Notes under the pieces: generated by a model | Seen by the model: only the letters and a program-made list of their open reading frames with translations | What the model was told of the DNA's origin: nothing | Database searches by the model: none | NCBI RefSeq assembly: GCF_019974155.1 | Contig: NZ_AP025158.1 | Coordinates: 1,364,001 to 1,428,000 of the forward strand | Source: Thermus thermophilus | GTDB taxonomy: Bacteria; Deinococcota; Deinococci; Deinococcales; Thermaceae | Length of the DNA stretch: 64,000 nucleotides | Direction of reading: 5' to 3' | Part shown: positions 1-64,000 of the stretch, piece after piece | How the letters are laid out: each line of letters opens with the position of its first letter | Position numbering within the stretch: the first letter of the stretch is position 1 | Program-made: the position numbers and the translations under genes

Positions 1-145
1 AGCCGTAGACCAAAAGGGTGAAGGGCTCCTTCAGGGCGAAGGGGTTAGGGACCGCCCCATGCCGGAAGAGAGGGCCCAGAAGGGGAAAGGCCCAAACCCC
101 CACGAGGAGGGCAGGGGCCAGGAAAAGGAGCGCCCGCCGCCACAC
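1..145 (-). CDS. Partial membrane protein, N-terminus only
   Basis: A gene runs off the left edge; only about 48 N-terminal codons are present. I place its start at the GTG at 145, which reads MWRRALLFLAPALLVGVWAF: two arginines followed by a hydrophobic helix, as in an inner-membrane protein or a permease subunit. A TACACT -10-like box ends eight bases before the GTG, so the mRNA may be leaderless. The stop of the protease gene lies 36 bases upstream on the same strand. The family cannot be named from this fragment; an ABC permease is only a guess. Confidence 0.55.
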   Translation of the reverse strand, partial: MWRRALLFLAPALLVGVWAFPLLGPLFRHGAVPNPFALKEPFTLLVYG

Positions 146-180
146 GAAGCCCTAGTGTAGCCCCCTTTGGGTGAGGCGGA

Positions 181-1485
181 TTAGGGGAAGCAGTAGGTGG
201 TGTCCGTCATCACCCGGTCGGCCCGGAGAAGGCCGAAGCCGTATTCCGGGTCCAAACCGGCAGGACCCAGGTCCTCGGCGGTGTTGATGAGGCACTGGTA
301 GACCTGGTCCGGGCTAGGCCACGCCTTCCGCTCGCTGGCGTACTTGCTCATGTAGAGGGCCACCACTCCGGCCACGATGGGGCTAGCCAAAGAGGTGCCG
401 CTCACAAAGCGATAGTTGCCTGAAGGGCCTGCCGCCAAAACCTCCACCCCTGGAGCCATTAGGTCAAGCTCGGGGCCATAGGCCGAAAAATTCGCCCGTC
501 TTTTAAGGAGATCTACCGCACCCACAGCGAGAGTGTTGGGGCTGCTGGCAGGGAACATAACCGGTCCCCCATTCCCGGTCTCGTAGTTTCCCGCCGCAGC
601 TACAATAACCCTCCCCTCGTTCCGAGCCCGGGCCAGCTCCTCATCCAGAACCTCGTCATAGTCGTTACCCCCCAGCGAAATGTTGATGACCTGGGCCCCC
701 AGTTGGCGGGCTAACCGAACCCCCTTGAAAAGGGTTTCATACGTGGCTCCACCACCCCGGTAGAAAACCTTGATTGGAACGACGTATCCACCCCAGGTAG
801 TCCCTGCTATTCCCTTAGAGTTGTTGGTATCCGCCCCCAAGACCGAGGCCACCTCTAAACCATGCCCCCAATTGTTGGGAGCCGAGTCGTCCGTGGGATT
901 GGCATCTCCGTCAGCCACGTCCAGGTTAACCCCGGCGGGGAGGTACTTGCTGGCATGAAAGTCCTCGTGGGCAAGAACTCCCGTGTCTAGAACGGCCACA
1001 AGGGGCGGGCATCCCCTGCCTGTGCTGAAGTCCCAAGCGCTTTCTAAACGCACCAACCGATTCAAGTAGGCGCTTTGATCGGGGTAATAGAGGTCATTCG
1101 GAGCCCGCAAAGGCCGGTAAACGTAGTTGGGCTGGACATACTGAGCACCTGCTCGCAAAAGGGCTTCCGCTCGGACTTTCTCCTCCCCATGGGGAACCTT
1201 CACCTTGATTACGTCCAGGGCAAGCTGGGCCTGGGGCTCTACTCCTGAGGCCCGCAAGCTCTGAAGGGAAAGACCTGGTTTGGGCACTACAATGAGTTCC
1301 CCCGGAACGAACTCCCCTTCAAAGCTTCCCAAACCGTGCAGCTTAGAAGGAGCATCCAGGCTCTGCACCCGCAGGGGATCTACCGGGCACTCGGCGGGGT
1401 TCACGGGCGGGGGCGGATTCTGGGGGCAGGCCGTGAGGAGGAGGGCCGTGGAGAGGAGAAGGGGCCCAAAGAGCAGGCGCTTCAT
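181..1485 (-). CDS. Subtilisin-like (S8) serine protease, lipoprotein
   Basis: Predicted exported peptidase of the subtilase family. Counting from a TTG three codons before the chosen start, a lipobox (LLTAC) ends at Cys23, followed by a Pro/Asn-rich linker, a pro-region around residues 60-127 resembling fervidolysin-type propeptides, and the S8 domain at about 145-430. The triad is visible: Asp170 in AVLDTG, His211 in NNWGHG and Ser368 in SGTSLASP, with oxyanion Asn303. It is therefore probably active and anchored to the membrane surface. I start at the ATG at 1485 because TATATT lies seven bases upstream, a leaderless arrangement; the TTG at 1494 would lie inside that box. Substrate unknown. 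Confidence 0.9.
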   Translation of the reverse strand: MKRLLFGPLLLSTALLLTACPQNPPPPVNPAECPVDPLRVQSLDAPSKLHGLGSFEGEFVPGELIVVPKPGLSLQSLRASGVEPQAQLALDVIKVKVPHGEEKVRAEALLRAGAQYVQPNYVYRPLRAPNDLYYPDQSAYLNRLVRLESAWDFSTGRGCPPLVAVLDTGVLAHEDFHASKYLPAGVNLDVADGDANPTDDSAPNNWGHGLEVASVLGADTNNSKGIAGTTWGGYVVPIKVFYRGGGATYETLFKGVRLARQLGAQVINISLGGNDYDEVLDEELARARNEGRVIVAAAGNYETGNGGPVMFPASSPNTLAVGAVDLLKRRANFSAYGPELDLMAPGVEVLAAGPSGNYRFVSGTSLASPIVAGVVALYMSKYASERKAWPSPDQVYQCLINTAEDLGPAGLDPEYGFGLLRADRVMTDTTYCFP

Positions 1486-1520
1486 GGCCTCCAATATACG
1501 CCGCCCCTCCAGGCCCCGCC

Positions 1521-2318
1521 TTAAGCCTGGGCTAAGGTTTCCTCCACCCGGTGGGCGAGCTTCTCCAGGAAGCCGAAGAACATGGGCCCGTAGTGGGCGA
1601 GCTCGTCCCCGTCCGTGGCCGCCACGGGGAAGTCCCAGCCCCTCTCCCGGGCCAGGGCCCTCGCCTTCTCCAGGGGGTTTTTGCCCCAGGGCTTGGGCTC
1701 GTAGAGGAAGAGGTCCGGGGCCCTCCGCCTCACCTCCTCCAGGTCCGGGGTGAAGTAGGCCTGGGGCACGTCCAGGAAGAGGGGCCTCAGGCCCAGGTGC
1801 AGGAGGGCCTGGGCGATGTAGCTCCCCCGGCCCACGGTGATGGGCCCGCCCAGGTCCATTTCAAAGTAGACCCGGAGGGCGAAGCGGTCCTTCAGGGCGG
1901 CGTAGCGGAGGGCGAGCTCGTGGGCCAGGGCGGTGGCCCTTTCCTCCAGGTCCAGGAGGTGGCCCAGGGTGGAGAGGTTTTCCAGAATGCCGTAGGGGCT
2001 CGTGGGGAGGGGCACGGCGTAGACGGGAAAGCCCTCCTCCTTGAGCCTAAGGGCCTGCTCCCGCTGGACCCCGGTGGAGAGGAGAACGAGGTCGGGCTTT
2101 AGGCTCCTCAGGAGCTCCAGGCGGGTCTTGGTGTAGGAGGCCACCACAGGAAGGGAGAGGACCTGGGCCGGGCGGTGGCAGAAGGCGCTCCGGCCCACGA
2201 GCCTCTCCCCCACCCCCAGGGCGAAGAGGGCGTCGGTGAGGTTCGGGGCCAGGGAGACGATGCGAAGAAAACGGTCGGGAAGCTCCAGGGGGCCTAAGAG
2301 CTCGTGGAAGAGCCTCAT
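1521..2318 (-). CDS. Helical-backbone metal receptor (BtuF/FecB-like), apparently without signal peptide
   Basis: 265 residues matching the class III periplasmic-binding fold used for cobalamin and iron-siderophore receptors: a conserved opening [17 protein letters not shown] near residue 20, then [13 protein letters not shown] near 75 and YEPKPWG near 205. Unlike exported BtuF it begins [17 protein letters not shown], with no hydrophobic signal or lipobox, so it may be cytosolic. The start overlaps the end of hisD by four bases, giving translational coupling. There is no neighbouring permease or ATPase. A role in cobalamin or metal binding is inferred from family only. Confidence 0.75.
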
Positions 2319-3553
2319 CGCCTGAGGTCCAGGGAGCGGGCGTGGCCCTCGAGGCCCTCCGCCCGGGCCAAAAGCGCCCCCTTCTGGGCGAGCTCCCGGG
2401 CCGTGCCCTCGGAAAGGCCCACCACCGGGATCACCTTCAGGAAGTCCCGCACCGCCAACCCCCCCTGGAAGCGGGCCGTCCCCGAGGTGGGCATGACGTG
2501 GCTGGGCCCGGCGATGTAGTCGCCCAAGGCCTCGGGGCTCCCCTCCCCCAGGAAGACCCCCCCGGCGTTCTGCACCTTCTCCAGCCAGGGGAGGGGGTCC
2601 GAGAGGGCGAGGGAGAGGTGTTCGGGGGCGTAGAGGTTGGCGAGGGCGAAGGCCTCCTCCAGGTCCTTGGTGAGGACGAGCCCGCCCTTCTCCAGGGCTT
2701 GCCGGGCGATCTCCGCCCGGGGGAGGTCCTGGAGCTGGCGGAAAAGCTCGGCCTCCACCCGTTCCAACAGGGCCCGGTCCGGGGAGAGGAGCCAGGGCTC
2801 GGAGTCGGGGCCGTGCTCCGCCTGGGCGAGAAGGTCGGCGGCGAGGAGCCTGGGAGAGGCGGAGCCGTCGGCGATGATCATGGTCTCCGTGGGGCCGGCG
2901 AGGCCGTCAATGCCCACGGTGCCGTAGACGAGCCTCTTCGCCGCCACCACGTAGCGGTTCCCCGGCCCCACGATCTTGTCCACCCGGGGGACGCGCCCCG
3001 TGCCGTAGGCCAGGGCGGCGATGGCCTGGGCCCCGCCCATGGCAAAGAGGCGGTCGGCCCCGGCCACCCAGGCGGCGGCCAGGACCCCGGGGTGGACCTT
3101 GGGGGGGCTCGCCACGATCACCTCCCGCACCCCCGCCACCTTGGCCGGGACCACGGTCATGAGGAGGGTGGAGAGGAGGGGGGCGCTTCCCCCGGGAACG
3201 TAGACCCCCACCCGCTCCAGGGGGCGGACGAGCTGGGCCAGCACCCCGCCCCCCTCGGCCCGGAGGAAGCCGCCCCGGGCCTCCTCCCGGTAGAAGGCTT
3301 CTATGCGCTCCCGGGCCGTCTCCAGGGCATCCCTGAGGTCCTCGTCCAAGTCCTCGTAGGCCTCCCGCCAGGCCCGCTTGGGGACCTCCTCCACCGGGTA
3401 GCCGTCCAGGTCCCGGCTGAACCGGTCCAGGGCCTCGTCCCCTTCCTCCCGGACCGCCTCCAGGATGCCCCGCACGATCTCCTCCACCGTGGGGTCAAAG
3501 GAGAGGCCCCGGCGGGCGAAACGGGCCCGCACCTCCTCGGCGGCGTAGATCAT
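2315..3553 (-). CDS. hisD: Histidinol dehydrogenase
   Basis: Catalyses the last two oxidations of histidine biosynthesis, L-histidinol to L-histidine with two NAD+, using Zn2+. At 412 residues it is of normal length. Visible motifs are VGPGNRYV (195-202), GPTE (220-223), QAEHGPDS (244-251, holding the zinc ligands Gln244 and His247) and [13 protein letters not shown] near the C-terminus. It stands apart from other his genes. Start ATG at 3553: TATAGT ends six bases upstream, so the transcript is probably leaderless. It is co-transcribed with the BtuF-like gene, with a four-base overlap. Confidence 0.97.
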
Positions 3554-3604
3554 GCCCCCACTATACCAGCGCGAAAGGCGGCCTCGTGCCCGTACGGGGC
3601 GGCA

Positions 3605-4171
3605 TCAGGGGCCTTCCGCCTCCAGGAGGACCGCCTCAAAGACGTGCCGGCCCACCTGCTGGGCCACGCGCACCAGGCGCCCTCCCTCCACCTGGGCCAG
3701 GGAGAGGCCGGGGCGCAGGCGGTACTGCCGCCGCGCCTTCCCCTCCACCTCCACGTCGGGGAGGCGCTCCACGTAGACCCGGCCCCCGGGCATGGGGAAG
3801 CGGACCACCTCCCCGGGCTCGAGGACGAGGCCCGGGAGGGCAAGGAAGAGGGAGAGGGGGTCGTGGTAGGGGGCGAGGTAGGGGTAGGCCAGGCTCTCCT
3901 TCCCCTGGCTCACCAGGACCACGCCCTCCTCCTCCAGGCGCTCCACGGCGAAGACGCGGACCTCCTTCCCCTCCACCCGCTCCTGGAAGCGGAGGGAGAA
4001 GCCCTCCGCGTCCAACTCCGTCTGCCAGCGCTGGCGCCCGGGGGGCAAGGGGGGGAGGAACTCGGCCTGTAGGGTGGCCCGCACCCCCCCTTTGCGCCGC
4101 TCCACCTCGAGGCGGCCCTCCCCCACGGGCCGGCCGGCATAGTGGTAGGCGTAGCGGTAGACCTCCTTCAT
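3605..4171 (-). CDS. Conserved hypothetical protein, beta-rich
   Basis: 188 residues, no signal peptide or membrane segment. Regular alternation of charged and hydrophobic residues suggests an all-beta fold; the opening YRYAYHYAGRPVGEGRLEV is loosely reminiscent of DUF3108-type proteins, but I do not claim membership. It starts at the base after the stop of the kinase-like membrane protein (4172), so the two form a tight operon and probably work together. The last 50 bases before hisD's promoter follow its stop. Function unknown. Confidence 0.7.
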   Translation of the reverse strand: MKEVYRYAYHYAGRPVGEGRLEVERRKGGVRATLQAEFLPPLPPGRQRWQTELDAEGFSLRFQERVEGKEVRVFAVERLEEEGVVLVSQGKESLAYPYLAPYHDPLSLFLALPGLVLEPGEVVRFPMPGGRVYVERLPDVEVEGKARRQYRLRPGLSLAQVEGGRLVRVAQQVGRHVFEAVLLEAEGP

Positions 4172-5236
4172 CTAGCGCACCTTGATGGTGAGGGGCGGGC
4201 TTGGCACCTCCAGGAGGTAGTCCACGGGCTCCCGCCCCGGCACTTGGATGCGGAGCCGATACACCCCGGGGACGGGGAAGCGCACCCGCCCCGGGGCCTC
4301 GAGGAGGAGGCTCCCGGGCTCAAGCCCCGCCCCCTCGGGGGCCTCCAGGACGTAGACCAGGGCCTTCTCCGTGGGGGGGTCGGTGCGGAACTCCATGGGG
4401 TAGTCCCGCGCCGCCCCTCCCTGGGGCCGGAGGAGGCCCATGTAGGCCCCGGCCACCCCCAGGAGCAAAAGGAGGAAGAGGACGGGGCCCACCGCCCGCC
4501 GCCCTCCCCTCGAGGGCCGGGGCTCCACCACGGGAAAGGGCGGGTCTTCGGGCTCCTCAATGCGGATGACCCGGGGGCGGCTCGGCGTGGGCTCCTCCAG
4601 GGGCGGCCCGGGGGAAGCGGGCGCGGAGGCCTCCGCCGCCCCCACCTCCACGGGAAGCCGCCTGGCCTCGGCCTCCTTCTCCTTGGCCGCCTCGGGAGCG
4701 GAAGCCTCCTCCGGTGGAGGCTCCCAGAGGGCCTCCAGCCCCACCTCCCCCCGCGCGAGGCGCGCGAGGACGTCCCGCAAGGGGAACTCCTCCCACCTGG
4801 GGCCGGCGAGGAGGCGGGCAAGCTCCAAGAGGGCGGAAGGGGCCTCCCCCGTAAGGGCCTCGAGCCCCGGCCCCACGAGCCAGACGCTCCGCCCCTTCAC
4901 CAGGACGAGCTCGGCCCGGGGGGCGTAGCGGATGCCCTGGGCCTCAAGCGCGGCGAGGCGCTTGGCGATCTCCCGCACCCAGTGGGCGAGGCGGTCGGGG
5001 TCCGCCACGCCCGCGTACTGGCTCAAGGGAACGGCCCCCAGGGGCCATTCCAGGACGAGGGCGTCCTCGAGGCGGTCCAGGACCTTGAGGCTCCCCTCCG
5101 CCTCCACGGGCTCGCCCTTCGCCCCCGCGAGGACCATCACCGGCATCCCGGTCCGGGTGTCCTGGCCCTCGTAAACGGTCATGGAGGCGAGGCGGGCCAA
5201 GGCCCGCCTTAGCCAGTAGGACCCGAGAAGCTCCAT
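4172..5236 (-). CDS. Degenerate protein-kinase-like membrane protein
   Basis: About 354 residues. The opening MELLGSYWLRRALARLASMT then VYEGQD mimics the glycine-rich entry of bacterial Ser/Thr kinases (typically LGRYRLLRPLGRGGMATVYEA), but no HRD, DFG or lysine motif is obvious and the kinase-like part is short (about 170 residues). A Pro/Glu-rich linker follows (about 180-245), then one transmembrane helix (AVGPVLFLLLLLGVAGAYMG, about 256-275) and a beta-rich extracytoplasmic tail. I read it as a pseudokinase with an external PEGA-like sensor domain. The ATG at 5236 is preferred over the upstream GTG (5254) because TATACT ends seven bases before it. Operon partner: the 188-residue protein. 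Confidence 0.65.
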   Translation of the reverse strand: MELLGSYWLRRALARLASMTVYEGQDTRTGMPVMVLAGAKGEPVEAEGSLKVLDRLEDALVLEWPLGAVPLSQYAGVADPDRLAHWVREIAKRLAALEAQGIRYAPRAELVLVKGRSVWLVGPGLEALTGEAPSALLELARLLAGPRWEEFPLRDVLARLARGEVGLEALWEPPPEEASAPEAAKEKEAEARRLPVEVGAAEASAPASPGPPLEEPTPSRPRVIRIEEPEDPPFPVVEPRPSRGGRRAVGPVLFLLLLLGVAGAYMGLLRPQGGAARDYPMEFRTDPPTEKALVYVLEAPEGAGLEPGSLLLEAPGRVRFPVPGVYRLRIQVPGREPVDYLLEVPSPPLTIKVR

Positions 5237-5254
5237 CCCTCCAAGTATACGCAC

Positions 5255-5315
5255 CCCCCATGAAGGGATTTATAATCGGGGCAAGGCCGGGTCCCAGGAC
5301 CCGAAAGGAGGGGGC
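5255..5315. promoter_or_regulatory. Divergent promoter region
   Basis: On the minus strand TATACT (5244-5249) sits just before the kinase-like gene. On the plus strand a consensus TATAAT lies at 5271-5276, followed by a small hairpin (CGGGTCC/GGACCCG, about 5288-5304) and the ribosome site AAAGGAGGGGG before the ATG at 5316. No convincing -35 box was seen for either. Confidence 0.55.
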
Positions 5316-5684
5316 ATGGAGTTCAAGGTGACGCTCACCACGGAAGAGATCGTTCGCGGGCTCAAGCACTACCGCCGCATCGCCAAACAGGACGTGTTGC
5401 GGGCGCCGGAAACTCCCAACCCCGAGGTCTTCCGCCGCCACGCCGAGGCCCGGCGCGAGGTCTACGCCAAGCTGGCCGAGGTGGCGGAGCGCGAGGGCCC
5501 GGAGGCCGCCGTGGCCTACGCTTTGGAACTCTACCGCTCCCTGCCCTTCGTCACCGGGACGCCCGAGGACCAGTACCCCGAGATCAAGGGCCAGGAAAAC
5601 GCCCTGGAGAACTTCTTCCTGATGATCGGCCTGGACCCCAAGGTCCGCCGCGAAGCCCGCAAGGCCCGCAAGCCCTTGCAATGA
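5316..5684 (+). CDS. Small conserved hypothetical protein coupled to uracil-DNA glycosylase
   Basis: 122 residues, acidic/basic and mostly helical by composition, with no membrane segment or cysteine. I do not recognise the family. It has a strong ribosome site (AAAGGAGG) and a plus-strand TATAAT about 40 bases upstream. Its stop TGA overlaps the ATG of the uracil-DNA glycosylase gene in an ATGA arrangement, so the two are translated in a fixed ratio, which suggests but does not prove a shared role in DNA repair. Confidence 0.75.
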   Translation: MEFKVTLTTEEIVRGLKHYRRIAKQDVLRAPETPNPEVFRRHAEARREVYAKLAEVAEREGPEAAVAYALELYRSLPFVTGTPEDQYPEIKGQENALENFFLMIGLDPKVRREARKARKPLQ

Positions 5685-6298
5685 CCCTGGAACTCCTTCA
5701 GGCCCAGGCGCAAAACTGCACCGCCTGCCGCCTGGCGGAGGGCCGAACCCGGGTGGTCTTCGGGGAGGGAAACCCGGACGCAAAGCTCATGATCGTGGGG
5801 GAAGGCCCCGGGGAGGAGGAGGACAAGACGGGCCGCCCCTTCGTGGGCAAGGCGGGGCAGCTGCTAAACCGCATCCTGGAGGCGGCGGGGATTTCCAGGG
5901 AGGAGGTCTACATCACCAACATCGTCAAGTGCCGCCCCCCGCAAAACCGCGCCCCCCTTCCCGACGAGGCCAAGATCTGCACGGACAAGTGGCTCCTCAA
6001 GCAGATTGAGCTCATCGCCCCCCAGATCATCGTCCCCTTGGGGGCGGTGGCCGCCGAGTTCTTCCTGGGGGAGAAGGTCTCCATCACCAAGGTGCGGGGG
6101 AAGTGGTACGAGTGGCACGGGATCAAGGTCTTCCCCATGTTCCACCCCGCCTACCTCCTCAGGAACCCGAGCCGGGCCCCGGGAAGCCCCAAGCACCTCA
6201 CCTGGCTGGACATCCAAGAGGTCAAGCGGGCCCTGGACGCCCTCCCTCCCAAGGAAAGGCGCCCGGTAAAGGCGGTGAGCCAGGAGCCCCTCTTCTAA
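5681..6298 (+). CDS. udg: Family 4 uracil-DNA glycosylase, 4Fe-4S type
   Basis: Removes uracil from DNA in base-excision repair, important at high temperature where cytosine deaminates quickly. 205 residues. Four cysteines expected to hold the 4Fe-4S cluster are at 13, 16, 84 and 100 (NCTAC, VKCRPP, KICTD). The active-site motif GEGPGEEED is at 40-48 and the uracil-pocket/DNA motif HPAYLL at 155-160. The protein matches the well-studied T. thermophilus enzyme closely. The start overlaps the preceding gene's stop; a hairpin follows at about 6330-6347. Confidence 0.97.
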
Positions 6299-6329
6299 GG
6301 GCTGGGTCGCGCAACGCGGGACGCCCAAG

Positions 6330-6347
6330 CCTCCCGCCCACGGGAGG
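6330..6347 (+). terminator. Hairpin downstream of udg
   Basis: CCTCCCG, loop CCCA, CGGGAGG: a seven-base-pair stem 31 bases after the glycosylase stop. There is no T-run, so it may be a transcript-end stabiliser rather than a classical intrinsic terminator. The rest of 6299-6395 holds nothing else that I recognise. Confidence 0.4.
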
Positions 6348-6395
6348 TCCTAAGTGGCTGCACGTTGATTTCGCAACATGGGTCGCCCGAAATAA

Positions 6396-6450
6396 GGCTT
6401 GGGAAGGTCCTTTTGGGGCCCCCACCGCGGCTTTCGCCGCGGTGGGGTAC
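6396..6450 (+). repeat. Palindromic intergenic repeat, copy 1
   Basis: Shares GGCTTGGGAAG, then a GTCCTTTTGGGGC box, then a 12-bp stem (CCCCACCGCGGC with GCCGCGGTGGGG, loop TTTC) and a trailing TACTTA with the copy near 16.13 kb. Related copies lie near 16.24, 20.44 and 36.58 kb, always between genes. This copy lies directly before the probable riboswitch of modA, and the bases after it (TAAGAT, 6455-6460) could act as a -10 box. Confidence 0.75.
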
Positions 6451-6462
6451 TTAGTAAGATGG

Positions 6463-6569
6463 CCTTGCCTCCGAGCCCGGGTAGACCCCCTGGGCCTTCC
6501 GGGCCGGGCCCACGGGCCCCGGGGTGGCGGGGGCAACCCCGCCGCCTGCCGCGGTCGCAAAGGAGGTGC
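6463..6569 (+). ncRNA. Probable molybdenum-cofactor (Moco-type) riboswitch
   Basis: The modA leader begins GCCTTGCCTCCGAGCCCGGG and ends CCGCCTGCCGCGGTCGCAAA followed by GGAGG, features I associate with the Moco RNA motif. CCTCC (6468-6472) can pair with the ribosome site GGAGG (6562-6566), extended by two wobble pairs, forming a basal P1 that would hide the ribosome site when folded; the middle contains further GC stems. Position upstream of a molybdate transporter fits. The identification rests on remembered consensus pieces and pairing logic; a covariance-model search was not possible. Confidence 0.6.
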
Positions 6570-6571
6570 GC

Positions 6572-7444
6572 ATGGGAAGACGCTTGGTGGCCCTTCTTCT
6601 CCTCTTCCTCCCCGGTTTCGCCCAGAAGGTGGTGCGGGTGGTGGCGGCCTCGGACCTCCAGTACGCCCTCCCCGAGGTCGCCCGGGCCTTTGAAGGGAAA
6701 AACCCCGGGGTGAGGGTGGAGCTCGTCTTCGGCTCCTCCGGCAAGCTCTACGCCCAGCTCACCCAGGGCCTCGAGGCCGACCTCTTCTTCTCCGCCGACA
6801 AGGTCTACCCCGAGCTTTTGGAGCGGAAAGGCCTCGCCGAGCCCGGCACGCGGAGGCCCTACGCCCTCGGGCGGGTGGTCCTCTGGGTGGACCGGAAGCT
6901 CGGCCTCAAGCCCGGCCCCGAGGCCCTGAAGGACCCGAGGGTGACCCAGCTCGCCCTCGCCAACCCCGTGCACGCCCCCTACGGCCGGGCCGCCGTCACC
7001 CTCCTGGAGCACCTGGGGCTTTTGCGGCGCAAGGACGTCCCCCTCCCCGGCCTGGCCAAGCCCTTCCCCCTCCTCTCCTGGGAGGAGATCCCCTGGGAAA
7101 GGCTCACGGGAGGGGTGGAGGCCTACTGGGACGCCGCGCCCTTGCGCCAAGGGAAGCCCCGCTTCGCCTTCGTCTACGGGGAGAACATCTCCCAGACGGC
7201 CCAGCTCGCCCTCGCCGCCACCCGGGTGGGCCTCCTCGCCCTCTCCCTGGCGGTCCACGAAAGCCTCTCCGGGGCGGGAGCGTACTGGCTCGCCCCCCTC
7301 GGGAGCCACCTCCCCCTGGAGCAGGACTACCTCGTCCTCAAGGGGCGCGGCCGCCCTGAGGTCCTGGCCTTTTACGCCTACGTGGGAAGCCCCGAGGCCC
7401 GGGCCGTCTTCCGGCGCTACGGCTTCCTCCTTCCCGGGGAATGA
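6572..7444 (+). CDS. modA: Molybdate/tungstate ABC transporter, substrate-binding protein
   Basis: Exported oxyanion-binding protein. From the ATG at 6572 it opens MGRRLVALLLLFLPGFAQ, a signal peptide ending near residue 18, then the type II binding fold with VVAASDLQYALPEVARAF and FGSSGKLYAQL, the serine-containing oxyanion loops of ModA. About 290 residues, slightly longer than typical. The ribosome site AAAGGAGG is five bases before the ATG and lies in the putative riboswitch P1 stem, so a longer start upstream is unlikely. The stop overlaps modB (ATGA). Confidence 0.88.
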   Translation: MGRRLVALLLLFLPGFAQKVVRVVAASDLQYALPEVARAFEGKNPGVRVELVFGSSGKLYAQLTQGLEADLFFSADKVYPELLERKGLAEPGTRRPYALGRVVLWVDRKLGLKPGPEALKDPRVTQLALANPVHAPYGRAAVTLLEHLGLLRRKDVPLPGLAKPFPLLSWEEIPWERLTGGVEAYWDAAPLRQGKPRFAFVYGENISQTAQLALAATRVGLLALSLAVHESLSGAGAYWLAPLGSHLPLEQDYLVLKGRGRPEVLAFYAYVGSPEARAVFRRYGFLLPGE

Positions 7445-8118
7445 TGGACCCCCTCTTCTGGGACGCCCTCTTCCTCTCCCTCCGGGTGGCCGCCCTGGCC
7501 TCGGGGATCCTCCTCCTCGCGGGCGCGCCCCTCGCCTGGCTCCTCGCCTTCCGCCGCTTCCCGGGGAAGGCCTTGCTGGAAGCGGTCTTCCTCCTCCCCC
7601 TGGTCCTCCCCCCCACGGTCCTGGGGTTCTACCTCCTCCTCTTCCTGGGGCCCGAGGGACCGTGGGCGAGGCTTTTCGGCGTGTCCTGGGCCTTCCGCTT
7701 TGAGGGCCTGGTCCTCGCCAGCGTCCTCTTCAGCCTCCCCTTTGCCCTCAACGCCTACCGGGAGGCCTTCCTGGCCCTGGACCCGAACCTCCTGGAGGTG
7801 GCCCGCACCCTGGGGGTCCCCCGTTACCGGATCCTCGCCCGGGTGGTCCTCCCCCTGGTCTGGCCCGGCCTCCTCTCCGGCACCCTCCTCGCCTTCGCCC
7901 ACACCCTGGGGGAGTTCGGGGTGGTCCTGATGGTGGGGGGCTCCATCCCGGGGAAGACCCAGATGGTGAGCATCTACCTCTACGACCTGGTCCAGGCGCT
8001 GCGCTTCGCCGAGGCGGCCCAGGCGAGCCTGGTCCTCCTCGGCCTAAGCCTCTTCCTCCTCGCCCTGGTGCGGACCCTGGAAGGGAGGTGGCGCTCCTGG
8101 AGGTCCACTACCGGCTGA
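7441..8118 (+). CDS. modB: Molybdate ABC transporter, permease
   Basis: 225-residue inner-membrane subunit with about five to six hydrophobic helices. The cytoplasmic coupling loop is visible around residues 118-135 (EVARTLGVPRYRILARVVLP), followed by the family signature LGEFGVVLMVGGSIPGKTQ near 158-178, characteristic of ModB. It overlaps modA by four bases upstream and modC by 31 bases downstream, so all three are coupled. Confidence 0.92.
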   Translation: MMDPLFWDALFLSLRVAALASGILLLAGAPLAWLLAFRRFPGKALLEAVFLLPLVLPPTVLGFYLLLFLGPEGPWARLFGVSWAFRFEGLVLASVLFSLPFALNAYREAFLALDPNLLEVARTLGVPRYRILARVVLPLVWPGLLSGTLLAFAHTLGEFGVVLMVGGSIPGKTQMVSIYLYDLVQALRFAEAAQASLVLLGLSLFLLALVRTLEGRWRSWRSTTG

Positions 8119-9107
8119 ACCGGCCCGTTCGCCTCGAGGCCCGCTTCCGGGTGCGGGGCTTCACCGTGCTCCTAGGGCGAAGCGGGGCGGGCAAGACCAG
8201 CCTCCTCAAGGCCCTGGCGGGCCTCCTCCCCGCAGAGGGCACCCCCTTCGGCGGCCTTCCCCCGGAAAGGCGCCCCGTGGGCTACCTGCCCCAGGACCTC
8301 GCCCTCTTCCCCCACATGACCGCCTGGGAGAACGTGGCCTTCCCCCTCAAGGGCAGGGACCGCAAAGCGAGGGCCCTCGCCCTCCTCGCGCGGGTGGGCC
8401 TTTTGGAAGAGGCCCACAAGCGGCCGGGGGAGCTTTCCGGGGGGCAGCGGCAGCGGGTGGCCCTGGCCCGGGCCCTGGCGCGAAAGCCCGAACTCCTCCT
8501 CCTGGACGAGCCCACGAGCGCCCTGGACCCCCTGACCAAGCACCAGGTCCTGGCGGAGCTCGCCGCCCTCATCCGCCGGGAGGGCCTGCCCACCCTGGCG
8601 GTGAGCCACGACCCGGAGCTCGCGGGCCTGGCCGACTGGCTCGTGGTCCTCGAGGGGGGCCGGATCCTCCAGGAAGGCCCCCCGGAGGAGGTCCTCGCCG
8701 CCCCGCGCACGGCGAGCGCGGCGCGGCTTCTGGGCTTTGAGAACCTCTTCCCCGCCCGGGTGGTGGAGGGCGGGGTGGAGGCGGAAGGCGTCCGCCTCCA
8801 CCTTCCCCTCCCCCCCTGGGCCCGGCCGGGAGGACGGGTCTACGTGGGGGTGCGGGCGGCCGAGGTCATCGTGGTGCGGGAGGACCGCCCCCCACCCCCG
8901 GAAAACGTCCTGGAAGGCCTACTGGAAAGCCTCTACCCCCAGGGCCTGGCCTACCGGGGGCGCTTCCAGGGCCCCCTCGCCCTCACCCTCCTCCTCCCCC
9001 GGCACGTGCAGGCCAGGCTCCACCTCGCGCCCGGGAGGCGGATCAAGGTGGTCCTGAAGCCCCGCTACCTGCACCTGATGCCGGGCGAGGCGGAGGAGGG
9101 CTTCTAG
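8088..9107 (+). CDS. modC: Molybdate ABC transporter, ATP-binding protein
   Basis: 339 residues. Walker A GRSGAGKTS near 28-36, signature LSGGQRQRVALARAL near 112-126, Walker B LLLLDEPTSALD near 134-145, switch His in VSHD near 172. The C-terminal third (from VYVGVRAAEVIVV) is the MOP/TOBE-like regulatory domain. The GTG start lies inside modB with GGGAGG overlapping the start codon, so expression probably depends on modB translation. Its last 189 bases are also read on the other strand by the regulator-like ORF. Confidence 0.92.
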   Translation: MALLEVHYRLNRPVRLEARFRVRGFTVLLGRSGAGKTSLLKALAGLLPAEGTPFGGLPPERRPVGYLPQDLALFPHMTAWENVAFPLKGRDRKARALALLARVGLLEEAHKRPGELSGGQRQRVALARALARKPELLLLDEPTSALDPLTKHQVLAELAALIRREGLPTLAVSHDPELAGLADWLVVLEGGRILQEGPPEEVLAAPRTASAARLLGFENLFPARVVEGGVEAEGVRLHLPLPPWARPGGRVYVGVRAAEVIVVREDRPPPPENVLEGLLESLYPQGLAYRGRFQGPLALTLLLPRHVQARLHLAPGRRIKVVLKPRYLHLMPGEAEEGF

Positions 9108-9515
9108 GTTCAGGCCGAACTTCCGGCCAAGCCCCCGGAGGGCGAAGCGGGCCTGCCAGGGGGCGAGGCCCAGGGCCCGGCCCAAGGCGGAAGGCCTGGG
9201 CTCCACCCCCCGACCGAGGGCCTCCAGGACCTCGGCCTCCCGCCCGGTGAGCCGCAGGCCGAGCCGTCCGCGAAGCCCCTCGGCCAGGGTCTTGGGGTCG
9301 TCCTTGCGGGTGAGGAAGGCCCGCCGCCTGGGGTCGTAGACCCGCAGGCCCCCCGGGGTGGGCCAGAAGAGGACCTCCCCCCGTTCCAGGTGGGCGAGGT
9401 CGGCCAGAGTGAGCCCCTCCCCCTCGCGCCAGGACACCGCCACGCCCGCCGCCCAAAGCGCCGGGGCGAGCCGGGCGTAAAGGGAAAGATCGTCCGTCCA
9501 CACCACCACGCGCAC
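8919..9515 (-). CDS. LuxR/NarL-type HTH regulator, convergent with modC
   Basis: From the GTG at 9515 (AAAGGAGG six bases upstream) the protein opens VRVVVWTDDLSLYARLAPAL, like a shortened receiver-type domain, and then carries LTGREAEVLEALGRG, the first helix of a LuxR HTH, ending near GRKFGLNLEALLRLAR. After that it reads through antisense modC for about 60 low-complexity residues before a stop. The useful protein is probably about 135-140 residues. Conserved phosphoacceptor aspartate is not clear. It could regulate the mod operon, but this is inferred only from position. Confidence 0.6.
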   Translation of the reverse strand: MRVVVWTDDLSLYARLAPALWAAGVAVSWREGEGLTLADLAHLERGEVLFWPTPGGLRVYDPRRRAFLTRKDDPKTLAEGLRGRLGLRLTGREAEVLEALGRGVEPRPSALGRALGLAPWQARFALRGLGRKFGLNLEALLRLARHQVQVAGLQDHLDPPPGREVEPGLHVPGEEEGEGEGALEAPPVGQALGVEAFQ

Positions 9516-9560
9516 CGCGCACCTCCTTTCGTCCAAGGCCAAAAGCCCTTCGTCCTGGCC

Positions 9561-9878
9561 TCAGGCGAGGAAGGGCGGGGCGCGTGGGGGGCTGGGAAGC
9601 GGGAAAGGTGGGGGAAAGCCCGCCCGGGCCTCCGGCCGGACCTTAAGGAAGGCCATGGGCCCCGGCGGGGCGGGCGGGTCCACAGGGGGGAGGCCCGGGG
9701 CGAGCTGGAGGCCGCAGAGGAGGCTGTGGTGCACCTCCTCTCCCGGGGCGCGGCAGTCCGCCTGGAGGGCGGGGTTCTGCCGCTCCATGAGGTAAAGCTG
9801 GAGGGCCACCCCGGTGGAGGCCACCAGGGTGAGGAGGACGTAAAGGGCGAGGAGCCCGAGCCTCTTCCGCCCCAGCAC
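9561..9878 (-). CDS. Small membrane-anchored hypothetical protein
   Basis: 105 residues: MLGRKRLG then a single hydrophobic helix ([22 protein letters not shown]) and a Pro-rich tail with two cysteines. The start is a GTG at 9878 with TATCCT ending six bases upstream, a leaderless layout. It is divergent from hisS with only 44 bases between. Family not recognised; the Pro-rich tail may be partly spurious, but the promoter and signal-anchor argue for a real gene. Confidence 0.55.
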
Positions 9879-9922
9879 GGCCTCAGGATACCAGGGCTCC
9901 CTTTCCCGTAAAGTGGAAGGGT

Positions 9923-11188
9923 ATGACCGCTCGGGCCGTGCGGGGCACCAAGGATCTTTTCGGCAAGGAGCTCAGGATGCACCAGCGCATCGTGGCCACC
10001 GCCCGCAAGGTCTTGGAGGCGGCGGGGGCCCTGGAGCTCGTCACCCCCATCTTTGAGGAAACCCAGGTCTTTGAGAAGGGCGTGGGGGCGGCCACGGACA
10101 TCGTGCGCAAGGAGATGTTCACCTTCCAGGACCGGGGCGGGCGCTCCCTCACCCTGCGCCCCGAGGGCACGGCCGCCATGGTCCGGGCCTACCTGGAGCA
10201 CGGGATGAAGGTCTGGCCCCAGCCCGTGAGGCTTTGGATGGCGGGGCCCATGTTCCGGGCAGAAAGGCCCCAAAAGGGACGGTACCGCCAGTTCCACCAG
10301 GTGAACTACGAGGCCCTGGGCTCGGAAAGCCCCATCCTGGACGCCGAGGCCGTGGTCCTCCTCTACGAGTGCCTCAAGGAGCTCGGCCTCAGGCGCCTCA
10401 AGGTCAAGCTCTCCTCCGTGGGGGACCCCGAGGACCGGGCGCGCTACAACGCCTACCTGCGGGAGGTCCTCTCCCCCCACCGGGAGGCCCTCTCCGAGGA
10501 CTCCAAGGAGCGCTTGGAGCTCAACCCCATGCGCATCCTGGACTCCAAGAGCGAGAGGGACCAGGCCCTCCTCAAGGAGCTCGGGGTGAGGCCCATGCTG
10601 GACTTCCTGGGGGAGGAGGCCCGGGCCCACCTGCACAAGGTGGAGCGCCACCTGGAAAGGCTTTCCGTTCCCTACGAGCTGGAGCCCGCCTTGGTGCGGG
10701 GGCTGGACTACTACGTGCGCACCGCCTTTGAGGTGCACCACGAGGAGATCGGGGCCCAGTCCGCCCTGGGAGGCGGGGGGCGGTACGACGGGCTTTCCGA
10801 GCTCCTGGGGGGGCCCAGGGTTCCCGGGGTGGGGTTCGCCTTCGGGGTGGAGCGGGTGGCCCTGGCCCTCGAGGCCGAGGGCTTCGGCCTCCCCGAGGAG
10901 AAGGGCCCCGACCTCTACCTCATCCCCCTCACGGAGGAAGCGGTGGAGGAGGCCTTCTACCTGGCCGAGGCCCTGAGGCCCCGCCTTCGGGCCGAGTACG
11001 CCCTCGCCCCCAGGAAGCCGGCCAAGGGCCTGGAGGAAGCCCTGAAGCGGGGGGCGGCCTTCGCGGGCTTCCTGGGAGAGGACGAGCTCCGGGCGGGGGA
11101 GGTGACCCTGAAGAGGCTCGCCACCGGGGAGCAGGTGCGCTTAAGCCGGGAGGAGGCGCCGGGCTACCTCCTCCAGACCCTCGGGTGA
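9923..11188 (+). CDS. hisS: Histidyl-tRNA synthetase
   Basis: Class II synthetase charging tRNA-His, 421 residues, the known T. thermophilus length. Motif 2 is [16 protein letters not shown] near 112-127; the His-specific motif [14 protein letters not shown] is near 253-266; motif 3 is [11 protein letters not shown] near 303-313; the anticodon-binding domain is the last 100 residues. TAAAGT lies eight bases before the ATG, overlapping with the divergent promoter of the small membrane gene. aspS follows after 24 bases. Confidence 0.97.
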
Positions 11189-11212
11189 GAATCCGGTAAG
11201 CTTGGGAGGATT

Positions 11213-12955
11213 ATGCGTCGCACCCACTACGCCGGAAGCCTGAGGGAAACCCACGTGGGCGAGGAGGTGGTCCTGGAAGGCTGGGTGAACCGCCGCCGCG
11301 ACCTCGGCGGTCTCATCTTCCTGGACCTCAGGGACCGGGAGGGCCTGGTCCAGCTCGTGGCCCACCCCAATAGCCCCGCCTACGCCGCCGCCGAACGGGT
11401 GCGCCCCGAGTGGGTGGTGCGGGCCAAGGGCCTCGTGCGCCTCCGCCCCGAGCCCAACCCCCGCCTCGCCACGGGGCGGGTGGAGGTGGAGCTCTCTTCC
11501 CTCGAGGTCCTCGCCGAGGCCAAAACGCCCCCCTTCCCCGTGGACGCGGGTTGGCGGGGGGAGGAGGAGAAGGAGGCAAGTGAGGAGCTCCGCCTCAAGT
11601 ACCGCTACCTGGACCTAAGAAGGCGGCGCATGCAGGAGAACCTGCGCCTACGCCACCGGGTCATCAAGGCCATCTGGGACTTCCTGGACCGGGAGGGCTT
11701 CGTCCAGGTGGAGACCCCCTTTCTCACCAAAAGCACCCCGGAAGGGGCCCGGGACTTCCTGGTGCCCTACCGCCACGAGCCCGGCCTCTTCTACGCCCTG
11801 CCCCAGTCCCCCCAGCTCTTCAAGCAGATGCTGATGGTGGCGGGGCTAGACCGCTACTTCCAGATCGCCCGCTGCTTCCGCGACGAGGACCTCCGCGCCG
11901 ACCGCCAACCCGACTTCACCCAGCTGGACCTGGAGATGAGCTTCGTGGAGGTGGAAGACGTCCTGGAGCTCAACGAGCGCCTCATGGCCCACGTCTTCCG
12001 CGAAGCCTTGGGGGTGGAGCTTCCCCTCCCCTTCCCCAGGCTTTCCTACGAGGAGGCCATGGAGCGCTACGGCTCCGACAAGCCCGACCTCCGCTTCGGC
12101 CTGGAGCTCAAGGAGGTGGGCCCCCTCTTCCGGGAGAGCGGGTTTCGGGTCTTCCGGGAGGCGGAAAGCGTGAAGGCCCTTGCCCTCCCCAAGGCCCTCT
12201 CCCGCAAGGAGATCGCCGAGCTGGAGGAGGTGGCCAAGCGCCACAAGGCCCAGGGCCTCGCCTGGGCCCGGGTGGAGGAGGGGGGGGTTTCCGGGGGTGT
12301 GGCCAAGTTTTTAGAACCCATGCGGGAAGCTTTGCTCCAAGCCACGGAGGCCAGGCCCGGGGACACCCTCCTCTTCGTGGCCGGGCCCCGCAAGGTGGCG
12401 GCCACGGCTTTGGGGGCGGTGCGGCTTAGGGCGGCGGACCTTTTGGGCCTCAAGCGGGAAGGCTTCCGCTTCCTCTGGGTGGTGGACTTTCCCCTTTTGG
12501 AGTGGGACGAGGAGAGGGGGGGGTGGACCTACATGCACCACCCCTTCACGAGCCCCCACCCCGAGGACCTGCCCCTCCTGGAGGAAGACCCCGGGAGGGT
12601 GCGGGCCTTGGCCTACGACCTCGTCCTCAACGGGGTGGAGGTGGGCGGGGGGTCCATCCGCATCCACGACCCCAGGCTCCAGGCCCGGGTCTTCCGGCTT
12701 CTGGGCATCGGCGAGGAGGAGCAAAGGGAGAAGTTCGGGTTCTTCCTCGAGGCCCTGGAGTACGGGGCCCCGCCCCACGGGGGGATCGCCTGGGGGCTGG
12801 ACCGCCTCCTCGCCCTCATGACGGGAAGCTCTTCCATCCGCGAGGTCATCGCCTTCCCCAAGAACAAGGAGGGCAAGGACCCCCTGACCGGCGCCCCGAG
12901 CCCCGTGCCCGAGGAGCAGCTTAGGGAGCTCGGCCTTATGGTGGTCCGGCCATGA
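11213..12955 (+). CDS. aspS: Aspartyl-tRNA synthetase, bacterial type
   Basis: 580 residues: N-terminal OB-fold anticodon domain (about 1-105), class II core interrupted by the bacterial GAD insertion (about 280-410), motif 2 [18 protein letters not shown] near 222-239 and motif 3 [18 protein letters not shown] near 530-547. The GAD insertion marks the bacterial, tRNA-Asp-specific type rather than the archaeal-like second enzyme known in Thermus. Ribosome site GGGAGGATT precedes the ATG. It overlaps the next gene by four bases. Confidence 0.97.
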
Positions 12956-13845
12956 AGCGGATCCCCTACGCCCTGGTGGACGTCTTTGCCCCCACTCCCG
13001 GGGCGGGCAACCGGGTGGCCGTGGTCCTGGACGCCCGGGGGATGTCCCCGGAGGAGATGCGGGCGGTGGCCCAAAACCTGGGGGCGGCCGAGGCCGCCTT
13101 CCTCCTGGAGCGCACCGGCACAGCCCTCTCCGTCCGCTTCTTCGCCCCGGGGGGGGAGGTGGAGTTCTCCGGGCACGCCGCCGTGGCCGTGGGCCTCACC
13201 GCGGCCCGCACCGGCCTGGTGCCGGAAGGGACGACGCGCCTATACCTCCACACGCCCACGGAGGTGCTGCCCGTGGAGCTCGTGGTGGAGGCGGGGGAGC
13301 CCCGCAAGGCCTGGGTCCGGGGCCCCGCCCCCAGGTTCCGGGACCTTCCCCCCTACCGGGCCCTGAGGGAGGTCCTCGAGGCCTTAGGCTCCGACGAGCG
13401 CTACCTCCACCGGGGCCTCCCCTACGGGGTGGCCTTCACCGGGCTTTGGAGCCTCTTCGTGCCCCTCATCGCCCCGGGGGTGGTGGACGCCCTGGAGCCG
13501 GAAATGGAACGGCTCAAGGCGCTCTGCTTCCGGCTGGACGTGGCCACGGTCCACGCCTACGCCCCCATGGGCCCGAGGAGCTTCTACGCCCGGGACTTCG
13601 CCCCCCTCCTCGGCATCCCCGAGGACCCGGTCACGGGCTCCGCCAACGCCGCCCTGGGGGCCCTCCTCGCCCGGGCCGGGGTGGTGCCGAGGCGGGAGGG
13701 AAAGGTCCTCCTCACCGTCTACCAGGGGCACCACCTGGGCAACCCCGGGGTGGTGGAGGTCCAGGTGGAGTACAGCCCCACGGGCGAGCCCTACAGCGTC
13801 CAGATCGGGGGCGAGGCGGTGATCGTCCAGACGGGGGAGGTTTGA
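12952..13845 (+). CDS. PhzF family isomerase/epimerase-like protein
   Basis: 297 residues with the diaminopimelate-epimerase-like double fold of PhzF proteins: opening [20 protein letters not shown], catalytic Glu in NLGAAEAAF near residue 46, FSGHAAVAV near 70, and the C-terminal [13 protein letters not shown] near 223. Substrate is not predictable from sequence. The ATGA overlap with aspS makes it a co-translated operon member, although no link to aminoacylation is known. Confidence 0.88.
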
Positions 13846-13859
13846 GCGCGGGAAAGCCC

Positions 13860-14693
13860 ATGGTCCGCCTGGTCTTCGTAGACGTGGACGGCACCCTGGT
13901 GGGCCGGGAGGGGGTGCCCCCTTGCGTCTGGCCCGAGGTGGAGGCCCTGAAGGCCCTGGGGGTCCGCTTCGCCCTGGTCACGGGCCGGCCCGGCCGGGGG
14001 GAGGCCCTCCTCCTCGCCCGGAGGCTCGCCCCCACGGGCCTCCACGTTTACGAGTCGGGGGCCGTGGTCCTGGCCCTGGAAGAGGACCCCCACGAGCCCC
14101 CTGCAAGGCCCTTCCACGTGGAGGCCCTGCCGGAGGAGGCGGCCCGGGAGGCCGTCCGACTCGCCCGCAGGCTCGCCCTTCCCCTCGAGGGCTACACGGC
14201 GGACGGGGGCTTCTTCGTGGAAGGGGATAGCCCCCTCCTCGAGGCCCACCAGCGCCTCCTCGGGGTGGAGGCGGAAGGGGCCGACCTCCTCCGCCTGCCC
14301 TCCCCCCTGGTGCGCCTCCAGGTGCTGGCGGGGCCCGAAGCCCCCCTGGGGGCGCTTCTGGAAGGCCTTCCCCAAGGGCTTCAGGCCCACGTGGCGGAAA
14401 GCCCCAAGATGCCGGGGGTCCGCTTCGTCTCCCTCACCAAGAAGGGCGTGAGCAAGCTCAGCGCCGCCCGGCTTGTGGCCGAGGCCTACGGCCTCTCCCT
14501 GTCGGAGTGCGCCATGGTGGGAGACGGGGAGAACGACCTGGAGCTCCTCCGGGCCGTGGGGGTGGGCCTCGCCATGGGGAACGCCCCCCCCTCGGTGAAG
14601 CGGGCAGCCCAAAGGGTGGTCGCCCCCGTGGAGGCCTGCGGCCTGGCCGAGGCCCTCCGCCTCCTCAGGGGGGAGGAAAGGCCCTCACGGTAA
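13860..14693 (+). CDS. HAD superfamily phosphatase, Cof/IIB type
   Basis: About 277 residues. HAD motif 1 is FVDVDGTLVG at the N-terminus, motif 2 ALVTGR near 40, the Lys of motif 3 in KGVSKLSAA near 197, and motif 4 VGDGENDLEL near 220-229; a large C2 cap lies between. Probably a cytoplasmic sugar-phosphate or phosphoglycerate-type phosphatase; substrate unknown. The ATG at 13860 is used; a TTG at 13842 overlapping the previous stop is an alternative, but GGAGG would be only one base from it. Confidence 0.85.
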   Translation: MVRLVFVDVDGTLVGREGVPPCVWPEVEALKALGVRFALVTGRPGRGEALLLARRLAPTGLHVYESGAVVLALEEDPHEPPARPFHVEALPEEAAREAVRLARRLALPLEGYTADGGFFVEGDSPLLEAHQRLLGVEAEGADLLRLPSPLVRLQVLAGPEAPLGALLEGLPQGLQAHVAESPKMPGVRFVSLTKKGVSKLSAARLVAEAYGLSLSECAMVGDGENDLELLRAVGVGLAMGNAPPSVKRAAQRVVAPVEACGLAEALRLLRGEERPSR

Positions 14694-14799
14694 GCCCCAC
14701 CGCCCGGCCCTCCCAAACCCCCACGGCCTCCACCCACCCGGGGGCCGAAGGACGGCCCAAGGGGATGAACGCCCGGTAAACGCGTAGACTGGGAGGGGT

Positions 14800-16116
14800 A
14801 TGCGGGTCTTCATTGACGAGATCGCCCGCCACGTGGACGAGGAGGTGGAGCTCAGGGGCTGGCTCTACCAGAGGCGCTCCAAGGGCAAGATCCACTTCCT
14901 CATCCTCCGGGACGGCACCGGCTTCCTCCAGGCCACGGTGGTCCAGGGGGAGGTGCCGGAAGAGGTCTTCCGGGAAGCGGACCACCTCCCCCAGGAGACC
15001 GCCCTAAGGGTGTGGGGCCGGGTGCGGGAGGACAGGAGGGCCCCGGGGGGGTTTGAGCTCGCCGTGCGGGACCTTCAGGTGGTGAGCCGGCCCCAGGGGG
15101 AGTACCCCATCGGCCCCAAGGAGCACGGCATAGACTTCCTCATGGACCACCGCCACCTCTGGCTCCGCCACCGCCGCCCCTTCGCCGTGATGCGCATCCG
15201 GGACGAGCTGGAAAGGGCCATCCACGAGTTCTTCGGAGAGCGGGGCTTCCTCCGCTTTGACGCCCCCATCCTCACCCCAAGCGCCGTGGAGGGGACCACG
15301 GAGCTCTTTGAGGTGGAGCTCTTTGACGGGGAGAAGGCCTACCTCTCCCAGTCGGGGCAGCTTTACGCCGAGGCCGGGGCCCTGGCCTTCGCCAAGGTCT
15401 ACACCTTCGGCCCCACCTTCCGGGCGGAGCGCTCCAAAACGCGGCGCCACCTCCTGGAGTTCTGGATGGTGGAGCCCGAGGTGGCCTTCATGACCCACGA
15501 GGAGAACATGGCCCTCCAGGAGGAGCTCGTGCGCTTCCTCGTGGCCAGGGTGCTGGAAAGGCGCGCCAAGGAGCTTGAGATGCTCGGGCGGGACCCCAAG
15601 GCCCTGGAGCCCGCCGCGGAGGGCCACTACCCCAGGCTCACCTACAAGGAGGCCGTGGCCCTGGTAAACCAGATCGCCCAAGAGGACCCCGAGGTCCCTC
15701 CCCTCCCCTACGGGGAGGACTTCGGGGCCCCCCACGAGGCCGCCCTAAGCCGCCGGTTTGACCGCCCCGTCTTCGTGGAGCGCTACCCCGCCCGCATCAA
15801 GGCCTTCTACATGGAGCCGGACCCCTCAGACCCCGAGCTTGTCCTCAACGACGACCTCCTCGCCCCCGAGGGCTACGGGGAGATCATCGGGGGAAGCCAG
15901 AGGATCCACGACCTGGAGCTCCTAAGGCGCAAAATCCGGGAGTTCGGCCTCCCGGAGGAGGTCTACGAGTGGTACCTGGACCTCCGCCGCTTCGGGAGCG
16001 TCCCCCACTCGGGGTTCGGCCTGGGCCTGGAGCGCACCGTGGCCTGGATCTGCGGGCTTTCCCACGTGCGGGAGGCCATCCCCTTCCCGAGGATGTACAC
16101 CAGGATGCGCCCCTAA
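14800..16116 (+). CDS. asnS: Asparaginyl-tRNA synthetase
   Basis: 438 residues, class IIb. N-terminal OB fold (about 1-100), motif 2 [19 protein letters not shown] near 206-224, motif 3 [15 protein letters not shown] near 406-420. The sequence lacks the GAD insertion and matches AsnRS rather than AspRS. TAGACT ends nine bases before the ATG and GGGAGGGG lies between, so it has its own promoter. The 106 bases upstream hold no other feature. Two palindromic repeats follow the stop. Confidence 0.95.
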
Positions 16117-16130
16117 GCCCACGCTTTCAG

Positions 16131-16184
16131 GCTTGGGAAGTCCCTTTTGGGGCCCCCACCGCGGCCTTCGCCGCGGTGGGGTAC
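16131..16184 (+). repeat. Palindromic intergenic repeat, copy 2
   Basis: GGCTTGGGAAG, the TCCCTTTTGGGGC box, and the same 12-bp stem as copy 1 (CCCCACCGCGGC / GCCGCGGTGGGG) with loop CTTC, followed by TACTCA. It sits in the convergent gap between asnS and pdxT and may terminate both transcripts. Confidence 0.75.
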
Positions 16185-16225
16185 TCACACCCCTTCTCCC
16201 TGTTTCCTTCGCTTGGCTGACCCGG

Positions 16226-16286
16226 GGAAGTCCCCTAGGAGCCTTTTGCCGGGGCCCCCATGCTGGCGCAAGCCAGCATGGGGTGG
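16226..16286 (+). repeat. Palindromic intergenic repeat, variant stem
   Basis: GAAGTCCCCTAGGAGCCTTTTG, then GGGGCCCCCA and a 12-bp stem CCCCATGCTGGC / GCCAGCATGGGG closed by a GCAA tetraloop. It keeps the flanking frame and stem length of copies 1 and 2, but seven stem pairs are replaced in a compensating way. Confidence 0.65.
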
Positions 16287-16288
16287 TA

Positions 16289-16864
16289 TCAAACCCCGGC
16301 GAGCTCCAGGAAGTAGCGGTGGAGGCGGGGGTCCTCCGTGAGCTCGGGGTGGAAGCTGCTGGCGAGGATCTTCCCCTGGCGCACCAGGACGGGGAGGTCC
16401 CCAAGCCTGGCCAGGACCTCCACCCCTTCCCCCAGCCTGCGGAAGACGGGGGCGCGGATGAAGACGCCGTGGAAGGGGCCGAGGCCCTCCACCTCCAGGT
16501 CCTCCTCAAAGCTTTCCACCTGCCGCCCGAAGGCGTTCCGCTCCACGGCGGCGTCCAAGACCCCGAGGCGGGGTTGCTCGGGGTAGCCTAGGATCTCCCG
16601 GGCGAGCCAGATGGCCCCGGCGCAGGTGCCAAAAACCGCCAGGCTCCCCTCCGCCACCCGTTGCCGCACGGCCTCCTCGAGGCCATACTCCCGGGCCAGC
16701 TTGCCGATGGTGGTGGACTCGCCCCCAGGCACGATGAGGGCTTTTAGGCCCTCTAAGTGCTCGGGCTTGCGCACCTCCTTGGCCTCCACCCCAAGCCGCC
16801 TGAGGGCCTCCTTGTGCTCGCGGAAATCGCCTTGTAGGGCCAAAACGCCAACCACGCCCCTCAT
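16289..16864 (-). CDS. pdxT: Pyridoxal 5'-phosphate synthase, glutaminase subunit
   Basis: 191 residues. Hydrolyses glutamine and channels ammonia to PdxS for PLP synthesis. Catalytic Cys81 in FGTCAGAIWLA, His172 and Glu174 in SSFHPELTED; PGGEST at 46-51 is the oxyanion region. The start is the ATG at 16864; the frame stays open upstream, but those codons are antisense noise over the nhaA remnant. Unusually, PdxS is 2.6 kb away, separated by a metal-efflux cassette. Confidence 0.95.
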   Translation of the reverse strand: MRGVVGVLALQGDFREHKEALRRLGVEAKEVRKPEHLEGLKALIVPGGESTTIGKLAREYGLEEAVRQRVAEGSLAVFGTCAGAIWLAREILGYPEQPRLGVLDAAVERNAFGRQVESFEEDLEVEGLGPFHGVFIRAPVFRRLGEGVEVLARLGDLPVLVRQGKILASSFHPELTEDPRLHRYFLELAGV

Positions 16865-16871
16865 CCTGGCC

Positions 16872-17042
16872 CTAGGCGGTGGGCCTGTCAAGCGCCGTGC
16901 GCACCAGGAAGAAGCCCAGGGCCCCGGCCACCAAGGAGGCCCCAAGGACCCCCACCTTGGCCTGGTCCAGCATCTCTCCAGAAAAGGCCAAGCCGGCGAT
17001 AAAGAGGGCCATGGTGAAGCCAAAGGCCAGATCGGGCCACCC
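16872..17042 (-). pseudogene. nhaA: C-terminal remnant of Na+/H+ antiporter NhaA
   Basis: One frame between the P-ATPase stop and pdxT reads GWPDLAFGFTMALFIAGLAF, then DQAKVGVLGASLVAGALGFF and a stop (16872-16874). This matches the last two transmembrane helices of NhaA (family pattern GFTMSLFIAxLAF, then DQAKLGILxxSLxxG). The preceding 300 or so residues are missing: the P-ATPase begins immediately before it. No start or ribosome site supports separate expression, so I call it a remnant. Confidence 0.75.
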
Positions 17043-17043
17043 C

Positions 17044-19101
17044 CTACACCCGTGCCCAGAGGAGCCTGAGGCTATTCAGGGTCACCAGGAACAGGGCCCC
17101 GTTGTCGGCCAAGACGGCGGGCCAAAGCCCCGTAAGCCCCAGGAGGGTGCTCAGGAGGAAAACCCCCTTAAGGCCCACCGCCAGGGCGATGTTTTGCCGC
17201 ACCACGGCCAGGGTCATGCGGCTTAAGCGGAAGGCTCGAGGCAGGGCGGCCAGTCCCAACAGGCCCACATCCGCCGCCCGCAAGGCCGCCTCCGTCCCCT
17301 CCACCACCGCCAGGCCCACGGTGGCCCGGGCCAGGGCGGGGGCGTCGTTCACCCCATCCCCCACCATGGCCACCCCGCCTTCCTGGGCCAACGCCTCCAC
17401 CGCCCGAAGCTTGTCCAAGGGGGAAAGCCCTGCCCTAATCTCTTCAGGCTTTAGCCCTAGGGCCTTGCCCAGGGCCAAAGCCGCCTCCTCCCGATCCCCC
17501 GTGAGGAGGTGAAGCCTTAGGCCCAGGGCGCGCAGCGCCCGTAAGGCCGCCTGGGCCTCTTCCTTAGGCGTGTCTTGGAAGGCAAAAACGGCCAAGGCCC
17601 TCGTCCCTTCCACCAGGAGGGAAAGGCTATGGCCTTCTTGGGCCAGCTCCCGCACCACCTCCGCCACCTCCTTGGGGAGGGGCACCGCCTCGGGGCGCAC
17701 GAGCCCCACCTCCCTCCCCTCCACCCAGGCGAAGGCACCCAAGCCGGGCTCCGTCCGGTGTCCTTCGGCCAAGGGTGCCCCCACCTCCGGCGCGGCCTCC
17801 CGCACCGCCCGGGCCAGGGGATGGCTCGACCCCTCGGCCACCGCCTTGGCCAGGGCCAAGGCCTCCTCCTCACCTATCCCAAGGGGCACCACCCGCACCA
17901 GCCGGGGCCGGCCGAGGGTTAGGGTACCCGTCTTGTCCAGGGCCAGGTTCCGCACCCGCCCGAGGGCCTCCAGCGCCGCTCCGCTTTTGAAGAGCACCCC
18001 TGCCCGGGCACCCCGGGCCACCCCGGCGGCGATGGCCGCGGGCACCGACACCACCAGGGCGCAGGGGCAGGCGATGAGGAGGAGGGCCAAGGCCTTGTAG
18101 AGGTGGCCCAGGAAATCCCCCTGAAAAAGGGGAAGCACCAAGGCCACAAAGCCCGCCAAGAGGAGGACGGCGGGGGTGTAGCGGCGGCTGAAGGCGTCCA
18201 CCACCCGCTCCGCCTGGCTTTTTTTAAGCAAGGCCTCCTCCGCCATGCGCTCCATCTCCGCCAGGAAGCCTGCCTTGGGGTGGCGCTCCACCTGGAGCAC
18301 CAGGCTGCCCTCGGCCACCAGGCTGCCCCCCAGGACCCGGTCCCCCGGGCCCTTGGCCTGGGGCAGAGGCTCCCCGGTGAAGGCGCTTTCCTCCACCAAG
18401 GCCTCCCCCTGGAGCACCCGGCCGTCGGCGGGTACCCGCTCCCCGGGGGGTACCCGCACCCGGTCCCCCACCCGAAGGGCCTCGAGGGGCACCTCCTCCA
18501 CCCCCATCGCCCCCAGGCGGTAGACCCGCCGGGGCAAAAGCTCCCCCAGGGCGAAAAGCGCCCCCCGGGCCTGGGCCACAGCGTAGGCCTCCAACACCTC
18601 CCCCACCAGGAACAAGAAGACCACCACCGCCGCCTCCGCCTGGGCGCCGATGGCCAAAGCCCCCAGGGTGGCCACGCTCACCAGGGTCTGGATGCTAAAA
18701 GGGTTCTGCCGGAAAGAGCGGAGGGCCCGCCGGAAGAGCGGGAAGACCCCCACCAAGGCCGCCAGGGTGTAGGCCAAGGCCCCCAGCTGGGGCAGGAGCT
18801 GGGAGAACCCAAAGGCCCCCAGGAGAAGCCCACCGGAGGCCAAAGCCCAGCGCCAGGGCCCAGGTAACCCCCCTTTCTCCTTCCCTTCCGGACGGAGGCG
18901 GTACCCCAGAGCAGAAAGGGCCCGGGCGGCCTCCTCCTCCGCCTGGGGGACCTCCAGTTGGAGGTAGGCCTTGCCGCTTTGGAAGCTCACCTCCGCCTTG
19001 ACCACCCCAGGGACCCGGTTCAGGGCATCTTCCACCTTCCGGGCGCAATCGGCGCAGTCCATGCCCTCCACCCGGAAAACGCGCACCTTAGGAGCCTCCA
19101 T
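17044..19101 (-). CDS. Heavy-metal P1B-type ATPase, Zn/Cd/Pb exporter class
   Basis: 685 residues. N-terminal HMA domain with GMDCADC (13-19), about eight transmembrane helices, TGEP (242-245), CPC in TM6 (345-347), phosphorylated Asp389 in DKTGTLT, His427 of the HP motif in SSHPLA, and GDGVND (581-586). Lys645 in GLKG and Asp666 in LADNG match the Zn/Cd-transport residues of ZntA, so zinc or cadmium efflux is more likely than copper. The ATG at 19101 lies six bases after a TACCCT box. It is probably controlled by the adjacent ArsR protein. Codon choice looks slightly less GCG-rich than the neighbours. Confidence 0.93.
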   Translation of the reverse strand: MEAPKVRVFRVEGMDCADCARKVEDALNRVPGVVKAEVSFQSGKAYLQLEVPQAEEEAARALSALGYRLRPEGKEKGGLPGPWRWALASGGLLLGAFGFSQLLPQLGALAYTLAALVGVFPLFRRALRSFRQNPFSIQTLVSVATLGALAIGAQAEAAVVVFLFLVGEVLEAYAVAQARGALFALGELLPRRVYRLGAMGVEEVPLEALRVGDRVRVPPGERVPADGRVLQGEALVEESAFTGEPLPQAKGPGDRVLGGSLVAEGSLVLQVERHPKAGFLAEMERMAEEALLKKSQAERVVDAFSRRYTPAVLLLAGFVALVLPLFQGDFLGHLYKALALLLIACPCALVVSVPAAIAAGVARGARAGVLFKSGAALEALGRVRNLALDKTGTLTLGRPRLVRVVPLGIGEEEALALAKAVAEGSSHPLARAVREAAPEVGAPLAEGHRTEPGLGAFAWVEGREVGLVRPEAVPLPKEVAEVVRELAQEGHSLSLLVEGTRALAVFAFQDTPKEEAQAALRALRALGLRLHLLTGDREEAALALGKALGLKPEEIRAGLSPLDKLRAVEALAQEGGVAMVGDGVNDAPALARATVGLAVVEGTEAALRAADVGLLGLAALPRAFRLSRMTLAVVRQNIALAVGLKGVFLLSTLLGLTGLWPAVLADNGALFLVTLNSLRLLWARV

Positions 19102-19107
19102 GCCCCT

Positions 19108-19136
19108 AGGGTAGCATCATTTGAGCTAATGGTCAA
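19108..19136 (-). promoter_or_regulatory. Leaderless promoter with ArsR/SmtB-type operator
   Basis: On the minus strand TTGACC (19136-19131), 17 bases, then TACCCT (19113-19108), then six bases to the ATG of the ATPase. The inverted repeat TTGA-N8-TCAA (19121-19136) covers the -35 box and spacer, the usual site for ArsR/SmtB repressors. This is the best-formed promoter in the window. Confidence 0.7.
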
Positions 19137-19504
19137 GTGTTTTCTTCTGCGTGCTCCAAGGCCAGCTCCAACAGGCGGGCCACATGGGCGTCGGCCAGGC
19201 GGTAGTAGACCTGCTTGCCCTCCCGGCGGAAGTCCACGAGCCGCGCCTGGCGGAGAAGCCTGAGCTGGTGGCTCACCGCCGAGACCGAAACCCCGGCGAG
19301 GAGGGCGAGGTCGCAGACGCAAAGCTCCCCCACCGCCTTGAGGGCGAGGAGCAGGCGCATCCTCGTGGGGTCGGAAAGGGCTTTGAGGAGGAGGGCGGCC
19401 TCCTTGACCACCCTCTCCTCGGGCAGGGCGGCCCGGGCCTTCTCCACCCTTTCCGGGTGGACCTCGTAGACCCCGCAGACCGCCCTACCAGCCCCGCTTG
19501 GCAA
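19133..19504 (-). CDS. ArsR/SmtB-family metal-responsive repressor
   Basis: 123 residues with a winged helix: [35 protein letters not shown] and the wing [10 protein letters not shown]. Cys-X-Cys at the start of the recognition region (ELCVCD), an N-terminal Cys10 and His residues in the last helix ([14 protein letters not shown]) allow CadC-like and SmtB-like metal sites. The start is a TTG at 19504 inside the end of pdxS, with GGAGG six bases upstream, so it is coupled to pdxS. It probably represses the P-ATPase by binding the TTGA-N8-TCAA site. Confidence 0.85.
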
Positions 19505-20366
19505 GCCTTTCCTCCTCCTTGAGCTGGTCCAGGTTGATGCCCACCATGGGCTCGCCCAGGTCCTCGCTCACCTCGGCCAGCACCTCGGGGTCGTTGTAGT
19601 GGGCCACGGCCCGCACGATGGCCCGGGCCCGCTTCCTGGGGTCCCCCGACTTGAAGATGCCGCTTCCCACAAAGACGCCGTCCATGCCCAGGTGCATCAT
19701 GAGGGCGGCGTCGGCGGGGGTGGCGATGCCGCCTGCGGCGAAGTTCACCACGGGGAGGCGGCCGTGGTCGTGCACCCACTTGACGAGCTCAAAGGGCGCC
19801 CCGATCTCCTTGGCGTAGGCCATGAGCTCGTCCTCCCGGAGGGACTGGACGTAGCGGATCTCCTTCCACATGGTGCGGGCGTGGCGCACCGCCTCCACCA
19901 CGTTGCCCGTCCCCGCCTCGCCCTTGGTGCGGATCATGGCCGCCCCTTCGGCGATGCGCCTCAGGGCCTCCCCCAGGTTCCTCGCCCCGCAGACGAAGGG
20001 CACCTTGAACTTCCACTTGTCAATGTGGTGCTCCTCGTCGGCGGGGGTCAGCACCTCGGACTCGTCAATGAAGTCCACCCCGATGGCCTCGAGGATCATG
20101 GCCTCCACGAAGTGGCCGATCCTCACCTTGGCCATGACGGGGATGGAGACGGCCGCCATGATCTCCTTGATGATCTTGGGGTCGGACATGCGGGCCACGC
20201 CCCCCTGGGCGCGGATGTCCGCAGGGACCCGCTCCAGGGCCATCACCGCCACCGCCCCCGCCTCCTCGGCGATCACCGCCTGCTCCGGGGTGGTCACGTC
20301 CATGATCACCCCGCCCTTGAACATCTCCGCAAAGCCCGTCTTGATCTGGAAGGTGCCCTTTTCCAT
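19485..20366 (-). CDS. pdxS: Pyridoxal 5'-phosphate synthase, synthase subunit
   Basis: 293 residues, (beta/alpha)8 barrel forming PLP from ribose 5-phosphate, glyceraldehyde 3-phosphate and ammonia. Asp23 in GGVIMDV, Lys80 in MAKVRIGHF (Schiff base), Lys148 in [13 protein letters not shown] use the ATG at 20366 ([12 protein letters not shown]), which matches the usual family start; an ATG at 20378 also follows GGAGG. The gene is followed not by pdxT but by the overlapping ArsR gene. Confidence 0.96.
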
Positions 20367-20433
20367 CCCGCCCTCCATCCTCCAGCTTACGCCTCCCGGG
20401 GTCAAGGGCCCAAAACCCCAGGGGGCCTTGCAC

Positions 20434-20456
20434 GTGGGCGCCCCAAAAGGACCCCC
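20434..20456 (-). repeat. Truncated copy of the palindromic repeat
   Basis: The minus strand reads GGGGTCCTTTTGGGGCGCCCACGTGC, which shares the CCTTTTGGGGC box with copy 1 but lacks the long stem. It lies in the gap between pdxS and the LysM peptidase gene. The rest of the 134-base gap holds only short GC-rich inverted repeats. Confidence 0.4.
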
Positions 20457-20500
20457 TTTAGCCCCGCGGTGCCAAACCCCCGTTTGGACCCTTAGCGCGC

Positions 20501-21703
20501 CTAGGGGAGATAGCTCAAGGGGTTCTTGACGAGGCCGTTCACCCGCACCTCAAAGTGGAGGTGGGGCCCCGTGGACCAACCGGTGGAGCCCACGTAGCCG
20601 ATGACCTGCCCCGCCTCCACCCACTCCCCGGGCCGCACGGCAATGCGGGACATGTGGGCGTAAAGGGTCTCCAACCCCCCCCCGTGGTCCAGGACCACGT
20701 GGAAGCCGTAGCCCCATGAGCTCCAGCCCGCCACCTCCACGCGGCCCGCCTTGGCGGCCACGATGGGGGTGCCGTAGGGGGCGGCCAGGTCTATCCCCGT
20801 GTGGTAGCGCTGGAAGGCCCCCCGCTGGCCGAAGTAGGTGGTGATGCGGAAGCCAGAGAGGGGCCAGCGCATCCCCCCTTCCCGGTAGCTCACCCGGCGC
20901 ACCTGGGGACGGGACGCCTGGGCCTGGCGCCTCTGGGCCTGGGCCTGGCGCAGGGCCTCCTGCCGCCTCCTTTCCTCGGCGAGGCGCCTAAGCTCCTCTT
21001 GGCGGCGACGTTCGGCCTCGAGGCGGGCCCTCCGCTCCGCCTCCTGCTTGGCGAGGAGGCGCTCGTAGGTGGTCTTGGCCTGGACCCCCGGGATGAGGAC
21101 CCGGTCCCCAGGGCGGAGGGCCAGGGGGTCCTTCACCCCGTTCGCCCGGGCGAGCTCCACGGGGGAAAGGCCGAAGCGCTCCGCCAGGTCCAAGAGGGTC
21201 TGCCCCTCCCCCAAGGCCACCACGAGCCCCTTGGCCTTCCGAGGGATGTAGAGCTCGCTTCCCGCCACCAGCCGGTCCAGGCTCTCCAGGGTCGGGTTGG
21301 CGGAAACGAGGTCCAGAAGGCTCACCCCGAAACGCTTGGCGATGGCCTCCAGGGTGTCCCCGGGCCGGACGCGGTAGGCCTCCACCCCAGGGGGAAGCCT
21401 GGGGGGAGCGTCCGCCTCCTGGTCCACGATGGGGATGAGGAGGCGCTGGCCTGGGTAGAGCCTCGCGTCCTTCAGCCCGCTGGACCAGAGGATGTGCCGC
21501 GGATCCACCCCGAAGCGCCTGGCGATGGCCTCCAAGGCGTCCCCGGGCTTCACCTCGTAGACCACCCAGACCTTGCGGGGGGCCGGGGGGACCTCCACCG
21601 CCTTAGGCTCCGGCCGGGGGATGGGGGAAAGGACCTTGACCTCCATACCCTTCGCCGCGGGCAGGAACGCCATCACGCACAACACCCCTCGGATAAACCG
21701 CAA
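20501..21703 (-). CDS. LysM and M23 peptidase-domain cell wall protein
   Basis: 400 residues. Short signal-like N-terminus, three LysM peptidoglycan-binding motifs (about 47-91, 108-152 and 158-201; note [14 protein letters not shown] and [14 protein letters not shown]), a charged coiled coil (about 210-265) and a C-terminal M23 domain (about 275-400) with zinc ligands in YHTGIDLA and HLHFEV. The M23 motifs are complete, so it may be an active endopeptidase or an EnvC/NlpD-like activator. The TTG start at 21703 has GGAGG six bases upstream. A TAAAAT box near 21740 follows the tmRNA terminator. Confidence 0.92.
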
Positions 21704-21756
21704 GCTTCACCTCCAGGAGGCCTCTAAAGCCGCCCGCATTTTACCAGGGGCCCCGC

Positions 21757-21790
21757 CCCAAAAGGCAAGGGGCGCCCGAAGGCGCCCCTT
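21757..21790 (-). terminator. ssrA: Intrinsic terminator of tmRNA
   Basis: On the minus strand AAGGGGCGCC, loop TTCG, GGCGCCCCTT followed by GCCTTTTGG: a ten-base-pair stem with UUCG tetraloop and a short T-run, starting two bases after the tmRNA CCA. Confidence 0.85.
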
Positions 21791-21792
21791 TG

Positions 21793-22141
21793 TGGTGGAG
21801 GTGGGGGGAGTTGAACCCCCGTCCGAAGGTCCCTACGGCGGGCCTCTACGCGCGTAGTCCGCGTTTCGCGTGTCCTCCTGGCTTGGCCCGCGGACGGGCG
21901 GCCAGGAGCGAGCCCTCTTCAAGCTTCGCCCAGGGTTAGAGGGCGTGGCCCCGGGCTAGCCGGGTTTGTGTCCCCGCTTCCGGTGAGCCCCCGGCAGGGC
22001 TACCGGGCGAGGTCGCGGTCATTAAGCCGCGAGGGCGTAGTTGGTGTTGGCAGTTATGCCGTTGCGGGTTTTTACGAGGCCACCCGCACCTCGGCGCGCA
22101 GCCGCGCCCTCGGCGACCCCCGTCGAGACCGTTTCACCCCC
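21793..22141 (-). ncRNA. ssrA: Transfer-messenger RNA (tmRNA)
   Basis: 349 nt. The 5' end GGGGGTGAAACGGTCTCGAC and 3' end with a T-arm (GGTTCAACTCC) and encoded CCA form the tRNA-Ala-like half; the acceptor pairs GGGGGUG with CACCUCC and keeps the G3-U identity pair for alanylation. The reading frame GCC AAC ACC AAC TAC GCC CTC GCG GCT TAA gives the tag ANTNYALAA. It rescues stalled ribosomes together with SmpB, which is not in this window. Confidence 0.97.
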
Positions 22142-22179
22142 ACGGGTTTTCAGGCCGGGCTCGGACCGGACCGGCCTTG

Positions 22180-22229
22180 AGTATACCGGACTAAAGGGGT
22201 TGTAGTCAAGGAGGGGGAAGGTGTAGACT
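22180..22229. promoter_or_regulatory. Back-to-back promoters of tmRNA and rimP
   Basis: Minus strand: TTGACT (22209-22204), 18 bases, TATACT (22185-22180), giving a tmRNA precursor with about 30 extra 5' bases for RNase P to remove. Plus strand: TTGTAG (22200-22205), 18 bases, TAGACT (22224-22229) for rimP-nusA-infB. The two -35 boxes overlap, so the two polymerases should exclude each other. Confidence 0.65.
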
Positions 22230-22302
22230 AAAGCCAGTGCTCCCAAGGGCGGGGGTGGGTGTAAACCCACCCTTCCTTTGTGAAGGGGGCGGGGAGGTGA
22301 CC

Positions 22303-22728
22303 GTGGACCTTTGGCAGCTGGTGGAAGAGGCGGTTTCGCCCCTGGGGCTGGACGTCCTCGAGGTCCACTTCGCCCGGGGCGAGCTCCTCGTCCGCCTGGA
22401 GCGAAAGGACGAGCGCCCCATCACCGTGGCCGAACTGGAGGAGGCGAGCCGCCACATAGAGGCTGCCCTAGACCGGGAGGACCCCATCCCGGGAAGCTAC
22501 CGGCTTTTGGTGGAGTCCCCAGGGCCCAAAAGGCCCCTCTTCACCCGGCGGCACTTTGAGCGGTTCCAGGGCCTCAAGGCCAAGGTTCCGGGCCCCGGGG
22601 GGTTCACGGGGCGGATCCTCCGGGTGGAGGGGGAAGAGGTGGTCTTCCAGGTGGGCGACGAGGAGCGGCGCCTTAGGATCGGCACCTTCCGGGCCAACCT
22701 GGCGGAGTGGCCCGAGGAGCCCAGGTAA
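22303..22728 (+). CDS. rimP: Ribosome maturation factor RimP
   Basis: About 141 residues; helps assemble the 30S subunit. N-terminal alpha/beta domain with LVEEAVSPLGLDVLEV and the segment GSYRLLVESPGPKRPLF (family pattern YxLEVSSPGxxRPL), then the C-terminal SH3-like barrel with GFTGRILRVEGEEVVF. I prefer the GTG at 22303 because GGGGAGG lies five bases upstream; the GTG at 22297 overlaps that site. Two small hairpins (22255-22271 and about 22270-22288) lie in the leader. First gene of rimP-nusA-ylxR-infB. Confidence 0.92.
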   Translation: MDLWQLVEEAVSPLGLDVLEVHFARGELLVRLERKDERPITVAELEEASRHIEAALDREDPIPGSYRLLVESPGPKRPLFTRRHFERFQGLKAKVPGPGGFTGRILRVEGEEVVFQVGDEERRLRIGTFRANLAEWPEEPR

Positions 22729-22744
22729 AAGGAGGTAAAAAGGG

Positions 22745-23908
22745 ATGAACAGGGAGTTCGTGGAAGCCATGCAGCACCTGGCCCTGGAGCGCGGGGTCAG
22801 CGTGGAGGAGATCCTGGAGGCCTTCAAGGAGGCCCTGCGCAAGGCCTACATCAAGCGGCAGAAGGGCTACAAGAAGGAGGAGATTGACCAAGGGAAGGGC
22901 CCCGAGGTGGACGTCTACATTGACCCGAACTCGGGCCGCATTGAGATGGTGGAGGTCCGGCGGGTGGTGGAGAAGGTGACGGACCCCGACAAGGAGATCG
23001 CCCTCGCCGAGGCCCTCCAGTACGACCCCGAGGTCCAGGTGGGGGACGAGATGGAGTTCCCCATCAACCCGGAAGAGCTCTCCCGCATGGCCATCCAGGA
23101 CCTGCGCCAGATCCTGACCCAGCGCCTCAAGGAGTCGGAGCGCAACCGGATCTACAACGAGTACAAGGACAAAGAGGGGCAGGTCCTCACCGGGGTGGTG
23201 ACCCGGGTGGACAACTGGGGAAACGTCTTCGTGGACCTGGGCCGCGGGGAGGCCTACCTTCCCAAGAGCGAGCAGATCCCCACGGAGAAGTACCACCCCG
23301 GCCAGCGGATCAAGGTCTACCTGAAGAAGGTGGACAAGTCCGCCAAGGGCCCTTCCCTCCTGGTGAGCCGGGCCCACGAGAGGCTCCTGGAACACCTCCT
23401 CAAGCAGGAGGTGCCCGAGATCGCCGAGGGCATCGTGGAGATCAAGGCCATCGCCCGGGAGCCCGGAAGGCGGAGCAAGGTGGCGGTCATGAGCCACAAC
23501 CCCAACGTGGACCCCATCGGGGCCTGCATCGGGCACAAGGGCCAGCGCATCCAGGCGGTCTCCGCCGAGCTCGGCCGGGAGAAGGTGGACATCATCCTCT
23601 GGTCCAAGGACCCCAAGGAGTTCATCCGGAACGCCCTCTCCCCCGCCCAGGTGGGCTCCATTGAGCTTGACCCCGAGGCGAAGAAGGCCCGGGTCAAGGT
23701 CACCAAGGACCAGCACTCCCTGGCCATCGGCACCGGGGGGCAGAACGTCCGCCTGGCCTCCAAGCTCACCGGCTACGACATCCACTTTGAGGAGGCGGAG
23801 ATCTCCGACCTGGACGAGGCCCTGCGGCGCGCCGCCGAGGAGGAGGCCGAGGCCCGGGAAAGGAAGGCCCGCGAGGAGTTTGAGAAGCTCTTCCGTGACC
23901 TCGGATGA
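22745..23908 (+). CDS. nusA: Transcription termination/antitermination factor NusA
   Basis: 387 residues: N-terminal RNA-polymerase-binding domain (about 1-125), S1 domain beginning at GQVLTGVVTRVDNWGNVFVD, then two KH domains with GACIGHKGQRIQAV and AIGTGGQNVRLAS. The acidic C-terminal repeats of E. coli NusA are absent, as is usual outside gamma-proteobacteria. Ribosome site AAAGGAGG. It overlaps ylxR by four bases. Confidence 0.97.
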   Translation: MNREFVEAMQHLALERGVSVEEILEAFKEALRKAYIKRQKGYKKEEIDQGKGPEVDVYIDPNSGRIEMVEVRRVVEKVTDPDKEIALAEALQYDPEVQVGDEMEFPINPEELSRMAIQDLRQILTQRLKESERNRIYNEYKDKEGQVLTGVVTRVDNWGNVFVDLGRGEAYLPKSEQIPTEKYHPGQRIKVYLKKVDKSAKGPSLLVSRAHERLLEHLLKQEVPEIAEGIVEIKAIAREPGRRSKVAVMSHNPNVDPIGACIGHKGQRIQAVSAELGREKVDIILWSKDPKEFIRNALSPAQVGSIELDPEAKKARVKVTKDQHSLAIGTGGQNVRLASKLTGYDIHFEEAEISDLDEALRRAAEEEAEARERKAREEFEKLFRDLG

Positions 23909-24180
23909 AGCACGTCCCCATCCGCATGTGCGTGGCCTGCCGCCGAAGGCGGCCCAAGGGGGAGCTTCTCCGCATCCTGGCCACGGAGGAGGGCTTCGTC
24001 ATCGACCCGAGCGGCAAGCGGCCGGGACGAGGGGCCTACGTCTGCCCCGACAGCCCCGAGTGCCGCTCGGAAAAACGGCTCCGGCGCTTCGCCGGGGCCA
24101 AGGCCAGGGCCTTGGCCGAGGCCCTGGCCGCTTACCTAGGAGGTGAGGATGGCCAAAGTAAGGATCTACCAGCTGGCTAA
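23905..24180 (+). CDS. ylxR: YlxR family RNA-binding protein
   Basis: 91 residues with the family hallmarks RMCVACRRRRPKGELLRI at the N-terminus and GRGAYVCPDSPEC in the middle, carried in the conserved nusA-infB interval. Thought to bind RNA or act on RNase P and gene expression in other bacteria; role in Thermus not established. Its last 32 bases overlap the infB start. Confidence 0.9.
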   Translation: MKHVPIRMCVACRRRRPKGELLRILATEEGFVIDPSGKRPGRGAYVCPDSPECRSEKRLRRFAGAKARALAEALAAYLGGEDGQSKDLPAG

Positions 24181-25864
24181 GGAGCTGGGCATGGAAACCC
24201 AGGAGCTTTTGGAGCTCCTGGACCAGATGGGGGTGGCCTACAAGTCCCACGCCTCCACCCTGGAGGAGAAGGATGCGGAGGCGGTGCGGGAACTCGTGAA
24301 GGAGCAGCGGGGACTCCAGGAGAAGCTCGCCGAGGAGGAGCGCCGCAAAAGCCTCCCCCGGCGCCCCCCCGTGGTGGTCATCATGGGCCACGTGGACCAC
24401 GGGAAGACCACCCTCCTGGACTACCTGCGCAAAAGCCGCATCGCCGAGAAGGAGGCCGGGGGGATCACCCAGCACGTGGGCGCCTTTGAGGTGAAGACCC
24501 CCGGGGGGACCGTGGTCTTCATAGACACCCCCGGGCACGAGGCCTTCACCACCATCAGGCAGCGGGGGGCCAAGGTGGCGGACATCGCCGTCATCGTCAT
24601 CGCCGCGGACGACGGCATCATGCCCCAGACGGAGGAGGCCATCGCCCACGCCAAGGCCGCGGGGGCCAAGCTCATCTTCGCCATCAACAAGATTGACCTG
24701 CCCCAGGCGGACCCCGAGAAGGTGAAGCGGCAGCTCATGGAGCGGGGCTTCGTTCCCGAGGAGTACGGCGGCGACGCCATCGTCATCCCCATCAGCGCCA
24801 AGACGGGGCAGGGGGTCCAGGACCTCCTGGAGATGATCCTCCTCCTCGCCGAGCTGGAGGACTACCGGGCCGACCCCAACGCCGAGCCCCGGGGGGTGAT
24901 CCTGGAGTCCAGGCTGGACAAGCAGGCGGGGGTCATCGCCAACATGCTGGTCCAGGAGGGGACCTTCCGCGTGGGGGATTACGTGGTGGCGGGGGAGGTC
25001 TTTGGCCGCATCCGCGCCATGATGGACGCCGACGGCAACCAGCGCAAGGAGGCGGGGCCGGGAAGCGCCGTCCAGGTCCTGGGCTTCCAGGAGCTTCCCC
25101 ACGCGGGGGACGTGGTGGAGTGGGTGCCGGACCTCGAGGCCGCCAAGGAGATCGCCGAGGAGCGCAAAGAGGAGAGGAAGGCGCGGGAAGAGGAGGAGAA
25201 GGCCCGCCGCCCCCGGACCATGGCCGAGCTCCTCCGGGCCATGCAGGAGGAGGGGAAGAAGGAGCTCAACCTCATCCTCCGGGCCGACACCCAGGGCTCC
25301 TTAGAAGCCATCCAGCACATCCTGGCCCGGGAGAGCACCGAGGACGTGAAGATCAACCTCCTCCTCGCCCAGGTGGGCGCCCCCACGGAGTCGGACGTCC
25401 TCCTCGCCCAGACGGCGAACGCGGCCATCCTGGCCTTCGGCGTGAACCCGCCGGGCTCGGTGAAGAAGAAGGCGGAGGAGAAGGGCGTCCTCCTCAAGAC
25501 CTTCCGCATCATCTACGACCTCATTGACGAGGTCCGCAACATGGTGAAGGGGCAAAAGGAGCCCCAGTACAAGGAGGAGGTCCTGGGCCAGGCCGAGGTG
25601 CGGGCCATCTTCCGCCTGCCCACGGGCAAGCAGGTGGCGGGGTGCATGGTTACCCAGGGCCGGATCCCGCGGAACGCCGAGGTGCGGGTCCTGAGGAACG
25701 GCCAGGTGATCTGGCAAGGGCGCATCGCCAGCCTCAAGCGCTTCAAGGAGGACGTGCGCGAGGTGGCCCAGGGCTACGAGTGCGGCATCGGCCTGGACGG
25801 ATTTGACAGCTTCCGGGAAGGGGACGTGATCGAGGCCTTCCAGATGGTGGAGGTCCCCGCCTAA
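24149..25864 (+). CDS. infB: Translation initiation factor IF-2
   Basis: 571 residues, the short form typical of Thermus. N-terminal helical region (about 1-70), then the GTPase domain with G1 GHVDHGKT (80-87), G3 DTPGH (126-130) and G4 NKID (180-183), followed by domains II-IV that bind the 50S subunit and fMet-tRNA. The ATG at 24149 has AGGAGG five bases upstream; a GTG at 24143 overlaps that site. Translationally coupled to ylxR. Confidence 0.97.
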   Translation: MAKVRIYQLAKELGMETQELLELLDQMGVAYKSHASTLEEKDAEAVRELVKEQRGLQEKLAEEERRKSLPRRPPVVVIMGHVDHGKTTLLDYLRKSRIAEKEAGGITQHVGAFEVKTPGGTVVFIDTPGHEAFTTIRQRGAKVADIAVIVIAADDGIMPQTEEAIAHAKAAGAKLIFAINKIDLPQADPEKVKRQLMERGFVPEEYGGDAIVIPISAKTGQGVQDLLEMILLLAELEDYRADPNAEPRGVILESRLDKQAGVIANMLVQEGTFRVGDYVVAGEVFGRIRAMMDADGNQRKEAGPGSAVQVLGFQELPHAGDVVEWVPDLEAAKEIAEERKEERKAREEEEKARRPRTMAELLRAMQEEGKKELNLILRADTQGSLEAIQHILARESTEDVKINLLLAQVGAPTESDVLLAQTANAAILAFGVNPPGSVKKKAEEKGVLLKTFRIIYDLIDEVRNMVKGQKEPQYKEEVLGQAEVRAIFRLPTGKQVAGCMVTQGRIPRNAEVRVLRNGQVIWQGRIASLKRFKEDVREVAQGYECGIGLDGFDSFREGDVIEAFQMVEVPA

Positions 25865-25868
25865 GGCC

Positions 25869-26147
25869 ATGCTCCGCCTCCTGGCCCTCCTCGCCCTTTG
25901 CCTCTACGGGGCCGAGCGCCTCCCCCAGGCCCCCAAGGGCGCGGAGGGCCTCTTCGCCCCGGGGCCCGTCCTGGCGAAGCAGGAGGAGCGAAGCCCCCTC
26001 CTCCCGGCGCCGCCCGTGCCGGAGGTGCGAAGGGGGCTTTTGCCGAAGCCCAAGGCCCCGGCCCTCCGGCCGAAGGCCAGGGAGGGCTTCGCCCAGGCCG
26101 AAAAGCTTTTCCTCCTCTTCGCCCGGCTGCAGCTGGAGGGGGGTTAG
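25869..26147 (+). CDS. Small exported hypothetical protein
   Basis: 92 residues: MLRLLALLALCLYGAERLPQ, a short signal-like helix, then a Pro/Lys/Arg-rich body without recognisable domain. It starts five bases after the infB stop with no clear ribosome site, so it would depend on reinitiation. It shows genuine codon structure but no family I know. An 87-base gap to secDF follows, without an obvious promoter. Confidence 0.5.
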   Translation: MLRLLALLALCLYGAERLPQAPKGAEGLFAPGPVLAKQEERSPLLPAPPVPEVRRGLLPKPKAPALRPKAREGFAQAEKLFLLFARLQLEGG

Positions 26148-26234
26148 GCGCCTTTTCCCGCGGAACGTCTTGCGGCAAAGGCGGCCAAAGGCATTAGGGA
26201 CCACGGCGCGTGACGCGCATCCAAGGGGAAGCGC

Positions 26235-28442
26235 ATGAACCGGAAAAACCTCACCAGCCTGTTCCTGCTCGGCGTGTTCCTTCTCGCCCTGCTCTTCGTA
26301 TGGAAGCCCTGGGCCCCCGAGGAGCCCAAGATCCGCCTGGGCCTGGACCTGAAGGGGGGTCTGAGGATCGTCCTCGAGGCCGACGTGGAGAACCCCACCC
26401 TGGACGACCTGGAGAAGGCCCGGACCGTCCTGGAAAACCGGATCAACGCCCTCGGCGTGGCCGAGCCCCTCATCCAGATCCAGGGGCAGAAGCGCATCGT
26501 GGTGGAGCTCCCCGGCCTCTCCCAGGCCGACCAGGACCGGGCCCTCAAACTCATCGGGCAGCGGGCGGTCCTGGAGTTCCGCATCGTCAAGGAAGGGGCC
26601 ACGGGCACCACCGTGGCCCAGATCAACCAGGCCCTCCGGGAGAACCCCAGGCTCAACCGGGAGGAGCTGGAGAAGGACCTGATCAAGCCGGAGGACCTCG
26701 GCCCGCCCCTCCTCACGGGGACGGACCTGGCCGACGCCCGGGCGGTCTTTGACCCGTTCGGCCGCCCCCAGGTCTCCCTCACCTTCACCCCGGAAGGGGC
26801 GAAGAAGTTTGAGGAGGTCACCCGGCAGAACATCGGCAAGCGGCTCGCCATCGTCCTGGACGGCCGGGTCTACACCGCCCCTGTGATCCGCCAGGCCATC
26901 ACCGGAGGCCAGGCGGTCATAGAGGGGCTTTCCAGCGTGGAGGAGGCGAGCGAGATCGCCCTCGTCCTGCGCTCGGGCTCCCTGCCGGTTCCCCTCGAGG
27001 TGGCGGAGATCCGGGCCATCGGCCCCACCCTGGGGCAGGACGCCATCCAGGCGGGGATCCGCTCCGCCCTCATCGGCACCCTGGCCATCTTCCTCCTCAT
27101 CTTCGCCTACTACGGCCCCCACCTGGGGCTCGTGGCCTCCTTGGGCCTCCTCTACACCTCGGCCCTCATCCTAGGCCTCCTCTCGGGCCTCGGGGCCACC
27201 CTGACCCTCCCCGGCATCGCCGGCCTCGTCCTCACCCTGGGGGCGGCGGTGGACGGGAACGTCCTCTCCTTTGAGCGGATCAAGGAGGAGCTCAGGGCCG
27301 GGAAGAAGCTCCGCCAGGCCATCCCCGAGGGCTTCCGCCACTCCACCCTCACCATCATGGACGTGAACATCGCCCACCTTCTGGCGGCGGCCGCCCTCTA
27401 CCAGTACGCCACCGGGCCGGTGCGGGGCTTCGCCGTGATCCTGGCCATCGGCGTGGTGGCCAGCGTCTTCTCCAACCTCGTCTTCAGCCGCCACCTCCTG
27501 GAGCGCCTGGCCGACCGGGGCGAGATCCGCCCCCCCATGTGGCTCGTGGACCCGCGGTTCAACTTCATGGGCCCCGCCCGCTACATCACCCTGGCCACCC
27601 TCCTCCTCGCCGCCCTGGCGGCGGGCGTGGTCTTCACCAAGGGCTTCAACTACTCCATTGACTTCACCGGGGGGACGGCCTACACCCTGCGGACCGAGCC
27701 CAACGTGGAGGTGGAGACGCTGAGGCGTTTCCTCGAGGAGAAGGGCTTCCCCGGCAAGGAGGCGGTGATCACCCAGGTCCAGGCCCCCACGGCGGCCTAC
27801 CGGGAGTTTTTGGTGAAGCTCCCGCCCCTTTCCGACGAGAGGCGGCTTGAGCTGGAAAGGCTTTACGCCTCCGAGCTCAAGGCCACGGTCCTGGCCTCGG
27901 AGACCGTGGGGCCGGCCATCGGGGAGGAGCTGAGGCGCAACGCGCTGATGGCGGTCCTGGTGGGGCTTGGCCTCATCCTCCTCTACGTGGCCTTCCGCTT
28001 TGACTGGACCTTCGGCGTGGCCAGCATCCTGGCCGTGGCCCACGACGTGGCCATCGTGGCCGGGATGTACAGCCTCCTGGGCCTGGAGTTCTCCATCCCC
28101 ACCATCGCCGCCCTCCTCACCATCGTGGGCTACTCCATCAACGACTCCATCGTGGTCTCGGACCGCATCCGGGAAAACCAGAAGCTCCTCCGGCACCTGC
28201 CCTACGTCGAGCTCGTCAACCGCTCCATCAACCAGACCCTCTCCCGCACGGTGATGACGAGCCTCACCACCCTCCTCCCCATCCTCGCCCTCCTCTTCCT
28301 GGGAGGGAGCGTCCTCAGGGACTTCGCCCTGGCCATCTTCGTGGGCATCTTCGTGGGAACCTATAGCTCCATCTACGTGGTGAGCGCCTTGGTGGTGGCC
28401 TGGAAGAACCGCAGGAAGGCCCAAGAGGCCAGCAAGGCCTAG
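26235..28442 (+). CDS. secDF: Protein translocase subunit SecDF, fused
   Basis: 735 residues combining SecD and SecF in one chain with about 12 transmembrane helices. First periplasmic region with LGLDLKGGLRIVLE near 35-48 and ENRINALGVAEPLIQ, then the SecD core with GFRHSTLTIMDVNIAHLL; the SecF half starts with FTKGFNYSIDFTGGTAYTL and carries VGYSINDSIVVSDRIREN. It uses the proton gradient to pull exported proteins out of SecYEG. Fused SecDF is the form structurally studied in T. thermophilus. AAGGGG precedes the ATG. Confidence 0.97.
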   Translation: MNRKNLTSLFLLGVFLLALLFVWKPWAPEEPKIRLGLDLKGGLRIVLEADVENPTLDDLEKARTVLENRINALGVAEPLIQIQGQKRIVVELPGLSQADQDRALKLIGQRAVLEFRIVKEGATGTTVAQINQALRENPRLNREELEKDLIKPEDLGPPLLTGTDLADARAVFDPFGRPQVSLTFTPEGAKKFEEVTRQNIGKRLAIVLDGRVYTAPVIRQAITGGQAVIEGLSSVEEASEIALVLRSGSLPVPLEVAEIRAIGPTLGQDAIQAGIRSALIGTLAIFLLIFAYYGPHLGLVASLGLLYTSALILGLLSGLGATLTLPGIAGLVLTLGAAVDGNVLSFERIKEELRAGKKLRQAIPEGFRHSTLTIMDVNIAHLLAAAALYQYATGPVRGFAVILAIGVVASVFSNLVFSRHLLERLADRGEIRPPMWLVDPRFNFMGPARYITLATLLLAALAAGVVFTKGFNYSIDFTGGTAYTLRTEPNVEVETLRRFLEEKGFPGKEAVITQVQAPTAAYREFLVKLPPLSDERRLELERLYASELKATVLASETVGPAIGEELRRNALMAVLVGLGLILLYVAFRFDWTFGVASILAVAHDVAIVAGMYSLLGLEFSIPTIAALLTIVGYSINDSIVVSDRIRENQKLLRHLPYVELVNRSINQTLSRTVMTSLTTLLPILALLFLGGSVLRDFALAIFVGIFVGTYSSIYVVSALVVAWKNRRKAQEASKA

Positions 28443-28452
28443 TCCCCTTCCA

Positions 28453-28484
28453 GCTCCGCTTCCGCCTTGTGGCGGAGGCGGAGC
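28453..28484 (+). terminator. Hairpin after secDF
   Basis: GCTCCGCTTCCGCC, loop TTGT, GGCGGAGGCGGAGC: a 14-bp stem with one wobble pair, then GCTTTAGG. The T-run is short but position fits termination of the secDF message. Confidence 0.6.
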
Positions 28485-28494
28485 GCTTTAGGTC

Positions 28495-29098
28495 CTCCTG
28501 GCCCTGAAGGAGGTGGCCCGCGGGGGGGTGGGGGTGCTCCTCGTGGAGCAGAACGTGGCCCTCTCCCTGGAGGTGGCGGAAAAACGCCGGCTTCCAGCAC
28601 CTCGCCCCCGTGGAGGAGTTCCCCCTGGAGGTCTGGCAAAGGATGCTCCAGGTGATGCTCACCGCCCCCTTCCAGCTCACCCAAGCCCTCCTCCCCGGGA
28701 TGAAGCGAAGGGGCTGGGGCCGGATCCTGAACATCGCCAGCATCCACGGCCTGGTGGCAAGCCCCTTCAAGAGCGCCTACATCTCGGCCAAGCACGGCCT
28801 CCTCGGCCTCACCAAGACGGTGGCCCTCGAGGCCGGGCCCTACGGGGTCACGGCGAACGCCATCGCCCCCGCCTACGTCCGCACCCCCCTGGTGGAGGGC
28901 CAGATCCAGGACCAGGCCAAGACCCTGGGGATCCCCCCCGCGGAGGTGGCGGAGAAGGTCTTCCTGGCCCAGGCGGCCATCAAGCGCCTCATAGAGCCTG
29001 AGGAAGTGGCCGAGCTCGCCCTCTTCCTGGCCTCGGAGAAGGCCAGCGCCATCACCGGGGCCGTCTTCCCCATAGACCTGGGCTGGACGGCCCGCTAG
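28495..29098 (+). pseudogene. Chimeric remnant: livF tail fused to SDR (3-hydroxybutyrate dehydrogenase-like) C-terminal half
   Basis: 28495-28582 reads [20 protein letters not shown] then [10 protein letters not shown], the D-loop/H-loop-adjacent end of a branched-chain amino acid ABC ATPase (LivF). At the A5 run 28580-28584 the frame shifts by one and continues as [19 protein letters not shown], joining a short-chain dehydrogenase C-terminal half with Ser in NIASIHG and Tyr/Lys in YISAKHG, ending at 29098. The SDR nucleotide-binding N-terminus (GxxxGIG) and most of livF are gone, consistent with one deletion joining two genes. The SDR part could start at 28610, but should not bind NAD. Confidence 0.75.
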
Positions 29099-29823
29099 CG
29101 GACGGCCCTGAGGGGGAGGCCCTCCTCCCTGGCCCAGGCCTCCCAGGCCCGGGCGGGCCTTTGGGCGAAGAAGGCGCAGAGGGCCCCGTAGAGGGGGTTT
29201 TCCGGGGAGGCGGGGCTGAAGGCGGCTTCCAGGAGCTCGGGAAGCCCCGCCTTCTGGCAGAAGCGGGCCCAGAGGTGGGGCTCGAGGGCGGCGAGGGCCA
29301 CCTCGTAGAACCCGCCCCCCAGGAGGAGGCCCTTGAGGGCGGCGAGGGCCAGGGCGTAGGCCCCCGCCAGGTCGGCGAACTGGAAGGCCCGCCAGGGGAA
29401 ACGGCCCAAAAGCCCCGCCTCGGCCAGGTAGGTGAGGTCGTGGCCGGGGTCGGGAGCGTCCCGGTAGCCCCGAAGGCGGACGTAGACCAGGCGGGGGTTC
29501 TCGGCCAGAAGCGCTTCGGGCCCCAGGCCGAGCCTCTCCATCGCCCCCGGGCGGCTGGACTCCAGGAGAATGGCCGCCTCCGCCACCAGGCCCAGAAGCC
29601 GCGCCCTTCCCTCCTCCGCCTTCAGGTCCAGGACGAGGACCTCCTTCCCCTCGTTCAAAAAGCGGTAGGCCTCGGGGGCGAGGGCCTTTAGGGGGTCCCC
29701 CCCTGGGGGCTCCACCTTGAGGACGGGAAAGCCCATCTCCAAGAGGAGTTTCCCCGCCAAGGGCCCGGGCAAAAGCCGGGTGAGGTCCAAGACCTTACCG
29801 GGGGGCCATGCGGAGGGCGCCAT
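29095..29823 (-). CDS. Short class III (CaiB/Amacr-type) CoA-transferase or racemase
   Basis: 242 residues; typical members have 350-400. The N-terminal half matches well: [42 protein letters not shown] and [14 protein letters not shown], the last resembling the alpha-methylacyl-CoA racemase motif with catalytic His; an Asp in FADLAGAYA fits the second catalytic residue. The C-terminal segment is much shortened, yet the frame is intact. It overlaps the upstream SDR gene by 29 bases. Probably handles branched acyl-CoAs. Confidence 0.75.
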
Positions 29824-30523
29824 CCAGCCGGATCACCTCCCCGTTCAGCATGGGGTTTTCCAGGACGTGGAGGACCAGGGCGGCGTACTCCTCGGGGCGG
29901 CCAAGCCTCGGGGGAAAGGGGACCTGGGCGGCGAGGGAGGCCTTGGCCTTTTCCGGAAGCCCCTGGAGGAGGGGGGTGTCAAAGAGGCCCGGGGCGAGGG
30001 CCACCACCCGGATCCCCCACCCGGCGAGCTCCCGGGCCGCAGGAAGGGTGAGGGCCACCACGCCCCCCTTGCTCGCCGCGTAGGCCGCCTGGCCGATCTG
30101 CCCCTCAAAGGCGGCCACGCTGGCCGTGTTCACGATGACCCCCCGCTGCCCCTCGGCGTCGGGAGGGTTTTCCCGCATGGCCCAGGCGGCGAGGCGCAAA
30201 ACGTTGAAGGTGCCGAGGAGGTTCACCTCAAGAACCCGCCGGAAGCTTTCCAGACCGTGGGGGCCCTCTTTGCCCAGGATCTTCTCCGCGAGGCCGATTC
30301 CGGCGGCGTTCACCACGGCGAAGAGGGGGGCCTCCTCTTGCGCCCTCGCCACCGCCCGGGCCACGTCCTCCTCCCGGGTCACGTCCCCTTCCACGTAAAG
30401 GAGGTCCTCCTCCCCCCGCCTGAGGTCCAGGACCACCACCCGGTAGCCCCTCGCCCTCAAGGCCAGGGCCGCGGCCCGCCCAAGCCCCGAGGCCCCGCCC
30501 GTCACCAAGGCGCTCCGCTCCAT
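29795..30523 (-). CDS. Short-chain dehydrogenase, 3-hydroxyacyl-CoA dehydrogenase type 2-like
   Basis: 242 residues, complete [18 protein letters not shown] at the N-terminus, NAAGIG near 90, Ser in [11 protein letters not shown], Tyr/Lys in YAASKGG near 150-156. [17 protein letters not shown] near the end resembles the HSD17B10/HADH2 group, which oxidises (branched) 3-hydroxyacyl-CoA with NAD. It lies between a thiolase and a CoA-transferase, supporting a role in acyl-CoA degradation. GGGAGGGAAGG precedes the start. Confidence 0.87.
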
Positions 30524-30533
30524 CCTTCCCTCC

Positions 30534-31689
30534 CTATAGCCTCTGGATCACCGTGGCCGTGGCCTGGCCGTGGCCGATGCACATCACCTGGAGGCCGAAC
30601 TCGCCCCCCCGGCGCTCAAGCTCATGGAGGAGCTTGGTCATGAGCACGGCCCCCGTGGCCCCCAAGGGATGCCCGTGGGCGATGGCCCCCCCGTTGGGGT
30701 TCACCTTTTCGGGGTCCGCCCCAAGCTCCCGCAGGAAGGCGAGGACCACGCTGGCGAAGGCCTCGTTGACCTCTATGACGTCCACGTCCCGCAAGGAAAG
30801 CCCCGCCCGCTCCAGGGCCTTTTTCGCGGCGGGGATGACCTCCAGAAGCTGCAGGGTAGGGTCCCCCGCCACCACCACCCGGGCGAGGAAGCGGGCCCTG
30901 GGCCTAAGGCCCAGGGCCAGGGCCTTTTCCCTGTCCCCGAGGAGGAGGGCCGCGGCGCCGTCGGAGATCTGGCTGGAGTTCCCCGCCGGTCACCACCCCG
31001 TTTTCCCGGAAGACGGGCTTGAGGGCAAGCATCTTCTCGTAGTCCACATCGGGGCGGACCCCCTCGTCCCGGGTGAGGAGGAAGGGCCTCCCCTCGGCGT
31101 CCAGCCCCTCCAGGGGAAGGATCTGGGCAGAAAACCGCCCCTCCTCCTGGGCCCGGGCCGCCCTTTTGTGGGAGAGGTAGCCCCACTCGTCCAGCTCCTC
31201 GCGGCAAAACCCGTAGCGCTCGGCGATGCGCTCGGCGCTTTCCCCCTGGTGGACGAGCTCGTACCTCTTCCCAAGCTCGGGGTTCAGGGTGTGGAAGCCC
31301 CCGCCGATGTCCGAGAACATGGGCACCCGGGTCATGCTCTCCACCCCGCCGGCGATGGCGAAGTCCACATCCCCTGCGGCGATGGCCTGGGCGGCGAAGT
31401 GGACGGCCTGCTGGCTGGAGCCGCACATGCGGTTGAGGCTCACCGCGGGCACCTCCTGGGGAAGCCTGGAGAGGAGCACCGCAAGCCGCCCCACGTTCGC
31501 CCCCTGCTCCCCCACCTGGGTCACGCACCCCGTGACCACGTCCCCGATGAGGCCCGGGTCTATGCCCGTCCGCTCCAAGAGGGCGTCCAGGACCTTGGCG
31601 TAGAGGGCATCGGGCCTGTAGGCCCTAAGGGCCCCGTTCCGCTTGCCGATGGGCGTGCGCACCGCCTCGAGGATCACCGGCTCTCCCAT
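30534..31689 (-). pseudogene. Acetyl-CoA acetyltransferase (thiolase) with single-base frameshift
   Basis: Two frames together make a full thiolase. The first, from the ATG at 31689, has the catalytic Cys89 in RMCGSSQQAV and runs to GVVT, where it leaves frame; the second carries [35 protein letters not shown] and the C-terminal Cys region CIGHG. The break is at the four-base run 30981-30984 (GGGG on the coding strand), where three would give the family reading [16 protein letters not shown]. Sequencing error, true mutation or programmed slippage are all possible. GGAAGGGAGGGAGGG precedes the start; TATACT lies at 31724-31719. Confidence 0.88.
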
Positions 31690-31753
31690 CCCTCCCTCCC
31701 TTCCCTGCGGGCTTCCCAGTATACCCCCTTGACGCCTTTGGGGGGCGCGTGCT

Positions 31754-31778
31754 TTAGTTAGACCTAGGAACGAACTAA
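31754..31778 (+). promoter_or_regulatory. Palindromic operator of the ROK repressor
   Basis: TTAGTT-N13-AACTAA with further matches inside, centred at 31766, 10 bases before the ROK coding region. TTAGTT/AACTAA half-sites are those known for XylR-type ROK repressors. TTGACG (31730-31735) lies upstream, so the site covers the -10/start region of the ROK gene's own promoter, suggesting autorepression. Confidence 0.65.
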
Positions 31779-31788
31779 GGAGCGCACG

Positions 31789-32985
31789 GTGCGCAAGGGC
31801 GACGTCCAAACCCTCCGCAGGCTCAACCGCAGGGCCATCCTGAACCAGCTCAGGCGGGGCCCCCTCTCCCGTGCCGACCTGGCCCGGGCCACGGGCCTCG
31901 CCAAGAGCGCCGTAAGCCGCCTCGTGGAGGAGCTGCTCCAGGAGGGGCTCTTGGAGGAGGGGCCCGCCGCGCCCTCCCCATTGGGCCGGCCGCCCACCCT
32001 CCTCCGGCTCAAGCCCCGGGCCCGGATGGCCCTGGGCGCGGAGGTGGGCGTGGAGGGCACGGTCCTCGTGGCCCTGGACTGGCAGGGGCAGGTGGCCTGG
32101 AGCAAGGAGTGGGCCCACGCCCCCGAGGAGGACCTCCACGCCCGCATCCAACGCCTCCTTCTGGAGGTCCGCCCCCACCTTCAAGACGCCCTGGGCCTCG
32201 GGATCACCCTGCCCGGGGTGGTGGCGGGGCGCCGCCTCCTCCTCGCCCCCAACCTGGGGTGGAGGGAGGTGGACCTTAGCCCCCACCTCGCCGCCCTCCC
32301 CCTCCCCGTGGCCCTGGAGAACGACGCCAAGGCCTCCGCCCTTTCCGAGGTCTTCCTCCACGGGGAGCAGAACCTCGCCTACGTGGTCCTGAGCACGGGG
32401 CTCGGCGTGGGGGTGGTGGCCGAGGGCAGGCTCCTCCGGGGCGCCACCGGGGCCTTCGGGGAGGTGGGGCACTGGCTTGGGGAGGGGGTCTCCCCTTGCC
32501 GGTGCGGCCGCCAAGGGTGCCTGGAGGTGGCCCTGGGCCTGGCAACCCTCGTGAAGCGCTACCGGGCCCTGGGGGGCACCGCCTCCACGCTGGAGGGCCT
32601 CCTCGCCGGGGCCCGGGCCGGGGAGGAGGCGGCCCTCCTCGCCCTCCGCCAGTTGGGGGAGGCCCTGGGCCGGTTTCTCGCCAACCTGGCCGTGGCCTAC
32701 GACCCCGCCCGGGTGGTGGTGGGCGGGCGGGTGGCCGAGCTCTTCCCCTTCCTGGAAGCCCCCCTCCGGGCTTCCCTGGAGGCCCACGCCTTCTTAGAGG
32801 CCCACCGGAAGCTCCCCGTGGCCCCCTCGGTCTACGGCCACCTGGCCCCGGCGGTGGGCGGGGCGAGCCTCTTCTTGGCGCGGTTTTTTGAGCTGGGCGG
32901 CTTGTGGGCGGAAGGCCCACGTCGCAATGGAGGTGAAGGGTATGCGGAAGTGGCTTTTGGCGATCGGTATGGTCTTGGGGCTTAG
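31789..32985 (+). CDS. ROK family transcriptional repressor (sugar-responsive)
   Basis: 398 residues: N-terminal winged helix ([20 protein letters not shown], then [17 protein letters not shown]), then the ROK kinase-like domain with [20 protein letters not shown] and the zinc-binding motif [21 protein letters not shown] (Cys cluster). Expected to bind glucose or a related sugar and control the adjacent ABC transporter genes. The start is a GTG preceded by AAGGAG. The C-terminal 44 bases overlap the substrate-binding-protein gene. Confidence 0.9.
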
Positions 32986-34186
32986 CGCCCTGGCCCAAGG
33001 AGGCAAGCTGGAGATCTTCTCCTGGTGGGCGGGAGACGAGGGGCCGGCCCTCGAGGCCCTGATCCGGCTCTACAAGCAGAAGTACCCCGGGGTGGAGGTC
33101 ATCAACGCCACGGTGACGGGGGGCGCCGGGGTGAACGCCCGCGCCGTCCTCAAGACCCGGATGCTGGGCGGGGACCCCCCGGACACCTTCCAGGTGCACG
33201 CCGGCATGGAGCTCATCGGCACCTGGGTGGTGGCGAACCGGATGGAGGACCTCTCTGCCCTCTTCCGCCAGGAAGGGTGGCTCCAGGCCTTCCCCAAGGG
33301 GCTGATTGACCTCATCTCCTACAAGGGCGGGATCTGGAGCGTGCCCGTGAACATCCACCGCTCCAACGTGATGTGGTACCTCCCCGCCAAGCTCAAGGAG
33401 TGGGGGGTCAACCCGCCCCGGACCTGGGACGAGTTCCTGGCCACCTGCCAGACTCTGAAGCAAAAGGGCCTCGAGGCGCCCCTCGCCCTGGGGGAGAACT
33501 GGACGCAGCAGCACCTCTGGGAAAGCGTCGCCCTCGCCGTCCTCGGCCCCAATGACTGGAACAACCTCTGGAACGGCAAGCTCAAGTTCACCGACCCCAA
33601 GGCCGTGCGGGCCTGGGAGGTCTTCGGCCGGGTGCTGGACTGCGCCAACAAGGACGCCGCCGGGCTTTCCTGGCAGCAGGCGGTGGACCGGGTGGTCCAG
33701 GGCAAGGCCGCCTTCAACGTCATGGGCGACTGGGCCGCGGGCTACATGACCACCACCCTCAAGCTCAAGCCCGGGACCGACTTCGCCTGGGCCCCCTCCC
33801 CCGGCACCTCTGGGGTCTTCATGATGCTCTCCGACTCCTTCGGCCTGCCCAAGGGGGCCAAGAACCGGCAGAACACCATCAACTGGCTTAGGCTCGTGGG
33901 TTCCAAGGAGGGTCAGGACACCTTCAACCCCCTCAAGGGCTCCATCGCCGCCCGGCTGGACTCCGACCCCAGCAAGTACAACGCCTACGGCCAGTCGGCC
34001 ATGAAGGACTGGAAGTCCAACCGCATCGTGGGCTCCCTAGTCCACGGGGCGGTGGCGCCCGAGAGCTTCATGAGCCAGTTCGGCACGGTCATGGAGATCT
34101 TCCTCCAGACCAGGAACCCGCAGGCCGCGGCCAACGCCGCCCAAGCCATCGCCGACCAGGTGGGCCTGGGCCGGCTGGGCCAGTGA
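32942..34186 (+). CDS. Glucose/galactose/mannose-type ABC transporter, substrate-binding protein
   Basis: About 414 residues with signal peptide [20 protein letters not shown], then the type I/cluster B sugar-binding fold starting [19 protein letters not shown]. Abundant Trp ([32 protein letters not shown]) is typical for sugar binding. It closely matches the structurally characterised T. thermophilus glucose-binding protein. The ATG at 32942 follows GGAGG by eight bases; a small hairpin (GTGGGC/GCCCAC, about 32905-32921) lies just upstream. No ATPase is encoded nearby; a shared MalK-type ATPase is likely. Confidence 0.93.
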
Positions 34187-34197
34187 GAAGCCGGCGC

Positions 34198-34226
34198 GGG
34201 GTGGGCCTCGGCCCACCCCCTTTTTT
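34198..34226 (+). terminator. Attenuator between binding protein and permease genes
   Basis: GGGGTGGGC, loop CTCG, GCCCACCCC, then C and six T: a textbook intrinsic terminator. The ATG of the first permease is only three bases after the T-run, so partial termination would give much binding protein and little permease. Confidence 0.85.
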
Positions 34227-34229
34227 CCC

Positions 34230-35339
34230 ATGCGCGACCGCATCCTGGCATTCCTCGTCCTCCTCCCCTCCGTCCTCGCCGTGGGGGTCTTCGTCTACGG
34301 CTTCATCGGCCAAAACCTCTGGGTCTCCCTCACCGACTGGGGCAAGGACCCGGCCCAGGCCCTGGCCCTGAGGCCCGAGCTCCGCTTCGTGGGCTTGGAG
34401 AACTACCGCGAGCTCTTCACCGGTTTTGTGGACGTCCGCTTCCGCCAAAGCGTCGTGAACCTCATCTTCTTCACCCTCTTCTTCATGGCCGGAAGCCTGG
34501 GCCTGGGCCTCCTCCTCGCCCTTGCGGTGGACAAGGCCCCCAGAGGGGAGGGCTTCTTCCGCACGGTCTTCCTCTTCCCCATGGCCCTTTCCTTCGTGGT
34601 CACCGGGACCATCTGGCGCTGGCTTTTGCAGCCCCAAGGCGGGGTGAACGCCCTGCCCACCCTCTTCGGCCTGCCCCCCCTCTCCTTCCCCTGGCTCGCC
34701 ACCCGGGAACAGGTCCTGGCCTTTGACTGGAACCGCTTGCCCTTCTACACCGCCTTCGTGGTGGGGCTCGTCCTCCTCTACGTGGCCTACACCGCCCATC
34801 GCGAGGGGGAGAAGCGGCGGGCCTTCTGGGGTCTGGCCTCCGCCGGGGTGCTCCTCCTTTGGGCCTTTGCCTTCGGGCGGGGGCTGAAGCTCCTCCCCTA
34901 CCCCGAGGTCCACGGGTTCAGCCTGGCCCTGGTGGGGGTGATCCTGGCGGCGGTGTGGCAGATGTCCGGCTACACCATGGCCCTTTACCTGGCGGGGCTG
35001 AGGGGGATCCCCGTGGAGGTCCTCGAGGCCGCCCGAGTGGACGGGGCGAGCGAGTGGCAGCTCTTCCGCCGGATCATCTTTCCCATGCTCGCCCCCATCA
35101 CCCTCTCGGCCATGATCGTCCTGGGGCACATCGCCCTGAAGATCTTTGACCTCGTCTTCGCCATGGCCGGGCTGGACTACGCCCCCACGGACGTGCCCGC
35201 CATCTACATGTACCTCCTCGCCTTCCGGGGCAACCAGTTCGCCAAGGGCGCCGCCATCGGCATCCTCCTGCTCCTCCTCGTGGCCGTGGTGGTCGTCCCC
35301 TACCTGGCCACCCAGCTCAGGAAGGAGGTGCGGCGGTGA
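34230..35339 (+). CDS. Sugar ABC transporter permease (MalF-like)
   Basis: 369 residues, longer than the usual 290-300 because of an extra segment of about 70 residues (about 165-235) with two more hydrophobic helices. The coupling loop is [23 protein letters not shown] near 268-290, the EAA motif contacting the ATPase. No ribosome site is possible in the usual place because the terminator T-run occupies it; initiation may rely on read-through and an unstructured 5' region. Followed by the second permease in an overlapping arrangement. Confidence 0.9.
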
Positions 35340-36145
35340 TGGGCCGGGCCCTCCTCTACGGCTTCCTCCTCCTCATGGCGGGCTTCTTCCTCCTCCCCGT
35401 GTACCTGGTGGTCCTCACCGCCCTAAAGGAGCCCGCCCGGATCACCCTGGAGACGGTCTGGCAGTGGCCCCATCCCCCTTACTGGGAGAGCTTCCGCACC
35501 GCCTGGGAAGCCTTCCGGCCCAAGTTCCAGAACTCCGTGATCCTCGCCGTCTCCGCCACCCTCCTCTCCGCCCTGGTGGGGTCCCTGAACGGGTACGTCC
35601 TGGCCAAGTGGCCCTTCCGGGGGTCGGGCCTCCTCTTCGCCCTGATCCTCTTCGGGATGTTCATCCCCTACCAGAGCGTCCTCATCCCCCTCTTCCAGTT
35701 CATGAAATCCATCGGCCTCTACGGCAGCCTCTTCGGGCTCGTCCTGGTCCACGTGGTCTACGGCATCCCCATCGTTACCCTCATCTTCCGCAACTACTAC
35801 AGCGAAATCCCCGACGAGCTTTTGGAAGCGGCCCGCATTGACGGGGCGGGGTTTTTCGGCATCTTCCGCCACGTGATCCTGCCCCTCTCCGTCCCCGCCT
35901 TCGTGGTGGTGGCCATCTGGCAGTTCACCCAGATCTGGAACGAGTTCCTCTTCGCCGTGACCCTCACCCGGCCCGAAAGCCAGCCCATCACCGTGGCCCT
36001 GGCCCAGCTCGCCGGAGGGGAGGCGGTGAAGTGGAACCTGCCCATGGCCGGGGCCATCCTGGCAGCCCTCCCCACCCTCCTCGTCTACATCCTCCTCGGC
36101 CGCTACTTCCTCCGGGGCCTCCTCGCGGGCTCGGTGAAGGGGTAG
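35336..36145 (+). CDS. Sugar ABC transporter permease (MalG-like)
   Basis: 269 residues with six transmembrane helices. EAA coupling loop [20 protein letters not shown] near 162-181 and the conserved [12 protein letters not shown] near 199-210. Starts GTG ATG, overlapping the stop of the first permease. Together with it forms the channel for the glucose-type binding protein. The terminator hairpin overlaps its last codons. Confidence 0.93.
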
Positions 36146-36160
36146 GGCCTTCACCCTTTT
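36133..36160 (+). terminator. Terminator of the sugar transporter operon
   Basis: GGTGAAGG, seven-base loop, CCTTCACC, then CTTTTC. The left arm lies inside the last permease codons. Confidence 0.65.
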
Positions 36161-36190
36161 CATGCCCGCCCCTCCTAAAATGGCGGGACC

Positions 36191-36565
36191 ATGAGCGGGG
36201 CCGAGCTCATCCGGGCGGCGGGACCTGTTTTCTGGATCCTGTTTGCCCTCTCCGTCTACACCCTCCACCTGGTCCTCGCAGGCCTTTTCCGCAGAAAGGC
36301 CACGGCGAGGACCCTGGACCGGCTGGGGGACCTGGCCCAGTTCGCCCCCCTCCTCGGGCTCTTCGGCACCAGCCTGGGCATGATCCGGGCCTTCCTGGCC
36401 CTCGGCCAGGGGGGGAACCCGGAGCTTCTGGCCCAGGGCATCGCCGAGGCCCTCACCAACACCGGGATGGGCCTCTTCGTGGCCGTGGTGGCCTACGGGG
36501 GGCGGGTGCTCCTCGGGGTTATGGAGGGGGGGCGCAACACCGTGGACCTGGGGGCCTTCTACTGA
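36191..36565 (+). CDS. Short MotA/TolQ/ExbB proton-channel-like protein
   Basis: 124 residues with three hydrophobic helices: FWILFALSVYTLHLVLAGLF, then APLLGLFGTSLGMIRAFLAL and GIAEALTNTGMGLFVAVVAY. The last two match the core helices of ExbB/TolQ (family pattern PLLGLLGTVxGMI and IxEALxxTAxGLxVAI). It is shorter than ExbB (about 200) because the large cytoplasmic loop is missing, and no ExbD/TolR partner follows. TAAAAT ends nine bases before the ATG. Stands alone; possible energiser of an outer-membrane receptor. Confidence 0.8.
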   Translation: MSGAELIRAAGPVFWILFALSVYTLHLVLAGLFRRKATARTLDRLGDLAQFAPLLGLFGTSLGMIRAFLALGQGGNPELLAQGIAEALTNTGMGLFVAVVAYGGRVLLGVMEGGRNTVDLGAFY

Positions 36566-36611
36566 GCGCCCCACCGCAGCGAAAGCCGCGGCGGAGCCCC
36601 AAAAAGCCCCC
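36566..36611 (-). repeat. Palindromic intergenic repeat, minus-strand copy
   Basis: On the minus strand: CTTTTTGGGGC, then CCGCCGCGGC, loop TTTC, GCTGCGGTGG and GGGCGCTCAGTA. Two G-U wobbles keep the stem paired only in the RNA of this strand. It lies in the convergent gap between the ExbB-like gene and thiD and probably ends the thiamine message. Confidence 0.65.
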
Positions 36612-36646
36612 CACCGCCCCGGTTTGGGCACCGTGGCGCACTCCGC

Positions 36647-37423
36647 CTAGGCCCAGTGGTCCAAAGGCCCGTGGCCCTGGCCCAGGGAAGGCGCCGTCTT
36701 CAGGGCCCGGGTGAGGTAAGCCTTGGCCTCGGCCACCGCCTCCGCCAAGGGCCTTCCCTTGGCGAGGAGGGCGGCGATGGCGGCGGAGAGGGTGCAACCG
36801 GTGCCGTGGGTGTTGCGGGTTTGGACCCGGGGGGCAGAGAAGCGCAAGACCCCTTCCCGAGTGGCCAAAAGGTCCACCGCCCTTTCCCCCTCCAGATGTC
36901 CCCCCTTAAGGAGGACGGCCTCGGGGCCTAGGGCGAGGAGGGCCTTGGCGGCCTCCTCCGCCTCCTCCAGGGTGCGGATGGAATGCCCCAGGAGGGCTTC
37001 GGCCTCGAGGCGGTTCGGGGTAATGAGGGCCGCCAGGGGGAAAAGCCTCTCCTTGAGGGCGGCCACCGCCTCCGGGGCGAGGAGGGGGTCCCCGCTTTTC
37101 GCCACCATCACCGGGTCCACCACCAAGGGCCGGACCCCGAAGCGCCCCACCGCCTCGGCCACGGCCTCCACGATGGCCGCGTCCCCCAAGGCCCCCGTCT
37201 TGGCGGCGTGAAGGGGGAAGTCCTGGGCCACGCTTTTTATCTGGGCGTAGACCACCTCGGGGGGAAGGAGGTGCACCCGCTGCACCCCCAGGGTGTTCTG
37301 GGCGGTGACCAGGGTGAGGGCGCTCGTCCCGTAGACCCCGAAGCGGAAGAAGACCTTGAGGTCCGCCTGCACCCCCGCCCCGCCCCCCGAGTCGGAGCCC
37401 GCGATGGTGAGGGCCACCCTCAT
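36647..37423 (-). CDS. thiD: Hydroxymethylpyrimidine/phosphomethylpyrimidine kinase
   Basis: 258 residues, ribokinase fold. Phosphorylates HMP and HMP-P for thiamine synthesis. [17 protein letters not shown] at the N-terminus, [15 protein letters not shown] near 104-118 and the ATP/anion-hole motif [13 protein letters not shown] near 210-222. Last gene of the thiamine operon; its ATG overlaps the MFS gene stop. Confidence 0.96.
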
Positions 37424-38721
37424 GCTTCCTCCAAGGGCTTCCCCCGGGTCTCCACCCCCACGGCGAAGGCGAAGACCCCGGCGAGGAGAAGAAGCCCCCC
37501 GTGGAGGGCCAAGACCCCGCCCGGACCCAAAAGGGGGAGGAGGGCCCCGGTGGCGTAGGGGGCGAGGATCCCCCCCACCCGGCCCACCGCCGCCACGAAG
37601 CCCGCCCCGCTTCCCCTAAGCGCCGTGGGGAAGAGCTCCGGGGTGTAGGCGTAGACCGCCCCCCAGGCCCCCAGGTTGAAGAAGGAGAGAAGGGCCCCGA
37701 AAAGGAGCACCTCCCCCGGGGAGGAAGCCCGGGAGAGGAGCCAGGCGAAGAGGGCGGAAAGGCCCAAAAACCCCACGAGCACGGGCCGCCTCCCCCAGCG
37801 CTCCACCAAGAAGGCCGCCGCGAGGTAGCCCGGCACCTGGGCCAAGGTGATGAGGAGGACGTACTCCAAGGAGCGCACCAGGGTGTAGCCCTGGGCCACG
37901 AGGAGGGAGGGGAGCCAGATGAAGGCCCCGTAGTAGCCCGCGTTCAGGGCGAACCAGGCGAGGGCGAGGAAGAGGGTGCGCCGGAGGAGGGGCGGGCGGA
38001 AGAGGGCCCCGTAGGGGAGGGGGCGCGGGGCGGGCTCGGGGCGAGGCTCGGGCAGGGGCCCGGGAAAGGCCCGCTCCCAGGAGGCCACCAGGGCCTCCGC
38101 CTCCGCCTCCCGGCCCCGGGCCACGAGCCAGCGGGGGGACTCAGGGAGGGAAAGCCTCAGGTAGGCGGCGTAAAGGGCGGGAAGGGCCCCGGCGAGGAAG
38201 GCGGCCCGCCAGCCGAAAGCGGGCACCAGGAGGTAGCCCATGAGGGCGGCGAGGAGCCACCCCACGGCCCAGAAGGCCTCGAGGAGGACCACCATCCGCC
38301 CCCGGTGGGCCTTGGGGCTAAACTCCCCCATGAGACTTGCCGCCACGGGAAGCTCCGCTCCTAGCCCAAGCCCCGTGAAGAAGCGGAAAACGAAAACCCA
38401 AGGGAGGCTTGGGGCCAGAGCGGTGAGGAGGCTTCCCAGCCCGGCGAGGAAGAGGCTATACCCCACCACCGCCTTCCGGCCGAACCGGTCGGCGAGCCTT
38501 CCCCCGAGGAGGGCCCCAAAGAGCATCCCCAGAAGCCCCACGCTCCCCAAAAGCCCCGCCCCCACCGGGTCCAGGCCGAACTCCCGGGAAAGGGCGGGCA
38601 GGGTGAAGCTGATGAGCCCCACGTCCATGGCGTCCAGGGCCCAGCCGAACCCGAGGAGGAAGAGGAGCCTAAGGTGGGGCCTCCCCAAGGGCAGGCGTTC
38701 CAGACGGGCGAGGGCGTCCAT
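37420..38721 (-). CDS. MFS transporter within the thiamine operon
   Basis: 433 residues, 12 transmembrane helices. Sugar-porter/NiaP-like signatures: [15 protein letters not shown] in TM1, [13 protein letters not shown] between TM2 and 3, [15 protein letters not shown] in TM4, PESPRWL before the central loop and [10 protein letters not shown] between TM8 and 9. It is placed between thiC and thiD under the same riboswitch, so uptake of thiamine, HMP or a thiazole precursor is the natural prediction. No binding data; a niacin- or aromatic-acid-like substrate remains possible. Confidence 0.85.
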
Positions 38722-38725
38722 GGCC

Positions 38726-40033
38726 TCAGGCCACCGGAAGCTCCATCCGCCCCTTCCCCTTGAGCACCGCCTCCACCAGGTTCATGGGGCAGAAGGGGCC
38801 GCACATGCTGCAGGCCTTGGTCTTGGAACCCCGTTCCTCCTTGAGGCGCCTCGCCTCCTCGGGGAAGAGGGCGAGGGCGAACTGGCCCTCCCAGTCCAAC
38901 CGGTAGCGGGCCTCGGACATCCTCCGGTTCCTCTCCAGGGCCCTTTTGTTCCCCCGGGCCACGTCGGCGGCGTGGGCGGCGATCTTAAAGGCGATCACCC
39001 CTTGCTTCACGTGCTCAGGGGTGGGCAGGCCCAGGTGCTCCGCCGGGGTGAGGTAGCAGAGCATGTCCGCACCCCACCACCCCGCCAAGGCCCCGCCGAT
39101 GGCCCCGGCGATGTGGTCAAACCCCGCGGCGGTGTCCACGGGAAGCATCCCCAGGATGTAGAAGGGGGCGTGCCCCGTGAGCTTCTTCTGGATCTGGACG
39201 TTGGCCGCCACCTCGTTCAAGGGAATGTGCCCGGGGCCTTCCACCATGGCCTGGACCCCGGCCCGCCTGGCCCTTTCCACGAGCTCGCCGATGGTTAAAA
39301 GCTCTGCGATCTGGGCCCGGTCGGTGCTGTCGGCGAGGGAGCCTGGCCTCAGGCCATCCCCCAGGGAGAGGGTCATGTCGTAGGTGCGGGCGATGTCCAG
39401 AAGGTCGTCAAAGCGGGCGTAGAGGGGGTTTTCCTCGCCGCGGTGGAGCATCCAGGCGGCCATGAGCCCCCCGCCCCGGCTCACGATGCCCGTGGTGCGG
39501 GGGCTATTCCGGTAGACCTCGAGGTTCTTCAGGGTCACCCCCACGTGCACGGTGATGTAGTCCACCCCCTCCTTGCCGTGCTCCTCAATCACCTGGAAGA
39601 GCTCGTCCGCCGACATGTCAAAGAAGTTCTTGCGCCTAGCCGCCCGAAACTCCGCCTCGTAGATGGGCACGGTGCCCAAGGGGACGGTGGCCACCTCCAG
39701 GATCCGCTTGCGGATGGCCTTGAGGTCTCCCCCGGTGGAGAGGTCCATGAGGGTGTCCGCCCCGTACCGGATGGCCACCCTGGCCTTCTCCACCTCCTCC
39801 TCCACGTCCACGTAGTCGTAGGAGGTGCCCAGGTTGGCGTTCACCTTGACGGAAAGCCCCTCCCCGATCCCCTTGAAGTCGGTGAGGGTCGTGTGGTTGG
39901 GGTTCCTGGGGATGACGATCCGGCCTGCCGCCACCCCTTCCCGCACGAACTCGGGGGAAACCCCCTCCTTCTCGGCCACGTAGGCCATCTCCTCGGTGAT
40001 CTTCCCTTTCCTTGCCGCCTCAAGCTGCGTCAT
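38726..40033 (-). CDS. thiC: Phosphomethylpyrimidine synthase ThiC
   Basis: 435 residues. Radical-SAM-type enzyme converting 5-aminoimidazole ribotide to HMP-P. The C-terminal cluster motif CSMCGPFCPM is present; the core has MVEGPGHIPLNEV and GADMLCYLTPAEHLGLP. The form without the long N-terminal extension. Its start overlaps the thiO stop by 14 bases. Confidence 0.97.
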   Translation of the reverse strand: MTQLEAARKGKITEEMAYVAEKEGVSPEFVREGVAAGRIVIPRNPNHTTLTDFKGIGEGLSVKVNANLGTSYDYVDVEEEVEKARVAIRYGADTLMDLSTGGDLKAIRKRILEVATVPLGTVPIYEAEFRAARRKNFFDMSADELFQVIEEHGKEGVDYITVHVGVTLKNLEVYRNSPRTTGIVSRGGGLMAAWMLHRGEENPLYARFDDLLDIARTYDMTLSLGDGLRPGSLADSTDRAQIAELLTIGELVERARRAGVQAMVEGPGHIPLNEVAANVQIQKKLTGHAPFYILGMLPVDTAAGFDHIAGAIGGALAGWWGADMLCYLTPAEHLGLPTPEHVKQGVIAFKIAAHAADVARGNKRALERNRRMSEARYRLDWEGQFALALFPEEARRLKEERGSKTKACSMCGPFCPMNLVEAVLKGKGRMELPVA

Positions 40034-40958
40034 CTTCCACCCCCAAAAGCCCTAAGAGCCTCTTTGCCGTCCAAGGGGCGAGGAGGACCCCGTTCCTCCC
40101 GTGCCCCACCGCCGCGTACACGCCTTCCCCCACCTCGCCCACGAAGAGCTCCCCCACGGGTCTATACCCGAAGACCACCCCCCTAAAGCGGGCCCCTTCC
40201 AAGAGGGGAAAGCGCTCGTGGGCGTAGTCCGCAAGCCACCTGAGGCCGAAGAGGTCCACCCCCTCTTCCCACCCCTCCCTCTGCGTGGCCCCCACGTAGA
40301 CCCCGCCCTCCCGGGAGAGGAGGTACCCCTCCCCGGCGAAAAGGGGCCCGGGCGGGGCCTCGCCCTCGAGGAGCAACGCCTCCCCCTTGAGGGGCCTGAC
40401 CCTTAGGCCGAACCTCCCCCCCCAGGCCCCCACGGAGAGGAGGACGAAGCGGGCCCTAAGGGCCCCTTCCCCCCAATAGACCCTCCCCCCCTCCACCCCC
40501 TCCACCTCGGCCCGGAGGTAGGTGCCCCCTAGGTCCTGGAAGGCCTGGAGGAGGGCCTCGCGAAGCCTCCTGGGGTGGACGAACCCCCCGGGGAAGCGCC
40601 TCGCCCCCAAGGCCCCCCGGACCGGGTAGGGGGAAGGGGCCTCCGCCTCCCAGGCCTCCTTTTCCGAGGGGGTGAGGGCCGCCACCCAGGTGCCGGAAAA
40701 GGCCGCCTCCACCTCGAGGCCCCTTTCCTTAAGCTCGGCGAGGAGCTCGGGGTAGCGGGCAAGGCCGTATAGCCCCGCCTCCAGAAGCTCCCCCGAAAGC
40801 CCCTCGGGGTAAGGGGCGAGCATCCCCGCGCTCGCGAAGGTGGCGGCCCCGGGCCTCTCCGCGTCCAGGAGGGCCACGGCCACCCCCCGCTTGGCGAGCT
40901 CGTAGGCGGCGAGGGCCCCGATGATCCCCGCCCCCACCACGGCCACCTCCGCCCTCAT
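40020..40958 (-). CDS. thiO: Glycine oxidase ThiO
   Basis: 312 residues, FAD-dependent D-amino-acid-oxidase fold. FAD-binding VVGAGIIGALAAYELAKRG at the N-terminus with ERPGAATFASAGML, and C-terminal YAAVGHGRNGVLLAPWT. Produces the iminoacetate needed by ThiG, in place of ThiH. Consistent with aerobic growth. Eight bases separate it from thiG. Confidence 0.93.
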   Translation of the reverse strand: MRAEVAVVGAGIIGALAAYELAKRGVAVALLDAERPGAATFASAGMLAPYPEGLSGELLEAGLYGLARYPELLAELKERGLEVEAAFSGTWVAALTPSEKEAWEAEAPSPYPVRGALGARRFPGGFVHPRRLREALLQAFQDLGGTYLRAEVEGVEGGRVYWGEGALRARFVLLSVGAWGGRFGLRVRPLKGEALLLEGEAPPGPLFAGEGYLLSREGGVYVGATQREGWEEGVDLFGLRWLADYAHERFPLLEGARFRGVVFGYRPVGELFVGEVGEGVYAAVGHGRNGVLLAPWTAKRLLGLLGVEDDAA

Positions 40959-40966
40959 GGCTCCTC

Positions 40967-41755
40967 CTACTGGGGCCCGGTCGGGGTAAGAGGCACCCCC
41001 TCCACCGGGCTAGAGGGGCTTGCCGCCTCCCTAGGCCGCATGGGCCCCGCGAGGTAGGCCTTCCTCCCCGCCTCCACCGCAAGCCGGAAGGCCTCGGCCA
41101 TGGCGGGGGGGTCTTGGGCCTCGGCGATGGCGGTGTTCACCAAGACGGCGTCCAGGCCGAGCTCCATCACCTCCGCCGCGTGGGAGGGGAGGCCGAGCCC
41201 CGCGTCCACCACCACCGGGGGAAGGTTTGCCTTCTCCCGGGCGAAAAGCTCCAGAAGGGCCCTCGTCCGCACCCCCCAGCCCGAGCCGATGGGGGCGGCG
41301 AGGGGCATCACCGTGGCCGTGCCCAGGGCGGCGAGCCTTTTGGCGAGGACGAGGTCCGGCCCCATGTAGGGGAGGACGAGGAAATCCTCCTCCAAAAGCC
41401 TCTCCGCCGCCTTCAGGGTCTCCAGGGGATCGGGGAGGAGGTAGGTGGGGTCGGGGATGACCTCGAGCTTCACCCACCTCTCCCCGGTGAGGAGGCGGCC
41501 CAGCCGGGCGAGGCGCACCGCCTCCTCGGCCGTGCGGGCCCCGGCGGTGTTGGGGAGAAGCCTAACCCCCTCCAAAGCCTCCAGAAGCCCCACGTGCCCC
41601 GGGGCCTTGAGCTCCACCCGCCTCACGGAGACCGTCACCACCTCGGCCCCCGCGGCGGCGATGGCCTCCCGCATCACCCCGAAGTCCTTGTACTTGCCGC
41701 TTCCCAGGAGGAGGCGGCTTTTGAGCTCTACGGGACCCACCTTCCAGGTGTCCAT
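40967..41755 (-). CDS. thiG: Thiazole synthase ThiG
   Basis: 262 residues, TIM barrel condensing deoxyxylulose phosphate, iminoacetate and ThiS thiocarboxylate. [11 protein letters not shown] near 15-25, [15 protein letters not shown] near 95-109 with the Schiff-base Lys, and [12 protein letters not shown]. One base separates it from thiS. Confidence 0.96.
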
Positions 41756-41756
41756 G

Positions 41757-41951
41757 CTAGCCCCCCTGCATCAGGGCCACCACCTCCACCACGTCCCCGT
41801 CCCGCAAGGGGCGGTCCGGGACCTCGAGGCCCAAGAAGGCCTCCTCGTTGAGGAGGACGGCGACCCCCTTAAGCTCCACGCCGAGCTCCTCCAAGACCTC
41901 CTTGAGGGTCTTTCCCTCCAAGGGCTTGGGCTCCCCGTTAAGCCACACCAT
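41757..41951 (-). CDS. thiS: Sulfur carrier protein ThiS
   Basis: 64 residues, ubiquitin-like fold, ending in the required Gly-Gly (VALMQGG) that is thiocarboxylated. [20 protein letters not shown] near the start and [10 protein letters not shown]-like segment [14 protein letters not shown]. Overlaps thiE by 14 bases. ThiF/MoeB-type activating enzyme is not in this window. Confidence 0.95.
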
Positions 41952-42558
41952 AAAGCCTCTCCCTAAGGGCGCGGGCCGCCCGCTCGGGGTCAGGGGCGTC
42001 CAGGATGGCCCGGACCACCACGATGCGCCTGGCCCCGGCCTCTAGGACCTGGTCCAGGTTCCCCAGGTCAATCCCCCCGATGGCGTACCAGGGCTTCTCC
42101 CCCAGGTTCTCCGCCGCCCAGCGCACGTAGGCGAGCCCCGCCGCGGGCCTGCCCGGCTTCGTGGGGGTCTCCCACACGGGGCCCACGGAGAGGTAGTCCA
42201 CCCCCTCCTCCAGGGCCCGCAGGGCCTGCTCGGGGGCGTGGGTGGAGCGGCCCACCATCCCGCGGAAAAAGCGCCGCGCCTCCTCGGGGGTGAGGTCACC
42301 CTGCCCCAGGTGCACCCCGTCCGCCCCCAGGAGGGCGGCGAGGTCGGGGCGGTCGTTCAGGAAGAAGGGCACCCCGTGGCGCCGGGCGAGGGCGAGCATC
42401 CTTTCCCCGAGCTCCAAAGTAGGCCGCGCCTCCCAGTCCTTGGCCCTGAGCTGCACGACCTCCACGCCGCCCGCCAAAGCCCTTTCCGTGCGGTCCAGGG
42501 TCTCCGCAAAGGTCCAACCGGGCCTTGGGGTCACCACCAGGTAGAGCCTTCCGAGCAA
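41938..42558 (-). CDS. thiE: Thiamine-phosphate synthase ThiE
   Basis: 206 residues, TIM barrel joining HMP-PP and thiazole phosphate. LRAKDW near 39, [47 protein letters not shown] and AIGGI are the expected active-site loops. I start at the TTG at 42558 ([15 protein letters not shown]), because GGGGGGTGAAAGG lies directly upstream; the longer open frame runs into the riboswitch expression platform. Confidence 0.92.
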
Positions 42559-42640
42559 CCTTTCACCCCCCCTAGGCCAGCGGGAAAGGGCCACGCGGCC
42601 CGAAGGGGGCTAGGTTTTGGGGGATTCGGGTCTTCCGCAT

Positions 42641-42733
42641 AGGCTTCCCTCCGCCGGCATTACCCGGATCAGGTTCCAAGGGTTGCTGGGAGAAACCCAG
42701 CTCTCAGCCCTTCCATTCGGGCACCCCTAGCCT
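42641..42733 (-). ncRNA. TPP (THI-box) riboswitch
   Basis: The minus strand carries both conserved TPP-binding arms: GGGGTGCC...AAGGGCTGAGAG in the pyrimidine arm, and GGAACCTGATCCGGGTAATG with CCGGCGGAGGGAA in the pyrophosphate arm, closed by an AGGCT/AGCCT P1. It precedes thiE by about 80 bases. No T-run follows, and C-rich stretches can pair with the GGGGGG before the thiE start, so control of translation initiation is more likely than termination. Confidence 0.97.
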
Positions 42734-42741
42734 GCCCCCCC

Positions 42742-42772
42742 ACTATAGCACGCCCCGAACCTGGGAAGGCAA
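42742..42772 (-). promoter_or_regulatory. Promoter of the thiamine operon
   Basis: TATAGT at 42747-42742, seven to nine bases before the riboswitch P1, with TTGCCT (42772-42767) 19 bases upstream as the best -35. The insertion sequence begins 12 bases further upstream (42785), so the promoter core is intact but its upstream region is displaced. Confidence 0.6.
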
Positions 42773-42784
42773 GCCAGGCCACAC

Positions 42785-43958
42785 CTGAGCTCTCATCACT
42801 TTCCTCCCCCCAGTTCCTGAAGCAACCTGACCAGCTCCTCCACCACTGCTTCCCTCCAAGGCGGGGGCCCCTGGGCCAGGGCGATCCGGCCCAGACGGAA
42901 GAGGCTTTGCCGCTCGGGATGGGCCAGAAGCCGGGGAAGCCATTCCCTGCCCTGCAAGCGCGCCCCCAGAAGGACCAAGAGCGCCATCCCCAAGGCCAGA
43001 AGCCATAACCACCCCCTGAGGCTCGCCCCCGTCCGCAGCCGATGGCGGTCCAGCCCAAACCCCTGCCCCTTCAGGTCCCTAAACCCCTCTTCAATCCACA
43101 TCCGCCACCCATAGGGCGGCTCCCCCCCAAAAGGGCCCGAATAGGCCAGATACCAGGGATCCCGACCCCCTGGGTACACCAGGAGGGTGACTTCTACCCC
43201 CTCCCCACCGTGTCCGAAAAGGCGGACCTCCTCCCGCAGGGGGTGGACCACACGCTGGTAGCCCTCCTTCAGGGGAAGGCGCTTCCCCCCTTGGGGTTCC
43301 ACCTCCCGGTTCTGCCGCAGGCGGATGAGGAAGCCCATGCCCCACCCCTGGAGCTTTCGCATCAGGGAGACCCGGTCAAAGCCGCGGTCCAGGAGGAAGA
43401 GGGGGGTATATCCCAGGTCCTGGACGGCGCGGCCCAGGCGGTGGAGGAACTCCTCCTCCACCCGGTTTTGACTGGGGAAAGGGGAGAGGGGGTGAAGAGC
43501 GAAGGCCACCACCAGGGCCCTTCCCTTGAGGGGAAGGGCGGCCACCAGGGCTTGGTGCCTACCGTCCTCTGTGAAGGTCCAGTCCACGATGAGGGGGAGG
43601 GGGCGGTCTTTGGGGAAACGAGGGACGAGGAGGGGGAGGAGGGCTTCGGTGAGGGCCCAGGGGTCTTGCAGGGTGGGGTGATGGAGGAAGCGCCAGAGGC
43701 GATTGAGGCGGCTTTGGGCCAGGGTGGGGAGGGGGGTTCTGCGGGCGAGGTCGGAGAGGGTGGGGTCCAGGGGGGTAGTGAGGAGGGTGGACAGGAAGAG
43801 GGCGAGGTTGGAGCGGATGGTTTTCCTGAGGGAGGCGAAGACCTTATGGACCCAGAGGGTGATAACTTGGGAAAGGGGGGTGGTGGGCGGCACACCTTAC
43901 TTACCCCCCTCTTCTCTTCCCTTGTCAAGCCCCAGCCCTCAAAGTGATGAGAGCTCAG
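42785..43958 (-). mobile_element. Complete insertion sequence with IS4-like DDE transposase
   Basis: 1174 bp bounded by perfect 18-bp inverted repeats: CTGAGCTCTCATCACTTT at 42785-42802 and its complement at 43941-43958. Both ends are flanked by the identical nine-base AGGCCACAC (42776-42784 and 43959-43967), a target duplication. It encodes one intact transposase. Perfect ends and duplication indicate a recent insertion; it may still be mobile. Confidence 0.95.
42796..43893 (-). CDS. IS4-like DDE transposase
   Basis: 365 residues filling the element. Predicted catalytic acids: Asp in IVDWTFTED near 102, Asp in LFLLDRGFDRVSL near 168 and Glu in MWIEEGFRDLKG near 273, the last resembling the Y(2)R(3)E(6)K pattern of IS4-group enzymes. 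N-terminal helical region binds DNA. The stop lies six bases inside the left inverted repeat's inner edge. The frame is intact and no frameshift site is seen. Confidence 0.9.
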   Translation of the reverse strand: MPPTTPLSQVITLWVHKVFASLRKTIRSNLALFLSTLLTTPLDPTLSDLARRTPLPTLAQSRLNRLWRFLHHPTLQDPWALTEALLPLLVPRFPKDRPLPLIVDWTFTEDGRHQALVAALPLKGRALVVAFALHPLSPFPSQNRVEEEFLHRLGRAVQDLGYTPLFLLDRGFDRVSLMRKLQGWGMGFLIRLRQNREVEPQGGKRLPLKEGYQRVVHPLREEVRLFGHGGEGVEVTLLVYPGGRDPWYLAYSGPFGGEPPYGWRMWIEEGFRDLKGQGFGLDRHRLRTGASLRGWLWLLALGMALLVLLGARLQGREWLPRLLAHPERQSLFRLGRIALAQGPPPWREAVVEELVRLLQELGGGK

Positions 43959-44090
43959 AGGCCACACTCAGCGTCCACGCCGCTGCCCTAGGGGACGGCG
44001 CACGGCGGGCCCTCCCGCCCCCGGGCGGCAGGGGCGCTGCTCCTGAGGGCCCTCCTCACCGCCGTCGGCCTCGCCAGGGGGCCTTATACT

Positions 44091-44146
44091 CTTGACTTTC
44101 ATGTGCTCAATGGTATACCATTCCCACCAACCCCCTGGACCGGGGG
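44091..44146 (+). promoter_or_regulatory. Promoter and palindrome upstream of the sulfite reductase operon
   Basis: TTGACT (44093-44098), 16 bases, TATACC as -10, embedded in the perfect 14-base palindrome AATGGTATACCATT (44109-44122). A palindrome centred on a -10 box is a good repressor site. A CCCCCTGGACCGGGGG hairpin (about 44131-44146) lies in the leader. The stretch 43968-44090 between the insertion sequence and this promoter holds no gene that I recognise. Confidence 0.6.
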
Positions 44147-44165
44147 TCGGAGTTGGAGGTGAGGG

Positions 44166-45923
<1,758 letters not shown>

Positions 45924-45934
45924 AGGAGGACGCC

Positions 45935-46696
45935 GTGCGCGTGGCCTACGCGGGACTCAGGCGAAAGGACGCGTTTAAAGCCCTGGCGGAGAAGCTCGGC
46001 TTCACCCCCCTCCTCTTTCCCGTCCAGGCCACGGAGAAGGTCCCCGTCCCCGAGTACCGGGACCAGGTCCGGGCCCTCGCCCAAGGGGTGGACCTCTTCC
46101 TGGCCACCACCGGGGTGGGGGTGAGGGACCTCCTTCAGGCGGGAGAAACCCTGGGTCTGGACCTGAAAAGGCCCCTGGAGGGGGCCCTCCGCCTGGCCCG
46201 GGGGGCCAAGGCGGCGCGGGCCCTAAAGGAGGCGGGCCTTCCCCCCCACGCCGTGGGGGACGGCACCTCCCCAAGCCTCCTCCCCCTCCTTCCCCAAGGA
46301 GGAGGCGTGGCCGCCCTCCAGCTTTACGGGAAGCCCCTCCCCTTCCTGGAAAACGCCCTGGCGGAACGGGGCTACCGGGTCCTCCCCCTCCTGCCCTACC
46401 GCCACCTCCCGAACCCCGAGGGCCTCCTCCGCCTCGAGGAGGCCGTCCTCGGAGGGGAGGTGGACGCCCTCGCCTTCGTGGCCGCCATTCAGGTGGAGTT
46501 CCTCTTTGAGGGGGCGAAGGACCCCGAGGCCCTGAGGGAAGCCCTCAACACCCGGGTCAAGGCCCTCGCCGTGGGCCGGGTCACCGCCGACGCCCTAAGG
46601 GAGTGGGGGGTCAAGCCCTTCTACGTGGACGAGGCCGAGCGGCTGGGAAGCCTGCTTCAGGGCTTCAAACGCGCCCTGCAAAAGGAGGTGGCGTGA
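45935..46696 (+). CDS. hemD: Uroporphyrinogen-III synthase
   Basis: About 253 residues, two-domain fold closing the tetrapyrrole ring. Features VRVAYAGLRRKDAFKALAE, ATTGVGVRDLLQAGE, YRHLPNPEG and AVGRVTADALREWGVKP match the T. thermophilus enzyme of known structure. The GTG at 45935 has GGAGG five bases upstream; a GTG at 45911 inside the previous gene would add eight residues. Its place in a siroheme operon suggests a supply of uroporphyrinogen III dedicated to sulfite reductase. Confidence 0.88.
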   Translation: MRVAYAGLRRKDAFKALAEKLGFTPLLFPVQATEKVPVPEYRDQVRALAQGVDLFLATTGVGVRDLLQAGETLGLDLKRPLEGALRLARGAKAARALKEAGLPPHAVGDGTSPSLLPLLPQGGGVAALQLYGKPLPFLENALAERGYRVLPLLPYRHLPNPEGLLRLEEAVLGGEVDALAFVAAIQVEFLFEGAKDPEALREALNTRVKALAVGRVTADALREWGVKPFYVDEAERLGSLLQGFKRALQKEVA

Positions 46697-47343
46697 CCTA
46701 CTTCCCCCTGATGCTGGACCTAAAGGGCCGCCCCGTCCTCCTCATCGCCGGGGGGCCCGAGACCCCCATGAAGCTCAAGGCCCTCCTCGAGGCGGGGGCG
46801 CGCGTCACCGTCCTCGCCGAAGAGGACGCCTTCGGCCTGGAAGCGCTGGAACGGGAAGGCAAGATCCGCTGGCTTAAGCGGGCGTACCGGGAAGGGGACC
46901 TGGAAGGCCACTTCCTGGTGGTGAGCCACCCCAAGGACAAGGCCATCCACCCCAAGGTCAAGGCGGAGGCCGACCGGAGGGGCGTCTTCCTCGTGGCCGT
47001 GGACGACCCCCAAAACGCCAGCGCCATCCTCCCCGCCGTCCTCCGGCGCGGGGAGCTCTTGGTGGCCCTCTCCACCTCGGGGGCCGCCCCCGCCCTCGCC
47101 GTGCGGCTCAAGGAGCGCCTGGCGGGGCTTTTCCCCGAGGCCTACGGGGAGCTCGTGGCCTTCCTCCGCACCCTGAGGCCCAGGATCGCCCAAATCCCGA
47201 GCTTTGAGGAAAGGAAGCGCCTCTGGTACCGCATCGTGGACCAGGCCCTGGAGGAGCTGGACCTAGACCCCAGGGAGGGCCTAGGGAGGGCCAAGGAAAA
47301 GGCCGAGGAGGCCCTAAAGGAGGTGGCGGCATGGACAAGGTGA
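46693..47343 (+). CDS. Precorrin-2 dehydrogenase / siroheme synthase (CysG N-terminal type)
   Basis: 216 residues. Opening TYFPLMLDLKGRPVLLIAGG is the NAD-binding start of the CysG-N/Met8/SirC family; AVDDPQNASAILPAVLRRGELLVALSTSGAAPALAV matches the rest (family pattern VxDxPxxCxFxxPAxxxRGxLxIAISTxGxSPxLA). It oxidises precorrin-2 to sirohydrochlorin. As no separate chelatase is seen in the operon, it may also insert iron, as Met8p does. GTG start overlaps hemD's stop with AAAGGAGG upstream. Confidence 0.88.
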   Translation: MTYFPLMLDLKGRPVLLIAGGPETPMKLKALLEAGARVTVLAEEDAFGLEALEREGKIRWLKRAYREGDLEGHFLVVSHPKDKAIHPKVKAEADRRGVFLVAVDDPQNASAILPAVLRRGELLVALSTSGAAPALAVRLKERLAGLFPEAYGELVAFLRTLRPRIAQIPSFEERKRLWYRIVDQALEELDLDPREGLGRAKEKAEEALKEVAAWTR

Positions 47344-47999
47344 AGGCGGCCCGAAGCCTGATCCAAGAAGCCCTGGCCCAAAGCCGAAACCCCTGCTTCA
47401 CCTGCAGCTTCCAGGCGGAGGACGTGGTGGTCCTCCACCTCCTCCTCAAGGAAAAGCCCGAGATCCCCGTCCTCTTCCTGGACACGGGCTACCACTTCCC
47501 CGAGGTCTACGCCTACCGGGACGAGCTGCAAAAAAAGCTCGGCTTCCGCCTCCTCAACCTCACCCCAAGCCTCTCGCGGGAGGAGCAGGAAGCCCGCTAC
47601 GGCAGGCTCTACGAGACCGACCCCGGCCGCTGCTGCGCCCTCCGCAAGGTGGAGCCCCTCTTCGCCGCGCTGGAGGCCTACGATACCTGGTTCACGGGGC
47701 TTAGGCGGGAGCAGTCCCCCACCCGCGCCCACCTCCAGCCCTTGGAAGAGGCTGTCCTCCCCTCGGGCCACCGCCTGAAGAAGGTCAACCCCCTCTACGA
47801 CTGGACGTTTAAGGAGGTCTTCGCCTACCTGGCCGTGCAGGACCTCCCCTACCTTCCCCTCTACGACCAGGGCTACCTCTCCATCGGCTGCGCCCCCTGC
47901 ACGGCGAAGCCCTTAGACCCCTCGGACCCCCGCTCGGGCCGCTGGGCGGGAAAGGGCAAGCTGGAGTGCGGCATCCACCTGCACGGCAAGGAGGGGTAG
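47331..47999 (+). CDS. cysH: Adenylyl-sulfate (APS/PAPS) reductase, 4Fe-4S type
   Basis: 222 residues. Cys101-Cys102 and Cys187/Cys190 (CAPC) are the CC...CXXC cluster ligands of assimilatory APS reductases; catalytic Cys213 is in LECGIH. P-loop-like FTCSFQAEDVV and LDTGYHFPEVY are conserved. The cluster motif plus lack of an APS kinase gene here argues for APS as substrate. Overlaps the previous gene by 13 bases. Confidence 0.93.
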   Translation: MDKVKAARSLIQEALAQSRNPCFTCSFQAEDVVVLHLLLKEKPEIPVLFLDTGYHFPEVYAYRDELQKKLGFRLLNLTPSLSREEQEARYGRLYETDPGRCCALRKVEPLFAALEAYDTWFTGLRREQSPTRAHLQPLEEAVLPSGHRLKKVNPLYDWTFKEVFAYLAVQDLPYLPLYDQGYLSIGCAPCTAKPLDPSDPRSGRWAGKGKLECGIHLHGKEG

Positions 48000-48733
48000 A
48001 TGGCCTTTCTTCTGGGCTTTCTCATCGCCTTCGCCATCGGGGTCACGGGGGTGGGGGCGGGGACGGTTACGGCGCCCCTCCTCATCCTCGCCCTGGGGCT
48101 TCCCCCGGAGGTGGCCGTGGGCACGGCCCTCCTCTTCGGCTTCCTGGTGAAGATCCCCGCGGGAGGGGTCTACCTCCTCAAGGGGCAGGTGGACCCCAGG
48201 GCGCTTTTCCGGCTCCTTTTGGGCGGAGTCCCGGGGGTGCTTCTGGGAAGCCTCCTCCTCACGCAGCTCAAGGGGGCGAAGGACCTCGTCCTCCTTCTCG
48301 TGGGCCTCACCGTGGTCCTCTCGGCGGGGCTTGGGCTTTGGCGGGGCCTGAAGGGGGTCGGACGAGGGAGGGAAAGGCCTTGGCTTCTCCCCCCGGCGGC
48401 CTTCGGCATCGGCCTCGAGGTGGGCTTCTCCTCCGCGGGGGCCGGGGCCTTGGGGACCCTTCTCCTCCTCCACGCCACCCGGCTTTCCCCCCCAGAAGGT
48501 GGTGGGCACCGACCTCCTCTTCGGCCTCGTCCTCGCCCTCCTGGGGGGCGGGGTCCACCTCGCCTTCGGCCAGGTGGCCCCAGGCCTTCTCCTCGCCCTG
48601 GCCTCGGGCGGGGTGGCGGGGGGGCTTCTCGGGGCCCTCTTCGCCACCCGGCTTCCCAAGGAGCCCTTAAGGCTCGCCCTCCTCCTCTGGCTCCTCTTCG
48701 TCGGAGGCCAGCTCATCTACCGGGGGGTGGTCC

Positions 48734-48741
<8 letters not shown>
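48000..48741 (+). pseudogene. TauE/SafE (TSUP) anion transporter with single-base frameshift
   Basis: The first frame (from ATG 48000) gives TM segments AFLLGFLIAFAIGVTGVGAGTV through FSSAGAGALGTLLLLHATRLSP; the second continues VVGTDLLFGLVLALLGGGVH to a stop at 48739-48741. They would join in frame if the C7 run at 48487-48493 had six Cs, restoring the TSUP pattern RLSPxKVVGTDLxxGL. About 247 residues when joined. Expected to move sulfite, sulfate or sulfur compounds. The remaining sequence shows no other damage, so error, recent mutation or slippage are all open. Confidence 0.85.
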
Positions 48742-51526
<2,785 letters not shown>

Positions 51527-51612
51527 GGCCTAAGGGTAGGCCAGGGCTTTATTTCTTAAAGTATGTGGGGCCACCCTCTCCGCCCGGGCGCACGAAGGGG
51601 TAGACTCCCCCC

Positions 51613-52521
51613 ATGAAGGCCTGGGTGCTAAAGCGGCTTGGCGGCCCCCTGGAGCTAACGGAACTGCCCGAGCCCGAGGCCAAGGAGGGGGAGGCGGTCC
51701 TTCGGGTGGAGGCGGTGGGCCTCAACTTCGCCGACCACCTGATGCGCCTCGGGGCCTACCTCACCCGGCTCCACCCCCCCTTCGTCCCGGGGATGGAGGT
51801 GGTGGGGGTGGCGGAGGGAAGGCGCTACGCCGCCCTCCTCCCCCAAGGCGGCCTCGCCGAGCGGGTCGCCGTCCCCAAGGGGGCCCTCCTCCCCCTGCCC
51901 GAGGGCCTCTCCCCCGAGGAGGCCGCCGCCTTCCCCGTCTCCTTCCTCACCGCCTACCTGGCCCTGAAGCGGGCCCAGGCCCGGCCCGGGGAAAAGGTCC
52001 TGGTCCAGGCGGCGGCGGGGGCCTTGGGGACGGCGGCGGTCCAGGTGGCCCGGGCCATGGGCCTCCGGGTCTTGGCCGCGGCCTCGAGGCCCGAGAAGCT
52101 CGCCCTCCCCCTCGCCCTGGGGGCCGAGGAGGCCGCGACCTACCCCGAGGTGCCGGAAAGGGCCAAGGCCTGGGGCGGGCTGGACCTGGTGCTGGAGGTG
52201 CGGGGCAAGGAGGTGGAGGAAAGCCTCGGCCTCCTCGCCCACGGGGGGAGGCTCGTCTACATCGGGGCCGCCGAGGGGGAGGTGGCCCCCATCCCGCCCC
52301 TCCGCCTCATGCGCCGCAACCTGGCCGTCTTTGGCTTCTGGCTCACCCCCCTCCTGCGGGAGGCCGCCCTGGTGGAGGAGGCCCTGGGCTTCCTCCTCCC
52401 CAGGCTTGGGCGGGAGCTTAGGCCCGTGGTGGGCCCCGTCTTCCCCTTCGCCGAGGCGGAGGCCGCCTTCCGGGCCCTCCTGGACCGGGGGCACACGGGG
52501 AAGGTGGTGGTGCGGCTCTAG
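51613..52521 (+). CDS. qor: NADPH:quinone oxidoreductase, MDR family
   Basis: 302 residues. GroES-like N-terminal domain with VGLNFADHLMRLGAYLTRL and PGMEVVG, then a Rossmann domain with VLVQAAAGALGTAAVQVARA and GHTGKVVV at the end. No zinc ligands, as in zeta-crystallin-type quinone reductases. The closely related T. thermophilus protein has a known structure. TAGACT ends six bases before the ATG, so leaderless. The stop overlaps the PPDK stop by four bases. Confidence 0.92.
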   Translation: MKAWVLKRLGGPLELTELPEPEAKEGEAVLRVEAVGLNFADHLMRLGAYLTRLHPPFVPGMEVVGVAEGRRYAALLPQGGLAERVAVPKGALLPLPEGLSPEEAAAFPVSFLTAYLALKRAQARPGEKVLVQAAAGALGTAAVQVARAMGLRVLAAASRPEKLALPLALGAEEAATYPEVPERAKAWGGLDLVLEVRGKEVEESLGLLAHGGRLVYIGAAEGEVAPIPPLRLMRRNLAVFGFWLTPLLREAALVEEALGFLLPRLGRELRPVVGPVFPFAEAEAAFRALLDRGHTGKVVVRL

Positions 52522-55115
52522 GCGGGCTTCAGGGCCCGGGAAAGCCCCGCCTGGGCGGCGGCGAGGCGGGCGGTGAGGACCCGGAAGGGGCTCGCCGAGG
52601 TGTAGTCCAAGAGGTCCGCCACGAAGCGGACGCTCCCCGCCTCCCCCCCGTGCTCCCCGCAGAGGCCGAGCTTGAGCCTGGGGTTCGCCCGCCTCCCCTC
52701 CTCCGCCGCCATCCTGAGAAGCCGCCCCACCCCCTTCTCGTCCAGGCGCTCCGTGGGGTCAAAGGGGAAAAGCCCCTCCTCCACGTACCGGGGCAGGAAC
52801 TTCCCCGCGTCGTCCCGGGAGAGGCCGAAGGCCATCTGGGTGAGGTCGTTGGTGCCGAAGCTGAAGAAGTCCACCAGGGGGGCGATCTCGGCGGCGAGGA
52901 GGGCGGCCCGGGGGGTTTCCACCATGGTGCCGAAGGGGATGGGGCCGTACTCCCGGAAGAGCTCCTCGGCGAGGGTCCGCGCCCTTTCCACCTCCTTGGG
53001 GTCGGCCACCAGGGGGACCATGACCTCGGGCCTGGGGTCGTGCCCCGCCTCCTTGAGCTCCCTGGCGGCCTCGAGGAGGGCCCTAAGCTGCATGCGGAAG
53101 ACGGCGGGCCTGAGGAGGAGGAGCCTCACCCCCCGGAAGCCGAGCATAGGGTTCGCCTCCTTTAGGGCCTCCGCCCGCTTGAGGAGGCGCCCCGCCTCCT
53201 CGTCCCCCTCCTCGGCCCGGCGGGCGAGCTCCTCCAGGGGGGGGAGGAACTCGTGAAGCGGCGGGTCCAGAAGGCGCACCGTGACGGGGAGGCCGTCCAT
53301 GGCGAGGAGGATCCCCTTGAAGTCCTCCTTCTGGAAGTGGAAGAGGCGCTCCAGGGCCTCGGCCTCCTCCTCGGGGGTCTCCGCCAGGATGAGGCGGCGC
53401 ACCCAGGGGAGGCGCTCTTCCTGGAAGAACATGTGCTCCGTGCGGCAAAGGCCGATGCCCTCGGCCCCGAAGGCCCTGGCCCTTCGGGCGTCCTCGGGGG
53501 TGTCGGCGTTGGCCCTGACCCCGAGGCGCCGATGGGGCTCGGCCCAGGCGAGGAGCTTTTCCAAAAGGGCCTCCCCCGCGGCCTCCACCAGGGGCACCGC
53601 CCCCAGGTACACCTCCCCCGTGCCCCCGTCCAGGGTGAGGAGGTCCCCCTCCCGGATCTCCACCCCTTCCGCCAGGGCCCGGCCCTCCTCGGGGAAGACC
53701 CTAAGGGCCTCCGCCCCCACCACCGCGGGCACCCCAAGGCCCCGGGCCACCACCGCCGCGTGGGAGGTGAGGCCGCCCCGGGCGGTGAGGATCCCCTTGG
53801 CGAGGTACATCCCGGTGATGTCCTCGGGGGTGGTCTCGGGGCGCACCAGAATGGCGGGAAGCCCCTGGGCGTGGAAGCGCTCCACGGCCTCGTTGGTGAA
53901 GGCGGCGTGGCCCACCGCGGCCCCGGGGCTTGCGGGGAGGCCCTTGAGGAAGGGCTTTGGGGCCTTGTCCCGGTCCACGCTGGGCCGGAGGAGGCCGGGG
54001 AGGGCGTTGGCCTCCACCCTCATGACCGCCTCCTCCCGGGAGATGAGCCCCTCCTCGGCCATCTCCACGGCGATCCGCACCGCCGCCTGGGCCGTGCGCT
54101 TGCCCGAGCGGGTCTGGAGGAGGAAAAGCCTTCCCCGCTCCACGGTGAACTCAAAGTCCTGCATGTCCCGGAAGTGCCGCTCCAGCTTCTCCGCCACCTG
54201 CAGGAGTTCCCGGTAGAGCTCGGGGGCGTAGTCCTTTAGGCGGGCCAAGGGCTCGGGGGTGCGGAGGCCCGCCACCACGTCCTCCCCCTGGGCGTTCCTC
54301 AGGTACTCCCCGTAGAGGCCCCTCTCCCCGGTGGCGGGGTTGCGGGTGAAGCCCACCCCGGTGCCCGAGTCCTCCCCCAGGTTGCCGAAGACCATGGCCT
54401 GGACCACCACCGCCGTGCCCAGGTCCTCGGGGATGCCGTAGATGCGGCGGTAGGTCCTGGCCCTGGGGTTCAGCCAGCTTCTGAAGACGGCCTCTATGGC
54501 CCCTCGGAGCTGGGCCCAGGGGTCCAGGGGGAAGGGGGTGCCGCGGGCCTCGAGGTGGCGGAGGTAGCGGTAGGCCAGCTCCTCCAGGTCCTCGGGCCCA
54601 AGGGCCGCGTCCGTCTCCACTCCCCTTTCCGCCTTGAGGGCGGAGAGCATCCCCTCAAAGACCTCGGGCCCCTCCCCCAAGACCACCTCCCCGTACATGG
54701 CGAGGAGCCTGCGGAAGCTGTCCCAGGCGAAGCGGGGGTTGCCCGTGGCCCGGGAGAGGGCCTCCACCCCCTCCAGGGTGAGGCCGAGGTTGAGCACGGT
54801 GTCCATCATCCCGGGCATGGAGACCGGGGCCCCGCTCCGCACGGAAACGAGGAGGGGAGGGGCCTTCCCCTCCCCTTGGCCAAAGCGCTTGCCCGTTAGG
54901 CCCTCGAGGGCCGCCATCCCCACCCGTACCTCCTCCCAAAGCCCCGGCACCTCCCCCGCCTTCAGGTACTGGCGGCAGGCCTCCGTGGTGACGATGAAGG
55001 CCGGGGGGACGGGCAGGCCCGCCCCCGCCATCTCCGCAAGGCCATGGCCCTTGCCGCCCAGGAGGTCCCGGGAAAGCCCCCGGGCCTCGGAGAGCAAGTA
55101 GACGCGCTTCGCCAT
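52518..55115 (-). CDS. ppdK: Pyruvate, phosphate dikinase
   Basis: 865 residues. N-terminal ATP-grasp (SVRSGAPVSMPGMMDTVLNL near 91-110), central swivelling domain with phosphocarrier His452 in GGLTSHAAVVARG, and C-terminal PEP barrel with GTNDLTQMAFGLSRDDAG and catalytic Cys near 828 in GLCGEHGG. Interconverts pyruvate, ATP and phosphate with PEP, AMP and pyrophosphate; supports gluconeogenesis. Single-gene unit; upstream region 55116-55182 shows no clear promoter. Confidence 0.97.
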   Translation of the reverse strand: MAKRVYLLSEARGLSRDLLGGKGHGLAEMAGAGLPVPPAFIVTTEACRQYLKAGEVPGLWEEVRVGMAALEGLTGKRFGQGEGKAPPLLVSVRSGAPVSMPGMMDTVLNLGLTLEGVEALSRATGNPRFAWDSFRRLLAMYGEVVLGEGPEVFEGMLSALKAERGVETDAALGPEDLEELAYRYLRHLEARGTPFPLDPWAQLRGAIEAVFRSWLNPRARTYRRIYGIPEDLGTAVVVQAMVFGNLGEDSGTGVGFTRNPATGERGLYGEYLRNAQGEDVVAGLRTPEPLARLKDYAPELYRELLQVAEKLERHFRDMQDFEFTVERGRLFLLQTRSGKRTAQAAVRIAVEMAEEGLISREEAVMRVEANALPGLLRPSVDRDKAPKPFLKGLPASPGAAVGHAAFTNEAVERFHAQGLPAILVRPETTPEDITGMYLAKGILTARGGLTSHAAVVARGLGVPAVVGAEALRVFPEEGRALAEGVEIREGDLLTLDGGTGEVYLGAVPLVEAAGEALLEKLLAWAEPHRRLGVRANADTPEDARRARAFGAEGIGLCRTEHMFFQEERLPWVRRLILAETPEEEAEALERLFHFQKEDFKGILLAMDGLPVTVRLLDPPLHEFLPPLEELARRAEEGDEEAGRLLKRAEALKEANPMLGFRGVRLLLLRPAVFRMQLRALLEAARELKEAGHDPRPEVMVPLVADPKEVERARTLAEELFREYGPIPFGTMVETPRAALLAAEIAPLVDFFSFGTNDLTQMAFGLSRDDAGKFLPRYVEEGLFPFDPTERLDEKGVGRLLRMAAEEGRRANPRLKLGLCGEHGGEAGSVRFVADLLDYTSASPFRVLTARLAAAQAGLSRALKPA

Positions 55116-55182
55116 GCCCCCACTCTGGCCCCGGCCGTGGAAGCGTGGAAAGGTGTAGCCTGAGGAGAGCTACACCGTTCGC

Positions 55183-55659
55183 CTAAGGGGAAAGGAGGGC
55201 CCGCCACTCGGCGAGCATGGCCTCGGCGAAGCGGGGAAAGGCCCCGTGGTAGGCGAGGAGGAGGGCCTTCGGGGAAAGCCCCTCCGCCTTCTTCTCCCGC
55301 AGGAAGGCCCGGGCCGCCTCGGGGGGCCCGTGCCAGCGGGCGAGCTCCCCATAGGCCTCGTCCAGGAAGACCACGGTGGGGACGATGCGCTTCCCTTCCT
55401 TGGCGTAGGCCTCGGCGAGGTCGGGGTTCTCGTCCCGGAAGAAGAAGCGGACCTCGAGGGGAAGCCGGGCGAGGACGGGGATGGCCTGGACGGAGTCCGG
55501 GCACCAGTCCTCCACCAGGGCGAGGGCCCTTTGGGCTCTTGGAAGCGGTGCGAGGGGAGGAAGCCCCGCGTAGAAGGCCTCCACCTGGTCCCGGTTCCTC
55601 CAGAGGCGGGGGAGGAGCCCCTCGTAGGGGAGCCCCTCCAGGTAGCGGGCCTCGAGCAT
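55183..55659 (-). CDS. Thioredoxin-fold family protein
   Basis: About 158 residues. ALVEDWCPDSVQAIPVLARLP carries a thioredoxin-like active site WCxDS with a single cysteine, and VPTVVFLDEAYGELARWHGPP supplies the cis-Pro loop, as in the Thioredoxin_9 group. Redox activity would need an outside thiol. Start at ATG 55659 with GGGAGGATGG upstream; the open frame continues upstream. Function not known. Confidence 0.8.
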   Translation of the reverse strand: MLEARYLEGLPYEGLLPRLWRNRDQVEAFYAGLPPLAPLPRAQRALALVEDWCPDSVQAIPVLARLPLEVRFFFRDENPDLAEAYAKEGKRIVPTVVFLDEAYGELARWHGPPEAARAFLREKKAEGLSPKALLLAYHGAFPRFAEAMLAEWRALLSP

Positions 55660-55771
55660 GGCCCCATCCTCCCAGGCCCAGGGGAAGGGCGCAAGGAGGC
55701 CCCTCACCCTGGAGGGGCTAGGTGTCTATGCATTAGAGGGTGTCGTAAAACCCCTGGACGAGCTCCTCCGT

Positions 55772-55918
55772 TCAGAAGGCCATAAGGTCCGCGTGACGGG
55801 CCAAAACCTTTCCGTCCTCCAGAGGGCGGAAGCAGGCTTTGGGAGGAAGCTGGTTCCAAATCTCCTGGGCGATCTGGTAGAAGCGGGCGAGGTTCTTCTC
55901 CGTCCCGTCCTCTAGCAC
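55772..55918 (-). CDS. Tiny hypothetical ORF or gene remnant
   Basis: 48 codons from a GTG: MLEDGTEKNLARFYQIAQEI, then WNQLPPKACFRPLEDGK and a stop at 55772. The amino-acid mix (Tyr, Gln, Ile, Asn, Trp) is unlike GC-rich antisense noise, so real coding ancestry is likely. Directly downstream another frame reads TEELVQGFYDTL and stops (55733-55771), perhaps the end of the same gene after a frameshift. No family recognised. The gap 55708-55941 otherwise holds nothing. Confidence 0.4.
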   Translation of the reverse strand: MLEDGTEKNLARFYQIAQEIWNQLPPKACFRPLEDGKVLARHADLMAF

Positions 55919-55941
55919 AGCGGAGGCGTGGCCCCAGGGCC

Positions 55942-56763
55942 CTATAGCCCCAGATAGGCCCGGGCCGCGGCCAGGTCAAAGAGGGCGTGCCCCACGCTCT
56001 TGAAGAGGACAAAGCGCCCTTCGCTCCGCCGCCCCAGAAGGGCCTCCCGCAGGGGGACCACGGGCCGGTCCACCCCTTGCAGCTCCCCCGCCTCGAGGAG
56101 GGCGTCCTCCGTGTCGCAGTAAAGGGCGGCCTCCCGCACCAGGGCCTCGGGCACCTCCCGCATCCCCGGGCGGAAGGAGCCCACCGCGGCCAGGAACACC
56201 CCCTCGGGCACCCTCTCGGGGAGGACAGGGGTGGGGCTTGGGGTGGCGGTGACCAGGAAGGCCACGTCCTCGGGGACCGCCTCCCCCTTCCACTCCTCGG
56301 CGGGAAGGCCTAAGGAGCGGGCTTTGGCCAAGAAGGCCTCCACCCTTTCCCGCCCCCTCCCCCGCACCAGGACCCGGGTGAGGGGAAAGCCCTCGGCGAA
56401 GGCCTCGAGATGGGCCTCCCCCTGGACACCGGGGCCCACCACCAGCAAAGCCCCCTCCCGCCTGGTGGCGAGCTCCCGGGCGGCCAGGAGGGAGAGGGCG
56501 GCGGTGCGCCTCTTGGTGAGCTCCTCCCCGGGGAGGTGGAAGACCTGGCCGTCCTTTAGCCGCCTCACCCACACCTCCGCCTGGACCGAGGGAGTCTTCC
56601 CCGGCTCCACCGTCACCAGCTTGCACAAGGCCAGGTCCTGGTCGGCGGCGGGCATCACCAGGAACTGGCCCCCGGGGATGGGAAGCACCTGCCGCCTCGG
56701 GGCCTCAGCCCCCCGCAAGAGCACCCCCTTGATGGCCTCGGCCAGGGCCAGGTAGGAAGGCAT
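55942..56763 (-). CDS. Ornithine cyclodeaminase / mu-crystallin family protein
   Basis: About 273 residues. LPIPGGQFLVMPAADQDLALCKLVTV is the substrate domain with Lys, and VVGPGVQGEAHLEAFAEGFPLTRVLV is the Rossmann NAD(P) site; VTATPSPTPVLPE follows. Family members deaminate ornithine or reduce cyclic imino acids such as pyrroline-2-carboxylate. I start at ATG 56763 with CATTCT six bases upstream; the next gene is divergent and their promoters overlap. Confidence 0.87.
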   Translation of the reverse strand: MPSYLALAEAIKGVLLRGAEAPRRQVLPIPGGQFLVMPAADQDLALCKLVTVEPGKTPSVQAEVWVRRLKDGQVFHLPGEELTKRRTAALSLLAARELATRREGALLVVGPGVQGEAHLEAFAEGFPLTRVLVRGRGRERVEAFLAKARSLGLPAEEWKGEAVPEDVAFLVTATPSPTPVLPERVPEGVFLAAVGSFRPGMREVPEALVREAALYCDTEDALLEAGELQGVDRPVVPLREALLGRRSEGRFVLFKSVGHALFDLAAARAYLGL

Positions 56764-56781
56764 ACCCTTAGAATGCCCCAC

Positions 56782-57675
56782 ATGCAGGCCCTTCTCAACA
56801 CCGTGGTCCCCGTGGCCCTGGTGGTCCTCTCCGGCTACCTCCTGGGGAAGCGGCTGGAGATGGACCTCTCCACTCTAAGCCGCCTCACCCTCTACGTCCT
56901 GGTGCCCGCCCTCATCTTGGACAGCATGTACCGGGCGGAGTACACCCGGGAGGGGCTTTGGGGGCTCACCCTGGGCTTCGCCCTCACCTACCTCCTCCTC
57001 TTCCTCCTCGTCCGGGGGGCGGGGAGGCTCTTCGGCCTCTCCGGGGAAACCACCAAAACCCTCCTCGTCTGCGGCCTCTTCCCCAACTCCGGCAACATGG
57101 GCCTCTCCCTGGTCTACTTCGCCCTGGGGGAGGAGGGCCTGCGGCGGGCCGTGGTCTACTTCCTCCTCTCCAGCGTGGTCATGTTCGGCCTGGGACCCGC
57201 CTTCCTCCGGGGAGGGGGCCTGAAGGAAGGCCTCCTCTTCACCCTGCGCCTCCCCCTCTTCTACGCCCTCTTCCTGGGCCTTCTCCTCAAGGCCCTGGGG
57301 GTGGTCCTCCCCTTCCGGCTGGACGAGGGGGTACGGCTCATGGGCCAGGCGGCCATCCCCGTCCTCCTCCTCACCCTGGGGATGCAGATGGGAAAGACCC
57401 GGTTCCTCCTCGGCCCCTTTGAGGGGGCGGCGAGCGCCCTGAGGCTCCTTTTCGCCCCCCTTCTCGCCTACGGGGTGGGACTCCTCCTGGACCTTCCCCC
57501 CTTGGAGCACCAGGTCCTCGTCCTCCAGTCCGCCACCCCGGTGGCGGTGAACGCCTTCCTCCTCGCCCGGGAGTTCGGGGGGGACGCCCTAAGGGTGGCC
57601 CGGAGCGTGGTGGTCTCCACCTTTCTGGCCTTCCTCACCGTCCCCCTGGTCCTCTACCTCCTCGGGGTCCGGTAG
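56782..57675 (+). CDS. AEC (auxin efflux carrier) family transporter
   Basis: About 297 residues, ten transmembrane helices. LNTVVPVALVVLSGYLLGKR at the start, the half-site NSGNMGLSLVYFALG near 115-129 and the C-terminal QSATPVAVNAFLLAREFGGD with crossover Pro are typical of AEC carriers (often for dicarboxylates or amino-acid-like acids). TAGAAT ends seven bases before the ATG, so leaderless. The 3' end overlaps the convergent lipoprotein ORF. Confidence 0.9.
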   Translation: MQALLNTVVPVALVVLSGYLLGKRLEMDLSTLSRLTLYVLVPALILDSMYRAEYTREGLWGLTLGFALTYLLLFLLVRGAGRLFGLSGETTKTLLVCGLFPNSGNMGLSLVYFALGEEGLRRAVVYFLLSSVVMFGLGPAFLRGGGLKEGLLFTLRLPLFYALFLGLLLKALGVVLPFRLDEGVRLMGQAAIPVLLLTLGMQMGKTRFLLGPFEGAASALRLLFAPLLAYGVGLLLDLPPLEHQVLVLQSATPVAVNAFLLAREFGGDALRVARSVVVSTFLAFLTVPLVLYLLGVR

Positions 57676-58023
57676 GCCCGGGGCGCCGAGGTCCAGCTGG
57701 AAGAGGGGCCTTCCCTCCCAGAGGCCCACCAGGCGGTGGTACCCCTCCCCCAGGGGAAAGCGGGCCTCGTAGGTCCCGGGGCCCTCCAGGAAGAGGGCCC
57801 TTTCCTGGAGGAGGGCCTCTTCCCGGAACCACTTGAGGTGGAGGTAGCCGGGGCGGGGCAGGCGCTCCACCCTAAGGAGGAGCCTGGCCCCCTCCCCCTC
57901 GGGAAGAAGCCGGGCCACGAGGAAAGGCCGCTCCGGGGGAGGGGGCTTCCCGGGGTCCAGGGGCAAGAAGGTGTAGCGGCAGGCGGCGAGGAGGGGGAGA
58001 AGGAGGAGGAGGAGAAGCCTCAC
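57589..58023 (-). CDS. Small lipoprotein, unknown
   Basis: 144 codons: MRLLLLLLLPLLAAC is a lipoprotein signal with Cys15, followed by a beta-rich body ending near QLDLGAPGLPDP. The last 29 residues are acidic/His-rich and lie antisense to the AEC carrier gene, so they probably carry no function. The GTG start overlaps the rsmE stop (GTGA), so it is the last gene of the mrp-sufR-prmA-rsmE unit. Family not recognised. Confidence 0.6.
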   Translation of the reverse strand: MRLLLLLLLPLLAACRYTFLPLDPGKPPPPERPFLVARLLPEGEGARLLLRVERLPRPGYLHLKWFREEALLQERALFLEGPGTYEARFPLGEGYHRLVGLWEGRPLFQLDLGAPGLPDPEEVEDQGDGEEGQKGGDHHAPGHP

Positions 58024-58706
58024 CTTCCCTCCCCGGCGGTGCAGAGGGCGAGGAGGGCGAGGGCGGCGGTCTCCGCCCGGAGGATGCGCCGCCCCAGGGT
58101 CACGGGGGTGAAGCCCCGGGCCTCCAAGAGGGCCACCTCCTCCTCGGCGAACCCCCCCTCGGGCCCCACGGCGAGGGCGAGGGGCTTTCCCGGGTCCAGG
58201 ACCTCCCGCACCCGGGCGGTGGCCCCCACGTGGGCCACGAGGCCCTGGGGCACCTGGGGGACCGCCTTCAGGGGGATGGGGGGGAGGACCTCGGGAACCA
58301 CCACCCGCCCCGACTGCTTGGCCGCCTCGAGGGCCACCGCCCTAAGCCGCCTGAGCTTCCCCTCCCCCATCTCCTTGGGCACGGAGTGGCGGGTGACGAG
58401 GGGCTGGACCCGGGTGGCCCCGAGCTCCGTGGCGGCCCGCACCACCTCGGCGAGCTTGTCCCCCTTGAGGAGGGCCACGTAGAGGACCACCTCCACCCCC
58501 ACCTCCCTCTCGGGCCTCCGCTCCTCCAGGACGCGGTAGCGCACGGGGGGGCCCAGGTCCACCACCTCGGCCAGGGCCTCCCGCTCCCCGTCAAAGACGG
58601 TGAAGCGGTCCCCCACCCGGGCCCTTAGGACCTCCACCAGGTGGCGGCTTTCCCGCAAGGGGAGGACCCCCGTGAGGCCGGGGCTATAGGCGCGGTGGGG
58701 GCGCAC
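58020..58706 (-). CDS. rsmE: 16S rRNA m3U1498 methyltransferase RsmE
   Basis: 228 residues. N-terminal PUA-like RNA-binding domain, then the SPOUT knot with VGPEGGFAEEEVALLEARGF and LGRRILRAETAALALLAL forming the SAM site. Start GTG at 58706, one base after the prmA stop. Conserved prmA-rsmE pairing links two translation-apparatus methyltransferases. Confidence 0.95.
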   Translation of the reverse strand: MRPHRAYSPGLTGVLPLRESRHLVEVLRARVGDRFTVFDGEREALAEVVDLGPPVRYRVLEERRPEREVGVEVVLYVALLKGDKLAEVVRAATELGATRVQPLVTRHSVPKEMGEGKLRRLRAVALEAAKQSGRVVVPEVLPPIPLKAVPQVPQGLVAHVGATARVREVLDPGKPLALAVGPEGGFAEEEVALLEARGFTPVTLGRRILRAETAALALLALCTAGEGR

Positions 58707-58707
58707 G

Positions 58708-59472
58708 CTACCTCCCGTAGGCGAGGAGGACCCACTCCCCCTCGGCCTCCTCCTCCAGGGGGCGAAACCCCGCCTCCTCCATGGCCCGCCGCACCAGGGG
58801 GGCCTTCTCCTGGAGGATCCCCGTGAGGAGGGCCTTTCCCCCGGGGGCGAGGGCCTCCCGGTAGCGGGGGGCGAAGGCCTCGTGGAGCTCGGCGTAGAGG
58901 TTCGCCACCAGGAGGCCAAAGGGGCCGAAGGGAAGGGCGGCCTCGAGGCTTCCCTCCAAAAAGCGCACCTGGACCCCGTTCCTTCGCGCGTTCGCCTCCG
59001 CCTGGGGAAGGACCGTGGGGTCTATGTCCACCCCCAGGGCTTCCCCCCCGAGCTTGGCGGCGGCGATGGCGAGGACGCCGCTTCCCGTGCCCAGGTCCAG
59101 GACCCTGTCCCCGGGGCGGAGGTGGCGGGCGAGGGCCTTCAGGGCGAGGCGGGTGGTCTCGTGGTGCCCGGTGCCGAAGGCCATGCCGGGCTCAATGACC
59201 AAGGGGACCTCCGGCCCCTCCCAGGTGTGCCAGGGGGCGAGGACCACGAAGGGCGGGGCCAGGGCGGGCTTGAGGTCGCGCCGCCAGGCCTCGAGCCAGT
59301 CCTCGTCGCCCACCTCCTCCCACACCCCCCCGTAGGGGAGGTCCAGGGGGGCGGGGAAGAAGGCCCAGACCTCCCCCTCCCGCTCCCAAAGCCCCCGCGC
59401 CCCCCGGTCAAAGAGCCCGGGGAGGATGGGGTCCAAGGCCTCGAGGGTGCCCTTAAGCCGGTAAACCCACAC
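58708..59472 (-). CDS. prmA: Ribosomal protein L11 methyltransferase PrmA
   Basis: 254 residues. Small N-terminal L11-recognition domain, then the class I SAM fold with PGMAFGTGHHETTRLAL, LDLGTGSGVLAIAAAKLG and VANLYAELH (family NPPY/NxxA position). Trimethylates L11 at several sites. Lies four bases after the SufR-like gene stop. Confidence 0.95.
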   Translation of the reverse strand: MWVYRLKGTLEALDPILPGLFDRGARGLWEREGEVWAFFPAPLDLPYGGVWEEVGDEDWLEAWRRDLKPALAPPFVVLAPWHTWEGPEVPLVIEPGMAFGTGHHETTRLALKALARHLRPGDRVLDLGTGSGVLAIAAAKLGGEALGVDIDPTVLPQAEANARRNGVQVRFLEGSLEAALPFGPFGLLVANLYAELHEAFAPRYREALAPGGKALLTGILQEKAPLVRRAMEEAGFRPLEEEAEGEWVLLAYGR

Positions 59473-59475
59473 GCC

Positions 59476-60078
59476 TCAGGATACCGGCTTCACCCGGTAG
59501 CGGCAGCACCTCCCCCCCTCGGCGATCCGCTCCTCCCGCGCCAGGGGGAGGCCCAAGGCCTCCTCGTAGGCCAGAAGCTCGCTTTCGCACAGGGCCTCGT
59601 GCTCCTTGGAGAGGGCGAGCTTGGGACATCGGCGCTGGCAGAGGTAGAGGGCCCCCTCCTCCTCCACCACCTCCGCCTCGTACCCCCTTTCCCGCAGGAA
59701 GGCCGCGAGGCGCTCAAGCCGCGCCCGCACGGGGAGCCCCTCGAGGCCCAAGGGGGCGAGGAGGGCCCGGTTCCGCTCCAACAGGACCCGCACCACCCCC
59801 TCCCGCCCCAAGGCGGCCTCCAGGCCCTTGAGCACGTCCCCGCAGAGGGCGGCGTAGGGGGCCTCAGGGTCCAGGGCCCGCCAGACCCGGTAGGGCCTCC
59901 CCCGCCCGGGGCATTTCCGCACCTCCGAGGCGGCGAGGCCCCGCTCCTCCAGGTCCTGGAGGTGCTTCTGGGCGGCGGTGCGGCTCACCCCCAAGGCCTC
60001 CGCCACCTCCTTGGCGGTGCGGGGCCTGGCCCTGAGGAGCTCCAGAACCCGTTCCTTGGTGCCTTCCAGGAGGACCAT
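59476..60078 (-). CDS. SufR-like HTH regulator with C-terminal cysteine cluster
   Basis: 200 residues. N-terminal winged helix (RTAKEVAEALGVSRTAAQKH, then LEERGLAA); the C-terminal part has Cys residues in YLCQRRCPKLALSKEHEAL, LCESELLAY and GGRCCRYRV, a layout like cyanobacterial SufR, which holds a 4Fe-4S cluster and represses Fe-S assembly genes. The adjacent upstream gene encodes Mrp/ApbC, an Fe-S carrier, which supports a role in Fe-S homeostasis. Three bases separate them. Confidence 0.8.
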   Translation of the reverse strand: MVLLEGTKERVLELLRARPRTAKEVAEALGVSRTAAQKHLQDLEERGLAASEVRKCPGRGRPYRVWRALDPEAPYAALCGDVLKGLEAALGREGVVRVLLERNRALLAPLGLEGLPVRARLERLAAFLRERGYEAEVVEEEGALYLCQRRCPKLALSKEHEALCESELLAYEEALGLPLAREERIAEGGRCCRYRVKPVS

Positions 60079-60081
60079 GGT

Positions 60082-61134
60082 TCAGGCCATGGGGAGGGGG
60101 AGGAAGGTCCTCACGCTCAAGGCGGCGGCGAGCTCCCGGGCCGCCTTTAAGAAGGCCTGGGCCTCGAGGCCCTCGGGGTCCTGCGCCAGGATGGGCACGC
60201 CCCGGTCCCCGCTCTCCCGCAAGGCCAGGGTGAGGGGGACCTCCCCCAGGAAGCGGGCCTTAAGCCTTTCCGCCAGGCGCCTCCCGCCCCCCTCCCCGAA
60301 GATGGGGGTGGGCTTGCCGCAGTGGGGGCAGAGGAAGGCGCTCATGTTCTCCAGGACGCCGAGGACCGGGACCTGGAGCTTCCGGAACATGTCCGCCGCC
60401 CGCTCGGCGTCCATGAGGGCCACCTCCTGGGGCGTGGTGACGATGACCCCGCCCGAGACCTGGGTGAGCTGGGAAAGGCTCAGCTGCACGTCCCCCGTCC
60501 CCGGGGGAAGGTCCACCACCAGGTAGTCCAGCTCCCCCCAGTTGACGTCCTGGAGGAACTGCTTCAGGGTGCCGTGGAGGATGGGCCCCCGCCAGGCCAA
60601 GGCCTGCCCCGGGGGGACGATGTTGGCGATGGAGAGGACCTTGATCCCGTGGGCTTCCAAGGGGAGGATCCTGCGGTCCCCGTCCACCTTGAGGCGCATG
60701 CCCTCGAGGCCGAACATCTTCGCCTGGCTCGGCCCGTAGAGGTCGGCGTCCAAAAGGCCCACCTTGGCCCCTTCCCGGCTTAAGGCCAGGGCCAGGTTGG
60801 CGGCCACGGTGCTCTTCCCCACCCCGCCCTTGCCCGAGGCCACGGCCACCACGTGCTTGACCCCGGGGAGGGCGTAGCGCTCGGGGGGGCGCACGCCCCC
60901 GCCGAAGCGCACCCGCACCTCCTCCGCCCCCAAGGGGGCGAGGGCGCGCCGGATGTCCGCCTCAATCTGCCCCTTGAGGGGGCAGGCCGGGGTGGTGAGG
61001 TTGACCAGGAGGTCCACCCGCCCCTCCTCCACCCGGACCTCGCCCACCATCCCCAAGGAGACGAGGTCCTTGCCGAGCTCGGGGTCCATCACGGTGCGCA
61101 GGGCCTCGAGGACCCGCTCTTCCGTAAGCGCCAT
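60082..61134 (-). CDS. mrp: Mrp/ApbC family Fe-S cluster carrier ATPase
   Basis: About 350 residues. N-terminal DUF59/MIP18 domain (LRTVMDPELGKDLVSLGMV, TTPACPLK), then the P-loop ATPase with VASGKGGVGKSTVAANLAL, DADLYGPSQ and DLPPGTGDVQL, and the CXXC pair in FLCPHCGKPTP that binds a bridging 4Fe-4S cluster. The ATG at 61134 is chosen since the upstream in-frame codons overlap the promoter (TATACT, 61151-61146). First gene of the operon with the SufR-like regulator. Confidence 0.95.
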   Translation of the reverse strand: MALTEERVLEALRTVMDPELGKDLVSLGMVGEVRVEEGRVDLLVNLTTPACPLKGQIEADIRRALAPLGAEEVRVRFGGGVRPPERYALPGVKHVVAVASGKGGVGKSTVAANLALALSREGAKVGLLDADLYGPSQAKMFGLEGMRLKVDGDRRILPLEAHGIKVLSIANIVPPGQALAWRGPILHGTLKQFLQDVNWGELDYLVVDLPPGTGDVQLSLSQLTQVSGGVIVTTPQEVALMDAERAADMFRKLQVPVLGVLENMSAFLCPHCGKPTPIFGEGGGRRLAERLKARFLGEVPLTLALRESGDRGVPILAQDPEGLEAQAFLKAARELAAALSVRTFLPLPMA

Positions 61135-61207
61135 ACCGGGCCTAGAGTATACCCCAGGATAGTTTTGGGCAAGGGCGAAAGGCACAAAGGCCGGGTATAC
61201 TCGTCCC

Positions 61208-61804
61208 GTGTACCCCGAGTGGCGCAAGCGACGCTTCTTTGAACTCCACCTCGCCTGGCTCGTCCAGGGGCCGAGGGGCTACGACCTCCTCTTCAAGATC
61301 AACCCCTATAGCCTCTACGCCACCCGGGAGGAGGCCCTGGAGGCCGCCCGGGCCCTTGTGGAGAAGGGGCGCCTGGACCAGGACGAGCGGGTGGGCCGGA
61401 ACAAGGCCCCCGTCCTCCTCTCCGAGGAGGACAAGGACCGCTTCCTCCTCCTCTTGGAGCGGGGCAAGGCCCTCCTCCCTTTGGACCGGTACGCCCTCCT
61501 GGGAGAGGTGGCGGAGGTGGAGGAGCGCCTCCTCTTCCGCGCCCCCTTCGCCGACCCCAAGAACGCCCTGAAAAGCCTCGAGGGGAAGCGGGTGCGCCTC
61601 TACGCCACCCCCCTCAACGACCCCGAGGCGGAAAGCGCCCTCCTCGCCGAGGGGCCCCTGGCCGTGGACGGGGAGGGGATCGCCGTGGGGGGCTTCCGCC
61701 TTTCCGTCCCCCCGGAAACCCCCATAGAGGGCCTCGCCCTGGAGGAGGCCTTCTTCGTCCTGGGGGAGACCCGCTACTACCTGTACAGCCTCGAGGCCGC
61801 CTAG
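61208..61804 (+). CDS. Hypothetical protein
   Basis: 198 residues, no signal or membrane segment. N-terminal WRKRRFFELHLAWLVQGPRG may be a DNA- or nucleotide-related helix, but no family is recognised. The GTG start lies exactly six bases after TATACT (61196-61201), so it is a leaderless gene divergent from mrp. The stop overlaps the convergent gene by three to four bases. Confidence 0.7.
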   Translation: MYPEWRKRRFFELHLAWLVQGPRGYDLLFKINPYSLYATREEALEAARALVEKGRLDQDERVGRNKAPVLLSEEDKDRFLLLLERGKALLPLDRYALLGEVAEVEERLLFRAPFADPKNALKSLEGKRVRLYATPLNDPEAESALLAEGPLAVDGEGIAVGGFRLSVPPETPIEGLALEEAFFVLGETRYYLYSLEAA

Positions 61805-62286
61805 GGCCTCCAGCCGGAAGGCGCCGCCCGGTAAGGGGGCGAGGCGCCCCGGGCCACCTCCACCCGGAAGAGGCGGCTTAGGGTGAGGCTTCCCCCCGTG
61901 GCCCGGACCCGCCCCAGGCCCTCCTCGAGGAGGGCGCCGAGCTCCAGGAGGAAGCGGTCCTGCCGCGCCTTCTCCACGGGGAGGACCCCGAAGGTGAAGC
62001 AGGCGGGGTTGTCCGCCTTGGGGCAGTGGGACGCAAGCCAGAGCGCCCCACCCCGGAAGTACACCCGCCACCCTCCGAGGTCCACCCGGTACCCCGCCCG
62101 CAGGTGGTCCCGGTACTGCTCGGAAAGCCTGCGCCAAAGCTCCTGGGCCTCCTTTGTCCTGGGGCTTAGGGTGTAGCGCCAAGGGCCCGGCCCCGCCTCG
62201 GTGTGGCTCCGGCTCTCGTAGAGGCGCCAGTCCTGGGCCAGGGCCAGGCCCAAGAGGGACAGGGCGAGGATCCACCAGCGGAGCAT
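61801..62286 (-). CDS. Exported hypothetical protein
   Basis: 161 residues. MLRWWILALSLLGLALAQDW is a signal peptide cleaved near Ala17. The mature part has two cysteines (SHCPKADNPACF) that could form a disulfide. TAAAAT ends six bases before the ATG, so leaderless. Family not recognised. Confidence 0.7.
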   Translation of the reverse strand: MLRWWILALSLLGLALAQDWRLYESRSHTEAGPGPWRYTLSPRTKEAQELWRRLSEQYRDHLRAGYRVDLGGWRVYFRGGALWLASHCPKADNPACFTFGVLPVEKARQDRFLLELGALLEEGLGRVRATGGSLTLSRLFRVEVARGASPPYRAAPSGWRP

Positions 62287-62309
62287 GGACCCATTTTATC
62301 CAAACTTGG

Positions 62310-63074
62310 CTAACGGAGAAGGGAGAGCAGGGCCAAGACCGTCCCGATGGCGGCGAAGAGGAGCATGGCCTTGTTGAAGGCAGTATTGATCTCGCTCTTC
62401 ACTTCCTGGCGGAGGGCTTCTATGCGTCCCTCCAGCCTGGTTTCCACCTGCTGGATGCGCCCCTCCAGCTTGGTCTCCACCTGCTGGATGCGCTCTTCCA
62501 GCTTGGTTTCCACTTCCTGGATACGTCCTTCCAGCTTGGTCTCCACCTGCTGGATGCGCTCTTCCAGCTTGGTTTCCACTTCCTGGATACGTCCTTCCAG
62601 CTTGGTCTCCACCTGCTGGATGCGCTCTTCCAGCCTGGTCTCCACTTCCTGGATACGCCCCTCCAGCTTGGTCTCCACCTGCTGGATGCGCTCTTCCAGC
62701 CTGGTCTCCACTTCCTGGATACGCCCCTCCAGCTTGGTCTCCACCTGCTGGATGCGCTCTTCCAGCTTGGTCTCCACCTGCTGGACCCGAGCCTCCAACT
62801 CGGACCGGACCCGCTGGATCTGGCCCTCCAACCTGTTCTCCGCCTGTTGGATCCGCCCCTCCAGCTCGGACCGGACCCGCCGGATCTCGCCCTCCAGCTT
62901 GGCCTCCGTCTGCTGGATGCGGGCCTCCAGGCGAGCCGCCACGCCCTGCATCTCCTCTCGTAGCCCGTCAATGCGCCGGGAGAGGTCCTGGACCAAGGGC
63001 GGGAGCACCCGCACCGTGGTCTCCACGATCCCCTCCAACTTCTCCAGGCGTTCCAGGAGGTGGTCCTCAGGCAC
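62310..63074 (-). CDS. Hendecad-repeat coiled-coil membrane protein
   Basis: 254 residues. After about 46 N-terminal residues come about 16 consecutive 11-residue units of the type TKLEERIQQVE / TKLEGRIQEVE, alternating so that the DNA repeats every 66 bases, followed by a C-terminal membrane helix (NKAMLLFAAIGTVLALLSLL). A right-handed or straight coiled coil anchored by its C-terminus, likely a spacer or tether. The GTG start at 63074 lies six bases after TAGCAT, a leaderless layout. Resembles DUF1640-type proteins. Confidence 0.85.
   Translation of the reverse strand: MPEDHLLERLEKLEGIVETTVRVLPPLVQDLSRRIDGLREEMQGVAARLEARIQQTEAKLEGEIRRVRSELEGRIQQAENRLEGQIQRVRSELEARVQQVETKLEERIQQVETKLEGRIQEVETRLEERIQQVETKLEGRIQEVETRLEERIQQVETKLEGRIQEVETKLEERIQQVETKLEGRIQEVETKLEERIQQVETKLEGRIQQVETRLEGRIEALRQEVKSEINTAFNKAMLLFAAIGTVLALLSLLR
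62440..62790 (-). repeat. In-gene 66-base tandem repeat
   Basis: The coding strand of the coiled-coil gene repeats nearly identically with a 66-base period (two 33-base halves) for about five periods; copies differ mainly in Lys/Arg and Gln/Glu codons. Near-identity at DNA level suggests recent expansion or gene conversion. Confidence 0.85.
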
Positions 63075-63135
63075 GCCTTTATGCTACTGCACCCCCACTC
63101 CCGGCAGGGAGAGGGTGTGCTATGCTTCCATGGAG

Positions 63136-64000
63136 ATGAGCGCGCCCATCCGCTTCGGCACCGAAGGCTTCCGCGGGGTCATCGCCCGGGAGTTCACCTT
63201 CGCCACCCTCCACCGCCTGGCCGAGGCCTACGGCCGCCACCTCCTGGAGCGGGGCGGGGGGCTCGTGGTGGTGGGGCACGACACCCGCTTCCTCGCCGAC
63301 GCCTTCGCCCGGGCCCTGGCGGGCCACCTCGCGGGGATGGGCCTGAAGGTGGCCCTCCTCCAGGGCCCCGTCCCCACCCCCCTCCTCTCCTTCGCCGTGC
63401 GCCACCTTGGGGCGGTGGGCGGGGCCATGCTCACCGCAAGCCACAACCCGCCCCCCTACCTCGGGGTGAAGTTCAAGGACGCCACCGGGGGGCCCATTGC
63501 CCAGGAGGAGGCCAAGGCCATCGAGGCCCTGGTCCCCGAGGAGGCCCGGGCCCTGGAGGGGGCCTACGAGACCCTGGACCTCCGGGAGGCCTACTTTGAG
63601 GCCCTGAAGGCCCACCTGGACCTGAAGGCCCTCTCCGCCTTTCCCGGCGTCCTCTACCACGACAGCATGGGCGGGGCGGGGGCGGGCTTCCTCAAGGGCT
63701 TCCTCCGCCACGTGGGCCTGGAGATCCCCGTGAGGCCCATCCGGGAGGAGCCCCACCCCCTCTTCCACGGGGTGAACCCCGAGCCCATCCCCAAGAACCT
63801 GGGGGTGACCCTGGCGGTGCTGGGGCCCGAGACCCCCCCGAGCTTCGCCGTGGCCACGGACGGGGACGCGGACCGGGTGGGGGTGGTCCTCCCCGGCGGG
63901 ATCTTCTTCAACCCCCACCAGGTCCTCACCACCCTGGCCCTCTACCGCTTCCGCAAGGGCCATAAGGGCCGGGCGGTGAAGAACTTCGCCGTGACCTGGC
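63136..64000 (+). CDS. Phosphoglucomutase/phosphomannomutase family, partial
   Basis: 288 codons before the right edge. IRFGTEGFRGVIAREFTF at the N-terminus, phosphoserine motif MLTASHNPPPYLGVK near 96-110 and the metal-binding DGDADRVG near 240-247 identify the alpha-D-phosphohexomutase family (PGM/PMM/GlmM). Substrate choice depends on the missing C-terminal part. TATGCT lies upstream of two ATGs (63130 and 63136); the second gives a more normal spacing. Confidence 0.9.
   Translation, partial: MSAPIRFGTEGFRGVIAREFTFATLHRLAEAYGRHLLERGGGLVVVGHDTRFLADAFARALAGHLAGMGLKVALLQGPVPTPLLSFAVRHLGAVGGAMLTASHNPPPYLGVKFKDATGGPIAQEEAKAIEALVPEEARALEGAYETLDLREAYFEALKAHLDLKALSAFPGVLYHDSMGGAGAGFLKGFLRHVGLEIPVRPIREEPHPLFHGVNPEPIPKNLGVTLAVLGPETPPSFAVATDGDADRVGVVLPGGIFFNPHQVLTTLALYRFRKGHKGRAVKNFAVTW

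Follow-up and report, generated by a model that had tools for sequence, protein, structure and literature searches.

The window analysed here, a 64,000-nucleotide stretch of Thermus thermophilus DNA, raises the question of how molybdate import is controlled, since a sequence-only reading had proposed that a Moco riboswitch in the modA leader hides the only ribosome site of that gene. An Rfam 15 scan of the whole window returned three matches above the curated cut-offs, among them RF01055 (Moco/Tuco riboswitch) at 6457-6581 (+), which scored 45.8 bits (E 9.7e-8; both strands searched) against a curated gathering cut-off of 36 bits, the threshold also used for other genomes. The alignment is full length (model positions 1-135), is the sole RF01055 match in the 2.17-Mb T. 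thermophilus genome, and bears out the Moco RNA motif of that reading, whose range of 6463-6572 falls short of the model span by only a few bases. As is a trait of the class, the RNA lies upstream of molybdate transport genes: modA (6572-7444, +; molybdate-binding protein, TIGR01256, 131 bits, cut-off 62.5), modB (7441-8118, +; molybdate permease, TIGR02141, 221 bits, cut-off 182.6), which overlaps the modA stop through ATGA, and a modC-like ABC ATPase gene (8088-9107, +; PF00005), which overlaps the end of modB, scores below the TIGR02142 curated cut-off and is named by position. Because these reading frames overlap, translation of modA probably governs all three genes; the gene upstream of the leader encodes a family-4 uracil-DNA glycosylase. 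The modABC leader is very probably a Moco riboswitch of the type that holds the ribosome site in P1 and works as a translational OFF switch, and by analogy with the family the Thermus copies would bind the ligand and switch.

The aptamer, from P1 to P1, occupies 6467-6567 (+), as delimited by the RF01055 match, conservation and covariation. In the Rfam alignment and in 25 distinct Thermaceae leaders, which were brought into a structure alignment with explicit pair counting, P1, P2, P3 and P4 surround a conserved junction, CUCCGAG ... AAAGGAG, whose sequences do not change across the genus Thermus. The 5' strand of P1, GCCUCC (6467-6472, +), is an anti-Shine-Dalgarno sequence, whereas the 3' strand, GGAGGU (6562-6567, +), is the modA Shine-Dalgarno sequence (SD) itself; CCUCC (CCTCC at 6468-6472) and GGAGG (6562-6566, within AAGGAGGT at 6560-6567) are both invariant in the aligned Thermaceae leaders, and the modA ATG at 6572 follows 5 nt past GGAGG. 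The proposed pairing of the first CCTCC with the modA ribosome site is thus upheld, as the RF01055 alignment pairs the two as P1, with 6562-6566 included, and by alignment and pair counts it is conserved ahead of modA in other Thermus. Within Thermaceae, P1 varies at its outermost pair only and so carries no covariation signal there. Among order-level relatives, compensatory changes are seen in one P1 pair of L027 (U-A to C-G) and in another of L028 and L029 (C-G to G-U).

The remaining helices are supported by compensatory changes in the aligned sequences. P2 (6475-6504, +) forms an almost uninterrupted helix in which a single base is bulged and usually one A.C mismatch occurs, and covaries at columns 19/40, 21/38 and 23/37; the 5-bp P3 (6506-6519, +) is paired in 100% of cells, with two-sided changes in 2 pairs; and the P4 hairpin (6522-6547, +), which is closed by a GCAA tetraloop at 6533-6536, is paired in 99% of cells, with two-sided changes in 3 pairs. 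Across P2-P4, 96.9% of cells were paired in the model against 37-57% when it was slid, and two-sided changes fell in 8 pairs and 17 cells, compared with 3.3 and 3.7 in shuffles and with 2-4 pairs and 3-6 cells in the slid controls. The 2-bp P5 (6548-6558, +), taken from the Rfam alignment, is invariant and so carries no covariation signal.

These features allow the construction of a model for molybdate uptake. Transcription would begin where P1 does, to within one or two bases, and molybdenum cofactor, when plentiful, would bind the P2-P3-P4 junction and stabilise P1, as family homology suggests. P1 would then sequester the GGAGG of the modA SD against CCUCC, a pairing seen in the sequence and conserved, upon which translation of modA, and by coupling that of modB and modC, would drop and less molybdate would be imported; in the cofactor-free state, P1 would be marginal at growth temperature and ribosomes could load. 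By homology with E. coli moaA (PMC2408646), the leader is best read as feedback from the end product, Moco, on molybdate import. The predicted energetics are compatible with ligand-dependent closure but do not prove switching: the P1 duplex weakens from -9.0 kcal/mol at 37 C to -4.1 kcal/mol at 70 C (ViennaRNA), ligand-free P1 is a minor state, competing pairings vary among species, and the folding predictions give no clean two-state switch, with the SD mostly buried at 37 C regardless of P1. It may be asked whether the leader is instead a decayed or constitutive aptamer, retained mainly as mRNA structure, whose SD is opened by the heat of growth temperature, with no switching. The median predicted SD opening is indeed higher at 70 C (0.28) than at 37 C (0.06), and the RNA has been lost from related species that keep modA. 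However, an invariant junction and covarying helices are not required for simple heat opening, and the Rfam score exceeds the cut-off in every copy, which makes this explanation very unlikely.

Returning to the Moco-responsive translational switch, such a platform is expected because the SD makes up the 3' strand of P1 and the + strand has no nearby terminator, as no intrinsic terminator was found on that strand between 6200 and 6700. Control of transcription, whereby the aptamer would work via a terminator or the promoter and an inserted repeat would dominate, draws on a hairpin-bearing 105-bp repeat that stands in for the -35 region of modA. However, the + strand holds no terminator-like site between aptamer and modA, the identity of the 3' strand of P1 with the SD leaves no room for one, and the repeat is missing from other riboswitch-bearing leaders, such as L021 and L023; this alternative appears very improbable. 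The repeat itself (the copy at 6350-6454) is MITE-like and dispersed, with an internal GC-rich hairpin, sharp boundaries, the ends CTAAGT...ACTTAG and about 50 matches in the T. thermophilus genome; no target duplication was obvious in the listed flanks, and no description of it was found in the literature searched. Many matches also occur in G027, G028, G032, G041 and G043, and a partial copy lies at about 16129-16185 of the window. In the modA leader, the repeat ends directly at the putative -10 box, TAAGAT (6455-6460, +), and replaces the -35 region, which accounts for a sigma-70 consensus scan having found no promoter. The -10 box is proposed from its cross-species spacing to P1: every one of the 26 Thermaceae loci has a TAnnnT hexamer whose end lies 6 nt (14 loci) or 7 nt (12 loci) upstream of P1, whereas 500 shuffles gave this spacing in a mean of 0.3 loci and a maximum of 2, and a perfect TTGACA lies 18 nt upstream in seven of the 26. 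Given the position of this box and the standard distance from -10 to start, the mRNA probably begins at P1: the predicted start, at about 6467, coincides with the opening base of P1 or with its 5' neighbour. Some 50-100 nt upstream of P1, the motif TGCAAACTTATGCA is common to L009, L022, L057 and others; it lies ahead of the modA promoter in several species and is possibly an operator.

With regard to distribution, RF01055 RNAs are present in 23 of 27 Thermus genomes, in one or two copies each, and in 23 of the 26 that have an orthologous modA (G036 has a distant modA relative only). One genome of a Thermaceae sister genus also has the RNA, and no match was found, at the same threshold, in genomes of the Thermaceae genera g2-g4, which thus provide a fair negative control for chance matches in GC-rich DNA; in the rest of the phylum only three more genomes carry it, all from one other family of the same order. 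Within Thermaceae, 24 of 26 copies lie upstream of modA and the remaining two upstream of a different transporter. No RF01055 score was obtained for the modA leaders of G035, G041 and G042: the first is short and has no aptamer, and in the second modA follows one copy of the 105-bp element and a leader that is unrelated. In the G042 leader (L046), P3 and the junction sequence are gone, but the CCUCC/GGAGG pairing and a hairpin resembling P2 persist. The riboswitch is thus not essential, as three Thermus with orthologous modA have lost or degraded it, and these natural losses are ready comparisons. The genus offers a set of Moco riboswitches with a simple anatomy, in which an aptamer at the 5' end and an SD within P1 precede a transporter operon. 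Moco is unstable in vitro, and robust thermophile RNAs may aid structural work on this class, with its difficult ligand.

The remaining regulatory context is sparse. No ModE-family match was found in the T. thermophilus genome at E 0.001, so that ModE was rejected as an alternative regulator here, and nine other Thermus gave only matches below the cut-off. As the moaA present in the genome has no riboswitch, no Moco-type regulator other than the modABC leader was found, which points to end-product control of Thermus molybdate uptake without ModE.

How far this departs from known systems can be judged against the original description of the class. Regulski et al. (2008; PMC2408646) report the class in Deinococcus-Thermus, note that some bacteria have it ahead of modABC and describe ribosome sites inside P1, so that, on the points given there, the novelty is low. 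The suggestion that Thermus examples are little discussed is fair, but the original 2008 paper names Deinococcus-Thermus. No study devoted to the Thermus modA leader turned up in the literature searches. The E. coli moaABCDE leader likewise has P1-P5 with P3, the conserved junction and a ribosome site in the 3' strand of P1; as moaA there is repressed by Moco (PMC2408646), the same OFF logic is expected for the Thermus leader. However, the Thermus leader controls modABC rather than moa, its mRNA probably starts at P1, unlike that of E. coli, and it combines a GCAA loop with a P2 in which the canonical 11-nt GAAA receptor is absent, where E. coli has GAAA with that receptor. The class is generally described as having a GNRA P4 loop, usually GAAA, with a tetraloop receptor in P2. 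In Thermaceae the loop is GCAA in 21 of 25 leaders and GUAA, GUGA or GCGA in the others, all GNRA; L009 has a GUGA loop, no bulged P2 base and a paired mismatch position, and the order-level relatives L027, L028 and L029 have GAAA. The missing receptor is not a defining failure, because the four GCAA-loop Moco RNAs in the 2008 account (PMC2408646) all share this exception, although, compared with those four, the Thermus pattern is genus-wide and P2 is a near-continuous helix. The T. thermophilus leader represents no new kind of RNA but a well-supported class member, with a structural variation that spans the genus.

It could be argued that the same RNA responds to Tuco instead of Moco, or makes no distinction between the two, in which case ModABC would supply tungstate as well. 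Three genes of the AOR family (PF01314), which includes classic tungsten enzymes, are found in the T. thermophilus genome and in most other Thermus, and in both G030 and G048 the second riboswitch copy adjoins an AOR-family gene. Not every AOR-family protein is a tungsten enzyme, and the genome also encodes several PF00384 molybdopterin-oxidoreductase proteins. Further, Tuco-type RF01055 RNAs share the core and family model but lack P3, whereas the covarying 5-bp P3 is present here (6506-6519) and in all aligned Thermaceae copies; in the published survey (PMC2408646) P3 goes only with Moco genes, and by this correlation the Thermus RNAs are of the Moco rather than the Tuco type. Given the P3 stem and the PF00384 proteins, the AOR genes do not prove that Tuco is sensed, and a Tuco-responsive or indiscriminate RNA is unlikely. 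At the AOR locus L117 of T. thermophilus (3963-6356, -), the gene after the AOR-family gene looks by eye to encode a small MoaD/ThiS-like protein, an arrangement shared with G030.

The second copy in G030 (L025, L030) precedes an operon of Peripla_BP_2, FecCD, ABC ATPase, methyltransferase-like and, at its end, TauE genes, and that in G048 (L013, L031) lies directly before a TauE-family permease gene. The TauE protein is found only in these two among 49 genomes of relatives (E 1e-30). A wider link between TauE permeases and Moco riboswitches was not borne out: 20 related loci from other genomes gave no RF01055 match, and so far the link is confined to two Thermus. A role of these second-copy genes in Mo or W transport is a guess. 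It is possible, though doubtful, that the Thermus RNAs form a sub-type in which the GCAA loop docks on a near-continuous P2 instead of using the GAAA/11-nt-receptor pair, the aptamer lies at +1, and the second copies of the two species control unrecognised Mo/W transport, by a FecCD-type ABC importer and/or a permease of the TauE family, with a link to an AOR-family gene. Elsewhere in the window, Rfam matches mark a tmRNA (RF00023, 21793-22141, -; 170.7 bits) and a TPP riboswitch (RF00059, 42629-42738, -; 78.4 bits).

Follow-up and report, generated by a model that had tools for sequence, protein, structure and literature searches.

What is the tail of an antiporter gene doing between the gene for a metal ATPase and pdxT, and how did it come to be there? 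The question is raised by a locus of Thermus thermophilus that lies in a stretch of 64,000 nucleotides of contig NZ_AP025158.1 (positions 1,364,001 to 1,428,000 of the forward strand), here called the window, on which all coordinates below are given unless another locus is named. The locus was compared with its counterparts in a genus set of 27 Thermus genomes that includes the window's own (G000).

The nhaA remnant and its gene neighbourhood

On the minus strand, the frame from 17060 to 16872 encodes a protein of 62 aa that matches the Pfam family Na_H_antiport_1 (PF06965) at profile positions 334-373 of 374 (E 1.8e-9; 37.4 bits with a cut-off of 23.5 bits). The initial annotation had seen 55 codons of an nhaA scar at 16872-17042, without giving a strand and directly following the ATPase stop, and had allowed that the segment might match no NhaA at all, which the protein search disproves. 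Chance similarity is excluded because full-length nhaA is found in 15 of the 27 genomes, in 13 of them directly upstream of pdxT and in the same direction. The NhaA tail is therefore real, although its extent needs correction. The NhaA bases occupy only 16872..17023 of the minus strand and comprise the last 49 codons plus the stop; the plus-strand frame of 16872-17042 is not NhaA. Between them and the ATPase stop (17046-17044) lie 20 bases left over from the old ATPase-nhaA spacer (17024..17043, minus strand), identical to the sequence that follows the ATPase stop in genome G006, and the ATPase and NhaA frames differ.

In a profile search, the remnant gave the only PF06965 match in the whole genome of the window. 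It aligns colinearly to the final 40 positions of the profile and to the end of intact nhaA from Thermus, differing by 1 base from the 3' end of the intact gene in G006; however, it is without some 88% of the gene and so, with 49 codons only, passes as a family member but not as a full-length protein with the conserved Asp-Asp pair. The conserved aspartates of NhaA bind the ion. A DDLG motif was present in 13 of the 14 nhaA loci examined (the single miss is the broken nhaA of G001, for which the reading covered the second piece only) and falls within the part deleted from the window. Also gone with the deletion are the gene's own start codon and its expression signal: by eye, a TATAGT, TATAAT or TATGAT box stands right before the nhaA start in 10 of the 14 loci, these being the ten in which our script found an nhaA start, and some of the boxes overlap the ATPase stop. 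Having neither its own promoter-like box nor the conserved aspartates, the remnant is very unlikely to give a working antiporter. Matches to the antiporter family PF00999 occur in 27/27 genomes, with four in that of the window, so that a loss of nhaA through redundancy is possible.

The order of genes on the minus strand of the window is pdxS, smtB, P-type metal ATPase, NhaA tail, pdxT. The pdxS reading frame, the first of the cluster (19485..20405; PF01680 (SOR/SNZ), E 1.9e-111), probably has its real start at an ATG at 20378 or 20366. The repressor gene of the smtB/arsR family (19133..19504; PF01022, E 4.7e-14) has 123 codons from a TTG and begins before pdxS ends, an overlap also reported for TtsmtB (PMC5658604). 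The ATPase gene (17044..19101; PF00122, PF00702, PF00403) is, by gene order and domains, the counterpart of TtArsX/TTC0354, and pdxT (16289..16855; PF01174, E 2.1e-59) encodes the glutaminase subunit of PLP synthase. The arsenic-cadmium genes TtsmtB and TTC0354 (TtArsX) of T. thermophilus HB27 lie beside a PLP synthase gene according to the portions of PMC5658604 and PMC5960188 available, and the same gene pair thus adjoins this gene in the window; the word 'antiporter' is absent from the main texts of both papers, and the portions available do not deal with a promoter of pdxT. In HB27 the TtsmtB start site is inside the upstream PLP synthase gene, where it coincides with the TTG codon of TtsmtB, and the ATPase gene has a promoter of its own (PMC5658604, same portion). 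Separate promoters buried in upstream genes therefore seem usual in the pdxS-smtB-ATPase-pdxT cluster.

PF06965 matches were found in 18/27 Thermus genomes. The match is full length in 15, is split into two pieces in one (G001), and in the remaining two, those of the window and G025, is a stub of equal extent. In G005 a distance of ~13 kb or more separates pdxT from nhaA, the ATPase and smtB, and G016 has a full nhaA convergent behind pdxT. In 21 of the 27 genomes pdxS, smtB and the ATPase are upstream of pdxT. The other six are G005, in which the genes have moved; G012, G013 and G021, with short contig ends (in G012 and G013 the contig stops soon after nhaA, leaving the ATPase out of view); G014, with the ATPase in pieces and no smtB; and G019, with none of these genes within reach. 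These counts, together with the 13 nhaA genes directly before pdxT, point to pdxS-smtB-ATPase-nhaA-pdxT as the common order. In G004, G022 and G026 the ATPase meets pdxT, and no nhaA remnant is seen beyond the promoter-like element described below. This absence may reflect loss, or nhaA may never have been gained, since G049, a genome of another genus whose PdxT is most like that of Thermus (84%), likewise has the ATPase directly before pdxT and no nhaA there.

Several neighbouring loci showed irregularities of their own. The nhaA of G001 (L047:8850-9961) is broken into two frames at a T run one base shorter than in G003, either by a real frameshift or by a sequencing error. G014 (L060:428-1426) has a decayed metal ATPase copy in pieces adjoining pdxS, ~8.6 kb from pdxT and with no smtB match. 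The ATPase of G025 (L071:7727-9816) aligns as two overlapping pieces and may be interrupted or partly duplicated inside. In G003 (L049:3800-4830) a stretch that by eye resembles an insertion element, with GTAGCAACTTGGGT at both ends, lies between ATPase and nhaA and abuts the -10-like box of nhaA; a similar insertion-element-like end is found just before nhaA in G012 (L058), where the contig stops.

The deletion junction

Genome G006 (inferred T. arciformis) has an intact nhaA of 412 codons between pdxT and an ATPase 99.85% identical to that of the window, which bears out the earlier proposal that the lost gene is nhaA and that the rest of it is missing. Alignment with this intact allele, a check the initial annotation had suggested, placed the junction to the base, at 17023..17024 on the minus strand. 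The window equals the G006 allele minus exactly 1,197 bp, of which 110 bp are upstream spacer, carrying a TATGAT box just before the nhaA start, and 1,087 are coding bases out of the 1,239 of nhaA; with the same flanks on both sides, a single deletion explains the window. G025 (inferred Thermus sp. 2.9) shows an identical junction, next to which there is one SNP. The stub is present in these 2/27 genomes only, both representing one shared event, so that at species level it does not appear as a short ORF conserved in many strains, the other outcome that had been considered against a scar. We conclude that the nhaA stub is a later deletion inside an intact ATPase-nhaA-pdxT arrangement.

A deletion driven by microhomology or by a repeat was considered for this junction and rejected, as 0 bases are shared on either side and the breakpoint windows have 12/40 identities, with a mean of 11.5 for random pairs. 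A second kind of nhaA remnant, which we call type B, consists of the head of nhaA fused to its tail at a short repeat, and its core is identical in G010, G016, G017 and G018. At the type B ends, GCCAAGG is found at both places in three of the seven intact alleles examined and has one imperfect copy in the other four. In G016 (L062:11418-12614) the type B remnant stands before pdxT and the full nhaA, in the opposite direction, behind it, as if the gene had been lost and regained.

A conserved element of pdxT at the end of the remnant

The initial annotation missed that a conserved, promoter-like element of pdxT overlaps the last bases of the stub. It can be seen that in all 27 Thermus genomes TTGACA, 17 bases, (C/G)AGGAT, 6 or 7 bases and GTG stand directly before pdxT, with TTGACA and AGGAT invariant. 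In the window the element (TTGACA-N17-CAGGAT-7 nt-GTG) occupies 16863..16891 of the minus strand: the putative -35 (TTGACA, 16891-16886) is inside the last nhaA codons, the putative -10 (CAGGAT, 16868-16863) follows after a 17-bp spacer, and the nhaA stop (16874-16872) sits in that spacer. In an alignment of 75 columns, with one gap placed by hand in G026, 27/27 genomes agree at every position of CTTGACA (seven bases) and of the block AGGATGA, and the commonest base is shared by 11-26 genomes in the 18 columns between these blocks and by 10-24 in the 26 columns upstream. The element is kept whether the upstream neighbour is intact nhaA, a remnant, the ATPase (G004, G022, G026) or another gene (G005, G014, G019, G021); the upstream gene of G014 matches UvdE (E 1.1e-46) and those of G005, G019 and G021 look alike by eye. 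Where nhaA is intact, the -35 codes for a Leu-Asp pair close to the C-terminus; of the 14 copies examined, 13 have LDR there and one LDS. The ATPase frame of G022 reads through TTGACA and has LDRPLP as its last residues, and the ATPase of G049 has its stop codon within TTGACA. Ordinary truncated pseudogenes have a 5' deletion, lack a start and are rare among relatives, and the nhaA stub is like them in each respect; it differs in that a conserved element belonging to the following gene lies in its end.

We consider it quite probable that the stub arose by one deletion, that its tail holds a pdxT promoter which limits upstream change, and that the allele was moved by recombination. On this explanation nhaA once stood between the metal-efflux ATPase and pdxT, and a single deletion, the one seen in the alignment, would have taken its promoter-like box, its start and most of its coding bases. 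The end of the stub would carry the -35 of a leaderless pdxT promoter, whose -10 ends 7 bases before the GTG; because pdxT would need that promoter, upstream deletions and gene exchanges would survive only if they end at or before it. The rest of the stub would be a passive, unselected leftover, since it retains ~130 bases beyond the promoter need and its full length is thus not explained by promoter retention.

A potential explanation that would not need to invoke such a limit is that the stub is a neutral deletion scar, with a breakpoint set by chance and a survival to which the overlap with the pdxT promoter is irrelevant. The absence of microhomology, the chance-level similarity at the breakpoints and the 49 codons, which far exceed the promoter need, agree with this idea; however, no change crosses TTGACA, upstream changes stopping at or before it in every genome seen (27 genomes, five kinds of upstream neighbour), and we regard a purely neutral scar as unlikely. 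The two ideas are compatible, as chance may have set the breakpoint and selection its limit.

The conserved block is a probable leaderless promoter, as judged from its conservation and position. In the phylum Deinococcus-Thermus, -10 motifs 6-7 bp before open reading frames constitute leaderless promoters, the leading T is nearly invariant in Deinococcus -10 motifs, and for pprI a GTG start replaces a misannotated one (all from the available part of PMC12340547). The Thermus pdxT gene resembles these cases in its -10-like hexamer 6-7 nt before the start and in a GTG that would replace a misannotated start, as for pprI. It differs from them in that its box starts with C or G in 27/27 Thermus genomes rather than with the T of TANNNT, and is coupled with a TTGACA -35, which falls within the coding sequence of nhaA where that gene is the upstream neighbour, unlike in the leaderless -10 promoters known from the same part of that paper. 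The gene pdxT is present in 49/50 genomes of the family, 22 of them outside Thermus, and all of these 22 have a NANNNT box 6-7 nt before the pdxT start, so that a hexamer in the leaderless position was found in 27/27 Thermus genomes and 22/22 outgroups. A -35 with at least 5/6 matches accompanied 7/7 of the outgroup boxes that start with C or G and 0/15 of those that start with T, counts that are not phylogenetically independent; such compensation between -35 and -10 is as expected of a real promoter. As background, the outgroup loci contain 599 ATG/GTG/TTG triplets, of which 95 had a -10-like box 5-8 nt before them and 17 also had a 4/6 -35.

We also considered that the TTGACA...AGGAT block is a binding site or a translation signal and not a promoter. 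This would suit the non-consensus -10, and a generic sigma-70 scan of 16600-17400 returned 0 promoters, which counts against a promoter reading at consensus level. The exact 17-bp spacing in 27/27, the 6-7 nt position in 22/22 outgroups and the -35/-10 compensation argue the other way, and make a role other than that of a promoter improbable. A leaderless promoter also bears on the start of pdxT, for which we propose the GTG at 16855-16853 as the probable start instead of the ATG at 16864-16862, since in G026 this ATG, the AT of which belongs to the -10 box, is out of frame.

Within the window the element pattern has one exact match, and allowing up to 1 mismatch gives two sites where 0.22 are expected; the whole genome has two exact matches and 14 sites in all at up to 1 mismatch, as compared with 4 for a reversed control. 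The other exact TTGACA-N18-AGGAT site of the genome is at G000:C1:189682-189710 on the minus strand (L135, TTGACAGGTTCCGCCCCCCCGGGTAGGAT). Before pdxS (window 20366-20405, minus strand) there is a TTGACC-N17-GAGGAT, one mismatch from the pdxT pattern, and TTGACC and TAAGCT are kept there in 21/27 genomes, those with pdxS in reach. A claim that pdxS shares the promoter was dropped, as this region also has a GGAGG ahead of the second ATG and a TAAGCT box at a different spacing, which leave it ambiguous.

It is very doubtful that the stub is instead a functional short gene, encoding a membrane peptide of one or two helices and 46-67 residues that is perhaps a partner of the ATPase. G000 and G025 each have 67 open codons in this frame, which contains an ATG at 17012, but the nhaA start and promoter-like box are deleted and the type B remnant keeps a different, shorter frame. 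Furthermore, three base differences separate G000 from G025 across the old spacer and the stub; they fall in two codons of this frame and replace the residue in each (P by L in the spacer, G by K in the stub), although they are too few for a rate test. Finally, the initial annotation had offered the arrival of a cassette or a later deletion as the origin of the breakpoint, and an insertion of the smtB-ATPase cassette into nhaA, suggested by a breakpoint only 20 bases after the ATPase stop, is refuted by the intact ATPase-nhaA-pdxT order with the same ATPase in G006, by the genes upstream of pdxT in 21/27 genomes and by the ATPase that adjoins pdxT in G049, all of which make the ATPase older than the break.

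Distribution of the deletion alleles and its implications

In a tract of ~2.6 kb that runs from about -2.4 to +0.2 kb relative to pdxT, all 100-bp bins but two (88 and 92) show 97-100% identity between G000 and G025, whereas outside it their identity is 66-98%. Between G000 and G006 identity is 97-100% over this tract, falls to 78-85% immediately downstream and ranges over 62-100% at greater distance; the contrast is weaker than with G025 because identity is again 95-100% from +0.8 kb. A tree of aspS and hisS from 26 genomes (all except G021) places the window's genome with G017 and G010, and G025 with G022. A clade of G000 and G025 is rejected (AU test, p 1.2e-50), as is a clade of the type B set (p-AU 6e-94). 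With G001 and G005 scored as nhaA-present, the presence and absence of nhaA in this slot needs 7 changes on the tree; some of the absences may be cases in which the gene was never gained, since G049 has no nhaA before pdxT either. As neither the stub pair nor the type B set forms a clade, the deletion alleles have probably spread by recombination. Thermus is naturally competent (PMC3235269, from the part available), and transformation is thus a likely route: the near-identical tract would have been moved between species by homologous recombination, probably after natural transformation.

A broader and more tentative idea, which we put forward as possible rather than probable, is that the promoter forms a fixed wall where the upstream gene ends. 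The genes before pdxT (nhaA, ATPase, UvdE-type) would be gained, cut and swapped up to TTGACA, which would dictate their last residues, while nhaA deletion alleles would pass from one Thermus species to another by transformation, perhaps because loss of nhaA helps in low-sodium springs.

Deletion remnants and promoters inside the previous gene are kinds of feature already known. As far as a limited search of literature listings shows, the base-exact case, the horizontal spread and the promoter boundary are new: among the matches listed, none named a Thermus nhaA by title in a search on Thermus nhaA or antiporters, none dealt with this locus by title or abstract start in one on Thermus pdxT, pdxS and promoters, and none was usable in one on spreading deletions or in one on promoters inside upstream genes. 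What had been a stray gene tail can now be described as a defined event, for which the breakpoint is placed to the base and an intact reference allele exists, and the probable start codon of pdxT in Thermus is corrected. The locus provides two cases in which the loss of a gene, rather than a gain, appears to have moved between species. It also suggests a rule for compact genomes with leaderless genes, in which the promoter of a neighbour, placed in the coding end of a dead gene, may cap how far that gene is erased.
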